From Natrarchaeobaculum aegyptiacum (GTDB lineage: Archaea; Halobacteriota; Halobacteria; Halobacteriales; Natrialbaceae): a stretch of DNA of 64,000 bases. This document shows, piece after piece, positions 1 to 64,000 of the stretch. The DNA lies in the NCBI RefSeq assembly GCF_002156705.1, contig NZ_CP019893.1:1054001-1118000 (forward strand), in the 5' to 3' direction. Every line of letters begins with the position of its first letter. Position 1 is the stretch's first letter. Below the pieces are notes generated by a model, which saw nothing but the letters and a program-made list of their open reading frames with translations, was not told where the DNA came from and did no database searches. Position numbers and translations under genes: made by a program.

Positions 1-4
1 AGAC

Positions 5-1537
5 ATGAACCGACGAGCATTCATCGTAGGAACGGGCGGTATCGGCACAGCAGCAATCGGCGGCGCAGTCGTCCTCTCGGGGTCGGCAGCGGCCGAAATC
101 GAGGATCACACGTTCTCCGGAACGAGCATTAGCGGGGAAAGCGACGACGGGTCCGTCGACGACATTCGCGCGGGAGCGACGGGCGTCGGCTTTCGGTACG
201 AGGGGCTCAACGAAGAGCCAGAGGAAGCGACGGTCGAACTGCAGGTGGTTCACGACGGCGACGTCGAGACCATCGACGAGGCGACGACCGACGTGAGCGG
301 AACCAGTGATTCGAACGTCCCACTCGGCGAGGACCTCGAGGGCAGTGTCCTCGATCACGACGGTCTCTCGGCAAACGACTTCCAGGCGGACGAAGACGGC
401 GGGATGACCGAGAAGGACGTCACCCTCCGCCTCGAGGTAACGATCACCGACGTCAGCGGGTCGAGCGAGACCGACCTGAACGTCGTCATGCGCAACACGG
501 AAGCCCGCGCGAACGTCGGCGGCGAAGCCGAAGGCGAGGTCGTCACCGACGAAGACGAGGACGACGATGACGACGAGACGGGGCCAGTCGATGAGATCAA
601 CGCCATCGTCGACGACGTCAACGCCGAACTCGAGAACGTCGATCCGGTCGAGACCATCGACGACACCGACGACGACACCATCGAGGGGCTGATCGAGGAC
701 GTCTTCAGTCAGGTCACAGCCGAGATCGAAGCACAGACCGGCATCGAGTACGACGTCTCCACGCCCGAGGAAGCACGAGACGAGGCCGCCGAGGCCGATC
801 TCCCACCCGTCGCCGACGCACTCGAGAACGCCGCCGACGCCGTCGAAGACATCGCAGACATCGCCGGTTTCGACCTCGACGACCTCGAGGACGACGATGA
901 CGACGAGACGGGGCCAGTCGATGAGATCAACGCCATCGTCGACGACGTCAACGCCGAACTCGAGAACGTCGATCCGGTCGAGACCATCGACGACACCGAC
1001 GACGACACCATCGAGGGGCTGATCGAGGACGTCTTCAGTCAGGTCACAGCCGAGATCGAAGCGCAGGCGGGCATCGAGTACGACGTGAGCACGCCAGACG
1101 AGGCCCGCGACGAGGCCGAGGACGCGCCGCTGCCCGACATCGCGGACGCACTCGAGAACGCCGCCGACGCCGTCGAAGAGATCGCCGACCTCGCCGACTA
1201 CGAACTCGAGGACGGTGACGACGGCGACGACGAAGACGATCAGGAGGCGATCGACGAGATCAACGCCATCGTCGACGACGTCAACGCCGAACTCGAGAAC
1301 GTCGATCCGGTCGAGACCATCGACGACTTAGACGACGGGACGATCGACGACCTCACAGACGACGTCTTCAGTCAGGTCACAGCCGAGATCGAAGCGCAGG
1401 CGGGCATCGAGTACGACGTGAGTACGCCCGACGAGGCACGTGACGAAGCCGAGGACGCACCGCTGCCGGACATCGCGGACGCACTCGAGAACGCCGCCGA
1501 CGCCGTCGAGGAGATCGAATCCCTCGCCGAGGGGTAG
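5..1537 (+). CDS. Tat-exported acidic repeat protein
   Basis: This 510-residue protein begins with a twin-arginine type signal (NRRAFIVG at residues 2-9, then a glycine/alanine-rich hydrophobic stretch ending near GSAAA at 26-30). There is no lipobox cysteine, so it is probably released or held at the surface. Residues about 31-180 form a unique domain I cannot assign. From about residue 187 there are three repeats of about 110 residues separated by Asp/Glu-rich linkers; each carries the core EINAIVDDVNAELENVDPVE followed by predicted amphipathic helices. I recognise no family. A structural or adhesive surface role is only inferred. The ATG is 5 bases into the window, so the promoter is not visible. 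Confidence 0.8.
   Translation: MNRRAFIVGTGGIGTAAIGGAVVLSGSAAAEIEDHTFSGTSISGESDDGSVDDIRAGATGVGFRYEGLNEEPEEATVELQVVHDGDVETIDEATTDVSGTSDSNVPLGEDLEGSVLDHDGLSANDFQADEDGGMTEKDVTLRLEVTITDVSGSSETDLNVVMRNTEARANVGGEAEGEVVTDEDEDDDDDETGPVDEINAIVDDVNAELENVDPVETIDDTDDDTIEGLIEDVFSQVTAEIEAQTGIEYDVSTPEEARDEAAEADLPPVADALENAADAVEDIADIAGFDLDDLEDDDDDETGPVDEINAIVDDVNAELENVDPVETIDDTDDDTIEGLIEDVFSQVTAEIEAQAGIEYDVSTPDEARDEAEDAPLPDIADALENAADAVEEIADLADYELEDGDDGDDEDDQEAIDEINAIVDDVNAELENVDPVETIDDLDDGTIDDLTDDVFSQVTAEIEAQAGIEYDVSTPDEARDEAEDAPLPDIADALENAADAVEEIESLAEG
557..1530 (+). repeat. Three in-gene tandem repeats of 330-333 bp
   Basis: Repeat units start at equivalent bases 593, 923 and 1256. Units 1 and 2 are identical for at least 172 bp (561-732 versus 891-1062), which includes synonymous sites. 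Unit 3 is more diverged in its first part but matches unit 2 closely near its 3' end. This indicates recent duplication or gene conversion inside the surface-protein gene. Confidence 0.9.
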
Positions 1538-1711
1538 CGATCACGCCGCGTCTCCCGCGACACGATCGCGGACGGCCGTCCCAGTGGCTGCTCCCCGGAC
1601 GGTCACCCTGACCGTCCGATCGACTGACACACCACGCTCCCGTTCGATTTTTGCGTCGTCCGGTCGCCTACCGGATCCGTGCCGAAAACGGCGACGGGAC
1701 GATAGTCCGTC

Positions 1712-2461
1712 TCAGCAACAGGAGAAACCGCCGTCGACGACGAGGGCATGCCCGGTGACCCAGGCGGCGTCGTCGCTGGCGAGGAAGGCCATCGCACCGG
1801 CAACGTCCTCGGGGCGACCGAGTCGCTTGAGCGGGTAGTGTCTGGCCATCTCGGATTTCGTCGCTGCCCACTCCTCCTCGGAGCGGTTCTTCCGGGGCAT
1901 CGGGGTGTCGGTGACGCCCGGACAGACCGCGTTCGCCCGGACGCCGTGCGGGCCGACCTCGGCGGCGACCGTCCGCGTGAAGTTGACCACGGCACCCTTC
2001 GAGAGCGAGTACGCCCCGAGCTGTGGTGCGCCGATGACACCCGCCAGCGACGCCGTGTTGACGATGGCACCCGATCCCTGCTCTGTGAGGTGGGGGATCG
2101 CCGCACGACAGCCGTTCCAGACGCCGGCGACGTTGACGTCGAGAATTCGATCGCGCTCTGTGAGGTCGATCTCCTCGACTCGCGCCCGGTCGTGGCTAAC
2201 GCCCGCGTTGTTCACCACCACGTCGAGTCCGAACGTCTCGACGGTTTCGTCGATCGCCGCCTGAACGGCGTCAGCGTCCCGGACGTCGAGTTCGATCGCT
2301 CGCCCGTCGGCCTCGAGTCGGTCGATCGTTTCCTCGGCTCCCTCGAGATCGAGGTCGGCGGCGACGACCGTCGCGCCCTCGTCGGCGAACCGCGTTGCCG
2401 CCGCTCGTCCCAGTCCAGAACCGGCACCCGTGATGAACACTGTCTTGCCATCGAATCGCAT
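1712..2461 (-). CDS. Short-chain dehydrogenase/reductase (SDR)
   Basis: A 249-residue classical SDR, which oxidises or reduces an alcohol/ketone with NAD(P)(H). The N-terminal cofactor motif TGAGSGLG lies near residues 10-17, NNAG near 86, the catalytic serine in NTASLAG near 138, and YSLSK supplies the Tyr/Lys pair near 151-155. The C-terminal DGGFSCC is the usual family ending. The start is set at MRFDGK; a longer frame adds nine residues without support. It lies 78 bp downstream of the orc gene on the same strand. The substrate cannot be told from sequence; glucose dehydrogenase and 3-oxoacyl-ACP reductase-like enzymes share this pattern. Confidence 0.88.
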   Translation of the reverse strand: MRFDGKTVFITGAGSGLGRAAATRFADEGATVVAADLDLEGAEETIDRLEADGRAIELDVRDADAVQAAIDETVETFGLDVVVNNAGVSHDRARVEEIDLTERDRILDVNVAGVWNGCRAAIPHLTEQGSGAIVNTASLAGVIGAPQLGAYSLSKGAVVNFTRTVAAEVGPHGVRANAVCPGVTDTPMPRKNRSEEEWAATKSEMARHYPLKRLGRPEDVAGAMAFLASDDAAWVTGHALVVDGGFSCC

Positions 2462-2539
2462 GCAGTATTGTGTGACCTGATAACACATATACTGTCGGTT
2501 CGCGACAATGTCGTGGAGGCATGGGGACCCGGGAAGGGG

Positions 2540-3670
2540 TCACTCGAGGCGGTCGAGGATCGCCTCGCGTTCGTAGGCGAGCGAGAGCGATCGCGAGCGA
2601 CCGCGGCCCTCGACGTCTGCGTACTCGGCGTCGATCAGGCCGAGCTGGTCGAGTTTGTTGACGATCTCGGAGTAGCGCGTGTAGCCGAGGTCGGTCTTCT
2701 CGTGGAAGGCCTCGTAGACGTCGCCAGCTCGCTCGCCGTCGTTGTGGGCGATCACCTCGAGCAGGGTTCGTTCGGTGTCGGTCAGTCCCGACAGGCTTCG
2801 CGAGAGGCTGACGTACTTCGAGGTCTCGTAGGCCGACTCGACATCCTCGCGCTCGACGGTCTTGCTGGCGCGCATCTCGGCGTTGAGCCCGGCCCGGCGC
2901 AGGAGGTCGATCCCGACCCGGAGGTCGCCGCTCTCGGCGGTGAGTTCGGCGACGTACTCTAAGGTCTCGAGTGAGATGACGCCGTCGTGGAAGCCGCGTT
3001 TGACCCGTTCGTGGAGGATGTCGACGATCTCCGGGCCGTCGTAGACCGGGAAGTAGACGTCCTCGGGGCGGAAGACACTCTGGACCCGCGAGTCGAGTTC
3101 GTCGATGACGTCCAGTGCTGGATCCGAGGAGACGACGATGACGCCGATCTTCGCGCCGGGGTACTCCTCGTGGGCCCGGAGCAGCGAGTACAGCGTATCG
3201 CTTGCCTCGTTCTCGTAAAAGAGGTAGTTGACGTCGTCCAGGGCGACGACGAGTACACGGTCGTCCTCGACGAGTTTCTCGGCGATCTGGCCGAAGAGCT
3301 TCTTGAACGAGATACCCGACGATGGGGGCTCGTAGTCGAAGGTTCCCTCGAACAGCCGCGAAAATACCGAGTATCGGGTCGCGTTGACCTGACAGTTGAC
3401 CCGGATCGTCCGAACGTCGCTGGTCTGGGCACCGACCTCGTCGAAGAGCTTCTGGATTGCGGTGGTTTTGCCGGTTCCGGGCGGGCCGCGAACGGTGACG
3501 TTCAGCGGCCGAGACCCACGCACGGCTGGACGCAGGGCGTAGGTCAGCCCCTCCATCTGGGACTCCCGGTGTCTGAACGTCTCGGGGACGTAATCGATCT
3601 CGAAGACGTGTTCGTTCCGGAAGACCGACTCGTCCCACGACAACATCCCCCCGTCGGGGTCGTCTGCCAT
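2540..3670 (-). CDS. Orc1/Cdc6 family replication initiator
   Basis: A 376-residue AAA+ ATPase of the archaeal Orc1/Cdc6 family, which binds origin repeats and loads the MCM helicase. Walker A is GPPGTGKTT near residues 62-70, Walker B is VVALDDVNYL near 131-140, and a C-terminal winged-helix domain covers about 290-376 (TDTERTLLEVIAHN onward). Walker B carries DDVN rather than the DEID of the main initiators, so it may be one of the secondary Orc paralogues that haloarchaea keep in numbers. The start chosen is MADDPDGG; the upstream extension is Arg-rich shadow. A DUF1059 gene lies 26 bp upstream on the same strand. Confidence 0.92.
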   Translation of the reverse strand: MADDPDGGMLSWDESVFRNEHVFEIDYVPETFRHRESQMEGLTYALRPAVRGSRPLNVTVRGPPGTGKTTAIQKLFDEVGAQTSDVRTIRVNCQVNATRYSVFSRLFEGTFDYEPPSSGISFKKLFGQIAEKLVEDDRVLVVALDDVNYLFYENEASDTLYSLLRAHEEYPGAKIGVIVVSSDPALDVIDELDSRVQSVFRPEDVYFPVYDGPEIVDILHERVKRGFHDGVISLETLEYVAELTAESGDLRVGIDLLRRAGLNAEMRASKTVEREDVESAYETSKYVSLSRSLSGLTDTERTLLEVIAHNDGERAGDVYEAFHEKTDLGYTRYSEIVNKLDQLGLIDAEYADVEGRGRSRSLSLAYEREAILDRLE

Positions 3671-3696
3671 CACTGACACCACGCCGTCGGAACTAC

Positions 3697-3888
3697 TTAG
3701 TTGTTCGCCGTTTCCGGGGCCGGAACCGGCTCGATTCGCTCCATCCAGCGCTCGAGATCGGCAGGGTCGATCCGCCCGTGATGCACCATTCGAACGTGCG
3801 CCCGGACCAGCCGCTCGACCTCGTCGGCGCTGCTCGAGCGGACGAGGAACTGACAGGGACCCTCGCGACACTCGTACCTGTATGGCAT
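3697..3888 (-). CDS. Small DUF1059-like protein
   Basis: A 63-residue protein starting MPYRYECREGPCQF. The two cysteines (ECREGPC), a central run of helix with AHVRMVHHG, and the total length fit the small DUF1059 family that is common in haloarchaea and thought to bind metal. It is 26 bp upstream of the orc gene on the same strand and could be co-transcribed. No biochemical function is known for the family. Confidence 0.7.
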   Translation of the reverse strand: MPYRYECREGPCQFLVRSSSADEVERLVRAHVRMVHHGRIDPADLERWMERIEPVPAPETANN

Positions 3889-3896
3889 ACACTACC

Positions 3897-3918
3897 ATTC
3901 CACAAGGAAGTCGGAGGG
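3897..3918. promoter_or_regulatory. Weak ORB-like inverted repeat next to orc
   Basis: The bases ATTCCACAAGGAAG followed by TCGGAGGG form TTCC-4 nt-GGAA with a trailing G-rich tract. This resembles in layout the origin recognition boxes bound by archaeal Orc1. Only one copy is seen and there is no AT-rich unwinding region, so an origin here is doubtful. Confidence 0.15.
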
Positions 3919-4044
3919 CGTTGTACTTGCACTGGCAGGTCGGCTGTGACCAAGCGGCCACGCCACGTCGTCGACGCCAGAGTGGCAGCTCCCCCCGGGC
4001 AGGTCAGAAGACGCCACAGCCCGTGCTGTTAACACTGTCGTCGG

Positions 4045-4052
4045 TTTTAATA
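4045..4052 (+). promoter_or_regulatory. TATA box of ASCH gene
   Basis: TTTTAATA centred about 27 bp before the ATG at 4075 fits a haloarchaeal promoter giving a leaderless transcript. Confidence 0.5.
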
Positions 4053-4074
4053 CCCGTGCGACGGTCGGTCCACC

Positions 4075-4386
4075 ATGGCACGAATCGACGCCAGCGACCT
4101 GTTACCGGCGGAGCGACTGCGATCGGCCGCCCTCGAGGGCGAGATTACCCAGCTTCACCGTGGTGATCCCCACGCGGCCGAGGGAGACACCTTCGAGATC
4201 GGCGACACGACGTTCGAAGTCGTCGAGGTCTTCGAACAGCGCCTCGGCGCGTTGACCGACGAAGACGCCCGTGCGGAGGGCTCGCCCGACCTCGAGGCCT
4301 ATCGCCGCCGAATCGAACGGACCCACGACACCGAGTGGGACGACGAGAAGACGGCGTTTTGCCACCGGTTCGAGCCGATCTCGTAG
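4075..4386 (+). CDS. ASCH domain protein
   Basis: A 103-residue protein with the compact beta-barrel of the ASCH superfamily (related to PUA RNA-binding domains). The GDTFEIGDTTFEV strand pair and the downstream LTDEDARAEGSPDLEAYRR segment are typical of haloarchaeal ASCH proteins. Members are thought to bind RNA or modified nucleosides and some act as coactivator-like or hydrolase proteins. A TATA box sits directly upstream, so it starts its own transcript. Confidence 0.78.
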   Translation: MARIDASDLLPAERLRSAALEGEITQLHRGDPHAAEGDTFEIGDTTFEVVEVFEQRLGALTDEDARAEGSPDLEAYRRRIERTHDTEWDDEKTAFCHRFEPIS

Positions 4387-4459
4387 CCGTCGAACGGCGA
4401 GTTCGGTCTGGCGATCGGGATGCGACAGCCACATCTTTCCCGCCACCGTGGCTCGAGAC

Positions 4460-4750
4460 ATGCGCGAGGCAGACGAGACGACCCGGCAGCGACTCGCGGC
4501 CGTGCTGCGCGAGGAGCCAGCGACCCCGAGCGACCTCGCCGATCGACTCGAGGTTTCCCCGCACACGGCCGTCGACCACGTCGAGCACGTCGCCCGGTCG
4601 CTCGATGGAACCGACGAGCAGTTGCTCGTCGCCCCGCCGAGGTGCCGGGACTGTGGCTTCGACGAGTACGACGAGCCTGCGAACCTCCCCTCGCGGTGTC
4701 CGGCCTGCAAGAGCGAGTCGATCGCCGAGCCGACGTTCACGATCGAGTGA
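4460..4750 (+). CDS. HTH plus zinc-ribbon transcriptional regulator
   Basis: A 96-residue predicted DNA-binding protein. Residues about 5-45 form a winged helix (TPSDLADRLEVSPHTAVDHVEHV), and residues about 58-85 form a zinc ribbon with CRDC and CPAC knuckles. This is the architecture of COG3357-type archaeal regulators. The start MREADET is chosen because the upstream extension is Arg/Ser-rich shadow that overlaps the ASCH gene's downstream region. It follows the ASCH gene by 73 bp on the same strand. Confidence 0.8.
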   Translation: MREADETTRQRLAAVLREEPATPSDLADRLEVSPHTAVDHVEHVARSLDGTDEQLLVAPPRCRDCGFDEYDEPANLPSRCPACKSESIAEPTFTIE

Positions 4751-4908
4751 CAGTACTGGTGATGAGAGAACGTGATTGCGATTCGATACTACTATTACTG
4801 CCCCACGAATGTACTTCGTACCGACCCCGTTTCCGCGACCGCTCCGTCGGGTGACGAGCCGATTTTCGTCGGTTCGTTCGGCCGCCGGTCGCCGGGGAGA
4901 CACGTCCC

Positions 4909-5268
4909 ATGACGACCACATCACACACCGAGTTCGACGGCGTCCAGTTCGCTCTCGACGTCCTCGAGTGGCTCGAGGGTCGTGACGAGCCGGCAGCCTC
5001 GGTCGACGAAACGTTCGCACTGCTGTCGTCGACCCGTCGCCGTCTCTGCGTCCAGGTGATGCGTACGTTCGACGAACAGGTAACGCTCCCCGACGTCGCC
5101 GAAGCGGTCGCCGAGCGCGAGGCAGGAGAGTCCGTGACGGAGCTGTCTGCCGAACGCGTCGCGGAAGTCTACCTCTCGCTGTATCACGACCACCTGCCGC
5201 GGCTGGTCGACGCCGGCTTGCTCGAGTACGACCAGGAACGGGACCTCGTTTCGCCACAGGCGATCTGA
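4909..5268 (+). CDS. DUF7344-type winged-helix protein
   Basis: A 119-residue acidic protein with the segment ETFALLSSTRRRLCVQVM, then a winged-helix pattern ending HLPRLVDAGLLEYDQERD. This is the signature of the abundant haloarchaeal DUF7344 family, presumed transcription regulators. Its targets are unknown. It lies between the zinc-ribbon regulator and the saccharopine-dehydrogenase-like gene, all on the same strand but with gaps of over 100 bp. Confidence 0.8.
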   Translation: MTTTSHTEFDGVQFALDVLEWLEGRDEPAASVDETFALLSSTRRRLCVQVMRTFDEQVTLPDVAEAVAEREAGESVTELSAERVAEVYLSLYHDHLPRLVDAGLLEYDQERDLVSPQAI

Positions 5269-5371
5269 CCGGCTCGAGCCCCCCGCCACGACGGCGGCTC
5301 CGTTTCGAACGCTCGAATGCTGGATCTAACGTCTGACTCAGTTTTACCATCCCGAAGAGCCAACGGCGAGT

Positions 5372-6508
5372 ATGGACTCGGTCCTCGTCTACGGCTCGTA
5401 CGGCTACACCGGCCGGCTGGTCACCCGCGAAGCCGTCGCACGGGGAGTCAGACCGATCGTCGCCGGTCGGGACGACGCTCGCGTGACACAGCAGGCAACC
5501 GCCCTCGGTCTCGAGGGACGGACGTTCGATCTCGCGGTCCCCGACGCCATCGAGCCCCACCTCGCCGACGTCGACTGCGTGTTGAACTGCGCCGGTCCGT
5601 TCACAGCGACGGCCACCCCGATGGTCGAGGCCTGCCTCGAGACCGAAACGGACTACCTCGACGTGACCGGCGAGTTTGCAGTCGTCGAACGGCTCCGCCG
5701 GCGGAACCGTGCCGCTCGCGACGCCGGCGTGACGGTCCTCCCGGCCGTCGGCTACGAGGTCGTTCCCTCGGACTGTCTGGTCACCTGGCTCACAGAGCGC
5801 TGTCCGGGCGCGGACGAACTCACCCTCGGCGTTCGCGGCTCGCCGCTCGTCTCCCCCGGGACCGCTCGAACGCTGCTCGACCTCTGTGACGAGGGCGTCG
5901 TCAGGCGGAACGGCCGACTGGTCCGGGTGCCGCCGGCGTTTCGCAGCCGCGAGATCGACTTCGGTGACGGCCCGGAGTACGCGATCACCGCGCCGTGGCC
6001 GGACGTGGTGACGGCCGCCCACGGCACCGACCTCGAGACGGTAGAAGCCTACGTCGCCGTTCCCGACGTGGCCAGACCGGCGGTCGGACTCTCCGGCGTG
6101 GCTGCCTGGCTCGCCGGCCGCGAGCCGGTTCGACGACTGCTCGAGCGGGCCATCGACGCCGCCGTGGACGGCCCCGACGAGCGGCAACTGGCGACCGACG
6201 AGACGGTGATCTGGGCCGAGGTTCGTGATTCGACGACCGGCCACCGGGTCAGCGGTCGCGTGCGCACGCCGAACCCGTACGCGCTGACGACCGAGAGCGC
6301 CGTCACCGCCGCAGAACGCGTCCTCGCAGGCGAGGTCGACGCCGGGTTCCAGACCCCGGCGACGGCCTTCGGGGCCGACTTCGTCACCGACCTCACTGGG
6401 ATAGAGCGGCGACTCGAGGACGACTGGCGACCCCCGTCGCTCGAGGAAAGTGAGAAATCGAGAGCGCTCGAGCGCGAGGGGCGACGGGCGGTAGACGCCA
6501 GCGATTGA
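5372..6508 (+). CDS. Saccharopine dehydrogenase-like oxidoreductase
   Basis: A 378-residue protein with an N-terminal NAD(P) Rossmann fold (VYGSYGYTGRLV near residues 5-16) followed by AGRD near 32, the CVLNCAGPF segment near 70-78, and a TDYLDVTGE motif near 93. This matches the saccharopine dehydrogenase NADP-binding family, close to trans-acting enoyl reductases of lipid metabolism. The natural substrate is not evident. It is convergent with pabC, with 3 bp between the stop codons. Confidence 0.8.
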   Translation: MDSVLVYGSYGYTGRLVTREAVARGVRPIVAGRDDARVTQQATALGLEGRTFDLAVPDAIEPHLADVDCVLNCAGPFTATATPMVEACLETETDYLDVTGEFAVVERLRRRNRAARDAGVTVLPAVGYEVVPSDCLVTWLTERCPGADELTLGVRGSPLVSPGTARTLLDLCDEGVVRRNGRLVRVPPAFRSREIDFGDGPEYAITAPWPDVVTAAHGTDLETVEAYVAVPDVARPAVGLSGVAAWLAGREPVRRLLERAIDAAVDGPDERQLATDETVIWAEVRDSTTGHRVSGRVRTPNPYALTTESAVTAAERVLAGEVDAGFQTPATAFGADFVTDLTGIERRLEDDWRPPSLEESEKSRALEREGRRAVDASD

Positions 6509-6511
6509 GTT

Positions 6512-7393
6512 CTACTCCGCCCGGTAACAGGCCGCCTCGACGCGCTCGTCGTACAGCCGCGCCAGTCGGTCCGTGAGTGGGCCACCGCCGATTTCGACGT
6601 CGTCGATACGGTCTACCGGCCGCACTTCCCAGGTCCGGTTGGTCAGGAACGCCTCCTCGGCTTCGTAGACCTCTTCGAGCGTGTAGCTCCCGTTACGCGT
6701 CGGCACGCCAGCCTCGTCGGCGAGTTCGAGGACCAGTCCGCGCGTGATCCCCGGGAGGACCGGCCCCTCGAGGCCGGGCGTGTGGACGACACCGTCACGG
6801 ACGAAGAACAGGTTGCTCGTCGCTCCCTCGGCGACACGGTTCTGTGTGTCGAGACAGAGCGCCTCGTCGGCATCGGTACCACGGAGTTCGGTGCGTGCGA
6901 GGATGCCGTTCAGGTAGTTGTGCGTCTTCGCGCTCGCGGGCAGTGCGTCGTCGGGAATCCGCCGCGTCTCGACCGTCCGCACGGTGGCAGGATCGTCCCA
7001 GACAGGCCGGCCCTGGCGCCCGCCCCTCGGCAGGGATTCGACGTAGATCACTACCGTCGGATCGACCTCGCTTCGGGGGGTGAGCTTGCCCGGCTGGACC
7101 CCGCGGGTGATCGACAGTCGGACGTAGGCATCCGCGAGGTCGTTGGCCGCGAGCGTCTCGTCGACGCGCTCGCGAAGGTCGTCGGGAGCGAGGCCGTGGC
7201 CGAGCGACAGCGCCTCGCAGGTGGACTCGAGGCGCTCGAGGTGGCGGTCCCACGCGAAGATCGTGCCGCCGTAGGCGCGCATGGTCTCGAATGCAGCGTC
7301 ACCGTAGCGAAACCCCCGGTCGTCGACGCTGACGGTCGCCTCGCTCGCGGGCACGAGGTCGCCGTTTACGTGATAGAGGGTACCGGTAGTCAC
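6512..7393 (-). CDS. pabC: Class IV aminotransferase, probable aminodeoxychorismate lyase
   Basis: A 293-residue PLP enzyme of fold type IV. DRGFRYGDAAFETMR near residues 24-38 and the lysine in SAKTHNYLN near 164 (Schiff-base candidate) are visible, as is EGATSNLFFV near 197-206. Sequence alone cannot separate branched-chain aminotransferase, D-amino acid aminotransferase and aminodeoxychorismate lyase. Its position 7 bp behind pabA, with pabB ahead, favours lyase activity that releases pyruvate to give 4-aminobenzoate for folate-type cofactors. Confidence 0.83.
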   Translation of the reverse strand: MTTGTLYHVNGDLVPASEATVSVDDRGFRYGDAAFETMRAYGGTIFAWDRHLERLESTCEALSLGHGLAPDDLRERVDETLAANDLADAYVRLSITRGVQPGKLTPRSEVDPTVVIYVESLPRGGRQGRPVWDDPATVRTVETRRIPDDALPASAKTHNYLNGILARTELRGTDADEALCLDTQNRVAEGATSNLFFVRDGVVHTPGLEGPVLPGITRGLVLELADEAGVPTRNGSYTLEEVYEAEEAFLTNRTWEVRPVDRIDDVEIGGGPLTDRLARLYDERVEAACYRAE

Positions 7394-7400
7394 ACTCGAG

Positions 7401-8132
7401 TCACCTGCGTTCCGTTTCGACGTTCGTATCAGTTGCTCCGTTGGAAGCGTGAGATTCAGCGAACCGACAGAAGTTCTCGATCATCCGTTTGCCGACCGCG
7501 AGCGAGATGTCGGTTTCGTCGCCAGCGTCGTCGTGGCCGCGAGTAAGGATGCTCTCGGGGTGGAACTGCACCCCGACGTGGGGCCTCTCGCGGTGGCGCA
7601 CGGCCATCAGGACGCCTCGTTCGTCCGTCGTCCGGGCAGTCTCACAGAGGACGTCTGGCAGATCACCGCGCTCGACCGCGAGCGAGTGATAGCGCCCGAC
7701 CTGGAACGTCTCGGGCAGGCCCGCGAAGAGTCCCTCGCCGTCGTGGCTGACCTGCGAGGGCTTGCCGTGGACCACCTCGGGAGCGTGGATCACCGGCGCG
7801 CCGTGGGCCGCACACAGCGCCTGATGACCGAGACAGACCCCGAGAATCGGGTACGCGGTTTCCTCGAACAGCGGGATCGAGATACCCGCTTCCTCCGGGG
7901 TCCCGGGCCCCGGTGAGACGACGATGCCAGTGGGATCGAGTTCGTCGACGTCCTCGAGGTCGAGCTCGTCGTTTCGCCGGACGATCACCTCGTCGGCGAC
8001 CGCACCGACGTACTGGACGAGGTTGTAGGCGAACGAGTCGTAGTTGTCGACGACGAGCAACCGCGTGCTGCGGTCACTCGCTGTCGCTCGCTCGAGGGTA
8101 CTGCGTCCGTGGGTGCGACGCTCGTCACTCAC
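7401..8132 (-). CDS. pabA: Glutamine amidotransferase of aminodeoxychorismate/anthranilate synthase
   Basis: A 243-residue class I amidotransferase that supplies ammonia to Pab[16 protein letters not shown] near residues 29-43, SPGPG near 77, the nucleophile cysteine in GVCLGHQ near 102-108 and QFHPES near 196 make up the usual set. The first 24 residues are an acidic extension before the conserved [12 protein letters not shown]. Its start overlaps the pabB end by 8 bp, indicating translational coupling. A TrpG role is possible, but the pabC neighbour argues for folate-type biosynthesis. Confidence 0.87.
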
Positions 8133-9735
8133 GGTCGCTCACCCCGGTCGCCTCGCTCTCCTCGGCCGCCTCGAGTGCCAGTCCCGCCTGCTCACCCAGT
8201 GCTTCGTCGACGGCCGTCACGAGCGCGCGGGCCTTGTCGAGGGTCTCGTCGTACTCCCTGTCCGGGTCGGAGTCGTGAACGATTCCCGCGCCAACCCGGA
8301 GGTGGTAGGCGTCCGCGTGGCGCACGAGCGTCCGGATGACGATGTTGAGAGTGGCCCGACCGTCGAAACCGAAGATGCCCACGCTCCCGGTGTAGGGACC
8401 GCGACGAGTCGCCTCGACCTCGTCGATGATGGCCATCGTCCGGGGTTTCGGCGCGCCGGTGATCGTCCCGCCGGGGAAGACCGCCGCGACGGCATCCGCG
8501 AGACTCGCGTCGGGACGGAGCCACCCGGTGACGTCGGAGACGAGGTGCATCACCTCGGAATAGCGATCGACCCGCCGGTACTCGGCGACCTCGACGGAGC
8601 CGTAGTCACAGACTTTCCCGAGGTCGTTTCGCTCGAGGTCGACCAGCATCGCGTGTTCGGCGCGCTCTTTCTCGTTCGAACGCAGGTCGGCCTCGAGCGC
8701 CGCGTCCTCCTCGGGCGTCTCCCCGCGCGGGCGAGTCCCCGCGATGGGTTCGGTCCGCACGTGGTCGCCCTCGCGCTCGAGCAGTAGTTCGGGACTGGCG
8801 CTCACCAGATCCGCGGCGCGAAACTCGAGCAGGCAGGAGTACGGTGCCGGGTTGACCCGCCGGAGCGCGTCGTAGGCGTCGACGGGGTGGACCGCCGCGG
8901 GCGCGACCAGCCGCTGGGAGACGTTCGCCTGGAAGGTGTCGCCGTCGCGAACGTACTGCTTGACCCGGCGGACGCGGTCTGCGAACGCCTCACGGCCGCA
9001 CTCGCTCTCGAACGTCCCCGACGGCTGTGTGACCGGCGGTTCGCCGACTTCGGCGTCGCCGTCGCGGATTCGCCGCGCGAGTTCGAGCGCGCGTTCCCGG
9101 CCTCGTTCGTAGGCCGCCTCGAGTTCCGGCTCCGGCAGTTCCTCGAGCGCCGGGTCCTCGACGGACCCGACCTCGAGGCGCGGGCAGGCAGTGATCCGAA
9201 GGGGCGTCGCTCCGTCCTCGGCCGCTGCCGGCTCTTTCCACGCCGCGAACCGATCGTAGACTGCGACCTCGAGTCGTGGCAGCCCGCGGTCGTCGACCGC
9301 CGAGTCGGGCAGGAATTCGAGTTCGCGAGCCACGTCGTAGGAGAGCCAGCCGATCGCGCCGCAGGGGTAGGGAACCGCACAGTCGCCCCTGGCAAGTGCG
9401 TCGCCCGCGAGCAGTCCCTCGAGGGAAGCGAGCGTCGGTGAGTCGTCCGCTGTCGCGACCGCCTCGGCCGAGACCGTCAGCCGGTCGACCGGGTCGACAC
9501 CGAAGTAGCCCCAGCCGGGCTGGCCGCCGGTGGTCTCGAGGATCGCCCCACCGATCGGGTCGCGAGCCCGCCGATAGGCCTCGAACGGATCCGTGACGGA
9601 CGTGCGAACCTCGACCGGCACGCGGACCCCACGCGTCACCGATCCGTCGGATTCGTCGGGGCCGTCCTCGGCTAGCCACGACTCGAGAGCGGCCCGGAAG
9701 GACTCGAGCGTCGTTACGACGCGTGGATCGCTCAT
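8125..9735 (-). CDS. pabB: Aminodeoxychorismate synthase component I
   Basis: A 536-residue chorismate-binding enzyme. The motifs [39 protein letters not shown] and [11 protein letters not shown] run in order through the C-terminal half. [10 protein letters not shown] is PabB-like, while the alanine in PIAGT is the residue found in anthranilate synthase rather than the lysine of E. coli PabB. The start is MSDPRVV; the longer frame adds 18 unsupported residues. It heads the pabB-pabA-pabC cluster, which decides the assignment here; TrpE remains an alternative. Confidence 0.83.
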
Positions 9736-10121
9736 GTTCGTCGTCAGGACCGTCGGGGCTAATCCTCTTGCGATTCCGTCGATTCTCACCCCGGATTCGA
9801 CGCGAGTCCCGACGGGCGTCTCGACGGAGTCTGGCCGCGAGGCGCTCGAGCGAACCGACGGCCCGTAATCGAACGAGTTGTGAGCAGGTCGAGGTGAGCG
9901 TGAGAACGAGAGCGAGCGAGAGAAGAACGTCGTCAGTGTCCTTGACCTCCTCCCACGGCTGAACAGTAGTTGCTGATTCGATCAGGAAAGCCGCAAGGAT
10001 TGGAGTGTCGTTCTCAACTCCGGCTTCGTGAAACCGTTCTCAGTGCTGTCCAGAGAGCGTAACAGCTGTCGAAGCGTTTCCTCAGCCTTGTTCTTCCAGT
10101 CTTACCAGTACTGAGGGGCGT

Positions 10122-10151
10122 ACTGACTCGGGCTGCTCAGCCCGAGTCAGT
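10122..10151. terminator. 14-bp stem hairpin after transposase
   Basis: A perfect 14-bp inverted repeat (ACTGACTCGGGCTG, 2-nt loop, complement) lies 15 bp beyond the transposase stop, inside the ISH3 element. It may end transcription or block read-through into or out of the element. Confidence 0.5.
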
Positions 10152-10165
10152 CGCCGAGATAACCG

Positions 10166-11296
10166 CTACCCGTACGGTATTTGCCCGAGAAACGCGCGAA
10201 ACAGGGCGGTCGGGACGACTGGATCCGTCCCGACCGCCCGGCGGGACGTCACGAGCAGGTTCGTCAACACCCACAGATTGTACAGCGCGACGGCGAACAG
10301 GAAGTAAAAGAGCCGTACTGAGAACGTCGGTGACGACGTTCTCGGGAGAAACTCCGTAATCTTGCGATAGGACGTTTCGATTCCCCAACGACGGCGATAT
10401 GCTTCAGCCAGTGGCCGGGCGATCTCGACGTCAGTGCCGACGTCGAGATCGCGGTTGGTAACCAGACAGAAGTGGTCGTCATTTCGTGTTCGATGCGGAA
10501 CGACGACGAGCCGGACTGTCGTTCGGCCCGTCGGCGGATTCGACCGAGCCATCTCGTACTCTGCAATGAACGTGTCGCTGTCGTGGTCATCAATAAATTG
10601 CTGTACCTTTTGTGTTTGCGGCGCACGCATGAGGAACTCAACGTCGAGTTCTTCGAGCGCTAGGGCGAGGTGAACACGATAGAAGCCACGATCGAGATAA
10701 AGGCGGTTGATTTCGACATACTCGCGGACGTCTGAGACGAGTTGGCGGAGTGCATCCGCCAACTCGTCGGTATCGCTGCCCTCCAAGGCTACCGATCCAA
10801 GCGTGAAACGGACGCTCGGATCGACGATACAGACGGTAGCGAACTTGTACGCGCGATCGGTGCCCTGCGCTGGATTCGTTGTACAGACGTGAGGAGTCTC
10901 TTTGTCCCCGTAATAGAGCCAGTCGTGAACGTCGATTGCGACGTCTACTGGCCTGGTAAACACGCGGTTGCGAGCGGCTTCGTCGAGGATTGCGTCGCGG
11001 ACGCGGTCGAACTGATCGTCGACCGCGTCCGCGTCGAGTCCACGTAGATGGTAGAGGAGCGCTCGTGCGAGCGGATTTCGAGCGGTTGCGTCAATGGCGA
11101 TATCGTCGCCACGGGCGAGCTGATAGGCTTTCGCACCAGTATTGGCGAATTCATTGTCGAATGCGATCCGAGCGAGGACTTGCTGGAAGTCCTCGCTCGG
11201 ATAGGTGCCGTTCGCAGCGATCCCGAACTCAAGTTCTGGAAACAGCATCGACGACGCTGCACGAGTCACCTGCGTTGCCTCAGTTGTCTCGACCAT
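10166..11296 (-). CDS. ISH3-family DDE transposase
   Basis: A 376-residue cut-and-paste transposase. The DDE residues are suggested by the aspartate in VDVAIDVHDW near 122, the aspartate in RLYLDRGFYR near 202, and the glutamate in RRWGIETSYRKITEFL near 310-325, the YREK-like region of IS4-related enzymes. Its length is close to that usual for ISH3 transposases and no frameshift is seen. It is enclosed by matched inverted repeats, so the element may still be active. Confidence 0.92.
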   Translation of the reverse strand: MVETTEATQVTRAASSMLFPELEFGIAANGTYPSEDFQQVLARIAFDNEFANTGAKAYQLARGDDIAIDATARNPLARALLYHLRGLDADAVDDQFDRVRDAILDEAARNRVFTRPVDVAIDVHDWLYYGDKETPHVCTTNPAQGTDRAYKFATVCIVDPSVRFTLGSVALEGSDTDELADALRQLVSDVREYVEINRLYLDRGFYRVHLALALEELDVEFLMRAPQTQKVQQFIDDHDSDTFIAEYEMARSNPPTGRTTVRLVVVPHRTRNDDHFCLVTNRDLDVGTDVEIARPLAEAYRRRWGIETSYRKITEFLPRTSSPTFSVRLFYFLFAVALYNLWVLTNLLVTSRRAVGTDPVVPTALFRAFLGQIPYG

Positions 11297-11384
11297 ATCG
11301 AGACAACGACCGCGACGGCAATCGTCACTTGGTCACTTCAGCAACTACTGTGAAGCCGTGGGATTCCTCCGCTGGGATGTCGGA

Positions 11385-12057
11385 CTACGCCGATCCCACG
11401 GAGGCAACGTTCCCCACCGTACGGCGGGTACTCCGGTTTGTGCGCTCCTCTTTGGGACGTACCCTTACGGGAGAGTCTGATGTCTCCGACCATTCGTGGT
11501 CGTCCCACTCGAGGCACACGGGCTGGGCCATCAACCCGACTTCCACACCGGTCTCGCGTTCGAGGAACAGTTGACTCGCCTTCAGATCGGCGTGTCCCTC
11601 GAAGCCACAAACACAGCGGAACAGGTCGCTATTCCGCTCTGTATCTTCCCGTTCGCCGCATTCTGGGCACTCCTGCGTCGTCCACGACTCTGCTTCTTCG
11701 AGAACCTCAATGCCGTATTCCTCGCAGACGCGTTCCATGCGGTCGATGAACCGTCGATATGCCCAGAAATTGTGCGTCTTCGCGTTCACCTCGGGCATCC
11801 AGTGCGTCTCCAACACGTCGCGGATATCGCCGACGTACACGGCTGAAACGCCCTCGTCGTATAGTCGTTCGACAAGATTGCGGACAAGTGCGTCTTGGGC
11901 GTGATCGCGCCGCCTATACATCACGTCGTACAGGCGGTCGATCCGCTCACTCGTTCGCCGCTGATCATCGAGTTTCGACTGGAATTCCGCGATCCGTTCG
12001 GTCGCCGCACGGAACTGTTCGAATGGACGGGTGCCGTCGTACAGATAAGTCGACCCG
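11385..12057 (-). pseudogene. tnpB: 5'-truncated TnpB nuclease gene
   Basis: The readable frame runs from about 12057 to the TAG at 11385, giving roughly the last 220 residues of TnpB; about half of the protein is missing. Present are RRRDHAQDALVRNLVERLY, VYVGDI, KTHNFWAYRRFIDRM, the RuvC-II glutamate region EEAESWTTQ, a zinc finger (CPEC and CVCG) and HADLKAS with the last RuvC aspartate. The first RuvC aspartate is lost, so no nuclease activity is expected. An internal GTG at 11924 opens a 179-codon frame but is not a natural start. The frame follows directly, in the same reading frame, after the stop of the helix-hairpin-helix gene. Confidence 0.85.
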
Positions 12058-12068
12058 GGAGAGGGCCG

Positions 12069-12827
12069 TCAACGAACCTCGGCGCGGTCGATCCAGCCCT
12101 GAATTCGCTTGTCGGAGATGTCGGTCTGTTCGGACAGCGTTTCGGCGTCGGCCGCCGCAAGCTGGTCGACGGTCTCGACGCCGGCGTCGGCGAGTCGGTC
12201 GGCATAGGCAGGTCCGATCCCTTTGATTTCGGTGACCGGCTCGCCGTCGTCATCCGCGGGGACGTCGGCTTCGCTGTCGACCTCACCGTCGTCCGCTTCG
12301 ACCTCCGAGATCCCTTCGCTCGCGTCGCCTGCCTCGGCGTCGGCACCGTCATCGGCGTCCCCGTCAGTCACGTCATCGGCGTCCCCGTCAGTCACGTCAT
12401 CGAGGTCGTCCTCAGTTTCTTCGGGCTCGAGCTGCTCGTCCGGTTCGCCCTCGACCTCGTCTGCGCCATCGTCCTCGACCGCTTCCGGTTCGGCCTCGTC
12501 GATGATCGCCTCCGTCTCGAGATCCGCGGCCGTCTGGTCGGCCGTCTTCTCGGTGGTCTGTGACGCGTCGGTCTCGGTCGGGCCCGTCGCCTCGGCCGGT
12601 TCGGCGGCCTCCTCCGGCTCGTCGGTCTCCCGGACCATCGAGTCGGTCGAGGCGGCCGCATCGGTCTCGGCGGCCGCAGCCTCCTCGGGCGCGTCGGCCG
12701 GCGAACTCGGCGGCTCGCCCGTCGAGCGTTCGCGTTCGACCGTCACGCCGACCTCCCGGGTCTCCTGTCCGGTGGTGCCCGAATCCTCGAGCCCCAGCAG
12801 CGACTTCAGCTTCTGGAGGATTGCCAT
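12069..12827 (-). CDS. Helix-hairpin-helix protein with long acidic linker
   Basis: A 252-residue protein starting MAILQKLKSLLGL, with residues about 15-185 made of Asp/Glu/Ala/Thr-rich low-complexity sequence and a C-terminal helix-hairpin-helix pair (ITEIKGIGPAYADRLADAG type motif near 198-216, then DKRIQGWIDRA). The HhH domain suggests non-specific DNA binding. An 8-residue repeat DDVTDGDA occurs twice, reflected in a 24-bp DNA duplication near 12352-12400. Partner and role are unknown; domestication as a nucleoid or repair accessory is a guess. Confidence 0.75.
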   Translation of the reverse strand: MAILQKLKSLLGLEDSGTTGQETREVGVTVERERSTGEPPSSPADAPEEAAAAETDAAASTDSMVRETDEPEEAAEPAEATGPTETDASQTTEKTADQTAADLETEAIIDEAEPEAVEDDGADEVEGEPDEQLEPEETEDDLDDVTDGDADDVTDGDADDGADAEAGDASEGISEVEADDGEVDSEADVPADDDGEPVTEIKGIGPAYADRLADAGVETVDQLAAADAETLSEQTDISDKRIQGWIDRAEVR

Positions 12828-12917
12828 TGAACCGATATTGTCGTCACCGGCACTTAAATTCGGTTGATGCGAGCAGTCCACACGCGCCGACGGTGATCGA
12901 CAGCTAGCGGTCGGCGA

Positions 12918-13718
12918 TCAGAGGTGCGACCGCAACGCCTCGTTCATCGCCTCGACCGGCGCGTCCCGACCGGTCCACAGCTCGAGCGCCTCGACGCCCT
13001 GATAGAGTAACATCCACGCACCGTCGACCGTCGTCGCGCCCGCGTCGGCCGCCTCGCGCAGGAGTCGCGTCTCGAGCGGCCGATAGACCGCGTCCATCAC
13101 GGCGAGGTCCCCGTGGAGGTACTCGTCGGGCACCGGGGACTCGTCTTCCTCCATGCCGACGCTCGTGGCGTTGATCAGGACGTCTGCCTCCGAAACGAGC
13201 GACTCGAGTGCCTCGAGTCCGTGACCCGTCGCCCCGGGGACCTCGTCGGCGAGGTCGTGAGCGCGCTCGGCGGTCCGGTTCGCGATCTCGACGCTCGCAC
13301 CCGCGTCGGCGAGCCCGAACGCGATCGCCCGGCCGGCACCGCCAGCGCCGACGACGACCGCTCGAGCGCCGTCGACCGCGACGTCGTGGTCCCGGAGTGC
13401 ACGCATCGCACCCGCGGCGTCGGTGTTGTGCCCGGTCACCGTCTCGCCGGTGAAGTCGATGGTGTTCACCGCACCGATGCGCTCGGCCATCTCGTCGGGG
13501 TCGACCACCTCGAGGACGTCCCGCTTGAACGGGATCGTCACGTTGAGGCCGGTGATTCCCAGTGCCCCAGCCCCGCGGACGGCCGCCTCGACGTCGTCCG
13601 GCTCGGGTTCGAAGGTGACGTAGCGCGCCTCGAGTCCGAGTTCGTCGTAGGCCGCCTCGTGCATCGGCGGCGACAGCGAGTGACCGACCGGGTTGCCGAC
13701 CAGCCCGAAAACGTCCAT
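12918..13718 (-). CDS. aroE: Shikimate dehydrogenase
   Basis: A 266-residue enzyme that reduces 3-dehydroshikimate with NADPH in the chorismate pathway. The substrate motifs [11 protein letters not shown] near residues 14-24, NVTIPFK with the catalytic lysine near 66, GAVNTI near 85 and HNTDAAG near 99 are present. The cofactor loop GAGGAGRA is near 126. The stretch [18 protein letters not shown] near the C-terminus is typical. [10 protein letters not shown] is taken as the start; an ATG two codons earlier (13724) is equally possible. It supplies chorismate, the PabB substrate encoded nearby. Confidence 0.93.
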
Positions 13719-13849
13719 TGCCATGGCTCTGGCTCGCGCGGCAGGGACTATAATCGGTGCGACTTCTCGACACCTCGGCCTGCTTTCCCGAGGCGTCACA
13801 CGACGGCCGAACGCACTTCGCCCACGACGGTGTGCTCCCGTCCACACCG

Positions 13850-14344
13850 ATGATCGACCACGAACGCGCCCTCTTCGTCCACACGCTCCGGGAACTCTAC
13901 CACCTCGAGGCCGAACTCGAGAACCTGCAGGCAGAACTCGCGACGGAGGCGACCCGCGAGGAACTCGAGGAGTACTACATGGCCCACGGCGAGACGACGA
14001 GTGAGCAACTCGCTCGACTCGACGCGCTGTTCGACGAGATCGAAGGCGACCTCGAGGCCCAGCTCGAGAGCGGCGTCGAGCCGGGACCGATCGAGGACGG
14101 TCCGCTCGAGGCGCTGCGGGCCGACCGGGACGAACTGGTCGGCGATATTCAGGATCCGATGCTGGCCGACGTCGTCGACGCAGAACTCGGGCGGACGATC
14201 GAACGGCTCGAGCTCTCGCGACTCGAGACACTGTTGACCCTCGCCGATCGGATGGATCTGCCGTCGGAGATCGTCGATCCGCTCGAGCAGACGTACCGGG
14301 AGGCCGAGTCGGGGCTCGAGGAGTTGCAAGGGCTACCACAGTAG
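13850..14344 (+). CDS. DUF892 (YciE/YciF-like) ferritin-like protein
   Basis: A 164-residue, almost wholly helical acidic protein starting [20 protein letters not shown], which matches the DUF892 family of four-helix, ferritin-like proteins. Several Glu and His residues spaced along the helices ([20 protein letters not shown]) could hold a metal site. Related proteins are induced by osmotic and oxidative stress in bacteria; the function here is not established. Upstream extension of the frame is not supported. Confidence 0.75.
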
Positions 14345-14359
14345 GCGAACGCAGCCGAC

Positions 14360-14577
14360 TCAGGACAGCTGTGCGGCCAGCGTAGCCAGCGCCGCCTCGC
14401 GCTCGAGCCCGTTAGCGTGGACTCCAGCAGCCGTCCAGTTCGACGGCGACGGCCACTGGGAATCGGGGGTGGATGTATATGTCTGCTCGTGGTCGGGTCA
14501 GGCACCACCCGCGATGTGTCACCGCTCTCAGCAGTCACGGCCACGACGTCGCGAGTCCTTACCAGTTCGTCGCTCAT
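14360..14577 (-). pseudogene. Possible frameshifted small gene
   Basis: The minus strand opens at ATG 14577 with MSDELVRTRDVVAVTAESGD, an acidic haloarchaeal-looking start. After about codon 27 this frame turns Arg/Pro-rich. A second frame then reads DHEQTYTSTPDSQWPSPSN and later [19 protein letters not shown] to a TGA at 14360-14362. The span of 218 nt is not a multiple of three, as expected for a single 1-nt change near 14500. It could be a degraded gene of about 72 codons, a sequencing error, or chance. No family is recognised. Confidence 0.3.
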
Positions 14578-14642
14578 CCGTGCCCGGCCCTCGGCCGCCT
14601 GCAGTCACGACGAGCGACTGAGTGGCACACCTCGCGAGCACG

Positions 14643-16781
14643 ATGCGCACCGGCACCGGATCTCCGCCCACGGAGTGGCTGACCACCGTCTCGAGGACCG
14701 ACGCGTTCGTCCCGCTCGCGACGGGGCCGTCGCTGACGCCGCCGTTCGACGATCCCGTGGTGATCTTCGGGCTCGCGATGGTGATCTTCCTGGTCGCGCC
14801 GCTCGTCCTCGGGCGCTACCGGCTGCCCGGCATCGTCGGGATCATCCTCGTCGGAGCGGCGATCGGTCCCAACGGGCTCTACCTGCTCGAGCGCGACGAG
14901 ACGATCGAACTGCTCGGCGAGGTCGGCCTGATCTACCTGATGTTCGTCGCCGGCCTCGAGATCAACGTGAACCAGTTCGTCGAGTATCGCGAGCGGAGTC
15001 TCCTCTTCGGGCTCGCGTCGTTCCTGATCCCGCAGGTGGTCGCCACCGCGGTCGGCGTGAGCGTGCTGGGACTCGAACTCCCGTCGGCACTCCTGTTCGC
15101 GGCGATCATCTCCTCGCACACGCTGCTCGCGTATCCGGTCGTCAACCGGCTGGGAATCGCGACGAACGAGGCGATGACCGCGACCATCGGCGGGACGATC
15201 ATCACCGACACGTTCGCGTTGCTCGTGCTCGCGGTCGTCGTCGCCTCTGTCGGCGGCGCACTCGAGGCTGCCTTCTGGCTCCAGCTCGCCATCGGGCTGA
15301 CCGTCTTCTTCGTCGGTATCTGGCTGGTCGTCCCGCGACTCGGTCGCTGGTTCTTCGCCACCGTCAGCGAGGAGAGTTACCTCGAGTTCCTGTTCGTGAT
15401 GGCGGTGCTGTTCGGCTGTGCCTTCCTCGCCGAACTCGTCGGCGTCGAGCACATCATCGGTGCGTTCCTCGCCGGACTCACGCTCAACCGGCTGATCCCG
15501 GAGACGGGACCGCTGATGAATCGCATCGAGTTCGTCGGCAACGCGCTCTTTATCCCCTTCTTCCTGCTGTCGGTCGGCATGCTCGTCGACGTCCGGGTCG
15601 TCCTCGAAGGGCCGGCGACGCTCGTCGTCGCTGGCTCGTTGCTCGTCACGGTCGTGATCACGAAGTACGCCGCCGCCTGGCTCACCGGGCGCGTGTACGA
15701 CTACGACGGGGACGAAGTCCTCGCGATATTCGGGCTCTCGGTCGGTCAGGCAGCCGCCGCCCTCGCGATCGTTCAGGTCGGCTTCGACGCTGGCGTTCCC
15801 GGCTTCGACGGCGCCATGATCAACGGCGTCGTCCTCATGATCCTCGTGGTGAGCCTGTTTAGCCCGGCGCTGGTCGACCGCGCCGGAACCGCCATCGCCA
15901 CCGCCCGGGAACGCGAGGCCTACGACCCGAGCGAGACCCCACAGCGGATCCTCGTGCCGGTCTCACCGGACTCTCGATACCGGGAATCGCTGCTCGACCT
16001 CGCGCTGACGGTTCGCGAACGACGCTCCGAGGAACCGATTCACGTGACGTCGGTCGTCCGACCCGAGGGGCTCAGGCACACCGAAGCTGCCGTCGCTCGA
16101 GCCGAGGAGTTCCTCGAGGACCTGACGACCTACGCCTCGGGTGCGGAGGTTCCGATCGACGCCCACACGCGCGTCGAACACAACGTCGCCACCGGGATCG
16201 TCCGTTCGACAGTCGAGAACCGGATCACCACCCTCGTCATCGGCTGGGACGGGGCCGCCTCGCGCACCCAGCGGGTGTTCGGCCACGTGATCGACCGGGT
16301 GCTCACCCGGACGACCAAGCTGACCCTCGTCGCCCGGGTCCGTCGCCGGCTCGGCACCACCGAGCGGATCCTGCTCATCCTCCCACCGGCCATCCAGTAC
16401 AACGACGGCGTTGCCGAGGCGCTCCACACCGTGAAACTCGTGAGCGAAGACACCGGCGCACCGGTCCGTGGCCTCGTCGTCGACGACGGTTCGGCCGACC
16501 TCGAGGACGTCGAGACCCTCTTCGACGGCGTCGAACCAGACGTTCCGGGACAGTTCGAGGCCGTCGACGGCTGGGACGGCCTCGAGTCGGCGCTCCGCCA
16601 GCAGGCCCGGCCGTCGGATCTGCTCGTCTGCCTGAGCGCCCGTCGCGGCGACGTCGGCTGGCACCCGGAACTCCAGACGCTCCCGAAGCGGCTCTCGCGG
16701 CTCACCGACGGCAACTTCGTGATCGCGTACCCGGCGAGCGAGGGACAGGAGGACGATCGACAGTTCCTACAGCTCCAGTAG
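14643..16781 (+). CDS. CPA2-type cation:proton antiporter with C-terminal Usp-like domains
   Basis: A 712-residue membrane protein. Residues about 35-430 carry roughly a dozen membrane segments of the monovalent cation:proton antiporter-2 fold ([42 protein letters not shown] are typical). Residues about 435-705 form a cytosolic region with two universal-stress-protein-like folds ([21 protein letters not shown], then [21 protein letters not shown]). Such proteins exchange Na+ or K+ for protons and the Usp part may sense nucleotides. The start MRTGTG follows an alternative seven codons upstream. Confidence 0.85.
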
Positions 16782-16804
16782 GGATTCCGACCGTCTGCGA
16801 GCGT

Positions 16805-16892
16805 CTCATACGGTTTACCGTACGTCAGTTCCGGTGCAACCACGTCCCGTCCTGCGGGTGTGCCGGCAAACCGGTACGGTAATCCGTATCAG
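16805..16892 (+). repeat. Hairpin repeat element, copy A (88 bp)
   Basis: The element begins CTCATACGGTTTACCGTAC and ends GTACGGTAATCCGTATCAG; these ends pair with each other over 19 positions with two mismatches, around an inner stem. It is the same length as copy C and aligns to it without gaps. It fills the space between the convergent antiporter and sppA genes and its last bases provide the TGA stop of sppA. Confidence 0.85.
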
Positions 16893-17893
16893 AGTCGCAG
16901 CCGGAACTCCCGATCCGCGGCGACGCCTGCGATCCCGGCCCCGAACGCGTAGGCGACGCGCTGGGCACTCGCACCGACGCGGGCCATCAGCGGCCGCTGG
17001 GGCTCGAACTCCTCGACCTGAACCGCGTCGCGCTCGAGTCGATCGGCCAGTTCGTCCTCGAGGTCACGGCGGGTGCCGAGTTCGTCGACCAGCCCCATCT
17101 CGTGGGCCTGCTCGCCGAGGTAGATCCGAGCCTCCGTGTCGCGGACGAACTCGGCCTCGAGGTCCCGGCCGTCCGCGACTCGGTCGACGAACGTCTCGTA
17201 GTAGTCGTCGATCAACCCCTGGAGGTACTCGCGTTCCTCGTCCTCGAGTTCCTTGAGCGGCATCCCGGCGTCTTTGTACTCGCCGGCGGCGATGCGTTCG
17301 TAGGAGAGGCCGACCTTCTCGGCGAGTTCACTGGCGTTGACCCGGGAGCCGATGACGCCGATCGAGCCGACGATCGAGCCCTCGCGCGCCCAGAGTTCGT
17401 CACAGCCGCTCGCGATCCAGTACCCGCCGCTCGCGCACGTATCCGTCGCGTAGGCGATCGTCGGGCCGTCGAACCGCTCTGTGGCCAGTCGGATGTCGTC
17501 GCTCGGGACGACCTCGCCACCGGGGGTATTCAGTTTCACGAGCAGCGCGTCGACGTTGTCGTCGGCGTCCGCCCGGTCGATCTGTTCGACGATGTCGTCG
17601 GCCGGCGTCGCCCGCGGGCTAGTCGGGAGCGGCCCGCCACCGCCGTCTCGCGTGATCGGCCCCTCGATGGCGACCTCCGCGACGTCGTAGCCGGGCACGA
17701 GCGACCGGGCGACGTTCGCCCCGATCTTCAGCCCGACGAGGACCACGACGACCGCGATCACGACGCCGAAGAGGTCCGTCAGAGTCTGGGGATAGACCAC
17801 GAACAGCGCGACCCCCAGCACCGCGAAGACGAGCGTCGCCACCAGAACGGTTCCGAGCTGGGCAATACCGCGGAGCTTACCCACTGCGGTCAC
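16889..17893 (-). CDS. sppA: SppA-type signal peptide peptidase (S49)
   Basis: A 334-residue membrane-bound serine protease of family S49, which cleaves remnant signal peptides and membrane proteins. Two N-terminal membrane segments (about 13-33 and 37-55) precede the protease domain. DTCASGGYWIAS near residue 155 holds the catalytic serine, and the lysine in GEYKDAG near 210 is the likely general base (Ser/Lys dyad). The region NTPGGEV near 122 is family-typical. The last codons run into repeat element A, which supplies the stop. Confidence 0.88.
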   Translation of the reverse strand: MTAVGKLRGIAQLGTVLVATLVFAVLGVALFVVYPQTLTDLFGVVIAVVVVLVGLKIGANVARSLVPGYDVAEVAIEGPITRDGGGGPLPTSPRATPADDIVEQIDRADADDNVDALLVKLNTPGGEVVPSDDIRLATERFDGPTIAYATDTCASGGYWIASGCDELWAREGSIVGSIGVIGSRVNASELAEKVGLSYERIAAGEYKDAGMPLKELEDEEREYLQGLIDDYYETFVDRVADGRDLEAEFVRDTEARIYLGEQAHEMGLVDELGTRRDLEDELADRLERDAVQVEEFEPQRPLMARVGASAQRVAYAFGAGIAGVAADREFRLRL

Positions 17894-18011
17894 CTCGAGT
17901 CATGTCACTGGATGGGAGTGCTGGCCGGTTAACCGTTGTCGTCTCCCCCAGCTGGTAGCGCCCGCGCAGACCCGGTCGTGAGGAGGTGCGAGGCAGTCGC
18001 GACCCGAACCG

Positions 18012-20072
18012 TCACTCGAACTTCTCGAGGAGCCGATCGTAGAACTGTTCGCCCACCGGTTCGCCGCCGTTCGCGACGGCGTCGTCCTCGGCGGCCTCTC
18101 CAGCCAGCTTCTCGACGATCAACTCGGGTGTCGACCGCGCGAGGTGGTCTTTGACCGGCGAGCGGTTCACCTCGAGTTCGCCGTCGACCAGTCCCACGGC
18201 CTCGATGCCGTCGACGGAGACGTCGACGGTCGCCATCTCGCGGATCTCGCCGGCGAGGTGGGAGACGAACACCGCCGTCGCGCCGTTCTCGGTGAGCGCC
18301 TCGAGGATCCCGGCGATGATCTTCGCGCTCGCGCCGGGTTCGGTGATGCTCTCGAGTTCGTCGACGAGAACGAGCGAGCCCGCCCCGCCGGTCGCGAGAT
18401 CGGCGAACTGCCGGACGGTGGCCTCGAACGCGCCCGCGTCGAGGGTTCCCTGGGTCTTGGCGTGGTAGTGTAACGCGTCGAACCGGCGCAGGCGGACCGA
18501 CTCGGCGGGAACGGGGAGACCCATGTGTGCGAGGACGACCACGCTCGCCACGAGGTCGAGCGTCGAGGTCTTCCCACCGCTGTTGACCCCCGACAGCAAG
18601 GTGACGCCGCTGACCTCGTAGTCGACCGGATCGATCGCCTCGAGCGGTTCGTCGAGCAAGGGTGAGCGACCGGCCTCGATCGCGAAGCCGATGTCGGGCT
18701 CGCTGGTCCCGGCCGCAGCCCCCGACTCTCCCGCCCAGACGAATTCCGGCATCGTACAGCCGAAATCGGCCGCGAACCGGGCGATCGCGAGTTCGACGTC
18801 CAGCTCGAGGGCGTCCTGAACGAGCCCGCGGGCGGTCTCGCGCTGGTCGGCCAGTTCACCCGCGAGTTCTCGTTTGAGCTGGCTCGCACGGCGCTCCTTC
18901 GCGGTCGTCAGTTCTTCACGGAGTCGAGCGACGGCGTCTTCGTCCCGTTCGACCGGGAACGTCGGTTCGTCGCCGAAAACCCGCCGGGCGATTTCGGTCT
19001 CGCCGGTATCGAGTGTGAGGGCATCACAGAGCTCCTCGCGGGCGGCCTCGACCGCGGCGGCGTACTCGTCTGCGAGTTCCCGGGAGAGCAACGAGTCGAC
19101 GCCCGCACCGCGTTCGACCAGCGAGAGGAGATCAGAACCCTCGATCGTCACGTCTTCTTCCTGGATCGCCTCGCGCAGCTGGTCGTTCGCGACGTTCTCT
19201 GCGGTGCCGACGGCGGCATCTACGTCGTCGACCGCCCGGCGCAACCGGTCGAGTTCGTCGTCGCCAGCCACGGTCCCGTCACCCTCGAGCCGTTCGAGGG
19301 CCGCCTCGAGCGCGTCGAGGTCACAGTCGACCTCGGACTCGAGGCCGGCGGCCCGGTGGACGTCGATGGCGGCCGCGAGCCGGTCGCGGTTGCGCGCGAA
19401 GAAGGCCAGCGCGCGCTCGGGGACGATCTCGGCCGGCTCCTCGAGCGCGTCCGGCCGGACGCGGACGTCGCCCTCGATCGTCACGCCGGCGAAGGATTCG
19501 TCGAGTGCGATCACCGTGGCGTAGCCGCGGGCGAGTTCCGCCAGTCCCTGCGCGTCGTCGACGATCTCGGTCGAGAGTTCGGGAACCGCCTCCCGTGCTT
19601 CGCTGTAGCGCTCGGCGTCGGTCGTCGCCAGACAGCGCTCGCGAACCCGGACGTCGCCGGGCTCGACGAGCGGTTCGACCCCCTCGAGCGCCGCGAGAAC
19701 GTCTGGGTTCGGGTCGCGCTCGAGTGCGTCGCGGGCGACGGCCCGTGCTTGCTCGATGCGCGAGCGCCGAGAGCTCGGATAGAACGTCTCGAGGCGCTGG
19801 GCGGCGTCGCGAGTGACCGTCCGCTCCTGAAGCAGGGTGAGCACGTCACGGTAGATCTCCCGGGCGCGGTCGGTCGCGAGGAAGCCGCCGGGATCGTCGT
19901 GTTCGAGCCTGATTGCCCCGCGCGCGATCCGTGCGGCCCGGCCCTGCGAGATGCCGGGCGCGCGAGCGATCGTGGCAACGTCACCCGTCCGAAGTGCGCG
20001 TTCCGGGTCGTCGAGTTCCGCAAGCGCCCGGGCAGTCTTCGCACCGACCCCCGGGATCTCCTCGAGGTCCAT
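18012..20072 (-). CDS. MutS-family ATPase with N-terminal helix-hairpin-helix
   Basis: A 686-residue protein. Residues about 1-50 contain a helix-hairpin-helix (IPGVGAKTARALAEL), the middle is a long helical lever region, and residues about 480-640 form the MutS ABC-type ATPase with Walker A SGVNSGGKTSTLD, and Walker B SLVLVDELESITEPG. There is no mismatch-reading domain I with the Phe-X-Glu motif and no Smr nuclease tail, so it belongs with the archaeal MutS2/MutS5-like group rather than canonical MutS. A role in recombination or branched DNA is more likely than mismatch repair, by inference. Confidence 0.85.
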   Translation of the reverse strand: MDLEEIPGVGAKTARALAELDDPERALRTGDVATIARAPGISQGRAARIARGAIRLEHDDPGGFLATDRAREIYRDVLTLLQERTVTRDAAQRLETFYPSSRRSRIEQARAVARDALERDPNPDVLAALEGVEPLVEPGDVRVRERCLATTDAERYSEAREAVPELSTEIVDDAQGLAELARGYATVIALDESFAGVTIEGDVRVRPDALEEPAEIVPERALAFFARNRDRLAAAIDVHRAAGLESEVDCDLDALEAALERLEGDGTVAGDDELDRLRRAVDDVDAAVGTAENVANDQLREAIQEEDVTIEGSDLLSLVERGAGVDSLLSRELADEYAAAVEAAREELCDALTLDTGETEIARRVFGDEPTFPVERDEDAVARLREELTTAKERRASQLKRELAGELADQRETARGLVQDALELDVELAIARFAADFGCTMPEFVWAGESGAAAGTSEPDIGFAIEAGRSPLLDEPLEAIDPVDYEVSGVTLLSGVNSGGKTSTLDLVASVVVLAHMGLPVPAESVRLRRFDALHYHAKTQGTLDAGAFEATVRQFADLATGGAGSLVLVDELESITEPGASAKIIAGILEALTENGATAVFVSHLAGEIREMATVDVSVDGIEAVGLVDGELEVNRSPVKDHLARSTPELIVEKLAGEAAEDDAVANGGEPVGEQFYDRLLEKFE

Positions 20073-20262
20073 TCTCGAGCGCCACGACAGACTGAAGCGA
20101 GAAAAAGCTCCCGCCCAGAGGCTCTCGATTGTCTGGCGTTGACAAGTAACACGGCCTGCACTCGAGCGCATGACTGGTCGTTCACCCACAGACGAGAGAA
20201 CAGGGATTTCCTCTTGCGCGATCCGGCGCTGCCGTTATCCGGATGGCCTGCCAAGAAAGGAC

Positions 20263-20487
20263 ATGGTGCTGAAACGACTCCTCGGCTCGAGTGCGACCCG
20301 CTCATTGACTGTCCTGTCGGTCCTGACCGAGGCGAAACGAGCGTACGGGCACGGAAACCGGCTGCGTGCACTGCTGTTTCTGGGCGTCGCCGCCCTCGCC
20401 TGGAAGTGGGCCCTGATCGGACTGGTCGCACACGGGGTCGTCAAGCTGCTTCGTGGCGACCGATCGACCGACTCGAGTCCGACGTAG
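20263..20487 (+). CDS. Small membrane protein
   Basis: A 74-residue protein starting MVLKRLLGSSATRSLTVLSV, with one clear hydrophobic segment (ALLFLGVAALAWKWALIGLV, about 37-56) and a basic region before it. I do not recognise a named family, though small proteins of this kind recur in haloarchaea. The start is placed at MVLKRL since upstream residues look non-coding. It is 60 bp before repeat element B. Confidence 0.6.
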   Translation: MVLKRLLGSSATRSLTVLSVLTEAKRAYGHGNRLRALLFLGVAALAWKWALIGLVAHGVVKLLRGDRSTDSSPT

Positions 20488-20546
20488 TGGCTCGAGCGTG
20501 CTCGAGGACCGCGATCGACTCCTCACAGTCCGTTCTCGTCGACCAC

Positions 20547-20612
20547 TCATACGGTCTATTGTAGTTCGTTACCGGCGATCGCCGGTAAAACGCTACGATG
20601 ATCCGTATCAGG
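20547..20612 (+). repeat. Hairpin repeat element, copy B (66 bp)
   Basis: The element begins CTCATACGGTCTATTGTAG and ends CTACGATGATCCGTATCAG, paired around an inner perfect 18-bp palindrome (TACCGGCGATCGCCGGTA). It is 22 bp shorter than copies A and C, all of it from the inner hairpin. It lies in the 313-bp gap between the small membrane protein and cspA; the rest of that gap holds only AT-richer sequence leading to the cspA promoter. Confidence 0.85.
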
Positions 20613-20761
20613 GGAGAACTGCCGGGACCACAGAAGCAACGTGCTCGGGTGCTGATTCGGACACAATTCACCAGATCGTTGTCGAACTCGAGGTGTTTTT
20701 CACCATATTCCCTGTTTTGCAAACCGATCGTTTAGCAAAATACCGTTCTGACGAACGAATG

Positions 20762-20776
20762 AAAAGCCTTATCCGT
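20762..20776 (+). promoter_or_regulatory. Putative cspA promoter
   Basis: AAAGCCTTATCC about 30 bp before the cspA ATG resembles a haloarchaeal TATA element, which would leave a very short or no leader. The upstream 60 bp are AT-rich for this genome. Confidence 0.35.
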
Positions 20777-20800
20777 ATCGTGGCACTTCGTTTAGTTGCA

Positions 20801-20995
20801 ATGGCAAACGGTAAGGTTGATTTCTTCAACGACACAGGCGGCTACGGTTTCATCGCGACTGACGACTCCGACGACGACGTGTTCTTCCACATGGAAGACG
20901 TTGGCGGCGAGGACCTCACGGAAGGAACCGAGATCGAATTCGACATTGACCAGGCTCCCAAGGGCCCCCGCGCGACCAACGTCGTTCGGCAGTAA
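20801..20995 (+). CDS. cspA: Cold shock protein (CspA family)
   Basis: A 64-residue single cold-shock domain. The start MANGKVDFFNDTGGYGFI contains the RNP1-like aromatic strand (GYGFIATDD) and DDVFFHMEDV is the RNP2-like strand; GPRATNVV ends the domain. It binds single-stranded RNA or DNA and acts as an RNA chaperone. In-frame sequence upstream is AT-rich non-coding DNA and is excluded. Haloarchaea are among the few archaea with this bacterial-type family. Confidence 0.95.
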   Translation: MANGKVDFFNDTGGYGFIATDDSDDDVFFHMEDVGGEDLTEGTEIEFDIDQAPKGPRATNVVRQ

Positions 20996-21067
20996 CTCCG
21001 CGTTCACAGGGTCGTCGGAAGGCGACGTCTGAAACGCTGATTTTCCAGACAGTTGCTCGTCGAGCAC

Positions 21068-21093
21068 GGCGTATCGACAATAGTCGATACGCC
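21068..21093. terminator. 11-bp perfect hairpin downstream of cspA
   Basis: GGCGTATCGAC, loop AATA, and the complement form an 11-bp stem 73 bp beyond the cspA stop and 73 bp before the next gene on the same strand. It may end the cspA transcript or be an operator for the amidotransferase gene. Confidence 0.45.
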
Positions 21094-21165
21094 AACTCGG
21101 CTGCAACTGGACAATTTCACACCAACCAGCAGCGCTTTTCTCGGTCCGAACGAACGACAGACTCG

Positions 21166-21840
21166 ATGGCTCCGCCGCGACTCGTCGTCGTCCACAACGA
21201 GGTCGACTCCGACGCCACGTTCCACTGTGAGGCCCTCGAAGGGGCACTTCCTGCTACCAGTACCATCGCCGTCGACTACCCGGCCGGCGAACGGCCGGCT
21301 CTCGGATCGGCCGACGGCGTCGTCCTCTCGGGATCGACGGCGGGCGTCTACGAGGTCGGCGAGAATCCCTGGATCGACGAGCAGCAAGCGCTCGTGCGGG
21401 AGCTGATCGAGCGACGGATTCCTACCCTCGGCGTCTGTTTTGGCCACCAGCTGGTCAACGCGGCACTCGGCGGTACCGTCGAAGCCGACGAGCTTCGCTG
21501 TCGTCCCGTCGCGGTCGAGTTCGCCGACGACTCCCTCTTCCGCAACGTCTCGTCGGTCGTCCCGGCCGTTCACGGCGACGTCGTCACCCACCCCGGCGAC
21601 GACCTCGAGGTGATCGCCAGCGCCGAGCACGCCCGCGTCTTCGCGACGCGCCACCGCGAGGCCCCGCTGTGGACCGTCCAGTTCCACCCCGAACTGACCG
21701 CCGCCCATCGCGACCGACTCGAGGCCGCGTTCCCGTGGCGCGAAGGCGAGCACGGGCTCGAGGAGGTGACCGCGAGTCGCGTACTCGAGAATTTCGTGAA
21801 CTTCGTGACCGAGCGCGCTGGTCGGGCCAACGCCGAGTGA
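21166..21840 (+). CDS. Class I glutamine amidotransferase-like protein
   Basis: A 224-residue stand-alone amidotransferase of the GMP-synthase-like group. VLSGSTAGVY lies near residue 53, the nucleophile in LGVCFGHQLV near 89-98 and the His/Glu pair in QFHPELT near 167. No synthetase partner is adjacent, and the true GMP synthase ATPase subunit lies at 34 kb. It could hydrolyse gamma-glutamyl compounds or partner GuaAb; the sequence does not decide. Confidence 0.78.
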   Translation: MAPPRLVVVHNEVDSDATFHCEALEGALPATSTIAVDYPAGERPALGSADGVVLSGSTAGVYEVGENPWIDEQQALVRELIERRIPTLGVCFGHQLVNAALGGTVEADELRCRPVAVEFADDSLFRNVSSVVPAVHGDVVTHPGDDLEVIASAEHARVFATRHREAPLWTVQFHPELTAAHRDRLEAAFPWREGEHGLEEVTASRVLENFVNFVTERAGRANAE

Positions 21841-21926
21841 CCGGCCTGTAGGGTGGCCACATCGACGGTAATCAGTCCCTACAGCTCGATTTCGCAGCGC
21901 AACGGCCAGTATCAGAAGACGCAGTC

Positions 21927-22715
21927 TCACTCGAGCGCCTGAACCTCGTCACCAACCCGGAGCGTCGTCCCGCGGTCGGCCTCGTGGACGCGCGTGATGA
22001 TCGTCACCGTGTAGTAGTGGTCGAACGCGTCGGGATCGGCCCACTCTGGGAACGCCGTCTCGCGTCGTTCGACGAACCGCGATCGAAAGTCCGGCTCTCG
22101 CTCACCCGACTCCGGATCTCGCTCGGGGACCACACACCGGCCGCAGGGGGTCACCCCCTCGAGGGTCACGTCGCCGATCGAGAGCGCGGGGGCGTCCGCG
22201 CCGACGAATCGGTCCTCCCAGAACGCCGGCACCCCCGAAACCTCGAGGTTCGTCCGGAGCCGCCGCCGAACGCCCTCGACGGTGAGCTCGTCGAACCAGG
22301 AGGCGACCGACTCGAGCGTGGCCGTGCTCACCACCGAGGGGCCCATGTCGCGCCGATCGACGAACCCGAGCGAGCGGTCGCGCTCGAGGGTCGCCTCGAC
22401 GGCGAAGACGTCGCCGAGCCAGTCTTCCGCCCGCTCGCGATCGGTCGGGTCGGCGAGGTCGAACTGCCGGCGCTCCTGCTCGCCGCTCTCGGGTGCGTCG
22501 ATCGAGAGTCGGCGTCCCGCGTCGAGATCGACGTCGGTCTCGAGGTCGTGCACCCGGGCGGTCCGCTTGCCGTTGACGACCTCGCCATCGGCGTCGTAGA
22601 TCGCGAACTCGCGGTCGCCCGCGAGTGTGCCGCCTTCGAGGATCACCGCCTGCTCGCGGTCGACCCCGTCCAGGGCCTTGACGGGGTAGACGCGGATGCG
22701 CTCGAGTCGTGCCAT
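21927..22715 (-). CDS. MOSC domain protein
   Basis: A 262-residue protein with an N-terminal MOSC beta-barrel (IRVYPVKALDGVDREQAV, then GDREFAIYDADG) and a C-terminal MOSC domain with the conserved cysteine in VTPCGRCVVPERDPESG near 192-208. MOSC proteins carry sulfur bound to that cysteine and act in molybdenum-cofactor sulfuration or as amidoxime reductase-like enzymes. No Moco genes adjoin it. The start MARLERIRVYPVK is well placed. Confidence 0.87.
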   Translation of the reverse strand: MARLERIRVYPVKALDGVDREQAVILEGGTLAGDREFAIYDADGEVVNGKRTARVHDLETDVDLDAGRRLSIDAPESGEQERRQFDLADPTDRERAEDWLGDVFAVEATLERDRSLGFVDRRDMGPSVVSTATLESVASWFDELTVEGVRRRLRTNLEVSGVPAFWEDRFVGADAPALSIGDVTLEGVTPCGRCVVPERDPESGEREPDFRSRFVERRETAFPEWADPDAFDHYYTVTIITRVHEADRGTTLRVGDEVQALE

Positions 22716-22791
22716 GATCGTCCCTGCGGAGTGCAGCGACGTAGGTGGTTCGCTCGCGGCGAACGTGACTCGAGCTACTGCCCGTGGGAGG

Positions 22792-23199
22792 TCAGTTCAG
22801 GTGACGGTCCTGGGAGGCGAGCGCGAGGAGACCGACGGAGATGATGGCGAACGCGACGAACGCCAGTCGGGGGATGGTGAAGAGCCAGCTCTGCCAGAGG
22901 ATGGCGTCACAGCCGCCACCGAACCCACAGCCGATGGCCGAGGAGTCGGTGACCTGCACCACGGAGTGGTAGGCCGCGAGCAGGGTTCCCAGCCCCGACA
23001 GCGGGAGGGCCGTCTTCCAGACGCTCGAGTGGCCGTCGATGGCCGCGACCCCGAGGACGACCACGAGCGGGTACATGAGGATGCGCTGGTACCAGCACAG
23101 CTCACAGGGGAGGTAGTTCGCAACCTCGCTGAAGTAGAGGCTTCCGACCGTCGCGGCGGCCGCGACGAGCGTGAGGGCGGCGAGGAGTCGGCGCTGCAT
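22792..23199 (-). CDS. dsbB: DsbB-like disulfide bond formation protein
   Basis: A 135-residue integral membrane protein with four membrane segments. The quinone-linked cysteine pair appears as CELCW near residues 30-34, and the second pair in GCGFGGGC near 87-94. It re-oxidises a secreted thiol oxidoreductase by passing electrons to quinone. A partner DsbA is not next to it, though a thioredoxin is encoded at 48.6 kb. The start MQRRLLAAL is preferred to an ATG ten codons upstream. Confidence 0.87.
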   Translation of the reverse strand: MQRRLLAALTLVAAAATVGSLYFSEVANYLPCELCWYQRILMYPLVVVLGVAAIDGHSSVWKTALPLSGLGTLLAAYHSVVQVTDSSAIGCGFGGGCDAILWQSWLFTIPRLAFVAFAIISVGLLALASQDRHLN

Positions 23200-23332
23200 G
23201 CTCGCCCATCGGTTCGGAAACAGGTTCAATCGTTCGGTGTTCCCGGCGGCACCACGTCACTCGAGCGCTCGCTCACCCTCACTCGACTGCCAGCACCAAC
23301 GCTTTTCACGCCACCCGTGGCCATCGTACCGT

Positions 23333-23653
23333 ATGGCCGAGTACACGACAGCCAACTACCAGAACGTCGACGACACCAGCGGCCTGCACTTCCTGCGAGA
23401 CGAACTGAACTGCGAGAACGTGGGCGTCACGGTTCTCGAGTGTGAGCCCGGCTGGGAGGGAATGGAACACGACCACGATGACGACGGGCAAGAGGAGGTC
23501 TACCTCCTGCTCGAGGGCGAGGCGACGGTGACCGTCGAGGACGAGGCCGTCGAGATGAGCCCGGGCGATGCGATTCGGATCCCGCCGACGGAGACCCATC
23601 AGATCCAGAACGGTGACGTCGAGAGCCGGTTCGTGCTGGTCGGTGCGCCGTAG
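23333..23653 (+). CDS. Cupin domain protein
   Basis: A 106-residue single-domain cupin. The two cupin motifs read EHDHDDDGQEEVYLLLEGE (metal ligands His/His/Glu) and PGDAIRIPPTETHQI (third His). This makes a small metal-binding beta barrel; substrates of such proteins vary widely and none is indicated here. The start MAEYTTANYQNVDDTSG follows a divergent gap with dsbB. It is convergent with the glycosyltransferase gene, 21 bp apart. Confidence 0.85.
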   Translation: MAEYTTANYQNVDDTSGLHFLRDELNCENVGVTVLECEPGWEGMEHDHDDDGQEEVYLLLEGEATVTVEDEAVEMSPGDAIRIPPTETHQIQNGDVESRFVLVGAP

Positions 23654-23674
23654 TCCCGTTTTCGACCGGATCGA

Positions 23675-24721
23675 TCACCGGTCGACCGCCCGCTGATAAC
23701 ACTCGAGCAGTCGGTCGACGATCACGTCCTGACTGACCTCGCGGACGGCCTCGCGGCCGTTCGATCGCTCCTCGCGCTCGAGGACCTCGAGCAGACCGGC
23801 GACGAGCTGGTCGTCGTCCGCGGCGACGGTCGACGGCGAGACCCCCGCGAGGCGCTGGCTGACGTCACCGACGTCCGTGGCGACGACGGGGAGGTTGCAG
23901 GCGAGGGCTTCCTTGACCGCGGTCGGCGAGCCCTCGTGATCCGACGTCAGGAGGAGGGCGTCGGCGGCGTTCATGTACGTCGGGACCTCGTGGTGGTCCG
24001 CGTCGTGGACGACCTGCAACTGCACCGGGTCGTCGAACAGGTTGTCGACGACCGAGACGAGTCGCGTCGCCCGCGGGTAGTTCTTCACGGTGCGTTCGGG
24101 CGGGTACGGGAAGAGGACGTGACGCACGTCGGGGTCCCAGCCGACGCGCTCGCGGGCGTCGTCCCGGTCCATCGGCCGGAACACGTCGAGGTCGATCCCG
24201 AACGGGAGGACGGTGCAGTCGGTTCCCAGCGAGCGGGCCATCTCGTCGGTCATCACCACGACTTCTTCGCAGAACGGCGCACAGGCTCGCGACACCGGAC
24301 CACCAGGACCCTCGAGGTCGGTCCCCCAGAGCGAGCAGACGACCGGAAGCTGGCGCTGGGCGAGCGCCATCGGCGCGGTCAGTCCGTAGTGGGCGTGGAC
24401 CAGATCGTACGCGTTTTCCTCCATCGCGGGATCGGTCCCCCGGCGAATCTCCCGTCGCACCGCCGGGAAGAACGCGAGGTAGTCGCGCACCCCCCGGGAT
24501 TCCCCCGCGGAGACGTGGCCCGGAACCGTCATGAGCCGGCTCGAGACGCCACGGTCGGCGAGGGCCTCGAGCTGGCTGCGCATGAACGGCGCGTCGGCGT
24601 AGGTCGTCAACGTGAGGACGTTCACGTCCAGCGGTGCCGACGACCCTGCCTCGATCGCGTCCGACGTCGGCGACCCTGCCTCGGCGTCCGTCCACGCGTC
24701 CCGCTCCATTGCTGGATCCAT
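23675..24721 (-). CDS. GT4-like glycosyltransferase
   Basis: A 348-residue GT-B fold enzyme. The N-terminal half shows DLVHAHYGLTAPMALAQ and LWGTDLEG; the C-terminal donor-binding half has VLPFGIDLDVFRP, and near 270-285 LLLTSDHEGSPTAVKEALAC, the E-X7-E type motif of family 4. It transfers a sugar from a nucleotide donor to a lipid or glycan at the cytoplasmic face. The start is MDPAMERDAW; MERDAW four codons on is possible. Divergent epimerase genes suggest surface glycan assembly. Confidence 0.85.
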   Translation of the reverse strand: MDPAMERDAWTDAEAGSPTSDAIEAGSSAPLDVNVLTLTTYADAPFMRSQLEALADRGVSSRLMTVPGHVSAGESRGVRDYLAFFPAVRREIRRGTDPAMEENAYDLVHAHYGLTAPMALAQRQLPVVCSLWGTDLEGPGGPVSRACAPFCEEVVVMTDEMARSLGTDCTVLPFGIDLDVFRPMDRDDARERVGWDPDVRHVLFPYPPERTVKNYPRATRLVSVVDNLFDDPVQLQVVHDADHHEVPTYMNAADALLLTSDHEGSPTAVKEALACNLPVVATDVGDVSQRLAGVSPSTVAADDDQLVAGLLEVLEREERSNGREAVREVSQDVIVDRLLECYQRAVDR

Positions 24722-24910
24722 CTGTTTCCGGTCTCGAGGTGCTGGTACGAGGCCATTGTTAATGCGGGCGGACAGCCCAGGGCACCTGACTACGTCGCCG
24801 CACCCTGACGGCCACTTCGCAGTAACGAGACCCAACAGCGGCCGTTTGCTACCCTGGTTCGGCGTCGCCGTGTAATCTCGCCCTACCGGGCGTCGGTTCG
24901 CACCTCTCGA

Positions 24911-24918
24911 GCCTATAA
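24911..24918 (+). promoter_or_regulatory. TATA-like element before sugar epimerase operon
   Basis: CCTATAAC lies about 30 bp before the ATG at 24947, in the 225-bp divergent gap shared with the glycosyltransferase gene. The rest of the gap shows no gene. Confidence 0.4.
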
Positions 24919-24946
24919 CAAAGGTCGACCCGAGCCAGCCGCGACT

Positions 24947-26032
24947 ATGGCGACGACACTCGAGGGTGCAACCGTACTCGTGACCGGCGGCTGCGGATCG
25001 ATCGGTTCGCGGCTCGTCTCGGAACTGGTCGCACGCTCGCCCGAGCGAATTCGAATCGTCGACAACAGCGAGCAGCGACTCGCGTCGTTCGTGGGAACGT
25101 ACACGGATCGCGAGCCGGAGATCGATACCGTGCTCGCGAACGTTCGCGACAAGGACCAGCTCGCGATTGCGATGGCCGACGTCGACGTCGTCTTCCACGT
25201 CGCGGCGATGAAACACGTGCCGATGGTCGAGGACAACCCGTATGGGGCCGTCCGGACCAACGTCGACGGGACACGGAACGTGGTCGAAGCGGCCGCCGAC
25301 GCCGGCGTCGATCGCCTGCTCAGCGTCAGCACGGACAAGGCGGCGAACCCGACCTCGACGATGGGCGCGACAAAATTGATCGGCGAGCGCATCGTCTCCT
25401 CGTTCGACGCGAACCGCCCGCCAGACGATCTCACGCTCGCATCGGTCCGCTTTGGCAACGTCGTCGGTACAGAGGGATCGGTCGTCCCGCTGTTCTACGA
25501 CCAGCTCGCAGCCGGCGGGCCGTTGACGGTTACCGATCCGGAGATGACCCGGTTCGTGATGGGGCCGGACGACGCCGCCCAGTTCGCGATCGACGCCTGT
25601 CTCGCGGCCGACGGCGGCGAGGTGTTCGTCAAGAAGATGCCCGCCATCCGGGTCGGCGACCTCGCGACCGCGATGCGCGACCACTACGCCCCCCAGTTCG
25701 GTTACGATCCAACTGCCGTCGACATCGACCTGATCGGTCCCAACCCGGGCGAACGCTACCACGAGAAACTCGTCGCCGAAGACGAACGCCGCTACGCCGA
25801 CGAACACGACGACCAGTTCGTCCTCCATCCCCTCGTCGACGACCCCGACGTCGACAACGACCTCGAGGGCGAGTACACCTCCGAGAACGAGCGGCTACTG
25901 ACCCAGGAAGAGATCGTCGAGTTGATCGAACCGGTGCTCGAGGACGCAGGCCGGGTAGACGAGCCGGAAACCGGTCGCCCCAGTGCGGACGCCCGCGCTG
26001 ACGGCGGCGACGCTCGAGGGGATCGTGACTGA
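24947..26032 (+). CDS. Polysaccharide-type NAD-dependent epimerase/dehydratase (CapD/FlaA1-like)
   Basis: A 361-residue extended SDR. TGGCGSIGSRLV near residues 13-24 binds NAD, HVAAMKHVPMVEDNP near 83-97 is the hallmark of UDP-GlcNAc 4,6-dehydratase/5-epimerases, and STDKAANPTSTMGATKL near 125-141 gives the catalytic region with Met in place of the Tyr of most SDRs. It would act on a UDP-amino sugar for surface glycans. It overlaps the next epimerase gene by 8 bp. Confidence 0.88.
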   Translation: MATTLEGATVLVTGGCGSIGSRLVSELVARSPERIRIVDNSEQRLASFVGTYTDREPEIDTVLANVRDKDQLAIAMADVDVVFHVAAMKHVPMVEDNPYGAVRTNVDGTRNVVEAAADAGVDRLLSVSTDKAANPTSTMGATKLIGERIVSSFDANRPPDDLTLASVRFGNVVGTEGSVVPLFYDQLAAGGPLTVTDPEMTRFVMGPDDAAQFAIDACLAADGGEVFVKKMPAIRVGDLATAMRDHYAPQFGYDPTAVDIDLIGPNPGERYHEKLVAEDERRYADEHDDQFVLHPLVDDPDVDNDLEGEYTSENERLLTQEEIVELIEPVLEDAGRVDEPETGRPSADARADGGDARGDRD

Positions 26033-27071
26033 GTCCACCCCGTTCGCCGGAATCGACGCCGTCGCCACCGACGACATCGAGCGGCTCGAGGGACCCGTCG
26101 GCGTCCTCGGTGCCTCGGGCTACGTCGGCGGCGCAGCCGTCGCTGCACTCGAGGCCGCGGGGGTTGACGTCCGCCCGGCTGCGGGCTCGAGCCACGACCG
26201 CTACCCCACGGTCGACGTGCGGGATCGGACGGCCGTCCGCGAGTTCGTCGAGGGCTGTGGCTGCGTCGTCGATGCCGCGGGGCTGGTCGGCATCGGAACC
26301 TGCGCCGACGATCCCGACGCCGCCTTCGAGATCAACGCCCTCGGTTCGGCGACCGTCGCCTGGGCCTGTCGCCGCCGTTCGGTCCCGCTGGTCCACTGCT
26401 CGAGCGCCGCCGCGATCGGCTACCCGGAGACGCTCCCGGTCACCGCGGGCCACCCCCGCGATCCGGCGACGACCTACGGCTACACGAAACTCCTCGGCGA
26501 GCGGGCAGTCCGGACGGTCACCGACGGCAGCGTCCCCTCGATCACGTTCGTCCTGACCAATCCCTACGGGACCGTCGAAACCGTGCACGGCTCCGCCGCC
26601 GACGGGGCCTCCGTCGTCGACTTCTTCCTCGAGCGCGCCGCGGCCGGTAACTCCCTGCCCGTCCACCGCCCGGGGACGCAGGAACGGGACCTGATCCACG
26701 TCCGAGACGCCGCGAGGGCGGTCGTTGCGGCCGTAAACGCCCTCGCTGGTTCGACTCGCACCGACTCCATAGACCCGAGACAGGGCACTGACCCCCGCGA
26801 ACGCACGTTCGTCCTCGGAAGCGGCGACAGCTACAGCGTGCTCGAGGTCGCCGGCCTCGTCGCCGCTGCCAGCACGGAGCTGACCGGCTCGAGCCCCGAC
26901 CTCGAACTCCGGACGCGGCCGAGCGATCGGCCGGTGATCGACCGCTTCACCGTCGACCCTGACCCCCTCGAGACCGCCCTCGACGTGACGCCGACGGTCG
27001 ATCTCGAGTCCTGGATTTGCGGCGAACTCGAGGGGCGACTCGAGCGGGATCGAACCTCCGTCCGCGGCTAG
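26025..27071 (+). CDS. NAD-dependent sugar epimerase/dehydratase
   Basis: A 348-residue extended SDR. VGVLGASGYVGGAAV near residues 24-38 is the nucleotide motif, CSSAAAIGYPE near 125 includes the catalytic Ser, and TTYGYTKLLGE near 147-157 the Tyr/Lys pair. The GTG at 26025, inside the upstream stop (GTGACTGA), is taken as start; an ATG at 25983 would add 14 residues. Together with the upstream gene it forms a translationally coupled pair for sugar-nucleotide synthesis. The exact sugar is unknown. Confidence 0.83.
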   Translation: MTESTPFAGIDAVATDDIERLEGPVGVLGASGYVGGAAVAALEAAGVDVRPAAGSSHDRYPTVDVRDRTAVREFVEGCGCVVDAAGLVGIGTCADDPDAAFEINALGSATVAWACRRRSVPLVHCSSAAAIGYPETLPVTAGHPRDPATTYGYTKLLGERAVRTVTDGSVPSITFVLTNPYGTVETVHGSAADGASVVDFFLERAAAGNSLPVHRPGTQERDLIHVRDAARAVVAAVNALAGSTRTDSIDPRQGTDPRERTFVLGSGDSYSVLEVAGLVAAASTELTGSSPDLELRTRPSDRPVIDRFTVDPDPLETALDVTPTVDLESWICGELEGRLERDRTSVRG

Positions 27072-27165
27072 ACACTGGAAATACCGACGGTGGGTGCGAA
27101 CTGGGTGGTGGCCTTCGAGTGAGACGGCGAGAGAAGTAGCAAGTGACGTCTCAACTCGAGACACG

Positions 27166-27186
27166 CGCCGAAACCAGGACTCGAAC
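27166..27186. repeat. Partial copy of tRNA-Asn 3' end (att-like)
   Basis: These 21 bases match 27341-27361, the discriminator, acceptor strand and start of the T arm of tRNA-Asn, at 20 of 21 positions in the same orientation. A displaced tRNA 3' end is the footprint of tyrosine-integrase insertion. Only about 150 bp lie between the two copies, with no gene in them. Confidence 0.6.
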
Positions 27187-27340
27187 AGGTGTGAGACGTT
27201 CCGGGGTGCATACCTCACGCCGTTCGGATACGCTTCCGGAGCGGTGACTCGCGTGCTCGAGTCTGTCTTGTCACGTGTTTTCTCGAACCGGGTTCACTCG
27301 GAGCTATCGCTCCTCGCGAGATGTGGGTTCGAGGAGAACA

Positions 27341-27413
27341 CGCCGAAGCCAGGACTCGAACCTGGGACAACCTCGTTAACAGCGAGGTGCTCTACCATCT
27401 GAGCTACTTCGGC
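27341..27413 (-). tRNA. tRNA-Asn (GTT)
   Basis: A 73-nt cloverleaf on the minus strand. The acceptor stem is GCCGAAG with CTTCGGC and discriminator G; the D arm reads AGCTCAGATGGTAGAGC; the anticodon arm is CTCGCTGTTAACGAG with anticodon GTT; the T arm is CCAGGTTCGAGTCCTGG. CCA is not encoded, as is usual here, and the CCA-adding enzyme gene follows on the other strand. No intron is seen. Confidence 0.96.
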
Positions 27414-27551
27414 TCACCTCATCGTAGCCGCGTGTATTTGATAGGGCTTTCGTTTTGCCCGCCCCGTGTTTGCTAGCTGGTGACGCCTCTCGAGCCACCG
27501 ACGACCTGCAGTTCGATACGCTTTCCCGCGGGGCACGAGTAGACCCCTCCA

Positions 27552-28931
27552 ATGAGCGAGGACGACGCCGACGATGCCACCGACGAGTTCGACGCCGTCG
27601 TGGCCAGAGCCCGCGAACGCGTCGATCCCGACCCCGACGAACGCAGGCGGTTGCGGGAGGTCGCCGACCGCCTCGTAGAGCGCGCGGAAACGGCCGCAAC
27701 CGAGCGGTGTCCCGACGCCGACGTCATGCAGGTCGGCTCGAGCGCCCGCAGTACGTGGGTCAGCGGCGACCGGGACGTCGACGTCTTCGTCCGTTTCCCG
27801 CCGAACCTCGAACGGGAGACCCTCGAGACGTACGGTCTCGAGGTCGGGCACGACACCGTTCCCGACGGGCACGAGGAGTACGCCGAACACCCCTACGTCA
27901 AAGGCGAAGTCGAGGGCTTCGACGTCGACGTCGTGCCCTGTTATCGACTCGCAGACGCTACCGAGATCCAGTCGGCCGTCGACCGCACGCCGTTTCACAA
28001 CCAGTACCTGCTCGAGCGCCTCGACGACGACCTCGCCGCGGACGTCCGACTCACCAAGGGTTTCATGAAGGGCATCGGGGTCTACGGCAGCGACCTCCGG
28101 ACCCGCGGGTTCAGCGGCTACCTCACCGAACTGCTCGTCTGTGAGTACGGCGGCTTCCGCCCGCTGCTCGAGGCCGCCGTCGACTGGCAACCACCCGTCG
28201 AACTCGATCCCGAAGCGCACGGTCAGGAGACGTTCTCCGATCCGCTCGTCGTCATCGACCCGACCGACCCCGAGCGCAACGTCGCGGCAGTGCTCTCCTC
28301 GGAGAACGTCGCCCGCTTCACCCACTACGCCCGGGAGTTCCTCGCCGATCCCGACGTCTCGTTCTTCGAACCACGCGACCCGGACCCGCTCACCGAATCC
28401 GAACTCCGGGCACACCTCGAGCGGCGCCAGACCACTCCGATCGCCGTCCGGTTCGACGCGCCTGACCTCGTTCCGGACCAGCTCTACCCGCAGCTCTACA
28501 AGTCCCTCTCCGGGATCACGCAGGGACTCGACGACCGCGGCTTCCACGTCTTCCGCGGGACGACCTACGCCAACGAGACGGCCATCGTCTTCGCCGAACT
28601 CGCCGTCGACACGCTCCCTGCGATCGAACGTCATCAGGGACCGCCCGTCCACGTCTCGGGTCACGCCGGGGGGTTCTACGCGGCCTACGCCGACGACGAC
28701 CATACCTACGGCCCCTTCCTCGAGGGGAGCCGCTACGTCGCCGAGCGCGAGCGCAGCTTTACCACCGCTCGTGAGTACCTCGAGAGCGACCGTCTGTTCG
28801 ACGTCGGCCTCGGTGCCCACGTCGAGTCGGCCCTCGAGGACGACTACGAGGTGCTCGTCGGCGAGGAGGTCCGGGATCTGCTCGGCGAGTTCGGACCGGA
28901 ACTCCGGCGGTACTTCGAACCGCGTCCCTGA
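27552..28931 (+). CDS. cca: Archaeal CCA tRNA nucleotidyltransferase
   Basis: A 459-residue class I CCA-adding enzyme, which adds or repairs the 3' CCA of tRNAs. The nucleotidyltransferase signature GSSARSTWVSGDRDVDVF spans residues 62-79, with metal ligands D75 and D77, and a third acidic residue in EGFDVDVVPCY near 117-127. The tail and body regions typical of the archaeal class follow (RGFSGYLTELLV near 182). It starts 138 bp from tRNA-Asn on the opposite strand. Length matches the family. Confidence 0.95.
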   Translation: MSEDDADDATDEFDAVVARARERVDPDPDERRRLREVADRLVERAETAATERCPDADVMQVGSSARSTWVSGDRDVDVFVRFPPNLERETLETYGLEVGHDTVPDGHEEYAEHPYVKGEVEGFDVDVVPCYRLADATEIQSAVDRTPFHNQYLLERLDDDLAADVRLTKGFMKGIGVYGSDLRTRGFSGYLTELLVCEYGGFRPLLEAAVDWQPPVELDPEAHGQETFSDPLVVIDPTDPERNVAAVLSSENVARFTHYAREFLADPDVSFFEPRDPDPLTESELRAHLERRQTTPIAVRFDAPDLVPDQLYPQLYKSLSGITQGLDDRGFHVFRGTTYANETAIVFAELAVDTLPAIERHQGPPVHVSGHAGGFYAAYADDDHTYGPFLEGSRYVAERERSFTTAREYLESDRLFDVGLGAHVESALEDDYEVLVGEEVRDLLGEFGPELRRYFEPRP

Positions 28932-29006
28932 CCGGCTCGCCACGCCGACTCGTCCTCGACGGAGCAACCCAGCACTTTACCCCGCTGGGGACCTAGGGGT
29001 GTGTAG

Positions 29007-29876
29007 ATGGACGAGGGACCCGAATACGGGCTGGTCGACGACGAGGCCGTCGAAACCCCCGGCGACGAGTGGGAAGAGATCGACGTCTCGGATACCGACG
29101 CCGATCGCATCGCGCGCAAACGCGACCGCGAGTTCGAGCAGTTCGAGAAGCGACTCACGGACGCCGATCAGTTCAAGGTCGAACAGTCGGTGTTCGACGA
29201 CGCCACCTTCGCGGCCCTCTACAAACTCGTCCAGGACGGCCACGTCGAAGCCTTCGGCGGGCCGCTCTCGACCGGCAAGGAGGCCAACGTCTACCACGCA
29301 CTGGGCGACGACCGCGACGTCGCAGTCAAAATCTACCGGATCAACGCCTCGAACTTCCGACAGATGCGTGACTACCTCGAGGGTGACCCCCGATTCGAGG
29401 GCCTCGGTGGGAAGAAAAAAGACGTCGTCCTCGCCTGGACCAAAAAGGAGTTCGCGAACCTGAATCGAGCGAAGAAAGCCGGCGTCCGTGTCCCCGAACC
29501 GATCGCATCCGAGCGCAACGTCCTCGTGATGGAGTACATCGGGAACGAAGACGGACGCGCCAAACGGCTGGGCGAGGTCCAGATCGAGAATCCCGAGACC
29601 GCCTACGGCGTCCTCAGAGAATACATGCGACGACTCTATTCGGCCGGGCTGATCCACGGCGATCTGAGCGAGTACAACGTCGTCTTCGACGAGGGCCAGC
29701 TGGTCGTCATCGACCTCGGACAGGCAGTGACAGTCCACCACCCGAACAGCCGGGACTTCTTAGAGCGCGACTGTGAGAACGTGGCGAGTTTCTTCCGGCG
29801 ACAGGGCCTCGAGGTCGAGACGGCGGACTTACTCGAGTTCGTCACCGACCCCGAACCAGATCCCTCGCGGGACTGA
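29007..29876 (+). CDS. rio1: Rio1 serine protein kinase/ATPase
   Basis: A 289-residue RIO1-family protein involved in small ribosomal subunit maturation. The flexible P-loop STGKEANVYHA lies near residues 89-99, the lysine in VAVKIYRI near 112, the catalytic LIHGDLSEYNVVFD near 215-228 and the metal-binding aspartate in VIDLGQAV near 235. The N-terminal 50 residues are acidic and probably disordered. It is on the same strand as cca (75 bp gap) and the phosphoesterase (69 bp gap), so co-transcription is possible. Confidence 0.93.
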   Translation: MDEGPEYGLVDDEAVETPGDEWEEIDVSDTDADRIARKRDREFEQFEKRLTDADQFKVEQSVFDDATFAALYKLVQDGHVEAFGGPLSTGKEANVYHALGDDRDVAVKIYRINASNFRQMRDYLEGDPRFEGLGGKKKDVVLAWTKKEFANLNRAKKAGVRVPEPIASERNVLVMEYIGNEDGRAKRLGEVQIENPETAYGVLREYMRRLYSAGLIHGDLSEYNVVFDEGQLVVIDLGQAVTVHHPNSRDFLERDCENVASFFRRQGLEVETADLLEFVTDPEPDPSRD

Positions 29877-29945
29877 CCCATCTCGGGACGGTCCGCTCTT
29901 GGACGGCCCCGAACACATTTGTCGCTCGCAGTCGCGGCATTCGAC

Positions 29946-30458
29946 ATGAACATCGGGATCGTCTCGGACACCCACGACAACGTCGAGGCAATCGAGCGCG
30001 CGATCGAGATCTTCCGCGAGGAGGGCGTCGAGATCGTGATCCACTGTGGCGACTTCGTCGCACCGCTGATGGTCGATTCCTTCGACGGCTTCGAACTCCA
30101 CGGTGTCCTCGGGAACAACGACGGCGACGTCGCGAACCTGCAGGCCGCGTTCGACCGGCTGGGCGGCGAAAGCGAACTCCACGGCCGCTTCGCCAGCCTC
30201 GAGTTCGACGGCCTCTCCTTCGGGGTCCTCCACGGCGAACACAGAGACGAGGTGGAGGCAATCGCCGCGGGTGAAACCTTCGACGTCGTCTGCTACGGCC
30301 ACCACCACCACCGCGAACTCCGCGAGGAAGGCCGGACGACGGTGATCAATCCGGGCGCGCACGTGCTGGCGCGCTCGGCGGACGACCGCACCGTCGCCAT
30401 CTTCGACACGCTCTCGGAATCGGTTCGATTCCGGTCGGTGCTCGAGGACGAAGGGTAA
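29946..30458 (+). CDS. YfcE/MJ0936-type metallophosphoesterase
   Basis: A 170-residue calcineurin-like phosphodiesterase. Metal-binding motifs are SDTHDN near 7-12, HCGDF near 34-38, GNND near 57-60 and the CYGHHHHRE cluster near 118-126. Family members hydrolyse phosphodiesters in vitro; the physiological substrate is unknown. MNIGIVSDTH is the start. The stop codon directly abuts the stop of the convergent gene (no intervening base). Confidence 0.9.
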   Translation: MNIGIVSDTHDNVEAIERAIEIFREEGVEIVIHCGDFVAPLMVDSFDGFELHGVLGNNDGDVANLQAAFDRLGGESELHGRFASLEFDGLSFGVLHGEHRDEVEAIAAGETFDVVCYGHHHHRELREEGRTTVINPGAHVLARSADDRTVAIFDTLSESVRFRSVLEDEG

Positions 30459-30845
30459 TTACAGGTCCTGCAGCCGAATGCCGTCTTCGACCAGCCGGGC
30501 GTTTCGCTCCCTGCGGAGGTGCTCGCCGAGATCGTCGTGGTCGTACAGCTGTGCCACCACGTCCGCATAGAGCGTCCGCCAGGTCATCGCGTAGATCGGC
30601 GACTGCCCCCACGCGCGAAGTTCGGGGATCAGCTCGTCGTAGGTCTCGTAGCGCTCTTCGAACCGGTCGACCGCCTCGAGCACCTGACTCGCGGCCTCGC
30701 GGTCGTCGTCGGCCTCCTCGATCGCCCGGTTGAGTCGCGCCTCCCACCCTGCGACGGCCTGCTGCATGTCCGCCGCAGCCGTCTCGTCGTCGGCTGGCAG
30801 TCGCTCGAGGATCGGTTCGGGTACGCCGAGTGAGATCGGGTCCAT
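30459..30845 (-). CDS. Conserved haloarchaeal acidic protein
   Basis: A 128-residue, mostly helical acidic protein starting MDPISLGVPEPILERLPADD. It has Trp-containing helices (AVAGWEARLNRAIEEADDD; LRAWGQSPIYAMTWRTLYAD) and no Cys pair, signal or membrane segment. I cannot name a family. It shares its terminus with the metallophosphoesterase gene and stands divergent in neither direction from an obvious partner, so the context gives no function. Confidence 0.65.
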   Translation of the reverse strand: MDPISLGVPEPILERLPADDETAAADMQQAVAGWEARLNRAIEEADDDREAASQVLEAVDRFEERYETYDELIPELRAWGQSPIYAMTWRTLYADVVAQLYDHDDLGEHLRRERNARLVEDGIRLQDL

Positions 30846-30938
30846 GGTCTGTGCTCGTTTCGGGCCGGACCCGTAAGAAGGCACCCGCCAACCCGTGCCT
30901 CGAGCGACCGCGCACGGAAACCGGAACGACGAGCGCCG

Positions 30939-31964
30939 CTACAGTTCGCTGTCCGGCCGAACGACGACTTTACCGAAGCCCTCGCGATTCTCGATGATCT
31001 CGTGGGCGCGCGGGGTTTCGCTCATCGGCAGTTCCTCACGGATCGCGGGTTCGAACGTGCCGTCCCAGACGAGTTCCATCACGTCGTCGACCTGATCGGG
31101 CGTGGCCATCGTCGAGCCGATGATCTCGAGTTGATTCCAGAAGATCCGCGGGATGTCTGTCTCGGGTGCGCCGCCGCCAGTACCGCCACAGGTGACGAGG
31201 CGACCGCCCTTGGTGAGGCTCTTGAGCGAGTCGCGCCAGGTCGGTTCGCCGACGTGCTCGACGACGACGTCGACGCCACGGCCGCCGGTCTCCTCGCGAA
31301 CCCAGTCGGCGAAGTTCTCCTCCTCGTAGTTACAGACGTAGTCTGCGCCGTGCTCTTCGGCGTACTCGAGTTTCTCCTCGCTGCTGCCGGTCGCGTACAC
31401 CTCCGCGCCCGCGTAGTCGGCGATCTGGAGGGCGGCGTGGCCGACGCCGCCGCTCGCACCCAGCACGAGGACTTTTTCGCCGGCCTCGAGGTCCGCGCGC
31501 TCGATCAGCATCCGCCAGGCGGTCTGGAAGACCAGACAGGTCGAACCGGCCACCGACCAGTCGACGTCCTCGGGGACAGGGATCAGGTTGTCCTCCGGGA
31601 TGGCGGCGTACTCGGCGTGGATGCCGGGAACGTGTTCACCGATGATGTGGAACCGGGGGTCGAGCGTCGGATCGTCCATCCGCAGGTCGCCGACACCAGC
31701 CGAGAGTGCGACGTGGTCGCCCTCCTCGAACCGGGTGACGCCCTCGCCGACCGCCGCGACGACCCCCGCACCGTCGCTGCCCGGAATATGGGGCATCTCG
31801 AGGTCGAGTCCGGGCATCCCGCGACGGGTCCAGATGTCGAGGTGGTTGAGCGCCGCCGCTTTGACGTCGACCAGGACCTCGTCGCGGCCGACCTCGGGGT
31901 CGGGATACTCGTCGTACTCGATGACGTCGATGTCGCCGTGCTCGCTGAACTGAACTGCCTGCAT
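30939..31964 (-). CDS. Zinc-type MDR alcohol dehydrogenase/quinone oxidoreductase
   Basis: A 341-residue medium-chain dehydrogenase/reductase. The N-terminal catalytic domain has NHLDIWTRRGMPGL (no Cys at the usual catalytic zinc position), then HIPGSDGAGVVAAVGEGV near 60-77; the cofactor domain has LGASGGVGHAALQIADYAGA near 169-188. The missing zinc cysteine points to a quinone oxidoreductase-like enzyme, although such genes are commonly labelled alcohol dehydrogenase. MQAVQFSEHG is the start. Confidence 0.85.
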   Translation of the reverse strand: MQAVQFSEHGDIDVIEYDEYPDPEVGRDEVLVDVKAAALNHLDIWTRRGMPGLDLEMPHIPGSDGAGVVAAVGEGVTRFEEGDHVALSAGVGDLRMDDPTLDPRFHIIGEHVPGIHAEYAAIPEDNLIPVPEDVDWSVAGSTCLVFQTAWRMLIERADLEAGEKVLVLGASGGVGHAALQIADYAGAEVYATGSSEEKLEYAEEHGADYVCNYEEENFADWVREETGGRGVDVVVEHVGEPTWRDSLKSLTKGGRLVTCGGTGGGAPETDIPRIFWNQLEIIGSTMATPDQVDDVMELVWDGTFEPAIREELPMSETPRAHEIIENREGFGKVVVRPDSEL

Positions 31965-32103
31965 ATCCTGATAGACGGAAACCGCAGTCAAAACGGTTGG
32001 TGTCCCAGCAGAACGGCAGCCGATCACGTTCTTGCGGCCGGCCCTCGAGCGTCGGCCACCGGGCAGTCACAGCGGCTACGTCGTTCGAGTGCGACGCACG
32101 CGT

Positions 32104-32850
32104 ATGGACAAACAGGAGATCCGCGAGCGCGTCTGGGACGACCTCGAGGACAGCGGTGAGGCCCGGTTTCCGTTCCCGCCACACGGCCGAATTCCGAACT
32201 TCGCAGGGGCCGACGAGGCCGCAGACCGACTCGCCGACCAGCCGGAGTGGGAGGCAGCGACGACGATCAAGGCCAATCCCGACGCCCCGCAGCTTCCGGT
32301 CCGCAGGCGGGCACTGCGCGAGGGAAAGACCGTCTACATGGCCGTTCCCCGGCTGCGCGACAGGAAGTGTTTCCTGAAACTCGACCCCGACGTACTCGAG
32401 GACTACGACGCGGCCACCACCGTCTCGGGCTCGTCGAAACACGGCCAGCAGGTCGGCCCCGAAGCGGTCGACGAGATCGACCTGATCGTCTCCGGGAGCG
32501 TCGCGGTGAGCGTGGGTCAACCCACGGCCGCGACGGACGGCGGCCGTCGAGAGTCTGCTGGCGGCCGGATCGGAAAAGGCGAAGGGTACAGCGACCTCGA
32601 GTACGCCATCCTGCGTGACCTCGCCCTCGTCGACGAGGAGACGCCCGTCGCGACGACCGTCCACGAGCGCCAACTGCTCGAGCAGTCGATCCCGGTCGGC
32701 GACCACGACGTTCCGATGGACCTCGTCGTCACTCCCGAACGGACGATCCGGCCGGACGGCGGCGAGAAACCGGACGGCATCGACTGGAACCTGCTCGAGG
32801 AAGACCGACTCGAAGAGATTCCGGTGCTCGAACGGCTGCGTGGGCGGTAA
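32104..32850 (+). CDS. 5-formyltetrahydrofolate cyclo-ligase-like protein
   Basis: A 248-residue protein of the 5-FTHF cyclo-ligase family, which converts 5-formyl- to 5,10-methenyl-tetrahydrofolate with ATP. GRIPNFAGADEAA near 28-40 and the nucleotide-binding GGRIGKGEGYSDLEYAI near 153-169 are visible. Archaeal members are longer than the bacterial enzyme and their substrate is not proven. MDKQEIRERVWDDL is the start. A folate role would fit the pabABC cluster in this window. Confidence 0.83.
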   Translation: MDKQEIRERVWDDLEDSGEARFPFPPHGRIPNFAGADEAADRLADQPEWEAATTIKANPDAPQLPVRRRALREGKTVYMAVPRLRDRKCFLKLDPDVLEDYDAATTVSGSSKHGQQVGPEAVDEIDLIVSGSVAVSVGQPTAATDGGRRESAGGRIGKGEGYSDLEYAILRDLALVDEETPVATTVHERQLLEQSIPVGDHDVPMDLVVTPERTIRPDGGEKPDGIDWNLLEEDRLEEIPVLERLRGR

Positions 32851-33526
32851 CCAGCTACTCGAGTCGGCGGCTGATTACCCGGGCCGTGGCTCGGTGCAGT
32901 CGTCCACCGTCTGTCCGGACAGTGGTTCCGATTTCCGAACTCGAGACTCGACGACGCAGGTACCAGAGAAATGGTCCGTCCCGGGGGCGCGATATCGCGC
33001 CCCCGGGTGCCAGAACCGCTGGGTGTGGCGCGAGCGTGGTGCAGGGCGCCCGCGCCGGAGACGGTGTGGCAATGGTGGGGGAAGGGTGCTGTGGTGGGAT
33101 TGCTGGAAGTCACGGGAACGCGTTGGATGCCTCGGTGGAGTCTCCCCGGTGACCTCCATCTACACCTCAGGGGAGATGTCCACTTGAACCGCAGTGACGG
33201 TATATGACCCTTACGTTGACTTTTGTCGGATTTAACCCGATTTCAATCGGTCCAGATCGGACGGCTGACGGTTCATACACCACGATTCTGAAGTAGGTGG
33301 TGCTTTCCACCGCGAGAATGGCCTGCGTTAGCCCATCGTTTTCCGGGCCGGGAAATCACTCGTTACCCGACTCGAACCCGGTCACGGCGTCGGGGTCCGC
33401 AGACCACCTCCAGGGGCCAGATCTCGAGGAGAGAATCAGGCCATCCCCACCCTGCGGGAGTCGTCCGGGCGAGAGACGCGAGAAACCGATCGTCGAATCG
33501 TGCAGGCGGCGAACCGCGGCCGGACG
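32851..33526. other. 676-bp gene-free gap with strong inverted repeats
   Basis: No convincing open frame or known RNA is seen. It holds a perfect 28-bp palindrome at 32980-33007 centred on GATATC, an inverted pair TCTCCCC (33141-33147) and GGGGAGA (33170-33176), a TATA-like GGTATATGA near 33199, a switchable GGTGG that can pair with CACC upstream or CCACC downstream near 33272-33313, and GTCCGG/CCGGAC arms near 33466-33527. I searched for RNase P and SRP RNA motifs by eye and did not find them. Confidence 0.6.
32980..33007. repeat. Perfect 28-bp palindrome
   Basis: The sequence is CCC, five G, CGC, then GATATC at the centre, followed by the exact complement. It lies 130 bp beyond the cyclo-ligase stop. 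It could be a cruciform, a dimer operator or, as RNA, a very stable hairpin. Confidence 0.85.
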
Positions 33527-33847
33527 TCAATCGACCAGTTCGCTCGCGACGACGTCTGCACCGACGAGTTTCGGATCGACCGCCAGATCGAGCTGTCCCT
33601 TCACGAAGTCCGGGATGGTCCGTCGGGCGTACACCACCGTGCGAGCCTCGGCGTTCAGGTCGCAGACGATCGGAATCGTCGTCGCCTGGCCCACGTCGGT
33701 CAGCACGTAGAGGTCCGTCTCGAGCACGCCGGCGTCCTCGAGTTCCGGGCGGCTGATGACGCCGTCGACGCGGGCGACAGCGATCCCCTCGGCCTCGAGC
33801 GCTTCACCGATCCCGTCGTCGTCCGGTCCCGCGACGATTGCCTCCAT
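33527..33847 (-). CDS. DUF7126-type small protein
   Basis: A 106-residue acidic protein starting [21 protein letters not shown], with a Rossmann-like alternation of strands and helices (GVLETDLYVLTDVGQATTIPIVCDLN). It matches the haloarchaeal family now called DUF7126, which regularly follows guaAb. Its ATG overlaps the guaAb stop (TAATG), so it is translated as the last gene of the pyrG operon. A link to nucleotide synthesis is inferred from context only. Confidence 0.78.
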   Translation of the reverse strand: MEAIVAGPDDDGIGEALEAEGIAVARVDGVISRPELEDAGVLETDLYVLTDVGQATTIPIVCDLNAEARTVVYARRTIPDFVKGQLDLAVDPKLVGADVVASELVD

Positions 33848-34764
33848 TATTCGTACTCGATGGTCGCTGGCGGTTTGTGGGTCACGTCGTAGACCACGCG
33901 CGCAACGTTTTCGTTCTCGCCGGTAATTCGTGACTGGATGCGCTGGAGGGTCTCCCAGTCGATTTCCTGCGCGCGAGCAGTCATCCCGTCGCGAGAGTCG
34001 ACCGAGCGCACGGAGACGACCCACCCGTGGACCCGGTTGTCGCCTTTGACGCCCGTGGCCTTGCCGATCACCGCAGCCAGTGCCTGCCACGGCTCGTACT
34101 CCTCGAGTTCCTCTTCGACGACGTGGCAGGCCTCGCGAGCGACCTCGAGTTTCTCCTCGGTCACTTCGCCGATGACGCGAACGGCGAGGCCGGGACCGGG
34201 GAACGGCATCCGCTCGGCGACGATTTCGTCGAGGCCGAGGTGGCGGGCGACCTCGCGGACCTCGTCCTTGTAGAGGTCGCGGACTGGTTCGACGATCCCC
34301 TCGAAGTCGACCACGTCGGGCAGACCGCCGACGTTGTGGTGGGACTTGATCCCGCCTTCGGACTCGATCCGGTCGGGGTAGATCGTCCCCTGAACGAGGA
34401 AGTCTGCGTCGGCGTCTCTGGCTTCACGCTCGAACTCCCGGATGAACTGCTCGCCGATCACCTTCCGCTTCTCTTCGGGATCGGTGACGCCGGCGAGGGC
34501 CTCGAGGAAGCGGTCTTTCGCGTCGACGACGCGCAGGCTCTCCATGTAGTCGAACGTCTCTTCGATCTGGGCGGTCTCGCCTTTGCGCATCAGGCCGGTG
34601 TCGACGTAGACCGGGGTGAGTCGGTCGCCGATGGCCTCGTAGGCCAGTGCGGCGGCGACCGAGGAGTCGACGCCGCCCGAGAGGGCGATGACCGCGTTGG
34701 CGTCGCCGATTTCGTCGTCGATCTCTTCGACTGCGTCTGGTACGAACGTCTCTGTGTCTACCAT
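33847..34764 (-). CDS. guaAb: GMP synthase ATP-pyrophosphatase subunit
   Basis: A 305-residue synthetase subunit of the split archaeal GMP synthase. The PP-loop [14 protein letters not shown] lies near 28-41, and the C-terminal dimerisation domain has [13 protein letters not shown] near 187-199 and [11 protein letters not shown]. It adenylates XMP and aminates it with ammonia from a separate amidotransferase. Start and stop overlap neighbours by 1-4 bases. The glutaminase subunit is not adjacent; the amidotransferase at 21166 is a possible but unproven partner. Confidence 0.93.
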
Positions 34765-36449
34765 CAGTGGGTTACCTCCGTTTCTGGATCTGCATCAGCT
34801 ATCGGTCCGTCGCCCGATTCGTCCAGTTCCGATCGCTCGAGGACGGCCTCGACCAGCCCCAGGAACGGCGGGCTGGGCTGGCCCGGTCTCGAGGTGTACT
34901 CGGGGTGGAACTGCGTCCCGAGGAAGTAGGGGTGGCCCTCGAGTTCGAGGATTTCCATTCGATTTCCGGCAGTGCCGGAGAACGTCAGCGGCTCGTCTTC
35001 GAACTGCTCGAAGTACTCGGGGTTGACCTCGTAGCGGTGGCGGTGGCGCTCCGTACACGAGGTGTTCTCGTAGAGGTCGTACGCGAGCGTCTCCGGTTCG
35101 ATGACGGTCGTGTGCTCGCCCAGTCGCATCGTCCCGCCCATGTTCTCGACTTCGTACTGCTCGGGCAGGATGTCGATCACCGGGTGGGGGGTCTCCTCGT
35201 CCATCTCGGCCGAGTGAGCACCCTCGAGCCCGAGGACGTTTCGGGCGTACTCGACGACGGCCATCTGGAAGCCCAGACAGAGCCCGAGGAAGGGGACGTC
35301 GTTCTCGCGAGCGTAGCGGACGGCCTCGATCTTGCCCTCCGTGCCGCGCATGCCGAAGCCGCCGGGGACGATGACGCCGTCGACGCCCTCGAGCTGGCCG
35401 TCGTGACCACCTGCGAGGTCGTCGGCGAAGACCCACTCGACGTTGACGTCGACGCCGACCTCGAAGCCGGCGTGCTTGAGCGACTCGTGGATCGACATGT
35501 AGGCATCCTCGAGGTCGTACTTCCCGACGAGTGCGACGTCGACGGTGCCCTCTTTCTCGGTGGTGACGATCTCGCGCCACTCGTTGGTCCGTTCTTCGGG
35601 GGACAGGGCCTCCTCGGCCAGTCCAAAGTGCTCGAGGACGTACTGGTCGAGTCCCTCCTCTTCGACCATCAGGGGGACGTGGTAGACGTCCGGGACGTCA
35701 GGGTTCGAGAAGACCGCCTCGGTCGGAATATCACAGAACAGGGCGATCTTCTCTTTCGTCTCGGGGTCGAGTTTGTCCTCACAGCGACCGACGATGACGT
35801 CGGGCTGGAGGCCGATCGATCGAACCTCCTTGACGCTGTGCTGGGTCGGCTTCGTCTTCTGCTCGCCGTTTTTCGAGTACGGAACGAGCGTGACGTGGGT
35901 GAACAGGACGTTTTCCTCGGGTTCCTCGTGGGCGAACTGCCGGAGCGCCTCGAGGTAGGGCATCCCCTCGATGTCCCCGACGGTGCCGCCGACTTCGATG
36001 ATACAGACGTCGGTCCCCTCGGCGGCCTCCCGAATCCGCCGTTTGATGTCGTCCGTAACGTGCGGGATGATCTGGACAGTCTTCCCGAGGTAGTCACCAG
36101 CGCGTTCTTTCTCGATGACGTGCTGGTAGGTCTTCCCCGTCGTGATGTTGTGATCGGAGGTCATGTCGATGTCGAGGAACCGTTCGTAGTTCCCCAGGTC
36201 GAGGTCGACCTCGCCGCCGTCCTCTAAAACGTAGACCTCCCCGTGCTGGTAGGGATTCATCGTCCCCGCGTCCACGTTGAGATACGGGTCGATCTTCACC
36301 GCGGTAACGTCGAACCCGGCATTTTTGAGGAGTCGACCGGTGCTCGCGGCCGTGATCCCCTTCCCGAGTCCCGACATTACGCCGCCGGTGACGAAGATGA
36401 ACTTGTTCCCCAGATCGGGGTCATAATGGGTGTCCGCTTCCGTCGGCAT
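34764..36449 (-). CDS. pyrG: CTP synthase
   Basis: A 561-residue enzyme that makes CTP from UTP, ATP and glutamine. The synthetase domain begins [21 protein letters not shown] near 16-36 and includes [15 protein letters not shown] near 52-66; the C-terminal glutaminase has the nucleophile in [16 protein letters not shown] near 392 and the His/Glu pair in [10 protein letters not shown] near 525. [10 protein letters not shown] is taken as start. It leads the pyrG-guaAb-DUF7126 operon, with ATGA overlap to guaAb. Confidence 0.96.
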
Positions 36450-36595
36450 ACCGAGTGTGCGCGCGACCAGTTGAAAACGATTTCGGGAAGCCACCCGCTC
36501 CGCGAACGTGTGTCACCCGTGGCTCGGCCAAGTCTGGCTCGAAACTCGAGTCCGTCGTGTCGCTCGAGTATTCGGACCGGCAGGTGCGCCCGCCA

Positions 36596-37171
36596 TTACT
36601 CTTCCAACTGGTCCAGCAACTGGGCGACGTACGGACTGTTCTCCCAGCTCCGATGCGGACTAATCACCGCGAGCAATGTTCGCGCCTCCTCATCGGTCAG
36701 ATAGCCGTTCCGGGCGTACTCACGGAGAAGCCGCGGCGTAGGGACGATTCGCGGTCCGTCCAGGACCGCGTGAACGAGTGGGAAATTCGTCCCCCCGAAT
36801 TCGTCGGTGAGGAAGCCGTCGACCTCGAGCGCGTTCGCGAGGACGATCCCGTCGGTTTCGCCGTCGTCGAGTCCGAACGTCGGTCGAGACTCGGGTGTCG
36901 CTGGTCGGTCGTACGGCTCCTCGACCACGTAGTGAGACCGAGCCGCGAGGACGTTAGTCGCGGCCGCACTGTGAATATCGTCGTACTGTGAGATGTCACG
37001 GAGTTCCGTGAGGACTTCCGGCGGGACGGCAACCTCGCAGGACGTGAGGAGATACTGGAGCGGGTCTGGATTCGTCTCGGTGTCGTACCCCTGATCGGCC
37101 CGCGGGACGGCGAGGCTCACGAGCGCGCTCGTATCGGCGACGACGGTACGCAGTCGCTGCCTGCCACTCAT
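36596..37171 (-). CDS. PIN domain ribonuclease toxin
   Basis: A 191-residue PIN-fold protein. The first acidic site is VVADTSALVSL near residues 10-20, further acidic residues are in DDGETDGIVLANAL near 101-114, and FLTDEFGG near 120-127 gives the last aspartate. Such toxins cut RNA with Mg2+. Its ATG overlaps the stop of the upstream RHH gene (ATGA), the standard antitoxin-toxin arrangement. It is larger than VapC proteins (about 130 aa) owing to inserted and C-terminal segments. Confidence 0.82.
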   Translation of the reverse strand: MSGRQRLRTVVADTSALVSLAVPRADQGYDTETNPDPLQYLLTSCEVAVPPEVLTELRDISQYDDIHSAAATNVLAARSHYVVEEPYDRPATPESRPTFGLDDGETDGIVLANALEVDGFLTDEFGGTNFPLVHAVLDGPRIVPTPRLLREYARNGYLTDEEARTLLAVISPHRSWENSPYVAQLLDQLEE

Positions 37172-37530
37172 TTCTCGGCGGCAGGGTCGATGGATACCGC
37201 GTCCCCGTCGTAAACGTCCACGTCGTCAGGAGCCGCCAGATCGAGCGGCTCGTCCTCGAGATCGGCCTTGAGCAGTCGAAGCCGCTGGGCAGTCTCGGCA
37301 CCGACGAGCTGTTTGACCGTCTCGAACTCGAGCTGGTCGTCGTAGTACTTCGTCGCCACCAGCTTCTGGAACGTCTCGCTGTCGGCGGTCTCATCGATGT
37401 ACTCACGGATCGCTTCGACGAGCAGGTCCGTCCGGTCCGTATCGTAGAGGTCGGCTATCGCATCGAGTCGGTCGACGAGGTACTCCGGTGACTGGAAGTG
37501 AACCCGCCGGGGGTCGTCACTCGCGCTCAT
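37168..37530 (-). CDS. Ribbon-helix-helix antitoxin-like protein
   Basis: A 120-residue protein. RRVHFQSPEYLVDRLDAIAD with DRTDLLVEAIREYIDE forms a ribbon-helix-helix DNA-binding domain at residues 6-47; the remainder (about 50-120) would wrap the toxin. MSASDDPRRVHF is chosen as start, which leaves the repeated TGTGCA motifs immediately upstream as operator. It is co-translated with the PIN toxin. Confidence 0.8.
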   Translation of the reverse strand: MSASDDPRRVHFQSPEYLVDRLDAIADLYDTDRTDLLVEAIREYIDETADSETFQKLVATKYYDDQLEFETVKQLVGAETAQRLRLLKADLEDEPLDLAAPDDVDVYDGDAVSIDPAAEK

Positions 37531-37534
37531 TCTA

Positions 37535-37592
37535 TGTGCACGTTCTGTGCAAAGGCACAAAACGGTTTCGTCGAATGTGCAGTGTTTGCACA
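37535..37592 (-). promoter_or_regulatory. Repeated TGTGCA/TGCACA operator of the toxin-antitoxin pair
   Basis: Five half-sites occur just upstream of the antitoxin start: TGTGCA at 37535 and 37576, TGCACA at 37587, and TGTGC/GCACA arms at 37546 and 37555. Paired half-sites are what RHH dimers bind, so autoregulation is likely. Confidence 0.5.
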
Positions 37593-37608
37593 CAGATCGG
37601 GGTCGGCG

Positions 37609-37851
37609 TCAGTCGTCAGGGCTGGCCTCGAACCCGTCCGAAGCGAACGTCGACGCCTGCTCGAGGACCCCACCCGGAACGGGACAGCCACAGGGGATAG
37701 CCACGTGCTCGAGTGCGTCGGTGGTCGCCACCTCAGAGATGGGCGTGCCACAGTTCGGACACGGCGTGACGTCCGGCCCGTACTCGGGTAGCTCGAACGG
37801 GTCGTCGGCCCAGAAGCAACCGCTTCTGGTCGCGGGCGGGTCGTCGGTCAT
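37609..37851 (-). CDS. Small zinc-finger-like protein
   Basis: An 80-residue acidic protein with CPNCGTPISEV near residues 31-41 and IPCGCPV near 52-58. Four cysteines spaced CxxC and CxC suggest one zinc site of the CPxCG type common among haloarchaeal microproteins. The start MTDDPPATRSGCFW is preferred. No function is assigned; it sits upstream of the toxin-antitoxin pair on the same strand and is separated from it by the operator. Confidence 0.65.
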   Translation of the reverse strand: MTDDPPATRSGCFWADDPFELPEYGPDVTPCPNCGTPISEVATTDALEHVAIPCGCPVPGGVLEQASTFASDGFEASPDD

Positions 37852-37940
37852 CGCCCGGCCCTCCGACCGGCGTTGCGGGTGTGACGCGCTCGAGGCGCTG
37901 TCTGCGTGGTTCGTGGACGATACGCTGATCGTGCGAGACG

Positions 37941-38095
37941 TTTATATCTCGCGAGGAGGAACTGGAACATGGCTTGCATGCGTGCCGCGTGGAAGCCATG
38001 CCTCGGGTGTCCTAGCACCCGGGGCGTTTCAATATACGCCCCTCGCATCCTCGTGGCGGATGGCTTCCATTCTGGCATTGGGCCACTGCAGAGTT
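37941..38095 (+). ncRNA. Candidate structured RNA with alternative folds
   Basis: A good TATA box TTTATAT at 37941-37947 precedes about 130 nt of dense inverted repeats and no credible protein. AAGCCAT at 37993-37999 can pair either with ATGGCTT at 37969-37975 or with ATGGCTT at 38060-38066, so two folds exclude each other. Between them lie hairpins 38004-38021 (CGGGTG/CACCCG) and 38021-38042 (GGGGCGT/ACGCCCC), which share a base. Expected start is near 37968. Strand is tentative because a weaker promoter-like site exists on the other side near 38090. Confidence 0.4.
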
Positions 38096-38285
38096 AAATC
38101 TATTGAACATTTGCTGATGTAAATTGCCGGCTGACCATCGCCAACGCCAGTTCCGGAGTCGGGATCGAGAGCGTCGGAGATGCGCAGCCTGCTCGAGGGG
38201 AGACGACGGACGTCCGGTACAGTTTCGAGCGGGGAACCGCCAGCGTTCGGCCACGGGTTGCTATAGTAACAACTGCAACGATTTA

Positions 38286-38321
38286 CACACTGATCGCCGA
38301 TCCGTCTGGCGATCAGGTGTG
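38286..38321. terminator. 13-bp hairpin with one bulge
   Basis: CACACTGATCGCC pairs with GGCGATCAGGTGTG with a single bulged G and a 9-nt loop. It lies 22 bp beyond the stop of the convergent-facing membrane protein gene on the minus strand and could end its transcript. The interval 38096-38285 shows no gene. Confidence 0.5.
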
Positions 38322-38342
38322 CACTGACGTGCAGTGGCTACT

Positions 38343-38591
38343 CTATCCGACTGCAGCCGGAACGATGACGTTGAAGAATCCGAGGATCAGCCCCAGTAGT
38401 CCCAGGAGAGCGATCGCGACACCGGTCGGTTCTGCGTCGTCGCGGTACAGTCGGCCGCCGAAGTACATCGCCACGGGTCCGAACACGATGGGGAGATAGT
38501 AGACGGCACACACCGCACAGACCGCTCCACAGACGATGTAGGTCCGCTCTCTGCTCGAGGCCGCACCGCGGTGAGTCGCTGACGAAGCCAC
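38343..38591 (-). CDS. Small two-helix membrane protein
   Basis: An 82-residue protein with two hydrophobic segments, VCGAVCAVCAVYYLPIVFG (about 20-38) and VAIALLGLLGLILGFFNVIV (about 58-77), separated by a short GGRLYRDDAE loop. The layout resembles DUF4190-like haloarchaeal membrane proteins. The GTG at 38591 is used as start because no ATG fits. Function unknown. Confidence 0.6.
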   Translation of the reverse strand: MASSATHRGAASSRERTYIVCGAVCAVCAVYYLPIVFGPVAMYFGGRLYRDDAEPTGVAIALLGLLGLILGFFNVIVPAAVG

Positions 38592-38707
38592 GAGTTAGTA
38601 TACGTTTACGTCACAGTTGAATGTTTCACACCCGCTCGAGACTTACCAGACGGTCTGGCACCACCACGGGCCGCAAGCGGTGTACCGGGACACGGACAGT
38701 CTTCACC

Positions 38708-38926
38708 TCAGACGTCCTCGAGTTCCTCGAGCCGTTTGGCGGCGATAGAGACGAGGTAGACGCCGACGAACAGCAGGAACCCGACGACGAGCCCGCCCAG
38801 TTCGCGGGTGCCGATTCCGCCCGGAGTGACGACCGCGAGGGCGACCAGCGAGAGGACGAACACCGCGACCGTGAACGCACCGACGGCGTAGTAGAAGCCG
38901 ACGTCTGACTCGAGGAGCGTCCGCAT
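38708..38926 (-). CDS. Small two-helix membrane protein
   Basis: A 72-residue protein starting MRTLLESDVGFYYAVG, with two membrane segments (about 11-33 and 42-62) and an acidic, basic-flanked tail KRLEELEDV. I recognise no named family. It is on the same strand as, but 116 bp from, the previous small membrane protein gene. Confidence 0.62.
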   Translation of the reverse strand: MRTLLESDVGFYYAVGAFTVAVFVLSLVALAVVTPGGIGTRELGGLVVGFLLFVGVYLVSIAAKRLEELEDV

Positions 38927-39037
38927 AGCCCGTCGTTGGACTGGAACCCGCAAAACAGTACCGACAGCGCCGTGGTGGGAAGTGGCGTCTCGAGTGTCGA
39001 TGGTGAGGCCTCGAGCCGTCGATCGGGTCGGCGCGAC

Positions 39038-39739
39038 TCAGTACAGCAGGCTGTCGGTCGTCGTCTCGTACTCGTCGGGGAGCAGGTCGGCGATTTCGTC
39101 CGGCCGGGTCTCGCCGTCGACGTTCACGAGGTACGTTCGGCCGTGTTCGTTGCCGTAGACGCCCTGGAAGTCGTAGACGAAGCCGTAGACGGCGACGTCC
39201 TCGGGCACGTCGTCGGACTCACGCAGGAATCGTGCCTGCGCATCGACGTTGTACTCGACGAGCTGGTTGATCACCGTCTCGTCGTCGGCGTCGGCGTCGA
39301 TCAGGTCGCTCTCGAGGGCCTCCTCGACGACGGGGACGAGCAGTTCGACCCACTTGTCGACCCCGCGCGGGCCGGGCTGGTCGCCGCCGGTCGCGAGCTG
39401 GTAGGCCGCGGTGACAGCGCCACAGCCGGTGTGGCCGACGACGGCGACGGCCTCGGTGTCTGCGTGGTGGATCGGGTAGAGCACGCCCCCGTCGACGATC
39501 CGGTCACCTTCGTCGTCGTCCCAGACCTGGTTGCCGATGTTACTCGGCGTGAAGACCGTCCCCGGGGCGTCGACGCCCCACATCCGTTCCTGTGGAACTC
39601 GCGAGTCCGAACAGCAAATCGCGACGACGTCGGGGTGCTGGCCATCCTGAACGTCCGCGAAGTAGTCCTCCGGAAGCGATTCGACGTGGCGCTCGTTACC
39701 CGCGAGCAGATTCTCGAGCGTATCGTGATCGGCGCACAT
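39038..39739 (-). CDS. Beta-class carbonic anhydrase
   Basis: A 233-residue zinc enzyme interconverting CO2 and bicarbonate. The ligands are Cys in AICCSDSRVPQ near residues 41-51 with the Asp/Arg dyad, and His and Cys in VVGHTGCGAV near 99-108. It is somewhat longer than the common 190-210 residue form, with inserts near 130-170. MCADHDTLENLLAGNERH is the start; upstream codons are non-coding. Confidence 0.93.
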   Translation of the reverse strand: MCADHDTLENLLAGNERHVESLPEDYFADVQDGQHPDVVAICCSDSRVPQERMWGVDAPGTVFTPSNIGNQVWDDDEGDRIVDGGVLYPIHHADTEAVAVVGHTGCGAVTAAYQLATGGDQPGPRGVDKWVELLVPVVEEALESDLIDADADDETVINQLVEYNVDAQARFLRESDDVPEDVAVYGFVYDFQGVYGNEHGRTYLVNVDGETRPDEIADLLPDEYETTTDSLLY

Positions 39740-39914
39740 ACGCGTGCGTTCTCGGATCGAGGGCAAAAGCGGTTCCCTTCGACCAGTATTCGCGTTTCGT
39801 GATACGGAGCACCACGACCCGACGCCCGCCTCGAGAACCGCCGCAAACGGAACTCGAGTTGGAGCCCCCTTCCGCGAGCCCAATATTGACAACCTGTCAC
39901 GCAGACGTGGGCGT

Positions 39915-40931
39915 ATGGCAGCTACACGACAGTGGCAACTCGCGAGCCGTCCAGTTGGCGAACCCACCCACGACAACTTCGAACTGGTGACCGTCGACCG
40001 TCCCGAGCCCGGACCCGGTGAGGTGCTGGTGAAGACGCTCTACCAGTCGGTCGATCCCTACATGCGCGGTCGAATGCGCGACGCAGAGTCCTACGCCGAG
40101 CCGTGGGACGTCGGCGACCCGATGAAGGCCTCGGTCGTCGGCGAGGTCCTCGAGTCAGAAGCCGAGACGTTCGAACCGGGCGACATCGTCACCGGCGACC
40201 TCCTCTGGGCCGAGCACGCGGTCGCCGACGCCGACGAACTCCAGCGGGTCGATCCGGATCTCGGCCCCATCTCGACCGCCGTCGGCGTGCTCGGAATGCC
40301 CGGTGTGACCGCTTACTGGGGACTGCGAGACATCTGTGACCCCGCCCCGGGCGACACCGTCTTCGTCTCCGCCGCGGCGGGCGCAGTCGGCTCGGTCGTT
40401 GGCCAGCTCGCCCAGCTCTCGGGTGCCCGCGTGGTCGGCACCGCCGGCAGCGACGCGAAAGTCGAGTGGCTCACCGAGGACCTCGGGTTCGACGCCGCGA
40501 TCAACTACAAGACCGAAGACGACCTCTACGGCGCGGTCGCCGAGGCCTGTCCGAACGGCATCGATGCCTACTTCGACAACGTCGGCGGCGAGATCACCGA
40601 CGCCGTCTGGATGCAACTCAACGAGTTCTCCCGCGTCGCCGTCTGCGGCCAGATCGCCCTCTACAACGAGACGGAGGTGCCGATGGGGCCACGAAAACTC
40701 ACGACGCTCATCGAGACCCGGGCGACCGTCGAGGGCTTCCTCGTCAGCGACTACCAGAACCGCTGGGGCGACGCACTCCGGCGTCTTTCACAGTTCATCC
40801 AGCAGGGCGACCTCGAGTACCGCGAGAACGTCGTCGAGGGCTTCGAGAACGCACCGGACGCGTTCCTCGGGCTGTTCGAGGGTGAGAACATCGGCAAGCA
40901 ACTCGTCAAGGTCGGCGAGCGCGAGCACTGA
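39915..40931 (+). CDS. NADP-dependent enone/prostaglandin-type reductase
   Basis: A 338-residue MDR-superfamily enzyme close to CurA and PTGR reductases, which reduce alpha,beta-unsaturated carbonyls with NADPH. Typical are LYQSVDPYMRGRM near 45-57, LGMPGVTAYWGL near 120-131, VSAAAGAVGSVVGQLAQ near 147-163 and DAYFDNVGGE near 213-222. There is no zinc site. It starts 176 bp from the carbonic anhydrase on the opposite strand and is convergent with the histidine kinase. Confidence 0.88.
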   Translation: MAATRQWQLASRPVGEPTHDNFELVTVDRPEPGPGEVLVKTLYQSVDPYMRGRMRDAESYAEPWDVGDPMKASVVGEVLESEAETFEPGDIVTGDLLWAEHAVADADELQRVDPDLGPISTAVGVLGMPGVTAYWGLRDICDPAPGDTVFVSAAAGAVGSVVGQLAQLSGARVVGTAGSDAKVEWLTEDLGFDAAINYKTEDDLYGAVAEACPNGIDAYFDNVGGEITDAVWMQLNEFSRVAVCGQIALYNETEVPMGPRKLTTLIETRATVEGFLVSDYQNRWGDALRRLSQFIQQGDLEYRENVVEGFENAPDAFLGLFEGENIGKQLVKVGEREH

Positions 40932-40963
40932 CGCCGGGAAACGGTTTCGTTCGTGACAGGCGA

Positions 40964-42157
40964 TCACTCGTCGCCAGTCCATCGGCGTAATCGAAGTTGT
41001 ACCCGAGAGCCCCCCGCTTCACTGCGGTCGAACGTAATCTCACCCCCGAAGGTCTCGACCGTCCACTTCACGAGCCACAGGCCGAGACCGCTGCCGTGGT
41101 GCAAGTCGGTGATCTCGCTCTCACCGGTGACCACCTCCCGTTCGACCGGCGGGATGCCAGGTCCGTCGTCGGCGACTGCGATCGTACACCACTCCGCCGA
41201 TTCGCGCTCCACCTCGAGCCAGACGCGTGGCTCGTCGCAGGGATTGTGGACGATCGCGTTCTCGACGAGGCTCTCGACGGCGATCTCGAGGCGGTCGGTC
41301 GCCGCTACCCAGAGTCGGCCGGGGACGTCGAGGTCGATGCTGACGTCGGGATACTCCAGCCCGTATCGTCCGGCGACGGTGCGCGCAAGCGGGACGCTGT
41401 CGACCCGGGGGTCCTCGGGAATCGAAGCGTTGGCGATCCGGTAGAGGTCACTCGCCTCGCGAGTCAGCGTTCGGAGTTCGTCGACGCCGGCATCGACGTT
41501 GTCGGCGAGCATTCGCGCAGTCGGATCGAGGGCGTCGTCGTCGAGTTCCTCGAGCAGGCTCTCGACGCTGCCGGCGACCAGCGTGACCTTGTTCCGGAGG
41601 TTGTGTCTGAGCACGCGGTTGAGGACGTGGACCCGGCTTCGATTGCGCCGGTCTTCGGTAAGATCGGTGTAGACGGCGAAGCCGCGACGGCCGTCGCTGG
41701 AGAGAGCCCCGGCGGCGGCGTTGCTGCCGTTCGGTTCCCCACTGTCTGCGTCGATGGCGTCAGCCACCCTTTCACCCGAAGCGATCCGATACGGAATCCC
41801 GCGATAGAGAAACTCCCTGACGCCGTCTGCAGTCTCCCGACGAACGCGACGATAGTTGACCTTCCCCGCGGTCGTCCGATCGTCGAGCGTCGTCGCCTCG
41901 GTCTCGAGCCAGGGTGGTACGATACACTCGTTGAGCGACTGCTCCAGCACCTCGTCGGGACCGTATCCGAAGACCTCGATGAACGCGGGGTTGATCCCCC
42001 GGACGATCGGTTCATCGTCGACGAACTCGAACTCGACGACCGCGTCCTGAATGTGTTCGATCAGGTGTCGGAACCGGTCAGAATCGTACGTCGCTGGAAA
42101 ACCACCCTCGAGCGCATCACTCGAGCGACCGTCATCGTTCACGGGGATCACCGGCAC
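40964..42157 (-). CDS. PAS-containing sensor histidine kinase
   Basis: A 397-residue soluble kinase. A PAS domain spans about 25-150 (IEHIQDAVVEFEFVDDE; NPAFIEVFGYGPDEVL), the dimerisation/H-box about 180-215 (VLRHNLRNKVTLVAGSVESL), and the catalytic ATPase domain about 270-395 with N box VENAIVHN, G1 ADDGPGIP and G2 GSGLGLWLVK. No membrane segment is seen, so it senses a cytosolic signal. No response regulator is adjacent; one lies at 63.1 kb. Confidence 0.87.
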   Translation of the reverse strand: MPVIPVNDDGRSSDALEGGFPATYDSDRFRHLIEHIQDAVVEFEFVDDEPIVRGINPAFIEVFGYGPDEVLEQSLNECIVPPWLETEATTLDDRTTAGKVNYRRVRRETADGVREFLYRGIPYRIASGERVADAIDADSGEPNGSNAAAGALSSDGRRGFAVYTDLTEDRRNRSRVHVLNRVLRHNLRNKVTLVAGSVESLLEELDDDALDPTARMLADNVDAGVDELRTLTREASDLYRIANASIPEDPRVDSVPLARTVAGRYGLEYPDVSIDLDVPGRLWVAATDRLEIAVESLVENAIVHNPCDEPRVWLEVERESAEWCTIAVADDGPGIPPVEREVVTGESEITDLHHGSGLGLWLVKWTVETFGGEITFDRSEAGGSRVQLRLRRWTGDE

Positions 42158-42307
42158 CTCGACTCATTGTAACCGAATCAGACCACTACGCGAAAATCAA
42201 TCTTCGTTATCGGGCAGAATTCGTCCGAGGAAGCAGGGGGAGACGAACTATTCTGGACGTTCGATCACTTATCCGGTCTTACGCTCGAGACGAGGGATGG
42301 GGTCGAC

Positions 42308-43117
42308 TCAGTCGGTCAACCCGTAGCCGACCTTGAACATGTAGACGTCGATGGCGATCACGATCGCTGTGAGCGCGGTCAGCACCCCCAGCGAGGCGTA
42401 GGGTGCCAGTTCGGCGTACGCCGGCGGGGCAATCTGGAGGAAGTCAGAGTAGCCGAGCAGGCCGTACCGGACGCTGTCGACCATGTAGACCATCGGATTC
42501 AGCAGGGAGACGGTCTGCCAGACCGGCTCGAGCATCGTCAACGAGTAAAAGACCGCCCCGAAGAAGACCAGCGGCCGGAGGATGAACTGGTTCATCACAG
42601 TGAGGTCGTCGAAGTCTCGCGCGAGGAGACCGCCGATGATCCCGAGTCCGGCGAACAGCGAGGAGATGACGACCATCGTCGCGACGAGGAAAAGTCCGTT
42701 TTCGACGCTGAGTGGGACGAACAGTGCGCCGATGACGGCGACGATAGCGCCGACGATCAGTCCCCGAACCGCACTGGCAGCCACGTAGGCGACGACCATC
42801 TCGACGTACGACAGCGGCGAGGTGAGCGTCTCGTGGATGTACTCGTTCCACCGCCCGTGGAAGATCGAGAACGAGGCGTTCTCGAAGGCGTTCGAGATCG
42901 TCCCCAGCACGACGAGTCCCGGGATCAGAAAGAGGATGTAGCCGATCTCCACACCGGGAGCGTCGACTGGACTGTCGATCCGCCCGCCAAGAATCACACC
43001 GAAGACCGCGAAGTAGAGCACGTTCGTGATCGCCGGCGGCATGAACGTGTTCTTCGGCCGGCGAACGAAGCGCAGCAGTTCGCGCCGGAAGAGCGCCCGG
43101 AAGCCCACCGAGACCAT
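42308..43117 (-). CDS. ABC-2 type transporter permease
   Basis: A 269-residue membrane protein with about six membrane segments, starting MVSVGFRALFRRELLRFVRRP. The block VVISSLFAGLGIIGGLLARDFDDL and the length fit ABC-2 permeases of the DrrB/NodJ type. It pairs with the ATPase encoded directly upstream (ATGA overlap) to form an exporter. Substrate unknown; drug, lipid or polysaccharide export are options. Confidence 0.88.
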   Translation of the reverse strand: MVSVGFRALFRRELLRFVRRPKNTFMPPAITNVLYFAVFGVILGGRIDSPVDAPGVEIGYILFLIPGLVVLGTISNAFENASFSIFHGRWNEYIHETLTSPLSYVEMVVAYVAASAVRGLIVGAIVAVIGALFVPLSVENGLFLVATMVVISSLFAGLGIIGGLLARDFDDLTVMNQFILRPLVFFGAVFYSLTMLEPVWQTVSLLNPMVYMVDSVRYGLLGYSDFLQIAPPAYAELAPYASLGVLTALTAIVIAIDVYMFKVGYGLTD

Positions 43118-44157
43118 CAGGCGATCCCCTCCTGTTCGCGCTCGGGATCGGCCTCTGACCCGGAGTCGCCGGCCGGCGACGTCTCGGCCGCCGACGAAGC
43201 CGCCGAGGACCGCGTCACCGTCCGATCCTCGCTTCTGGTCATATCGACGAAAATCTCCTCGAGGGAGGTCCGGGAAATCTCGAGATCCGCGATCTCGTAC
43301 CCGCGTGCCTCGAGATCGTTGAGCACCCGTGGCGCGGTCGACCCGCCGTCGTCGACGCGAACCTCGAGTCGGTCGCCAGTCGTCGAAACGCCGTGGACGT
43401 ACGCACCGAGGTCAGCCTCGAGGGAGGCCGTCCCAACGGCGTCGACGGGCGACTCGAGGCCGACGGAGATCGTATCGGTCCCGCGGGTCTTCAGTTCGTC
43501 CGGCGTCGCAACGGTGAGTTTGCGGCCCTCGTTCATGATGGCGACCCGGTCACAGAGCCGTTCGGCCTCCTCGATGTAGTGGGTCGTCAGCAGGACGGTC
43601 GTCCCCTCCTCGTTGAGTTCGGTGACGAGGTCCCAGAGGTCGTGGCGCAGTTGCACGTCGACGCCGGCGGTGGGCTCGTCGAGAATCAGGAGGTCCGGAT
43701 CGGTGACGAGTGCCCGGGCGAGCAGGAGGCGACGTTTCATCCCGCCGGAGAGCCAGTCGAAGCGTTCGTCGCGCTTGTCGTAGATCCCGACGCGCTTGAG
43801 CACCTCGTCGGCGCGCTCGGCGGCCTCGTCGTTCGGGATTCCGTGGTAGCCGGCCTTGTGCATCAGCACTTCCTTGATCGGGAAGAAGCGGTCGACGTTG
43901 AACTCCTGTGGGGCCAGTCCGATCGCGTTCCTGGCTTGCTGGTAGTCGGCTTCGACGTCGTGGCCGAAGACGCGTGCCTCGCCGCCAGTCTTGCGAACGA
44001 GGCCGACGAGCGTGTTGATGAACGTCGTCTTGCCAGCCCCGTTCGGTCCGAGCAGGCCGAAGAACTCGCCCTCCTCGACGGTGAGCGACAGTCCCTGCAA
44101 CGCACGGAGTTCCCCGTACTCCTTGACGAGATCGACCGTCTCGATAGCCGGTGGCAT
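43117..44157 (-). CDS. ABC transporter ATP-binding protein
   Basis: A 346-residue ATPase of the DrrA-like export class. Walker A GPNGAGKTT near 36-44, Q loop LAPQEFN near 82, signature LSGGMKRR near 134-141, Walker B LLILDEPTAGVD near 155-166 and switch His in LLTTHY near 190 are present. A C-terminal extension of about 110 residues ends in an Ala/Ser/Glu-rich tail. MPPAIETVDLVKEYG is the start; the region upstream is antisense shadow of the protease gene. Confidence 0.92.
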   Translation of the reverse strand: MPPAIETVDLVKEYGELRALQGLSLTVEEGEFFGLLGPNGAGKTTFINTLVGLVRKTGGEARVFGHDVEADYQQARNAIGLAPQEFNVDRFFPIKEVLMHKAGYHGIPNDEAAERADEVLKRVGIYDKRDERFDWLSGGMKRRLLLARALVTDPDLLILDEPTAGVDVQLRHDLWDLVTELNEEGTTVLLTTHYIEEAERLCDRVAIMNEGRKLTVATPDELKTRGTDTISVGLESPVDAVGTASLEADLGAYVHGVSTTGDRLEVRVDDGGSTAPRVLNDLEARGYEIADLEISRTSLEEIFVDMTRSEDRTVTRSSAASSAAETSPAGDSGSEADPEREQEGIA

Positions 44158-44260
44158 CGACGGATGGTCAGCCCGGGACGCGGTTAAGGGTGCTGAATCC
44201 GGTTGCCGATGCCACGAGCACACCGGGTGGTCGGCGCTCGGCGACTCGAGCGTCGATCGC

Positions 44261-45451
44261 TCAGAACTGCCGGGTCGGCTCGGCCTGCCCACGGAGGTTG
44301 ACCGATCCACCGCTCTGCTGGACGACGTTGAACGCCGTCATCAGGTCCGATCGCGAGATGATCCCGACGAGGTCACCGTTCTCGACGACCAGCAACCGAC
44401 CGATTCCGTTTCGCTGCATCCGCTCGATCGCCGTCATCGCATCCGAATCTGGGCTGATCGTCTCGAGGTCGGTCGTCATCACCTCCTCGACCGTGTAGGC
44501 GTCGCGTTCGACCGGATCGATGTCACGCGCATCCGAGAGGGTCACCAGCCCAATCAGCCGTTCGTCATCCCAGGCGTCGGCCTCGATGACGGGGTAGCCG
44601 GTGTGGCGCTCGGTGAACATCCGCTGGAAGAGCTGGGCGACCGAGGTCTCGGGGGCGACCGTGTGCAAGTCGCCCGCGGGCGTCATGATGTCCGCGACGG
44701 TGACGTCCTGAAACGCCGCCTTCATCGTCACCTGCTGGGCCTCACTCGAGGCGGCGATGTAGATGAAAAAGGCGATGGCGATGAGGATGACGTTGAATCC
44801 GATCAGTCCGAACAGGCCGAGCAGGAAAGCGAATCCCTTGCCGATGGTCGCAGCCTGCTGGGTCGCTCGCGCGTACGGTTGACTGCGGGCGAGTAGCGCG
44901 CGGAGGATCCGCCCGCCGTCCATCGGGAACGCAGGCAGCATGTTGAACCCGGCGAGGAAGACGTTCAGGATCGCGAGGTACGCGAGGACGAATCGGGCAC
45001 CATCCATCGCCTCGGGAGTGACGAGAAAGAGGAGGAACGAACCGACGCCGACCAGCACCGAGACGATCGGCCCCGCGATGGCGATGGCGAACTCCTGTTT
45101 CCAGTTCTCGGGCATCTCAGAGAGCGCGGCGACGCCGCCGAGCAGCCAGAGCGTGATCGAGTCGATCGGATAGCCGTACCGCTGGGCGGTCACCGAGTGG
45201 CCGAGTTCGTGGAGAAAGACGCCGACGAACAGGCCGATCGCGGCACTGAGCCCGAGCGCCCACGGCATCCACCACGGCGTCGTGACGGCGGCGACGTCGA
45301 TCCCAGCCCCCATCGAGAGGTTCAGTATCTCGGCAGCCATGCCGATTTGCATCCCGATCAGATACGCGAACACCGGGAGAATCAATAGAAAGGTCACGTC
45401 GAGCTTGATCGGGATCCCGAAGACGGACCCGATCCGGAAACTCCACATCAT
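44261..45451 (-). CDS. Site-2 protease (M50) with tandem CBS domains
   Basis: A 396-residue intramembrane zinc metalloprotease. The zinc motif HELGHS is near residues 81-86 and the third ligand in NMLPAFPMDGGRILRAL near 170-186; about six membrane segments cover residues 15-240. Two CBS domains (about 250-310 and 320-380) probably bind adenosine nucleotides and gate the protease. It cuts membrane-bound regulators, but the target is not evident. Divergent to the small HTH gene. Confidence 0.92.
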   Translation of the reverse strand: MMWSFRIGSVFGIPIKLDVTFLLILPVFAYLIGMQIGMAAEILNLSMGAGIDVAAVTTPWWMPWALGLSAAIGLFVGVFLHELGHSVTAQRYGYPIDSITLWLLGGVAALSEMPENWKQEFAIAIAGPIVSVLVGVGSFLLFLVTPEAMDGARFVLAYLAILNVFLAGFNMLPAFPMDGGRILRALLARSQPYARATQQAATIGKGFAFLLGLFGLIGFNVILIAIAFFIYIAASSEAQQVTMKAAFQDVTVADIMTPAGDLHTVAPETSVAQLFQRMFTERHTGYPVIEADAWDDERLIGLVTLSDARDIDPVERDAYTVEEVMTTDLETISPDSDAMTAIERMQRNGIGRLLVVENGDLVGIISRSDLMTAFNVVQQSGGSVNLRGQAEPTRQF

Positions 45452-45602
45452 GCCCCAAACTATCAGTGGCGAGGCCTTAAACGCGCCGCCAACTCCCGGA
45501 TTTCCGGGCGTCGCTCGAGCGCACCACGACCTGTCGTCGCAGTCGAGCCCGAACGTGCTCCAACCGAACGTCCACCGATCAGAGTCCGGCAGACCTCATA
45601 GA

Positions 45603-45610
45603 GATATATA
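45603..45610 (+). promoter_or_regulatory. TATA box ahead of small HTH gene
   Basis: GATATATA within a 60-bp AT-rich patch would place transcription start near 45633, leaving a leader of about 55 nt if translation begins at 45688 behind a GGAGG at 45671. Confidence 0.45.
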
Positions 45611-45687
45611 CACACACCCATGTTCTAGCAAATGGTTATTCTATTCCCCATAGCGTTATGAGGGAGTTCGTGGAGGCTGCTGCTGTC

Positions 45688-45915
45688 ATGATGGATCACC
45701 ACCCGTCCGACCGAATCGCCGACCTGCCCACGACGGTCACCTCACCGCGTGGGAAACTCGTCTACCTCTACCTCGAGGCCAGCGGCGGCGCGACCGTCGC
45801 CGACCTCAACGACACCCTCGCGATGAACAAGCTGGCCGTCCTCAGCGTCCTCGAGTCGCTGACCAGTCAGGGACTGGTCGAGAAGACGGGCACCGAGTAC
45901 GTCGTCACCGCGTGA
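45688..45915 (+). CDS. Small winged-helix regulator
   Basis: A 75-residue protein reading RIADLPTTVTSPRGKLVYLYL then an HTH (ATVADLNDTLAMNKLAVLSVLESLTSQGLVEK in pieces) and a short wing. It is likely a DNA-binding regulator of the MarR/TrmB-like winged-helix fold. The ATG at 45688 has GGAGG about 12 bases upstream; an ATG at 45658 would add ten residues. Its targets are unknown; the site-2 protease gene is divergent. Confidence 0.65.
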   Translation: MMDHHPSDRIADLPTTVTSPRGKLVYLYLEASGGATVADLNDTLAMNKLAVLSVLESLTSQGLVEKTGTEYVVTA

Positions 45916-46039
45916 GCGCGACAGTGCGACGATTCGGCATCCGCCACGGGGAGTGCAACTCGAGCGGATCCGTGGTCGCACGCGAGACGCTGAGACGACC
46001 AGAGCACCCGCGGCTGGCCCCAGCACGTGCTTCGAAGCC

Positions 46040-46046
46040 TTTATCC
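46040..46046 (+). promoter_or_regulatory. TATA box of rpl10e
   Basis: TTTATCC about 35 bp before the ATG at 46078 fits the strong promoters of haloarchaeal ribosomal protein genes. Confidence 0.5.
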
Positions 46047-46077
46047 GCACGGTAACACTCCGTCTTCGTAAGTAACC

Positions 46078-46608
46078 ATGTCCGACAAACCTGCCTCCAT
46101 GTACCGGGAGATCAGTAAGCCGGCCTATACGCGCCGCGAGTACATCACTGGCATCCCGGGCTCGAAGATCGCACAGCACAAGATGGGCGACGTCGCCGCC
46201 GAACCCGAGGACTACCCCGTCCAGATCAGCCTCGTCACCGAAGAGGAGGTCCAGATCCGCCACGGCAGCCTCGAGTCCTCGCGGCTGTCGGCCAACCGTC
46301 ACATGCTCAAAAACGCCGGTGAGGGCAACTACAAGATGATCCTCCGGAAGTTCCCCCACCACGTCATCCGCGAGAACAAGCAGGCGACGGGTGCGGGTGC
46401 AGACCGTGTTTCCGACGGGATGCGTCAGTCGTTCGGGAAGATCGTCGGTACCGCCGCCCGCATCGACCGCGGCGACCGCATCTTCACCATCTGGTGTGAC
46501 GTCGACGACGCCGACTTCGCCAAGGACGCGCTCCGCCGTGCCTACAACAAGATCACGCCGCCGTGCCGTGTCGTGGTCGAGCGTGGCGAAGAAGAACTGA
46601 TCGCGTAA
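46078..46608 (+). CDS. rpl10e: 50S ribosomal protein L10e (uL16 family)
   Basis: A 176-residue large-subunit protein next to the tRNA sites. The start [20 protein letters not shown] and the segments [33 protein letters not shown] and [15 protein letters not shown] are those of archaeal L10e. Length matches the family. It is a single-gene unit with its own promoter and a strong hairpin 18 bp beyond the stop. Confidence 0.97.
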
Positions 46609-46626
46609 CCCGACCTTTTGCGCTGC

Positions 46627-46645
46627 GGGCCAGCTCCGCTGGCCC
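46627..46645 (+). terminator. Hairpin after rpl10e
   Basis: GGGCCAGC-TCC-GCTGGCCC is a perfect 8-bp stem 18 bp after the rpl10e stop, flanked by TTTTGC before and GCAAAA after, which also pair. The rest of the gap to 46906 is repetitive GC-rich sequence with no gene. Confidence 0.6.
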
Positions 46646-46906
46646 TCGGCAAAATGTCGATCAAAAGCACTCCTCCCTCCGTTCTCTCGCTCCGTAGCTC
46701 ACGGCTTCGCCGTTCGCTGACGCTCGTTCACATCGGTCGTCGGCCCGCTCGTTCGCGGTCGCTCACTCGCGGCGAACGTCGGTGACTGCCTGCCCTCCCC
46801 CGGGTCGGGGGCTCTCGCAGCGCTCGAGCCCCACTCCCGGCCAAGGTTTGCATCGTACTTCGGTGGTACGAGCCAGTTTTTTGCCCTCGCCATCCTGACT
46901 CGAGGT

Positions 46907-47800
46907 ATGATCGAGTTGGCGGTCGCGAACGATCAGGAGACGTTCCAGCGGATGCGCGAGCCGCTGGCCGACCGGGGAATCCGGGCGAGTCACGTGCCCT
47001 CGAGCGAGCGCGTCGTGCCCCTCGGGTCGGACGTCCCGTGGGACGCCGGGGAGTACGACGTGGGCTTCGTCTATCCCGGACGCGTGATGGAGGGTGGGGT
47101 GGCCGACGCGCTGCTCTCCGTGCCGTGGCTCAACGACCGGGAGGCGATCCTCACCTCGCGGAACAAAGCGGGCGTGCTGGCGCGACTCGAGCGGGCGGGC
47201 CTGCCGGTGCCCGAGTCCGTGTTCGTCTCGAATCCCGTCTCCGAGGCCGAGTTGACCGCGGTCTTCGAGCGGTTCGAACCCCCGGTGGTAGTCAAACCGA
47301 ACTCGACGACCCGCGGGACCGGCGTTGCGAAGGCCCACGACCTCGATTCCTTTCTCGGGATCTGTGATTATCTCTCGCTGGTACACGACTACCGGGCGAC
47401 TGGCGACCGCTCCTTCCTCGTTCAGGAGTACCTGCCGGAGGCGACCGACTACCGGCTGATGGTGCTCGAGGGCGAGTACGTCGGCGCGGTCGAACGCCGT
47501 CTGCCCGACGACGCCGTCGCGGAGGGCCAGTGGAAGCACAACGTCCACCGCGGCGCGCAAGCGACCGGCGTCTCCGTCCCCGAGGAGTGGCGAGCACTGG
47601 CAGAACGGGTTGCCACAGAACTCGAGATTTCGTTTCTCGGGATCGATCTGCTCGCGGTCGAGGCCGAAACCGGGGCCGACGAGCGGGTCGTCGTCAACGA
47701 GACGAACGCCCGGCCGACGATCGACAAGGCGACGAAGTACGAACCGGGGTTTTACGATCGGCTGGCTGATGCGATCCGATCGGTCGCGGAGTCGCAGTGA
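46907..47800 (+). CDS. RimK-like ATP-grasp ligase
   Basis: A 297-residue ATP-grasp protein. After an N-terminal domain (about 1-85), ATP-binding strands appear at PPVVVKPNSTTRGTGVAKA near 125-143 and FLVQEYLPEATDYRLMVLEG near 170-189, with metal ligands in FLGIDLLAVE near 243 and NETNARPT near 263. It would join a carboxylate to an amine or thiol, as RimK and LysX do. The partner is not evident; a peptide or coenzyme modification role is possible. Confidence 0.82.
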   Translation: MIELAVANDQETFQRMREPLADRGIRASHVPSSERVVPLGSDVPWDAGEYDVGFVYPGRVMEGGVADALLSVPWLNDREAILTSRNKAGVLARLERAGLPVPESVFVSNPVSEAELTAVFERFEPPVVVKPNSTTRGTGVAKAHDLDSFLGICDYLSLVHDYRATGDRSFLVQEYLPEATDYRLMVLEGEYVGAVERRLPDDAVAEGQWKHNVHRGAQATGVSVPEEWRALAERVATELEISFLGIDLLAVEAETGADERVVVNETNARPTIDKATKYEPGFYDRLADAIRSVAESQ

Positions 47801-47884
47801 CCGCTACGGGATGGGCCGACGGCTCGAACGAGGTGACAGCCGGTGAAAACGGAATCGGTGATCGGGGTGCGACCGCGACGACGG

Positions 47885-48286
47885 TTACTCGAGGCTGATG
47901 TCCGAGGACTGTTCGGCGGGGTCGAAGACGACCTCGAGGACGCCGTTGTTGTAGGTCGCCGAGGCCGTGTGTTCGTTAACGCGCGTCGGGAGGGAGACGC
48001 GTTCGTCGTACTGGCGGTGTTCGGTGCCGGCGGAGATGGTCAGCACCTCGCCGTCACACTCGAGGTCGATCTGGTCTTTCTCGACGCCGGGGAGGTCGGC
48101 GATGACGCGGATCTCGTCGTCGGTCTCGTGGATGTCGACGTGGGTGTCCGTGCCGAAGCCGTTTTCCGTCCCACCGGGGGAGTCGAAGCCGGGGTTCTGG
48201 CCGGGACCGTTCATCATCTCGTTCATCATGCGCTCGATCTCGCGAAACAGGTCGTCGAAGGGCTCGTCGCGGTCGTCTCTTCGCAT
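47885..48286 (-). CDS. Hsp20/alpha-crystallin small heat shock protein
   Basis: A 133-residue chaperone. A short N-terminal arm rich in Met/Asp is followed by the alpha-crystallin domain (about 45-130), with DEIRVIADLPGVEKDQIDLE and the closing NGVLEVVFDPAE. It holds unfolding proteins in oligomers. MRRDDRDEPFDDLF is the start. Repeat element C lies 129 bp upstream, between this gene and the thioredoxin gene. Confidence 0.92.
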   Translation of the reverse strand: MRRDDRDEPFDDLFREIERMMNEMMNGPGQNPGFDSPGGTENGFGTDTHVDIHETDDEIRVIADLPGVEKDQIDLECDGEVLTISAGTEHRQYDERVSLPTRVNEHTASATYNNGVLEVVFDPAEQSSDISLE

Positions 48287-48414
48287 ACGGGACCGTTGGG
48301 TTCCCCGTGGCAAAAACTTTCTGACGGCACAGACGACTGGTAGCCGTCGATGGCGATGGCATTCACGGGCGTCGCGGTCGTCACCGTCGACGGCCAGGGC
48401 TGTTCGGACAGGGC

Positions 48415-48502
48415 CTGATACGGATTACTGTAACGGTTTACCGACGCAACCGCCGCACGGGTCGCGGTTGCGTCGGCAACGACTTACAGTAAACCGTATG
48501 AG
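48415..48502 (-). repeat. Hairpin repeat element, copy C (88 bp)
   Basis: Read on the minus strand it begins CTCATACGGTTTACTGTAA and ends TTACAGTAATCCGTATCAG. It aligns to copy A over all 88 bp without gaps, keeps the same two mismatches in the outer stem (positions 3 and 10), and has a 13-bp perfect inner stem. It lies upstream of hsp20 and 50 bp after the thioredoxin stop. Confidence 0.88.
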
Positions 48503-48552
48503 AGAATGTGTGTGAATACTCGAGATCGTGGCAACCTCGAGCCGCGGGCAGA

Positions 48553-48822
48553 TCAGGCGCCGGCGGACTCGAGTGCGTCTTCGATGTCTTCGCGTTGCGT
48601 GACGCCGACGAAGCGCTCGACGATGCCGTCGTCGTTTTCGATCACGAGCGTCGGCAGCGAGCGTACCTGGTACTCGTTGGCGAGGTCCTGCTGTTCGTCG
48701 ACGTTGACTTTCTCGACCTCGAAGCGGCCGTCCCAGTCGTCCTCGAGTTCCTCCAGGATCGGGTCCTGGGTCTTGCAGGGGCCACACCAGTCGGCGTAGA
48801 AGTCCTTGAGCGTGACTGTCAT
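48553..48822 (-). CDS. Thioredoxin-like protein
   Basis: An 89-residue thioredoxin fold starting MTVTLKDFYADWCGPCK, with the active-site pair WCGPC at 12-16 and the cis-proline in SLPTLVI near 58. It lacks the usual first strand and helix, so it is shorter than standard thioredoxin (about 105). It reduces protein disulfides in the cytosol. Residues before the chosen Met are not conserved in type. Confidence 0.88.
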   Translation of the reverse strand: MTVTLKDFYADWCGPCKTQDPILEELEDDWDGRFEVEKVNVDEQQDLANEYQVRSLPTLVIENDDGIVERFVGVTQREDIEDALESAGA

Positions 48823-49002
48823 CGGTTCGGCTCTAGATTTCCACGCGGCGCGCATAAGGGTTTCCCAGTCGGCATGCCGGGACAGGCGAGCCGTCTGCCA
48901 TGTCTGCGTAACATCACGTTGGCTGCGTCGGCCGGGGGCGGATCTTCCCACCCCTCGAGTCGTTCCACCTCATCTTTAGGTGTTCCACTCCAACGTGGCG
49001 GT

Positions 49003-49434
49003 ATGTACGACGCGATACTGGTGCCAACCGACGGGAGCGACCCCGCCACACGAGCGACCGAACAGGCCGCCGCCATCGCCGACCGGTTCGACGCGACGCT
49101 GCACGTCCTGTACTGCGTCGACATCGACGACCGGACGCCACTCGACATCTCGAGCAGCCAGTCCGTCGAGTCGATGCGCGAGTACGGCCGCGAACTGACT
49201 GCGGAGGTCGCCGCCGCGGCACCCGAGGGCCTCGAGGTCGTCACCGTAGTCGAAGACGGCGATCCCCGCGAGGTCATCCTCGAGTACGCCGACGAACAGG
49301 ACGTCGACGTCGTCGTAATGGGGACCCACGGCCGAACGGGGATCGATCGACTCCTGCTCGGCAGCGTCACCGAACACGTGACGCGCAACGCCGAGTGTTC
49401 GGTACTGGTGACCCGGGCGGACGACGCCGCGTAG
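49003..49434 (+). CDS. Universal stress protein (UspA family)
   Basis: A 143-residue single Usp domain starting MYDAILVPTDGSDPATRATEQA, with the ATP-binding signature GTHGRTGIDRLLLGSVTEHV near 107-126. It dimerises and binds nucleotides; haloarchaea hold many paralogues. It is divergent from the thioredoxin gene, with 180 bp between starts. Confidence 0.92.
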   Translation: MYDAILVPTDGSDPATRATEQAAAIADRFDATLHVLYCVDIDDRTPLDISSSQSVESMREYGRELTAEVAAAAPEGLEVVTVVEDGDPREVILEYADEQDVDVVVMGTHGRTGIDRLLLGSVTEHVTRNAECSVLVTRADDAA

Positions 49435-49480
49435 ACCACCAGCCACCGTCGGTGGCGACGAGCGAGCAAACGTCGAAAGC

Positions 49481-49486
49481 TTTAGT
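49481..49486 (+). promoter_or_regulatory. TATA-like element of Sec61-beta gene
   Basis: TTTAGT about 27 bp before the ATG at 49510 suits a leaderless transcript. Confidence 0.4.
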
Positions 49487-49509
49487 TCGCTGCTCACGAA
49501 AGAGCGGGT

Positions 49510-49671
49510 ATGGACCGAGGACAGAATACCGGAGGGCTGATGTCCAGTGCCGGACTCGTCCGGTACTTCGATGCAGAGGACTCCAACGCAATTCTCATCA
49601 ATCCGAAGACGGTCATCGCGACCGGCGTCATGCTGGGTGTACTCATCCAGTTGTTGACGTTCGTCGCCTGA
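49510..49671 (+). CDS. secG: Preprotein translocase Sec61-beta subunit
   Basis: A 53-residue tail-anchored protein of the SecYEG/Sec61 channel. The cytosolic part [20 protein letters not shown], the [16 protein letters not shown] segment and one C-terminal membrane helix (about 36-52) are the archaeal Sec61-beta pattern. It is short enough to be missed by length-based gene finding. The SecDF genes lie about 10 kb away. Confidence 0.93.
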
Positions 49672-49829
49672 TCGGAACCACTTCTCGAGTCGACCATACC
49701 ACCCAGAGCTGTTGCGTCGCCTCACGAGTGTCGCGTGGCTGTGTTCTACGCTCGCGTATCGTGGAGCTACCTCCAACACCCTCGAGCCGTGGCGCGTCCT
49801 TTTTGCCACCGCTATCCCAAGCGACGGGT

Positions 49830-50453
49830 ATGACACTCACAGCGGGCGTCGTCGCGGTCCAGGGTGACGTCGCCGAACACGCCGCGGCCATCGAGCGCGC
49901 GGCGCGCGAGCGCGGACTGGCCGTCGACGTCCTCGAGATTCGTGAGTCGGGGCTGGTCCCAGACTGTGACCTGCTCGCGCTGCCGGGTGGGGAGTCGACC
50001 ACCATCTCACGGCTGATCCACGGCGAGGGGATCGCCCCCGAGATTCGGACCCACGTCGAGGCCGGCAAACCGCTGCTCGCGACCTGTGCCGGGCTGATCG
50101 TCGCCTCGAGCGACGCGGACGACGACCGGGTCGACGAACTCGGACTGGTCGACGTCTCCGTCGAGCGGAACGCGTTCGGGCGACAGCGCGACAGTTTCGA
50201 AGCGCCGCTCGTAATCGAGGGGCTCGAAGAGCCGTACCCGGCGGTGTTCATCCGCGCACCGGCGATCGACGAGGTGGGCGACGCCGAGGTACTGGCGACG
50301 TGGGAGGATCGACCGGTGGCGGTCCGTGACGGACCCGTCGTCGCGACTGCGTTCCACCCCGAACTGACGGCGGACAGCCGGATCCACGGCGTCGCGTTCT
50401 TCGAGAACGAGGCGGCGTCGGTACCGGTGAGCCGGACCGCTGGCGATCGGTGA
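49830..50453 (+). CDS. pdxT: Pyridoxal 5'-phosphate synthase glutaminase subunit
   Basis: A 207-residue class I amidotransferase that feeds ammonia to PdxS for PLP synthesis. VVAVQGDVAEHAAAIERA near 7-24 is the family start, LPGGESTTISRL near 51, the nucleophile in LLATCAGLIV near 84-93, RNAFGRQRDSFE near 112-123 and FHPELT near 178. PdxS is not in this window. Confidence 0.94.
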   Translation: MTLTAGVVAVQGDVAEHAAAIERAARERGLAVDVLEIRESGLVPDCDLLALPGGESTTISRLIHGEGIAPEIRTHVEAGKPLLATCAGLIVASSDADDDRVDELGLVDVSVERNAFGRQRDSFEAPLVIEGLEEPYPAVFIRAPAIDEVGDAEVLATWEDRPVAVRDGPVVATAFHPELTADSRIHGVAFFENEAASVPVSRTAGDR

Positions 50454-50516
50454 CCACCCGGGCGCGCGCATTCGCAGCCGTCTACACTTTTCTTCCCTGC
50501 GCTCGTTGGACGGGAT

Positions 50517-50984
50517 ATGCAGGCAGCTATCGACGCGGTACGCGTCGCAGGGACGCCACAGGGGCCGGTTCCCGTGGTCGTCCTCTCGGTCGACGGCGAA
50601 GACGACGTCGTGCCGATCTTCATCGGCTTCACCGAGGCGACCAGCATCGCACGGGGGCTCGAGGCAGAGGACATCGGCCGGCCGCTGACCCACGACCTCC
50701 TGCTCGACGTGATGGAGGAACTGGGCAGTCGGATCGACCACGTCGTGGTCAGCGAGATCGAGCGCCGCGAGGGGGGCCCGGGCGGCACCTACATCGCCGA
50801 CATCCACGTCCAGACTCCCCGCGGTGAGACCGTGATCGACGCCCGCCCGAGCGATTCGCTTGCGCTTGCGGCCCGGACGAACGCCTCGATCGAGGTCACC
50901 GAAGCTGTCTTCGAGGACAGCCGAGACGATAGCGAGAAGTTCGAGCAGTTAGAAGACATCCGCAACGTCTCCGGTGACCTGTAG
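50517..50984 (+). CDS. DUF151/bifunctional nuclease family protein
   Basis: A 155-residue protein of the DUF151 (BFN) family. VVVLSVDGEDDVVPIFIGFTEA near 20-41, LTHDLLLDVMEELG near 57-70 and IDARPSDSLALAAR near 107-120 are the conserved blocks. Plant and bacterial members show nuclease activity in vitro; the archaeal function is unknown. Its stop is directly followed by the hisE start, so the two are co-translated. Confidence 0.9.
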   Translation: MQAAIDAVRVAGTPQGPVPVVVLSVDGEDDVVPIFIGFTEATSIARGLEAEDIGRPLTHDLLLDVMEELGSRIDHVVVSEIERREGGPGGTYIADIHVQTPRGETVIDARPSDSLALAARTNASIEVTEAVFEDSRDDSEKFEQLEDIRNVSGDL

Positions 50985-51269
50985 ATGGACGACACGCTCT
51001 CTGACCTGTTCGCTGTGATCGAAGACCGCAAGGAAACGCTCCCCGAGGGCTCCTACACCGCCTCGCTCTTTACCCACGAGAAAGGCGAGAACGCCGTCCT
51101 GGAGAAACTCGGCGAGGAAACGACCGAACTCGTGCTGGCTGCCAAAGACGACGACCACGAAGAGGTCGCCTACGAGGCCGCAGACATCGTCTACCACCTG
51201 CTCGTCTTGCTCTCGATGAAGGACATGTCTCTCGAAGACCTCGAGGCCGAACTCGAGGCCCGGCGGTAA
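50985..51269 (+). CDS. hisE: Phosphoribosyl-ATP pyrophosphatase
   Basis: A 94-residue all-helical MazG-like enzyme that removes pyrophosphate from PR-ATP, the second step of histidine synthesis. HEKGENAVLEKLGEETTE near 32-49 and EAADIVYHLLVLL near 63-75 carry the acidic metal ligands. Length and ending are normal. The last six codons and the stop are duplicated downstream in a tandem repeat. Confidence 0.94.
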   Translation: MDDTLSDLFAVIEDRKETLPEGSYTASLFTHEKGENAVLEKLGEETTELVLAAKDDDHEEVAYEAADIVYHLLVLLSMKDMSLEDLEAELEARR

Positions 51270-51419
51270 GAGCGGCCACTCGAGTCCGGCCGTGGCAGGC
51301 GAACTCGAGGCCCGGCGGTAAGAGCGGCCACTCGAGTCCGGCCGTGGCAGGCGAACTCGAGGCCCGGCGGTAAGAGCGGCCACTCGAGTCCGGCCGTAGC
51401 AGGCGAACTCGAGGCCCAG
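51249..51419 (+). repeat. 52-bp tandem repeat, about 3.3 copies, covering the hisE 3' end
   Basis: Units begin GAACTCGAGGCCCGGCGG at 51249, 51301 and 51353, and a partial fourth begins at 51405. Units 1 and 2 are identical; unit 3 differs by one base (GTAGCAGG for GTGGCAGG). Each unit contains the hisE C-terminal codons and a TAA. Confidence 0.95.
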
Positions 51420-51808
51420 TGTCCGGCACTCGATCGACTCGCCTGCCGTGTGTGCGAGGGAAAGTCTTTCCTTCACGGCCGGTGACGTTTCGCCGATGAA
51501 CGGGCGGACGGGACTCGTTGCCGGCGTGTTCGCGACGGTGAGCCCCGGCTGTCGCTCCGGGGCAGCCCAGCCGGGTGAGTCGGCCGGATCAGGGGAAAAA
51601 GCTGTCCCTCCAGACGAGATGAGGGAGTGAGGAGGTAGCTCTCGAGGGCGCTCCCGCGTTTCTCAGGCCAACTCCACCGGACACCGCGGTGGCGAGGCCT
51701 GGCGTCCCGACGTGCTGTCGCTCGCCGGTTCCCAGGCGGTGAGATCCCCTCGAGCCGGTCGATCACGATCGAACACGCCACGAGTCCGCCCGACCTCCAA
51801 CGAGCACC
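51420..51808. other. Gap before the DUF4129 operon
   Basis: Nothing convincing is coded here. A 44-codon frame at 51496 (MNGRTGLVAGVFATVSPGCR...) has a weak hydrophobic start but no family. The interval has no AAA+ ATPase remnant that would correspond to MoxR. Confidence 0.5.
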
Positions 51809-54106
51809 ATGGACGACGACCAGCCGCTCGCGCAGTCCACAGCCGGCGTCGACTACCGACAGGTATCCTTTCTCCTGCTGGCGGCGACCGCGCTCGTCGT
51901 CGCGGCGCTGCTCGCACCCGGTCTCGTCGCCGACCCGGGAGACGACCAGTCGCCCGGTGACAGCGGCGACGAGGCCATCGGCGAGGCTGGCGACGCGCCC
52001 GAGGACGACTCCGACTCGTTCGACTGGACGGACCTCCTCGAGTGGCTCGGACTCCTCGACGAGGAGGAAACCGGACCGCCCGATGCGCCGGCGTGTACGG
52101 TGTACGTCCACGGCGACCCGACGCCGGGCGACGAGCAGACGGTGACGATCGAGTATCAGGGAGAACCGCTCGCCGACGCACAGGTCTGGTTCGAAGACCG
52201 TGCGGTCGGCACGACCGACGACCGTGGACAGGTCACCGGCGAGGTCCCCTACGTCGAGGAACTGACGGTCCGGGTCGAGACCGACGACGAGGTCGAGTGT
52301 CTGGCCGTCGAATCGGGACCGACGATCACGCTCGAGGAATCGGGTACTGCGGCGGAGACAGCCCACAGCGGGCTGGTGGCGTCGACGAATCCACCGTCAG
52401 GCGCGACGACGACCGGGGTCGTCGCGCAGGCCGGCCAGCAGAACGCGACCGTCGAGTACGCAGTCGACGGCGACGTCGAACTGGCTGTCGAGGGCGTCCC
52501 CGATCCCGGCACGAACCTCACGCTCGAGGCGACGATCGACGGCGTGCCGATGGCGGCGGCCGACGTCACTGTCGACGGCGAGAAGACCGGCGAGACAGAC
52601 GACGAGGGCAGAGAGACGGTTCGAGTCCCCGACGACGGCACCGAACGACTCGAGGTCGGCGTCTCCCGTGGGGACTTCACGGGGGAAACGACGCTCGAGG
52701 TGCGCCTGCTCGAGGCCCGACTGACCCCCGAGGGATTCGCCCCCATTCCGGGAAGCGACGGTGCCGTCGTCGCCGAGCGAGCGGGAGAACCGGTTCCGAC
52801 GGCCGACGTGGCGATCGACGGCGAGGACGTCGGGGAGACCGACGCAGCGGGCACGACGCCGGTCACGATCCCACTCGACCCGACAGCGCCGGTGACGGTC
52901 AGGACGGGCGACCAGACCGCCCAGACGACGCTACTCGAGGCGTACGGGCTCACGGCACTCCTCGCCATCCTCGTGGTCGGGGGCGTCGCAGGCGGGACGT
53001 ATCGGACCCACGGCGCACGCGGGCCGGTCGCGACCGTCGCGGTCACCGCCGGGCTCCTCGCGGTGCTCGTCGTGGAGGCGTTTTACGGCCCGCTGGCCGG
53101 ACTCGTCGCGCTTTCGGCCCTCGTCGCGGGAGGTCTCGCGGTCGCCGTCTCCCGGTCCGATCGCACGCCCGCAGTCGATCCATCCGCACAGGCCGAGCGC
53201 GGTCGCAGCCTCGGAGCGCGGCTCCTCGCCTGGACGCTCGCGGCTGCCTCACGGCTCGAGGCGCTGTTCGAGCGGTTCGGACAGACGAGTCGTGCGATTG
53301 CAGTCCGCCTCGTTTCGCTGGTCCGATCTGTACGGACGGTTCCACGGAGCGCGGTCGCGTGGCTGGCGTCGCTTCCGGGCCGTCTGGTCGCTGTGGCCTC
53401 CCCCCCAGTCAGCGCGAGGACACTGCTGGCTGCCGCCGGTTCGCTCGCGCTCGTCTCGGTAGCCGGGTACGCGGTTGGCGGGGCTCGAGGCGGCCTGATG
53501 GCACTGCTCGCGGGGACGGCCGCAGTGGTCGCCGGCATCGTCTTCCACAACCGATCGAGGAGTTCCGGGGGTCTTGGCCGAGACGACTCGAGCGCGAGCG
53601 ACGGCCGCGACGAAAGTGACGTCGTAGCCGGGGAGAACCGACGCGCCTCGAGCGACGACCCCCGACCGGTCGCGATCGTCTGGCGGGCGTTCGCCCGGCA
53701 GGTCGCACCGGCACAGTGGCGCACCCGCGCCCCTACGGAGATCGAACGACGGGCCATCGACAGCGGCTACCCGCCGGGTCCGGTCGGCGACCTGACGTCC
53801 CTGTTTCGGGCTGTCGAGTACGGCTCGAAACGGGAGACCGGGGCAGATCGCGAGCGTGCCGAGGAAGCATTCGAGGCGATCGTGGATGGTCGAGAAGTGG
53901 AGCGGTCCGACGACAGTGACGGCGTCGGTGACGACGGCGGCGACGGCAGCGACGGTGCCGGCAACGATGGCAGAGACGGCGGTGTCGGTGATACAGACCA
54001 CCTCGAGCACGCCACGACGGATCGACCGTCCGGCGATGGATCGACTCGAGCGGACGACGAACGGACACGGAGGAGCGACGGATCGACTCGAGGTGACCGC
54101 AGATGA
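51809..54106 (+). CDS. Membrane protein with Ig-like repeats and C-terminal DUF4129 domain
   Basis: A 765-residue protein. One N-terminal membrane segment (about 19-42) is followed by an acidic ectodomain with three short beta modules of carboxypeptidase-regulatory type (near 105-150, 235-280 and 333-360, each with a DGE/TDDxG turn), further membrane segments (about 378-445 and 535-575), and a C-terminal cytosolic DUF4129 domain (IVWRAFARQVAP; RTPTEIERRA-like; LTSLFRAVEYG) near 620-700. The tail is Asp/Ser/Gly-rich. Such proteins accompany DUF58 and MoxR in an uncharacterised envelope or protease-like complex. It overlaps the next gene (ATGA). Confidence 0.82.
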   Translation: MDDDQPLAQSTAGVDYRQVSFLLLAATALVVAALLAPGLVADPGDDQSPGDSGDEAIGEAGDAPEDDSDSFDWTDLLEWLGLLDEEETGPPDAPACTVYVHGDPTPGDEQTVTIEYQGEPLADAQVWFEDRAVGTTDDRGQVTGEVPYVEELTVRVETDDEVECLAVESGPTITLEESGTAAETAHSGLVASTNPPSGATTTGVVAQAGQQNATVEYAVDGDVELAVEGVPDPGTNLTLEATIDGVPMAAADVTVDGEKTGETDDEGRETVRVPDDGTERLEVGVSRGDFTGETTLEVRLLEARLTPEGFAPIPGSDGAVVAERAGEPVPTADVAIDGEDVGETDAAGTTPVTIPLDPTAPVTVRTGDQTAQTTLLEAYGLTALLAILVVGGVAGGTYRTHGARGPVATVAVTAGLLAVLVVEAFYGPLAGLVALSALVAGGLAVAVSRSDRTPAVDPSAQAERGRSLGARLLAWTLAAASRLEALFERFGQTSRAIAVRLVSLVRSVRTVPRSAVAWLASLPGRLVAVASPPVSARTLLAAAGSLALVSVAGYAVGGARGGLMALLAGTAAVVAGIVFHNRSRSSGGLGRDDSSASDGRDESDVVAGENRRASSDDPRPVAIVWRAFARQVAPAQWRTRAPTEIERRAIDSGYPPGPVGDLTSLFRAVEYGSKRETGADRERAEEAFEAIVDGREVERSDDSDGVGDDGGDGSDGAGNDGRDGGVGDTDHLEHATTDRPSGDGSTRADDERTRRSDGSTRGDRR

Positions 54107-56565
54107 GGTGGTGGCGGACCACCCTCGTCACCATCGTCGGCGTCGGGTTCGTCGCCGTCGGGGTTCTCGTCGCACTCACCGGCCCGGGACAGGCTGAGCC
54201 ACCACGGTCGCCGGGCGTGGTTCTCGCGGCGATCGTCTTCGGGCTCTGTGCACTCGTCCTCGGGCTGTGGAAAGTCTGGGGGCGACTCGAGCCGCCAGCC
54301 GTCGAGGACGACGTCGGCGACGCGGTTCCCGCCATTCCGTGGAGCGACGACGACCCGTTCACCACGCCTGCACCGGAGCGAACGGATCGGGAGCCGCCGC
54401 TCTCGAGCCGGGACCTCGCGAGCCTGATCGAGACCGGCGGCCGAACCGCCCGCCGCGAGGGGGACGTCGACGCCGGGGTCGCCGTCGTTCGGCCAGTCCT
54501 GCGAGATACCCTGATCGACGCCCTCGAGTGCGACGGTCGGTCGCGGGTGAAGATCGACCGACTGCTCGCCTCGGGCGAGTGGACCGACGACCCCGTCGCG
54601 GCGAGCGTGCTCGAGGTTGACCTGGCCGAGCCCGACCGGCCGTTTCGCGAGCGGCTGCGTGAGTGGCTGTTCCCCGAGCGAGCCGTGCGCGAGCGGGGCA
54701 GGCGGGCGACCGATGCGGTGGCGACGGCAGCCACGGACGCGCTCCCGTCGATCCCCGGCCAGACCGCACCGCGGACCGTCCCCTCCCTCCCGCCGCGACT
54801 CGAGTCGCTCACGCGCGGCGTCGACGGGCGGGTGTACCGGTCGACCGACGCGGGACCGGCCACCGGCGATTCGACCTCGAACCGCTCGGCCGACGAGTCG
54901 GGACCGAGAGAGGACGCTGGCCCCGAGGGATCGACGACGATCGTGAGCTCGGCGACGGATTCCGGGGGGGCAACGGGAACCCTCGAGCGCGTCGAGACGA
55001 CCAGCCCGCCTCGGTTCAGGGGTGCCGTCGCGGCCGCGCTGGTGCTGGTCGTGGCGGCGCTGCTCGAGGGAGTCGCCATTCTGTTGCTCGCCGCGCTCGT
55101 CCCACTCGCGTACGTCGCCTACGGGACGGTGGCCGCCGGATCGCCGCCGGTCACCGGGAAGCGAGACGACGAAGACGAGCAGGGACTCGCCGTCACTCGA
55201 ACGATCGCACCCACGACGGTCCCGCCCGGACGACCGGTGACCGTCACGCTCGAGGTGACAAATCGCACGTCCGGCCCGCTCGCGGACGTCAGGGTGATCG
55301 ACGGCGTCCCCGAAAAGCTGGCCGTCCACGACGGCTCACCCCGCGGCGGCGGGGCGCTCGAGCCCGGCGAGACCCTCCGTCTCGAGTACGTCCTCGGCTC
55401 CCGTCGCGGGGCGTACGACTTCGACCGGGTTCGAGTGCGGGTGCGGTCGGCCGGTGCGGGCGCGGTGACGACGGCCTTCGTCTACCCCGGCGGCGATCGG
55501 ACGCTGCACTGCCGGCTCGACGCCGACGCCCCGCCACTCGCGTCCGTCGGGACTGACCGGGTGGGGCAGGTGACGACAGACCGGGCCGGCGAGGGGATCT
55601 CGTTCCACTCGACGCGCGCCTACCGGCCCGAAGACCCCAGCCACCGGATCGACTGGCGCCACTACGCCAAACGCGGCACGCTCGCGACGGTCTCCTACGA
55701 GCGAGAGGTGGCCGCGAGCGTCGTCGTCGTGGTCGACGCGCGGGAGCGAAACCGCGTCGTCGCCGCCCCCGGCCACCCCACGGCCGTCGAACTGTCGGCC
55801 TACGCCGCAACCCGAACACTCACCGACCTCTGTCGGCGCGGCCACGACGTGGGTCTCGCCGTCCTCGGCGTCGACGGCGACGGCCCCGCGGGGCTTTCGT
55901 GGCTCGAGCCCGGGAACGGCCCGGCCCACCGGTCGCGCGCGCTCGAGCTACTTCGATCGGCGGCTGCCGAGACCGGTGGCGATGGTGATGGCAGTAGTGA
56001 CGATGGCGACGGTGTCAGCAGTGGCGACGAGCGCACCGGCCACGGCGACAGCGCTCCCGAACGCGGACGTGGACGCGACCGCGAGGAGAACGCCGTCGAT
56101 CGGCTCTTCGAGGACTCGCGCACGCGAACGGAGCTGATCGAGGGAAGCGATGGAGGCGGCGAAGGCGAGGAGGGAGAGGAATTCGAGGAATCCGCTGGTG
56201 AACGCCGTCCGAACCGGCAGGTACGACGGCTCCTCGAGTTGACGGCCCCCGAGACGCAACTGGCGGTCGTCTCGCCGATGCTCGACGACTGGCCGGTCGG
56301 CGCGCTCGAGCGCCTGCGCGCTGGCGGACGGTCAGTCCGGCTCGTCTCACCCGATGTGATCCCCGAGAATACCGTCAGCGGCCAGTACACGCAGGTCAGA
56401 CGCAGGACGCGACTCGCCCGGAGTCAGGCCGCCGGCGTTCGCACGGTCGACTGGCGGCGGGGCACCCCGCTGTCGCTCGTCGTCGCGTACGCGTTTCGCG
56501 TGGCTGCCCAGCAGTCGGGAGCAGCCGGGCGTGACGTCCCCACCCAAACTGGAGGTACCCAGTAG
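54103..56565 (+). CDS. DUF58 protein fused to an N-terminal DUF7269-like membrane region
   Basis: An 820-residue protein. Residues about 1-60 hold two membrane helices and residues to about 200 resemble the small DUF7269 partner; a variable Ser/Gly/Asp linker follows to 300. Two more helices (about 305-345) lead into an extracytoplasmic beta domain and then DUF58 with FHSTRAYRPEDPSHRIDWRHYAKRG (in parts) near 505-530 and SYEREVAASVVVVVDARE near 533-550, a VWA-like fold with an altered metal site. An acidic insert (about 625-700) precedes a last VWA-like segment. In many haloarchaea the two halves are separate genes. Confidence 0.8.
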   Translation: MRWWRTTLVTIVGVGFVAVGVLVALTGPGQAEPPRSPGVVLAAIVFGLCALVLGLWKVWGRLEPPAVEDDVGDAVPAIPWSDDDPFTTPAPERTDREPPLSSRDLASLIETGGRTARREGDVDAGVAVVRPVLRDTLIDALECDGRSRVKIDRLLASGEWTDDPVAASVLEVDLAEPDRPFRERLREWLFPERAVRERGRRATDAVATAATDALPSIPGQTAPRTVPSLPPRLESLTRGVDGRVYRSTDAGPATGDSTSNRSADESGPREDAGPEGSTTIVSSATDSGGATGTLERVETTSPPRFRGAVAAALVLVVAALLEGVAILLLAALVPLAYVAYGTVAAGSPPVTGKRDDEDEQGLAVTRTIAPTTVPPGRPVTVTLEVTNRTSGPLADVRVIDGVPEKLAVHDGSPRGGGALEPGETLRLEYVLGSRRGAYDFDRVRVRVRSAGAGAVTTAFVYPGGDRTLHCRLDADAPPLASVGTDRVGQVTTDRAGEGISFHSTRAYRPEDPSHRIDWRHYAKRGTLATVSYEREVAASVVVVVDARERNRVVAAPGHPTAVELSAYAATRTLTDLCRRGHDVGLAVLGVDGDGPAGLSWLEPGNGPAHRSRALELLRSAAAETGGDGDGSSDDGDGVSSGDERTGHGDSAPERGRGRDREENAVDRLFEDSRTRTELIEGSDGGGEGEEGEEFEESAGERRPNRQVRRLLELTAPETQLAVVSPMLDDWPVGALERLRAGGRSVRLVSPDVIPENTVSGQYTQVRRRTRLARSQAAGVRTVDWRRGTPLSLVVAYAFRVAAQQSGAAGRDVPTQTGGTQ

Positions 56566-58038
56566 ATGTCCCTCGCCGGTCCCCGACTCGATCGGCCGTC
56601 CGCGATCGGCGACGAAGGTCGCGCACGCGGCGTGAGTCTCTGGCTCGCCACGGTCGCCGTCGTCGCCGTTACCGTCGCCGGAGGCGTCGCACTCGGCGAT
56701 CCGGCACTCGTGACCGGGCTCGCACCCGTCGTCGGCCTCCTCGTCGCCGGCATCGCGCTGCTCGAGCGTTCCCGGTTCGGCCAGCTCGTGGTCGGTCACG
56801 CACTCGCGTTCGGCTTCGGCTCGGCGGTCGGATTGCTGGTCGTCGCCAGCCCGTTCCTCGGGCGGGAGGCCGTCGCCGTCGCCGGGTTCGCGCTGGCCCT
56901 GCTCGGGATCGCGATGGCCTGGGCCGACGTCGACCCCGCAGCCCTTGAGCGCGCCGGGCTGAGCTGTGGGCTCACCTACGCGACGCTCGTCGTCGGGAGC
57001 GTCGTCGCCGTTCTCGTCGGCGTCGTCCTCGTGGTCACCGTGAACCTGCTCGTCGCGATCGTGGCTACCGACTCCGCCGCGGGGTCGCTCGCCGGCCTCC
57101 TTACCGTCGTCGTGGCCGTCGCCGTCGCCGGGCTCTTCGCCGTCGCCGTCGCCCCGATCAGACAGCTCACGCGGCGCTCCCGCCGGGACGCCGTCGACCG
57201 CCAGCTCGCATCCGTCCGCCGAACTCTCGGCGGCGTCGTGCTCGGCGGCCTCGGCTCGCTGTTCGTCCTCGGCTTCCTCTGGCTCGCTGGCCTCTTCGGC
57301 GCGCTCGTCGCACAGGTGCCCCAGCTCGAGCGACCGCTCGTCGCCCTCTCCACGGGCGCGGTCGTCTGGCCGCTCGTGAGCATCGCCGTCGGGCTGGTCG
57401 TCGTTCCCCTCCTGATCTGGACCGTCCGGGCGGTCACCCGCCGGGACGCCGGAGACGCGAGGAGCCGAATCTGGACCGCCGCAGTAACCGTCGCAGTCGC
57501 CATCCTCCTCGCGGGCGCAGTCGCGGTCGGTCTGGCCGCACTCGGCGTGGCTATCGGCAACCTCGCCTCCGGCGGCGCGATCCTCGCCCTCGCCGGCGGC
57601 GGCGCCGTCCTCGTCGGCGTCGGCCCGCTCGCGTACCTCCTGCTCGTCGGAACGATCCTCGTCGCCGTCTGGCTCGCGTTCCTCCCCGACCGCGCTATCG
57701 CCCCCGCACTCGCCGGCACCGGCCTCGTCGTCGCCGCCGCTGCCCTCGGCTCACACGCCCCGTTCGTCGCCATCGGCTGTGTCGGCGTCGCGTGTTTCGT
57801 CTGGGACACCGGTACGTACGGCCTCGAACTCACCGCCGAACTCGGCCACCAGCCACGAACCCGCCGGCTCGAGCTGGTCCACGGGCTACTCTCACTCGCA
57901 GTCGCCGTCGGAGCCGTCGCGCTCGTCGCCGGGCTCGCCGGGCTCGTCTCGGGGCTGGGCGCTGCGATCGCCAGCCCGGTCGCGCTCGTCGTCGCCGCCG
58001 TCGGTGCGATCGTTCTCCTGATCCCCATCCGGGGCTGA
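56566..58038 (+). CDS. Polytopic membrane protein (DUF7519-like)
   Basis: A 490-residue protein with about fourteen hydrophobic segments and very short loops, rich in Val, Ala, Leu and Gly. It starts on the base after the DUF58 stop, so it is the third gene of the operon. Position and composition fit the haloarchaeal DUF7519 family. No catalytic motif is visible; it may be the membrane platform of the complex. Confidence 0.78.
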   Translation: MSLAGPRLDRPSAIGDEGRARGVSLWLATVAVVAVTVAGGVALGDPALVTGLAPVVGLLVAGIALLERSRFGQLVVGHALAFGFGSAVGLLVVASPFLGREAVAVAGFALALLGIAMAWADVDPAALERAGLSCGLTYATLVVGSVVAVLVGVVLVVTVNLLVAIVATDSAAGSLAGLLTVVVAVAVAGLFAVAVAPIRQLTRRSRRDAVDRQLASVRRTLGGVVLGGLGSLFVLGFLWLAGLFGALVAQVPQLERPLVALSTGAVVWPLVSIAVGLVVVPLLIWTVRAVTRRDAGDARSRIWTAAVTVAVAILLAGAVAVGLAALGVAIGNLASGGAILALAGGGAVLVGVGPLAYLLLVGTILVAVWLAFLPDRAIAPALAGTGLVVAAAALGSHAPFVAIGCVGVACFVWDTGTYGLELTAELGHQPRTRRLELVHGLLSLAVAVGAVALVAGLAGLVSGLGAAIASPVALVVAAVGAIVLLIPIRG

Positions 58039-58106
58039 GTGGACTGAACGATCCTCTCGAGCGGAACAACGCAAGGATTTTGCAGATTGCGCGGGACGGA
58101 CGAGCC

Positions 58107-58784
58107 ATGTCACTCGGCGTGGACGAGGCCGGAAAAGGGCCGGTGCTGGGATCGATGTTTGCCGCAGCCGTCCACTGTGAGAGGGTCGACGCGCTCCCGG
58201 AGGGAATCGCCGACTCGAAACGGCTGTCGCCCGACCGACGGGAGAAACTGGCCGCGAGGATCCGGGCGGACGACCGGATCGCCGTCGGCGTCGCCGAGAT
58301 CACGACCGCCCGGATCGACGATCCCGAGACGGACATGAACTCGCTGGCCGTCGCCGCTCACGCCGAGGCGATCGCCGAGTCCCTCGTGGACCTCGACGCC
58401 GGGCCCGAGTCGGCTCCCGTATCCGGCCTGTGCGACGCCTGCGACGCCGACGCCGACCGGTTCGCACGACGGGTTGCCGAAGCCTGTGCGGGCGAACTCG
58501 AGATCCCCCTCGAGATCGACGCTCGCCACGGCGCCGACGACGACGACCCGGTCGTGGGTGCGGCCAGCATCGTCGCGAAGGTCGAACGTGACGCCCACGT
58601 CGCGGGTCTCGCCGAAGAGTTCGGCCCCGTCGGCAGCGGCTATCCGAGCGACCCGACGACGCGCGAGTTCCTCGAGTCCTACGTCGACGACCACGGCGAA
58701 CTCCCGCCGTGTGCCCGGGAGTCGTGGTCGACCTGTAAGGACGTGCTCGCGGCCGCCGAGCAGACAGGGCTCGGCCAGTTCTGA
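58107..58784 (+). CDS. rnhB: Ribonuclease HII
   Basis: A 225-residue type 2 RNase H that cuts RNA in RNA-DNA hybrids and removes embedded ribonucleotides. The start MSLGVDEAGKGPVLGSM gives the Asp/Glu pair (6 and 7), IADSKRLSPDRR near 35-46 is conserved, and further acidic ligands lie near DARHGADDDDPVVGAASIVAK about 148-168. The C-terminal SGYPSDPTTREFL is typical. The upstream in-frame extension is antisense shadow. Confidence 0.94.
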   Translation: MSLGVDEAGKGPVLGSMFAAAVHCERVDALPEGIADSKRLSPDRREKLAARIRADDRIAVGVAEITTARIDDPETDMNSLAVAAHAEAIAESLVDLDAGPESAPVSGLCDACDADADRFARRVAEACAGELEIPLEIDARHGADDDDPVVGAASIVAKVERDAHVAGLAEEFGPVGSGYPSDPTTREFLESYVDDHGELPPCARESWSTCKDVLAAAEQTGLGQF

Positions 58785-58810
58785 GCGGGATCGTTTTATA
58801 CGGTCACCCG

Positions 58811-59836
58811 GTGGACGAACGAGCCGTGTTCGACGTTCTCGCGCTCGTTGCGCTCGCCGGGGGTGCGACGGTCCTCGTCTGGCTGGGGAGCCGGTGGCTC
58901 GAGACGTCGGCAGACCAGCTCGCGGTCGGTTACGGCGTGCCGCCGGTCGTCCAGGGGGCGGTCATCGCCGCCGTCGGCTCGAGCACACCGGAACTGATGA
59001 GCGTCGTCCTGGCGACGCTGCTCCACGGCGAGTTCGAACTCGGCGTCGGCGCAATCGTCGGCTCGGCGGTGTTCAACCTGCTGGTCATCCCAGCCGTCGC
59101 GACGCTCGTGGGAAAGGGAGCGATGACCACGAACCGGGAGCTGGTCTACAAGGAGGCACTGTTCTACATGCTCGCGGTCGCGACGATCCTGCTTACATTC
59201 TCACTCGCCGTCATCTACTACCCCCTCGGCGGTGCGGGCCTGCAGGGAGCCGTCACGCGACCGCTCGCGATGGTCCCACTCGTCCTCTATGGCCTCTACG
59301 TCTTCACCCAGTTCCTCGACGCGACAGAAGACGTACTCGAGGCCGACGTCGACGTCGACCGTGGCCGCGCCTGGCTGTGGTTCGGACTCGGCCTCGTCGT
59401 CATCGTCGTCGGCGTCGAGGGTCTCGTCCGGTCCGCGATCGGTCTCGGTGCCGCGTTCGGGACGCCCGCGTTCCTCTGGGGAATGGTCGTCGTCGCCGCC
59501 GGCTCGAGCCTCCCCGACGCGTTCGTCAGCATCGCCGCGGCCCGATCGGGCCGGCCAACGGTCAGTCTCGCGAACGTTCTCGGAAGCAACGTCTTCGACC
59601 TGCTCGTGGCCGTCCCCGTGGGTGTCCTGCTTGCCGGGACGCTGGCGATCACGTTCGCCCACATCGTCCCGATGATGGCGTTTCTCGTCTTCGCGACGAT
59701 CGTCTTCTTCACCGTCGCTCGAACCGATATGCGCCTCTCGGCGCGGGAGGCGTGGCTCTTGCTCGCGATCTACGGGCTGTTCGTCGGGTGGCTCGTCCTC
59801 GAGAGCGTCGGCCTCTCGAGTATCGTTCCGACGTGA
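58811..59836 (+). CDS. Ca2+/cation antiporter (CaCA family)
   Basis: A 341-residue membrane exchanger with about ten segments. The two alpha repeats read VIAAVGSSTPELMSVVLATLLHG in parts (about 50-72) and VVAAGSSLPDAFVSIAAAR (about 230-248), each with the cation-binding Glu or Asp after the GSS turn. It exchanges Ca2+ (or Na+) for protons or Na+. The start is GTG. It follows rnhB by 26 bp on the same strand. Confidence 0.9.
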   Translation: MDERAVFDVLALVALAGGATVLVWLGSRWLETSADQLAVGYGVPPVVQGAVIAAVGSSTPELMSVVLATLLHGEFELGVGAIVGSAVFNLLVIPAVATLVGKGAMTTNRELVYKEALFYMLAVATILLTFSLAVIYYPLGGAGLQGAVTRPLAMVPLVLYGLYVFTQFLDATEDVLEADVDVDRGRAWLWFGLGLVVIVVGVEGLVRSAIGLGAAFGTPAFLWGMVVVAAGSSLPDAFVSIAAARSGRPTVSLANVLGSNVFDLLVAVPVGVLLAGTLAITFAHIVPMMAFLVFATIVFFTVARTDMRLSAREAWLLLAIYGLFVGWLVLESVGLSSIVPT

Positions 59837-59878
59837 TCGTGGTGCAAAAGTCGAGCCTGGAAACGAGAGGAATTCGGC

Positions 59879-61513
59879 CTACCTGTCCGTCAACAACCGC
59901 TGGAGGATGTCACCGTAGGCCGGTCGGGTGATGAGCACGCCGATCAGCACACCGAGGATGGTGATGATGGCGAACCCGCGCAGGTCGCCCAGACTCAGGA
60001 CGGCCAGCGGCGAGAGGGCGATGATCGTCGTCGCCGCCGCCGCGCCGATGATCCAGAACGCCTTCCGGAACCGGGACTCGAACACCCGACTCGAACTCAC
60101 GTCACCGTCGTCCATCACCTCGTCGGCGATGATCACGAGGTCGTCGACCCCGGTACCGACGACAGCGATGAATCCGGCGACGTGTGAGAGGTCCAGTGGC
60201 ATCTTGATCAGCGCCGCGAAGCCGAGCAGGATCACCACCTCCGTCGAGGCCGTGAGGATCATGGGAACGGCGACCTTCGGGTTGCGATAGCGCAGGAAGA
60301 CCATCCCGGCGACGGTGAGGATGGAGAGCGCCCCGATGAGCAGCGAGTAGAACTTGAACTGGTCGGCCAGTGCAGGCTGGATCGAGTAGGTCTGTGACTG
60401 CGTGAAATCCAGCGGTGCCGGCAGCGCACCGGCGCGCAGACTGACGGCCAGCGAGTTCGCCTGTTCGATGTTCTGTGACCCCATCTGGAACGTCGGGCTC
60501 TCGGCCCACGTTCCCTGGGACATGCTGCTGGCAAGATCAGGTCCCATGCTGTGGGCAGCGACAGGCTCGCCGTCGGCAACCGTGATCAGGCAGTACCGAT
60601 CCTGGTCGTCGGAGTGATCGAAGTCGACGGTTCCGTCTTCATCGTACCCCAGTCCACACTGATGCTGGCCAACACTGGTAAACTGGAGTTCGTTCATCCG
60701 GTCCTGATAGTCCCAGGCAGCGTCCTCGCTCACCTGCACGGGGACGACGTAGCCCGGCCCCTGCTGGTCGGGCTGTGGCGGATCGACGTCGGTGATGTCG
60801 TCGCCACTCAGGACCGTCTCGTTCGTGTGCGAGCCGTTGCCGTCGGGGTAGTACGCCCAGACCTCGACGACGCCGCGGTCGGAGAGCAGCTCCTCGAGCT
60901 GGTCGGGACCCATATCGGGGACCTCGGTGACGACGTAGCTGCCACCGAGTGGGTCTTGCTGTTCGTAGGCGGTGCCGCCGGAGAGGCCCGCCTCGTTGAT
61001 CATCGTCTGGATCGTCTCGATGATCGCCGCTCGAGTTTCGGCGGTTACGCCGGGTCTGACGTCGTCTTCGTCGACCTCGAGACCCTGATTGTTGAGGGCT
61101 TCGGCGAACTCCGCTTCCGTGGTGTCGTCGTCGTAGATTTCGACGGAGATCCAGCCGTCGTCGTGGAGGACGACGCTCAGGTTCGCCGCGCCGGGTTCGA
61201 GGTCCTCGTGCAGTCCAGCTTCGATCTCCTGTATGCGATCGTGGTCGACCTCGCCGGTCTCCGCGTCGGCGACGCTCTCGACGTCGTCGGCCGTCATGCC
61301 GGCGACGGGCGCACTGATTCTGGACCCGCCCTCGAGTCCGAGGCCGTAGACGAGGTTCGTCGGGGTGTCCTCAGCCTCGGGGTCCTCGCCCTCGACGAGG
61401 GTCGTGTCACCGAAGACGCCGCCGGGAACGAACAGCGCGAAGAGCGCAGCGCCCACGAAGAGCACGAGCACGAGGATCCGCCAGTACTCTTTGACGAAGG
61501 CTTTCGGTCCCAT
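59879..61513 (-). CDS. secD: Protein export membrane protein SecD
   Basis: A 544-residue subunit of the SecDF accessory complex, which uses ion gradient energy to help release exported proteins. One N-terminal helix (about 11-31) is followed by the D1 motif GLGLEGGSRIS near 53-63, a large extracytoplasmic P1 domain (about 60-355) and five membrane segments (about 370-540) with VGTGVDDLVIIADEV near 455-469. Its ATG overlaps the secF stop, so the order is secF-secD. Confidence 0.94.
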   Translation of the reverse strand: MGPKAFVKEYWRILVLVLFVGAALFALFVPGGVFGDTTLVEGEDPEAEDTPTNLVYGLGLEGGSRISAPVAGMTADDVESVADAETGEVDHDRIQEIEAGLHEDLEPGAANLSVVLHDDGWISVEIYDDDTTEAEFAEALNNQGLEVDEDDVRPGVTAETRAAIIETIQTMINEAGLSGGTAYEQQDPLGGSYVVTEVPDMGPDQLEELLSDRGVVEVWAYYPDGNGSHTNETVLSGDDITDVDPPQPDQQGPGYVVPVQVSEDAAWDYQDRMNELQFTSVGQHQCGLGYDEDGTVDFDHSDDQDRYCLITVADGEPVAAHSMGPDLASSMSQGTWAESPTFQMGSQNIEQANSLAVSLRAGALPAPLDFTQSQTYSIQPALADQFKFYSLLIGALSILTVAGMVFLRYRNPKVAVPMILTASTEVVILLGFAALIKMPLDLSHVAGFIAVVGTGVDDLVIIADEVMDDGDVSSSRVFESRFRKAFWIIGAAAATTIIALSPLAVLSLGDLRGFAIITILGVLIGVLITRPAYGDILQRLLTDR

Positions 61514-62391
61514 CAGCGTCTCACCCCCTCGAACTTGTACCAGCGAAGCAGACTCAGGTTCAGCATGTAGGTATTCATCAGGTCGGTCGCAAGTCCCACG
61601 AAGAGGATGATCCCGATCGACGCCAGCAGTTCGACGCCGAAGAGGTAGGCGGTGACGCCCATCACGAGCATCGCCATCATCGACGTGACCGTCATCGTGA
61701 TGCCCGTCCGCATCGCGCGGTGAGTACTCTCGTAGAAGTCACCCTCTCGCCGGAGGATGTGGTTGTTCAACAGGATGTCCGAGTCGACCGAATAGCCGAT
61801 CAGCATCAACAGCGCGGCGACGGTCCCCAGCGACAGCTGGATTCCGACGATCGACATGAACGCAAGCGGGATCACGAGGTCCGAAAACGCCGACGCTACG
61901 ATGGCGATCGAGGGGACGAACGTCCGGAACAGGAGGAACGCGATAACGCTCATCCCGAGGAAGGCCACGGCGATCCCGAGCAGTGCCGTCTGCTGGGTTT
62001 GCTCGGCGAAACTCGGCGACGCCGTCGACTCCTGCTGGACGATCTCCCCGTCGCCCGCGAGATTCGCCTCGGCCTGATCGGAGAGGCCGTCGATATCATC
62101 TACCTCGAGGCCAGCGAACTGGACGAGATACTGGTTTTCCGCCTGCGTCGACTGGATGCTGTCGGGTTCGACGTCGAAGGCTTGCTGAATCTCCGCCTCC
62201 GAGGAGGTCGTCTCGATCGTCAGCTCCGCGCCGCCGGCGAAGTCCATCCCGAGTTCGACCGGCGACCCGGTGACCAGGAAGGTCCCGGTCAACACGAGCA
62301 ACGCGACCGCAAGCACCGCCAGCGGAATCGCCGCGAGCTGGCGGTTGCTGTACCGGGTGTATTCTACCTCCGGTACGTCGAAATAACCCAT
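61513..62391 (-). CDS. secF: Protein export membrane protein SecF
   Basis: A 292-residue partner of SecD. The first helix (about 16-37) precedes GMDFAGGAELTIET near 42-55 (D1 motif), a small P4-like domain to about 120, and five membrane segments with LMLIGYSVDSDILLNNHILR near 195-214. MGYFDVPEVEYTRYSNRQ is the start. With Sec61-beta at 49.5 kb this covers part of the export machinery. Confidence 0.94.
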   Translation of the reverse strand: MGYFDVPEVEYTRYSNRQLAAIPLAVLAVALLVLTGTFLVTGSPVELGMDFAGGAELTIETTSSEAEIQQAFDVEPDSIQSTQAENQYLVQFAGLEVDDIDGLSDQAEANLAGDGEIVQQESTASPSFAEQTQQTALLGIAVAFLGMSVIAFLLFRTFVPSIAIVASAFSDLVIPLAFMSIVGIQLSLGTVAALLMLIGYSVDSDILLNNHILRREGDFYESTHRAMRTGITMTVTSMMAMLVMGVTAYLFGVELLASIGIILFVGLATDLMNTYMLNLSLLRWYKFEGVRR

Positions 62392-62560
62392 ATGCCGGAT
62401 CACAGGAAGGCACCCCAAGTAAGCCTTCTCAATTTCTACAGCATTGCGCGAACAGAACGATTCGGTGGCGGCGTCGATTTCGCGGGTCTGGAGAGCAACG
62501 AACCGGATACGAGATACGGCGGGCGACCGGCATCGAGTGGGCAGGCACCCGTTCTCGGGT

Positions 62561-63034
62561 TCAATCGGGCAGATACCGGATACTCAGGATACCGGCGTCG
62601 GCCGACCGGCGCACCTCGACGCGAACCGCCTCGAGCCGTGCGGCACGGCAGACCGTCTCTTCGTCCTCGAGGACGTCTCGTGCGGCCGATTCGACCTCGC
62701 TCTCGGGCAACGAGAGGACGTGAATCTCGCCCGTGCCGGCCCGCGGTTCGGTGACGAGGTCGCCGACGGCGGCGTCGGCTGCCAGTTCCTTCGCGTGCTG
62801 GGTCGGCTCGAGGTCGCTGTCGACGAGGTCCACCCGTCGCCGCCCGCCGACCTCGACGACCTGCCAGGTGACCTCGAGCGGCGGGTCGGGTGCGACGGTC
62901 GCCTCGAGAACGTCGTGGATCTCGAGGCCGGGATTCGACGCGAGCGTGTGGACCTGTGCGGTCTCGACGTCGCGGACGACGGCCGACTCGCTCTCGGCGT
63001 GCGTGACGACGAACGTGCCCGTCTTCTCGGTCAT
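62561..63034 (-). CDS. DUF5812-type conserved protein
   Basis: A 157-residue acidic protein starting MTEKTGTFVVTHAESESAVVRDV. It has alternating beta strands (TFVVTHA; QVHTLASNPGLEIHDVLEATVAP; LEVTWQVVEVGGRRRVDLVDSDLEPT in parts) and a C-terminal helix-strand RLEAVRVEVRRSADAGILSI. This fits the haloarchaeal family DUF5812, which has no known function. Its neighbours are secF and a response regulator on the same strand. Confidence 0.75.
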   Translation of the reverse strand: MTEKTGTFVVTHAESESAVVRDVETAQVHTLASNPGLEIHDVLEATVAPDPPLEVTWQVVEVGGRRRVDLVDSDLEPTQHAKELAADAAVGDLVTEPRAGTGEIHVLSLPESEVESAARDVLEDEETVCRAARLEAVRVEVRRSADAGILSIRYLPD

Positions 63035-63105
63035 AGGCGAGCGTAGGACGCGAACGGCTTTCGGGGTTTCGACTCTCGGCGCGCCCGGCGGTACGCCTCC
63101 CCGAC

Positions 63106-63558
63106 TCACGCCGGCGTGGGTGGATGCTGAACGGCGTCGATCCAGAACTCCTCGATGGCCTGTGCGAGCGCGTCGAACTCGTCCGGATGGTCGGGCTTGG
63201 TCAGGTAAGCGTTGGCCGCCCGATCGTAACTCTCGAGAACGTCCTCGTGGGCCGCCGAACTCGAGAGGACGAGGATCGGCGGCGGCGGGTACTCGAGTTC
63301 CGACCGGAGCAACTCGAGGATCGTGAAGCCATCCATGCGCGGGAGGTTCAGGTCGAGCAAGACGAGGTCGGGGCTGGGCGTTTTCGCCTCGCTCTCACAG
63401 AGGTCGAAGTACTCCGTAGCCGCCTTCCCGTCCATGACGGTGTGGAACTCGACCTTCGCGTCGATCGACTTGAACGCCTCCTTCGTCAGTCGAACGTCAC
63501 CCGGGTTGTCCTCGACGAGGAGGATGTCGACGGGTTCGGTGGGTCTATGATCGGACAT
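63106..63558 (-). CDS. Single-domain response regulator (Rcp1-like)
   Basis: A 150-residue receiver domain without output domain. VDILLVEDNPGDVRLTKEAF near 9-28 has the acidic pocket, the phospho-acceptor Asp is in LVLLDLNLPRMDGF near 65-78, and LSSSAA near 97 and LTKPDHPDEF near 117-126 supply Ser and Lys. The DNPGDVRL form is that of Rcp1-type regulators that pair with hybrid or phytochrome-like kinases. No kinase adjoins it. Confidence 0.92.
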   Translation of the reverse strand: MSDHRPTEPVDILLVEDNPGDVRLTKEAFKSIDAKVEFHTVMDGKAATEYFDLCESEAKTPSPDLVLLDLNLPRMDGFTILELLRSELEYPPPPILVLSSSAAHEDVLESYDRAANAYLTKPDHPDEFDALAQAIEEFWIDAVQHPPTPA

Positions 63559-63786
63559 GGCGTGGTCTCTGACAACTCTAGTCCTTCCGGGGGTGTAAGG
63601 GTAGTTCCTACACACGGTGGGGGTGGGGGAAAACCGAGGTTCGGGAATCCACAGCGTGATCGTGCTGTAAGTGTGGAGACAACAACGTTCGCGAGTGATA
63701 CTGTGGTGGGAGCGAGTCGGGACGACCGGTGGATCACCCCGACCCATCGCGGAACGCCTTTGCCCCCCGCCGTCACCTGCTGTAAT

Positions 63787-64000
63787 ATGGACGTCGACAT
63801 CGGCAACGCGCTCGCGTCGGTCGCCTCACCGGGCGTCTCGAGAGCGAGCCTCGAGCGACTCGACGAGCAGGTTGCCGCGGCTCACGGACGTATCGAACGG
63901 GGGATGGCAGACGGCGTACACGGCTACGAGGCGCTGAACCTCCCGGGGCGAACCGATCCCGACGAGATCCGGGCGGCCGTCGCGCCGGTGGCCGACTGTG
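63787..64000 (+). CDS. pgi: Probable glucose-6-phosphate isomerase, 5' part only
   Basis: The window ends after 71 codons. The start MDVDIGNALASVASPGVSRA and HGRIERGMADGVHGYEALNLP match what I recall of haloarchaeal glucose-6-phosphate isomerases, which carry this acidic N-terminus ahead of the SIS fold. The catalytic part is outside the window, so the call rests on the N-terminus alone. The 228-bp gap to the response regulator holds both promoters. Confidence 0.6.
   Translation, partial: MDVDIGNALASVASPGVSRASLERLDEQVAAAHGRIERGMADGVHGYEALNLPGRTDPDEIRAAVAPVADC

Follow-up and report, generated by a model that had tools for sequence, protein, structure and literature searches.

A probable new class of bistable haloarchaeal translational switches, mostly ahead of small zinc/cysteine-rich proteins

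Results

A cis-acting leader with two mutually exclusive folds

Positions 37941-38095 of the window (the whole 64 kb of DNA analysed) are, as read from their sequence, the predicted 5' start of a minus-strand mRNA: a cis-acting leader with two mutually exclusive folds. In fold A a shared strand would pair with a strand at the 5' end and leave the start codon free; in fold B it would pair with AAGCCATG instead and hide that codon. With its relatives, this leader probably forms a new class of haloarchaeal translational switches that are bistable and lie mostly ahead of small zinc/cysteine-rich proteins. The features in the window are the following.

38093-38107, minus strand: promoter TATA/BRE region (TTCAATAGATTTAAC), with a TATA-like motif at -30 across elements
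38060-38069, minus strand: 5' strand of helix P1 (TGGAAGCCAT), first partner of the shared strand, from sequence and pairing statistics
38021-38042, minus strand: hairpin H1, GGGGCGT/ACGCCCC (38042-38036 with 38027-38021), from the alignment of copies and pairing statistics
38005-38020, minus strand: hairpin H2, GGGTG/CACCC, abutting H1; 100% paired, with double changes, in 74 non-redundant elements
37990-38000, minus strand: shared strand (CATGGCTTCCA; core TGGCTTCC), pairing with the P1 5' strand or the start-codon strand, from three-strand co-variation
37968-37975, minus strand: alternative partner AAGCCATG, holding the ORF1 start codon; B pairs 90% formed
38000-37968, minus strand: hairpin B, the shared strand plus AAGCCATG; apical helix kept under heavy sequence change
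37848-37970, minus strand: ORF1, a 40-codon basic leader ORF (MFQFLLARYKRLARSAYR...), from the ORF list and its overlap with ORF2
37934-37951, minus strand: hairpin H4 (CGAGATATAAACGTCTCG) within ORF1, with an A-U to G-C swap on both sides
37609-37851, minus strand: ORF2, an 80-aa acidic small zinc-finger protein (CPxC...PCGC), from its translation and as a constant neighbour

The 5' to 3' order is thus TATA, P1 strand, H1, H2, shared strand, AAGCCATG, ORF1 (with H4) and ORF2. The two ATGGCTT copies (37969 and 38060) and the AAGCCAT (37993) reported in an earlier note on this DNA are exactly where it placed them, and the two GC-rich hairpins that it saw between these 7-mers, around 38021, are present as well. 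The competition that it proposed between the two hairpins does not hold, since H1 and H2 stand side by side in both folds.

The TATA motif lies exactly 30 nt 5' of P1 in 58 of 73 elements, and between -38 and -22 in 64 of them; we infer that transcription starts a few nt before P1. The H1 loop has a conserved GAAA on its 3' side. The H2 loop, of 6-7 nt, is hypervariable between copies (47 distinct loops in 73 elements), and, when compared for kissing interactions with five further stretches of its own RNA, it showed no excess over swapped loops. The unpaired junction bases remain conserved while the helices drift, and the conserved GAAA and GAG beside H1 and H2 look like a binding core.

The element reads as RNA on the minus strand

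Reading the minus strand as RNA, the paired positions contain 117 G-U wobbles versus 34 A-C mismatches. The aligned copies show the minus strand to be the one read as RNA, and both the excess of wobbles over mismatches and the TATA motif at -30 favour it. The covariance model R3 (see below) scores the element at 77.6 bits on this strand and at 13.0 bits on the plus strand. One result counts against the minus-strand reading: when folded alone, the plus strand is more unusual than the minus strand (z -4.0 versus -2.5).

The earlier note had favoured an independent small RNA. Such a trans-acting RNA, transcribed from a plus-strand TATA box, would be in keeping with the good folding of the plus strand and with the TATA-like motif found there. 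However, that motif is the conserved loop of hairpin H4 (37951-37934 on the minus strand), which co-varies, and the wobble counts, the minus-strand TATA at -30 and the strand difference in R3 score all argue for the opposite strand. The element has no plus-strand promoter of its own and does have a downstream gene in cis. Because it has a minus-strand promoter motif, and because the alternative partner holds the start codon of an ORF overlapping the zinc-finger gene, we read it as a cis-regulatory leader and regard the independent small RNA as very improbable.

When the window was compared with Rfam 15, only a tRNA elsewhere was detected at the gathering cut-off, and at a relaxed threshold the best sub-threshold match reached 20.8 bits versus the 70 required. 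Twenty diverged loci gave one tRNA and nothing else in Rfam. What stands from the earlier note is a new structured RNA outside the known families, whose two exclusive folds resemble those of a riboswitch; the strand and the genetic role assigned to it are replaced.

Both folds are supported by covariation

Among 74 non-redundant close members, 94.4% of the cells of fold A (P1, H1, H2 and H4) are paired, and double changes are present at 11 pairs in 81 cells, a result matched by 0 of 500 shuffles. P1 is 96.6% paired, with double changes at four pairs. The lower stem of fold B is paired in 90% of cells in the close members, versus 30-48% when slid, and its apical helix retains complementarity while the sequence varies freely (mean loop-shuffle z -2.2). 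The three strands have changed in concert in six close members, from GGAAG/GGCTT/AAGCC to GAAAC/GGTTT/AAACC. Covariation in related genomes, which the earlier note had proposed as a check, is thus found for the pairs of fold A and for both partners of the shared strand, and all three strands keep their pairing in relatives. In 35 of the 74 elements an A-U pair of H4 is swapped for G-C on both sides, altering amino acids; because the pairs swap despite these amino-acid changes, the RNA is selected at H4.

Forced-fold energies, calculated with standard parameters that do not extend to molar KCl, are nearly balanced: fold A is lower by a mean of 2.3 kcal/mol, and the two states differ by at most 5 kcal/mol in 58 of 74 elements. 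Among the best models, those of fold A leave the first start-codon base unpaired in 68 of 74 cases, and those of fold B pair it in 64 of 74. As a point against the model, the start-codon strand is TTGCC in 21 of 120 close members, which keep only part of the lower B helix and have a longer apical helix instead. The close loci were gathered with a filter requiring CC before ATG, which in part builds in the conservation of these two letters; no such filter was applied to the diverged set described below. We consider the predicted structure, strand and position of the leader well supported.

The leader is widespread in haloarchaea

The genome of Natrarchaeobaculum aegyptiacum contains four copies according to a plain DNA search, which gave matches in 69 of 125 family genomes (65 of the 111 good ones). 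Model R1, a covariance model built from 28 members, detects the element in 79 of the 125, with one to at least 25 copies per genome. The named hosts are Natrialbaceae, including Natrinema, Natrialba, Halopiger, Halovivax, Halostagnicola and others, and their plasmids also carry it. Viral and phage collections contain no copy of the close form, the SWIM genes of the haloviruses examined are without the leader, and Halobacterium pNRC200 and Haloarcula pHH400 gave no match.

High copy numbers (up to at least 25 per genome) and copies on plasmids would also be expected of a dispersed, MITE-like mobile DNA repeat lacking an RNA function. Yet the similarity between copies is about 80%, with compensatory pairing; they precede the same ORF pair in a fixed orientation and have a conserved promoter spacing, which makes a mobile repeat very improbable.

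Model R2 revealed weak but clear members in other haloarchaeal families. In these diverged elements the shared strand and both partners differ together, giving trios such as GAGAAC/GGGTTCTC/AAAACCCATG, CGAAGG/TGGCCTTCG/AAAGGCCATG, GGAAGA/GGTCTTCC/GAAGACCATG and others. Swapping strands among 32 elements destroys the pairing of both P1 and B (0 of 10,000 permutations each). In an alignment of 34 diverged elements, a single set of five columns co-varies with both the P1 and the B side, although a shift of one position in some rows lowers the counts. The P1 pairs were included in the search models; the B pairs were never in any of them.

With model R3 (E 1e-4), the element was found in 129 of 391 genomes and in 54 of 86 genera sampled in the class, and in a sample of the phylum every R3 match fell within the same order. 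On four plasmids, from Halalkalicoccus jeotgali, Halarchaeum sp. CBA1220, Halomarina sp. PSR21 and Haloarcula marismortui (pNG300), the end of the R3 match coincides exactly with an annotated start codon; two of these matches are modest (E 0.004 and 0.001). The H. jeotgali element is identical to L275 from the genome search and the other three are new.

Two further sequence features were observed. Of 51 diverged elements, 18 have a GTATCG box about +31/+32 past the start codon (at most 9 in shuffles), and about a third of the close members have one at +48, in different reading frames; because the frames differ, the box is possibly an RNA signal. The diverged elements also have an inverted repeat between TATA and P1 that spans the likely start site (mean arm 5.1 versus 3.9 shuffled). 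This repeat, a possible repressor operator, is absent from the Natrialbaceae form.

The genes behind the leader

The earlier note considered no protein plausible. The alternative partner, however, contains the start codon of ORF1, which overlaps the zinc-finger gene in 104 of the 124 unique elements that had sufficient sequence; the overlap is 4 nt long in 80 (as in the window, ATGA) and 8 nt long in 24. The two ORFs are fused in one frame in one element (L024), and a recognisable zinc-finger ORF2 is missing in 14 of the 124. Leaders L032, L070, L117, L159 and L166 (MIAYxLPRHKRLARxS...) form a sub-group without a recognisable zinc-finger ORF behind ORF1. ORF1 has no clear excess of synonymous change, and because of this the ORF1 peptide itself may not be important.

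The zinc-finger ORF is the sole constant neighbour and is on the same strand in 88 of 88 cases; no shared gene neighbourhood was found beyond it. As to an adjacent bat-type (HTH-10) gene, genes that we take to be bat-like from reading their sequence occur near only 10 of about 120 elements, counting both strands. Neither ORF1 nor ORF2 gave a confident family in Pfam, NCBIfam or PHROGs, nor did ORF2 in PADLOC. The predicted structure of the zinc protein is weak (pLDDT 67), with no significant PDB match. The downstream genes encode mostly small zinc/cysteine-rich proteins and hold no metabolic pathway. The first ORFs of the diverged members are often, though not all, of the zinc/cysteine type (SWIM-like proteins, CxxC proteins of 45-48 aa, and others).

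Other genes lie near some elements. In some plasmid copies (L190:4499-4759, L192:4459-4722, L188 and L191) a recurring 87-aa acidic gene (M..L.DPRPPLPEWIL.AYD.L...) follows the zinc ORF by 135 nt or lies close to it; it is near seven elements in all. At six loci (L255, L256, L267, L270, L271 and L272) a protein family of about 300 aa (GDGIVTDRHHASADRYEADDPQNQIGG...) overlaps or abuts the leader-controlled first ORF; its full L256 sequence had no NCBIfam or PADLOC match. Directly after the zinc-finger gene in the window, two overlapping minus-strand ORFs (141 and 191 aa; 36596-37593) look, by eye, like an antitoxin/PIN-toxin pair.

Discussion

Proposed mechanism

The transcript would begin just before P1 on the minus strand. 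During synthesis the shared strand would first close P1 around H1 and H2, giving fold A, which would leave AAGCCATG and the start codon open so that translation can start at ORF1 and reach the zinc-finger ORF2 by way of the ATGA overlap. If nothing stabilises fold A, pairing of the shared strand would shift to AAGCCATG (fold B), hiding the start codon and switching off both ORFs. That the leader is transcribed, that folds A and B are the on and off states, and that ORF2 is reached by reinitiation are points that we infer from the arrangement of the sequence. The balance would be set by a signal acting on the conserved P1/H1/H2 junction, either by binding it or by disturbing it; the candidates are a metal ion or small molecule, the zinc protein encoded downstream and a physical cue.

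Two narrower readings are sub-cases of the bistable leader and differ in the signal. The zinc protein, or the ORF1 peptide, might bind the leader and stop its own synthesis, with a specificity loop for each copy. Cys/zinc-type proteins follow many members and the H2 loop varies between copies, as this would predict; against it, neither the weak model of the zinc protein nor the PDB comparison reveals an RNA-binding fold, and in some diverged members the first ORF does not encode a zinc protein. We hold such autoregulation to be a tentative possibility, with the balance against it. Alternatively, the leader could be a strict metabolite- or metal-sensing riboswitch whose binding pocket is made up of the GAAA and GAG conserved around the H1/H2 junction. 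The conservation of unpaired junction bases beside drifting helices and the zinc/cysteine flavour common to the downstream genes point this way, but those genes show no pathway logic and there are many copies per genome, which is unusual for metabolite riboswitches. A strict riboswitch appears rather unlikely. The same rather low probability is given to its broadest form, a native, class-wide haloarchaeal riboswitch family in which a small ligand or metal ion at the P1/H1/H2 junction would open the start codons of zinc proteins.

Significance

Natural RNA switches are barely documented in archaea, and the leader described here has base-pair covariation for both competing folds. It is present in over half of the sampled haloarchaeal genera, and would provide a handle on the regulation of many small haloarchaeal zinc-finger proteins. 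Many haloarchaeal mRNAs do not rely on a Shine-Dalgarno signal, and for this reason hiding the start codon directly would suit these organisms. The leader family appears to be new in that it corresponds to no Rfam family; the literature was covered in part, and an earlier description elsewhere is possible.

Comparison with known systems

Autoregulatory ribosomal-protein leaders resemble the present one in having a structured leader at the start codon and possible feedback by the encoded protein. In contrast, the genes downstream here encode accessory small zinc/cysteine proteins, and mimicry of a known RNA target is putative at most.

The brz-brb and bp4-OE2447F pairs of Halobacterium salinarum are co-transcribed small zinc-finger and small basic ORFs linked to bat-type regulators, for which a switching leader is not described (PMC3184054). 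In being overlapping small basic and small zinc-finger ORFs, ORF1 and ORF2 resemble these pairs. The closest by resemblance is bp4-OE2447F, in which the basic ORF is first and the overlap is 7 bp; the start site of OE2447F lies 134 nt upstream, which leaves almost no leader before bp4 (PMC3184054). The leader pairs described here, by contrast, are without a constant bat-type neighbour.

The fluoride riboswitch of the hyperthermophile Thermococcus has been called the only riboswitch experimentally shown in archaea (2021 paper, PMC8241225). With translational riboswitches, including the archaeal fluoride (crcB) one, our leader shares the 5' location, two exclusive folds of which one hides the translation start, and a conserved junction. 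It differs in hiding the AUG itself, in its many copies per genome and in having no Rfam match. In combining a conserved 5' leader with mutually exclusive folds that bear on an expression signal, it has the layout of a riboswitch and, by its predicted folds, works like a translational one; it is not filed as one, ligand binding being putative.

Finally, translational coupling through an ATGA overlap is known in archaea (PMC6728339). The same 4-nt stop/start overlap is present here, but the first ORF would itself be gated by the bistable leader.
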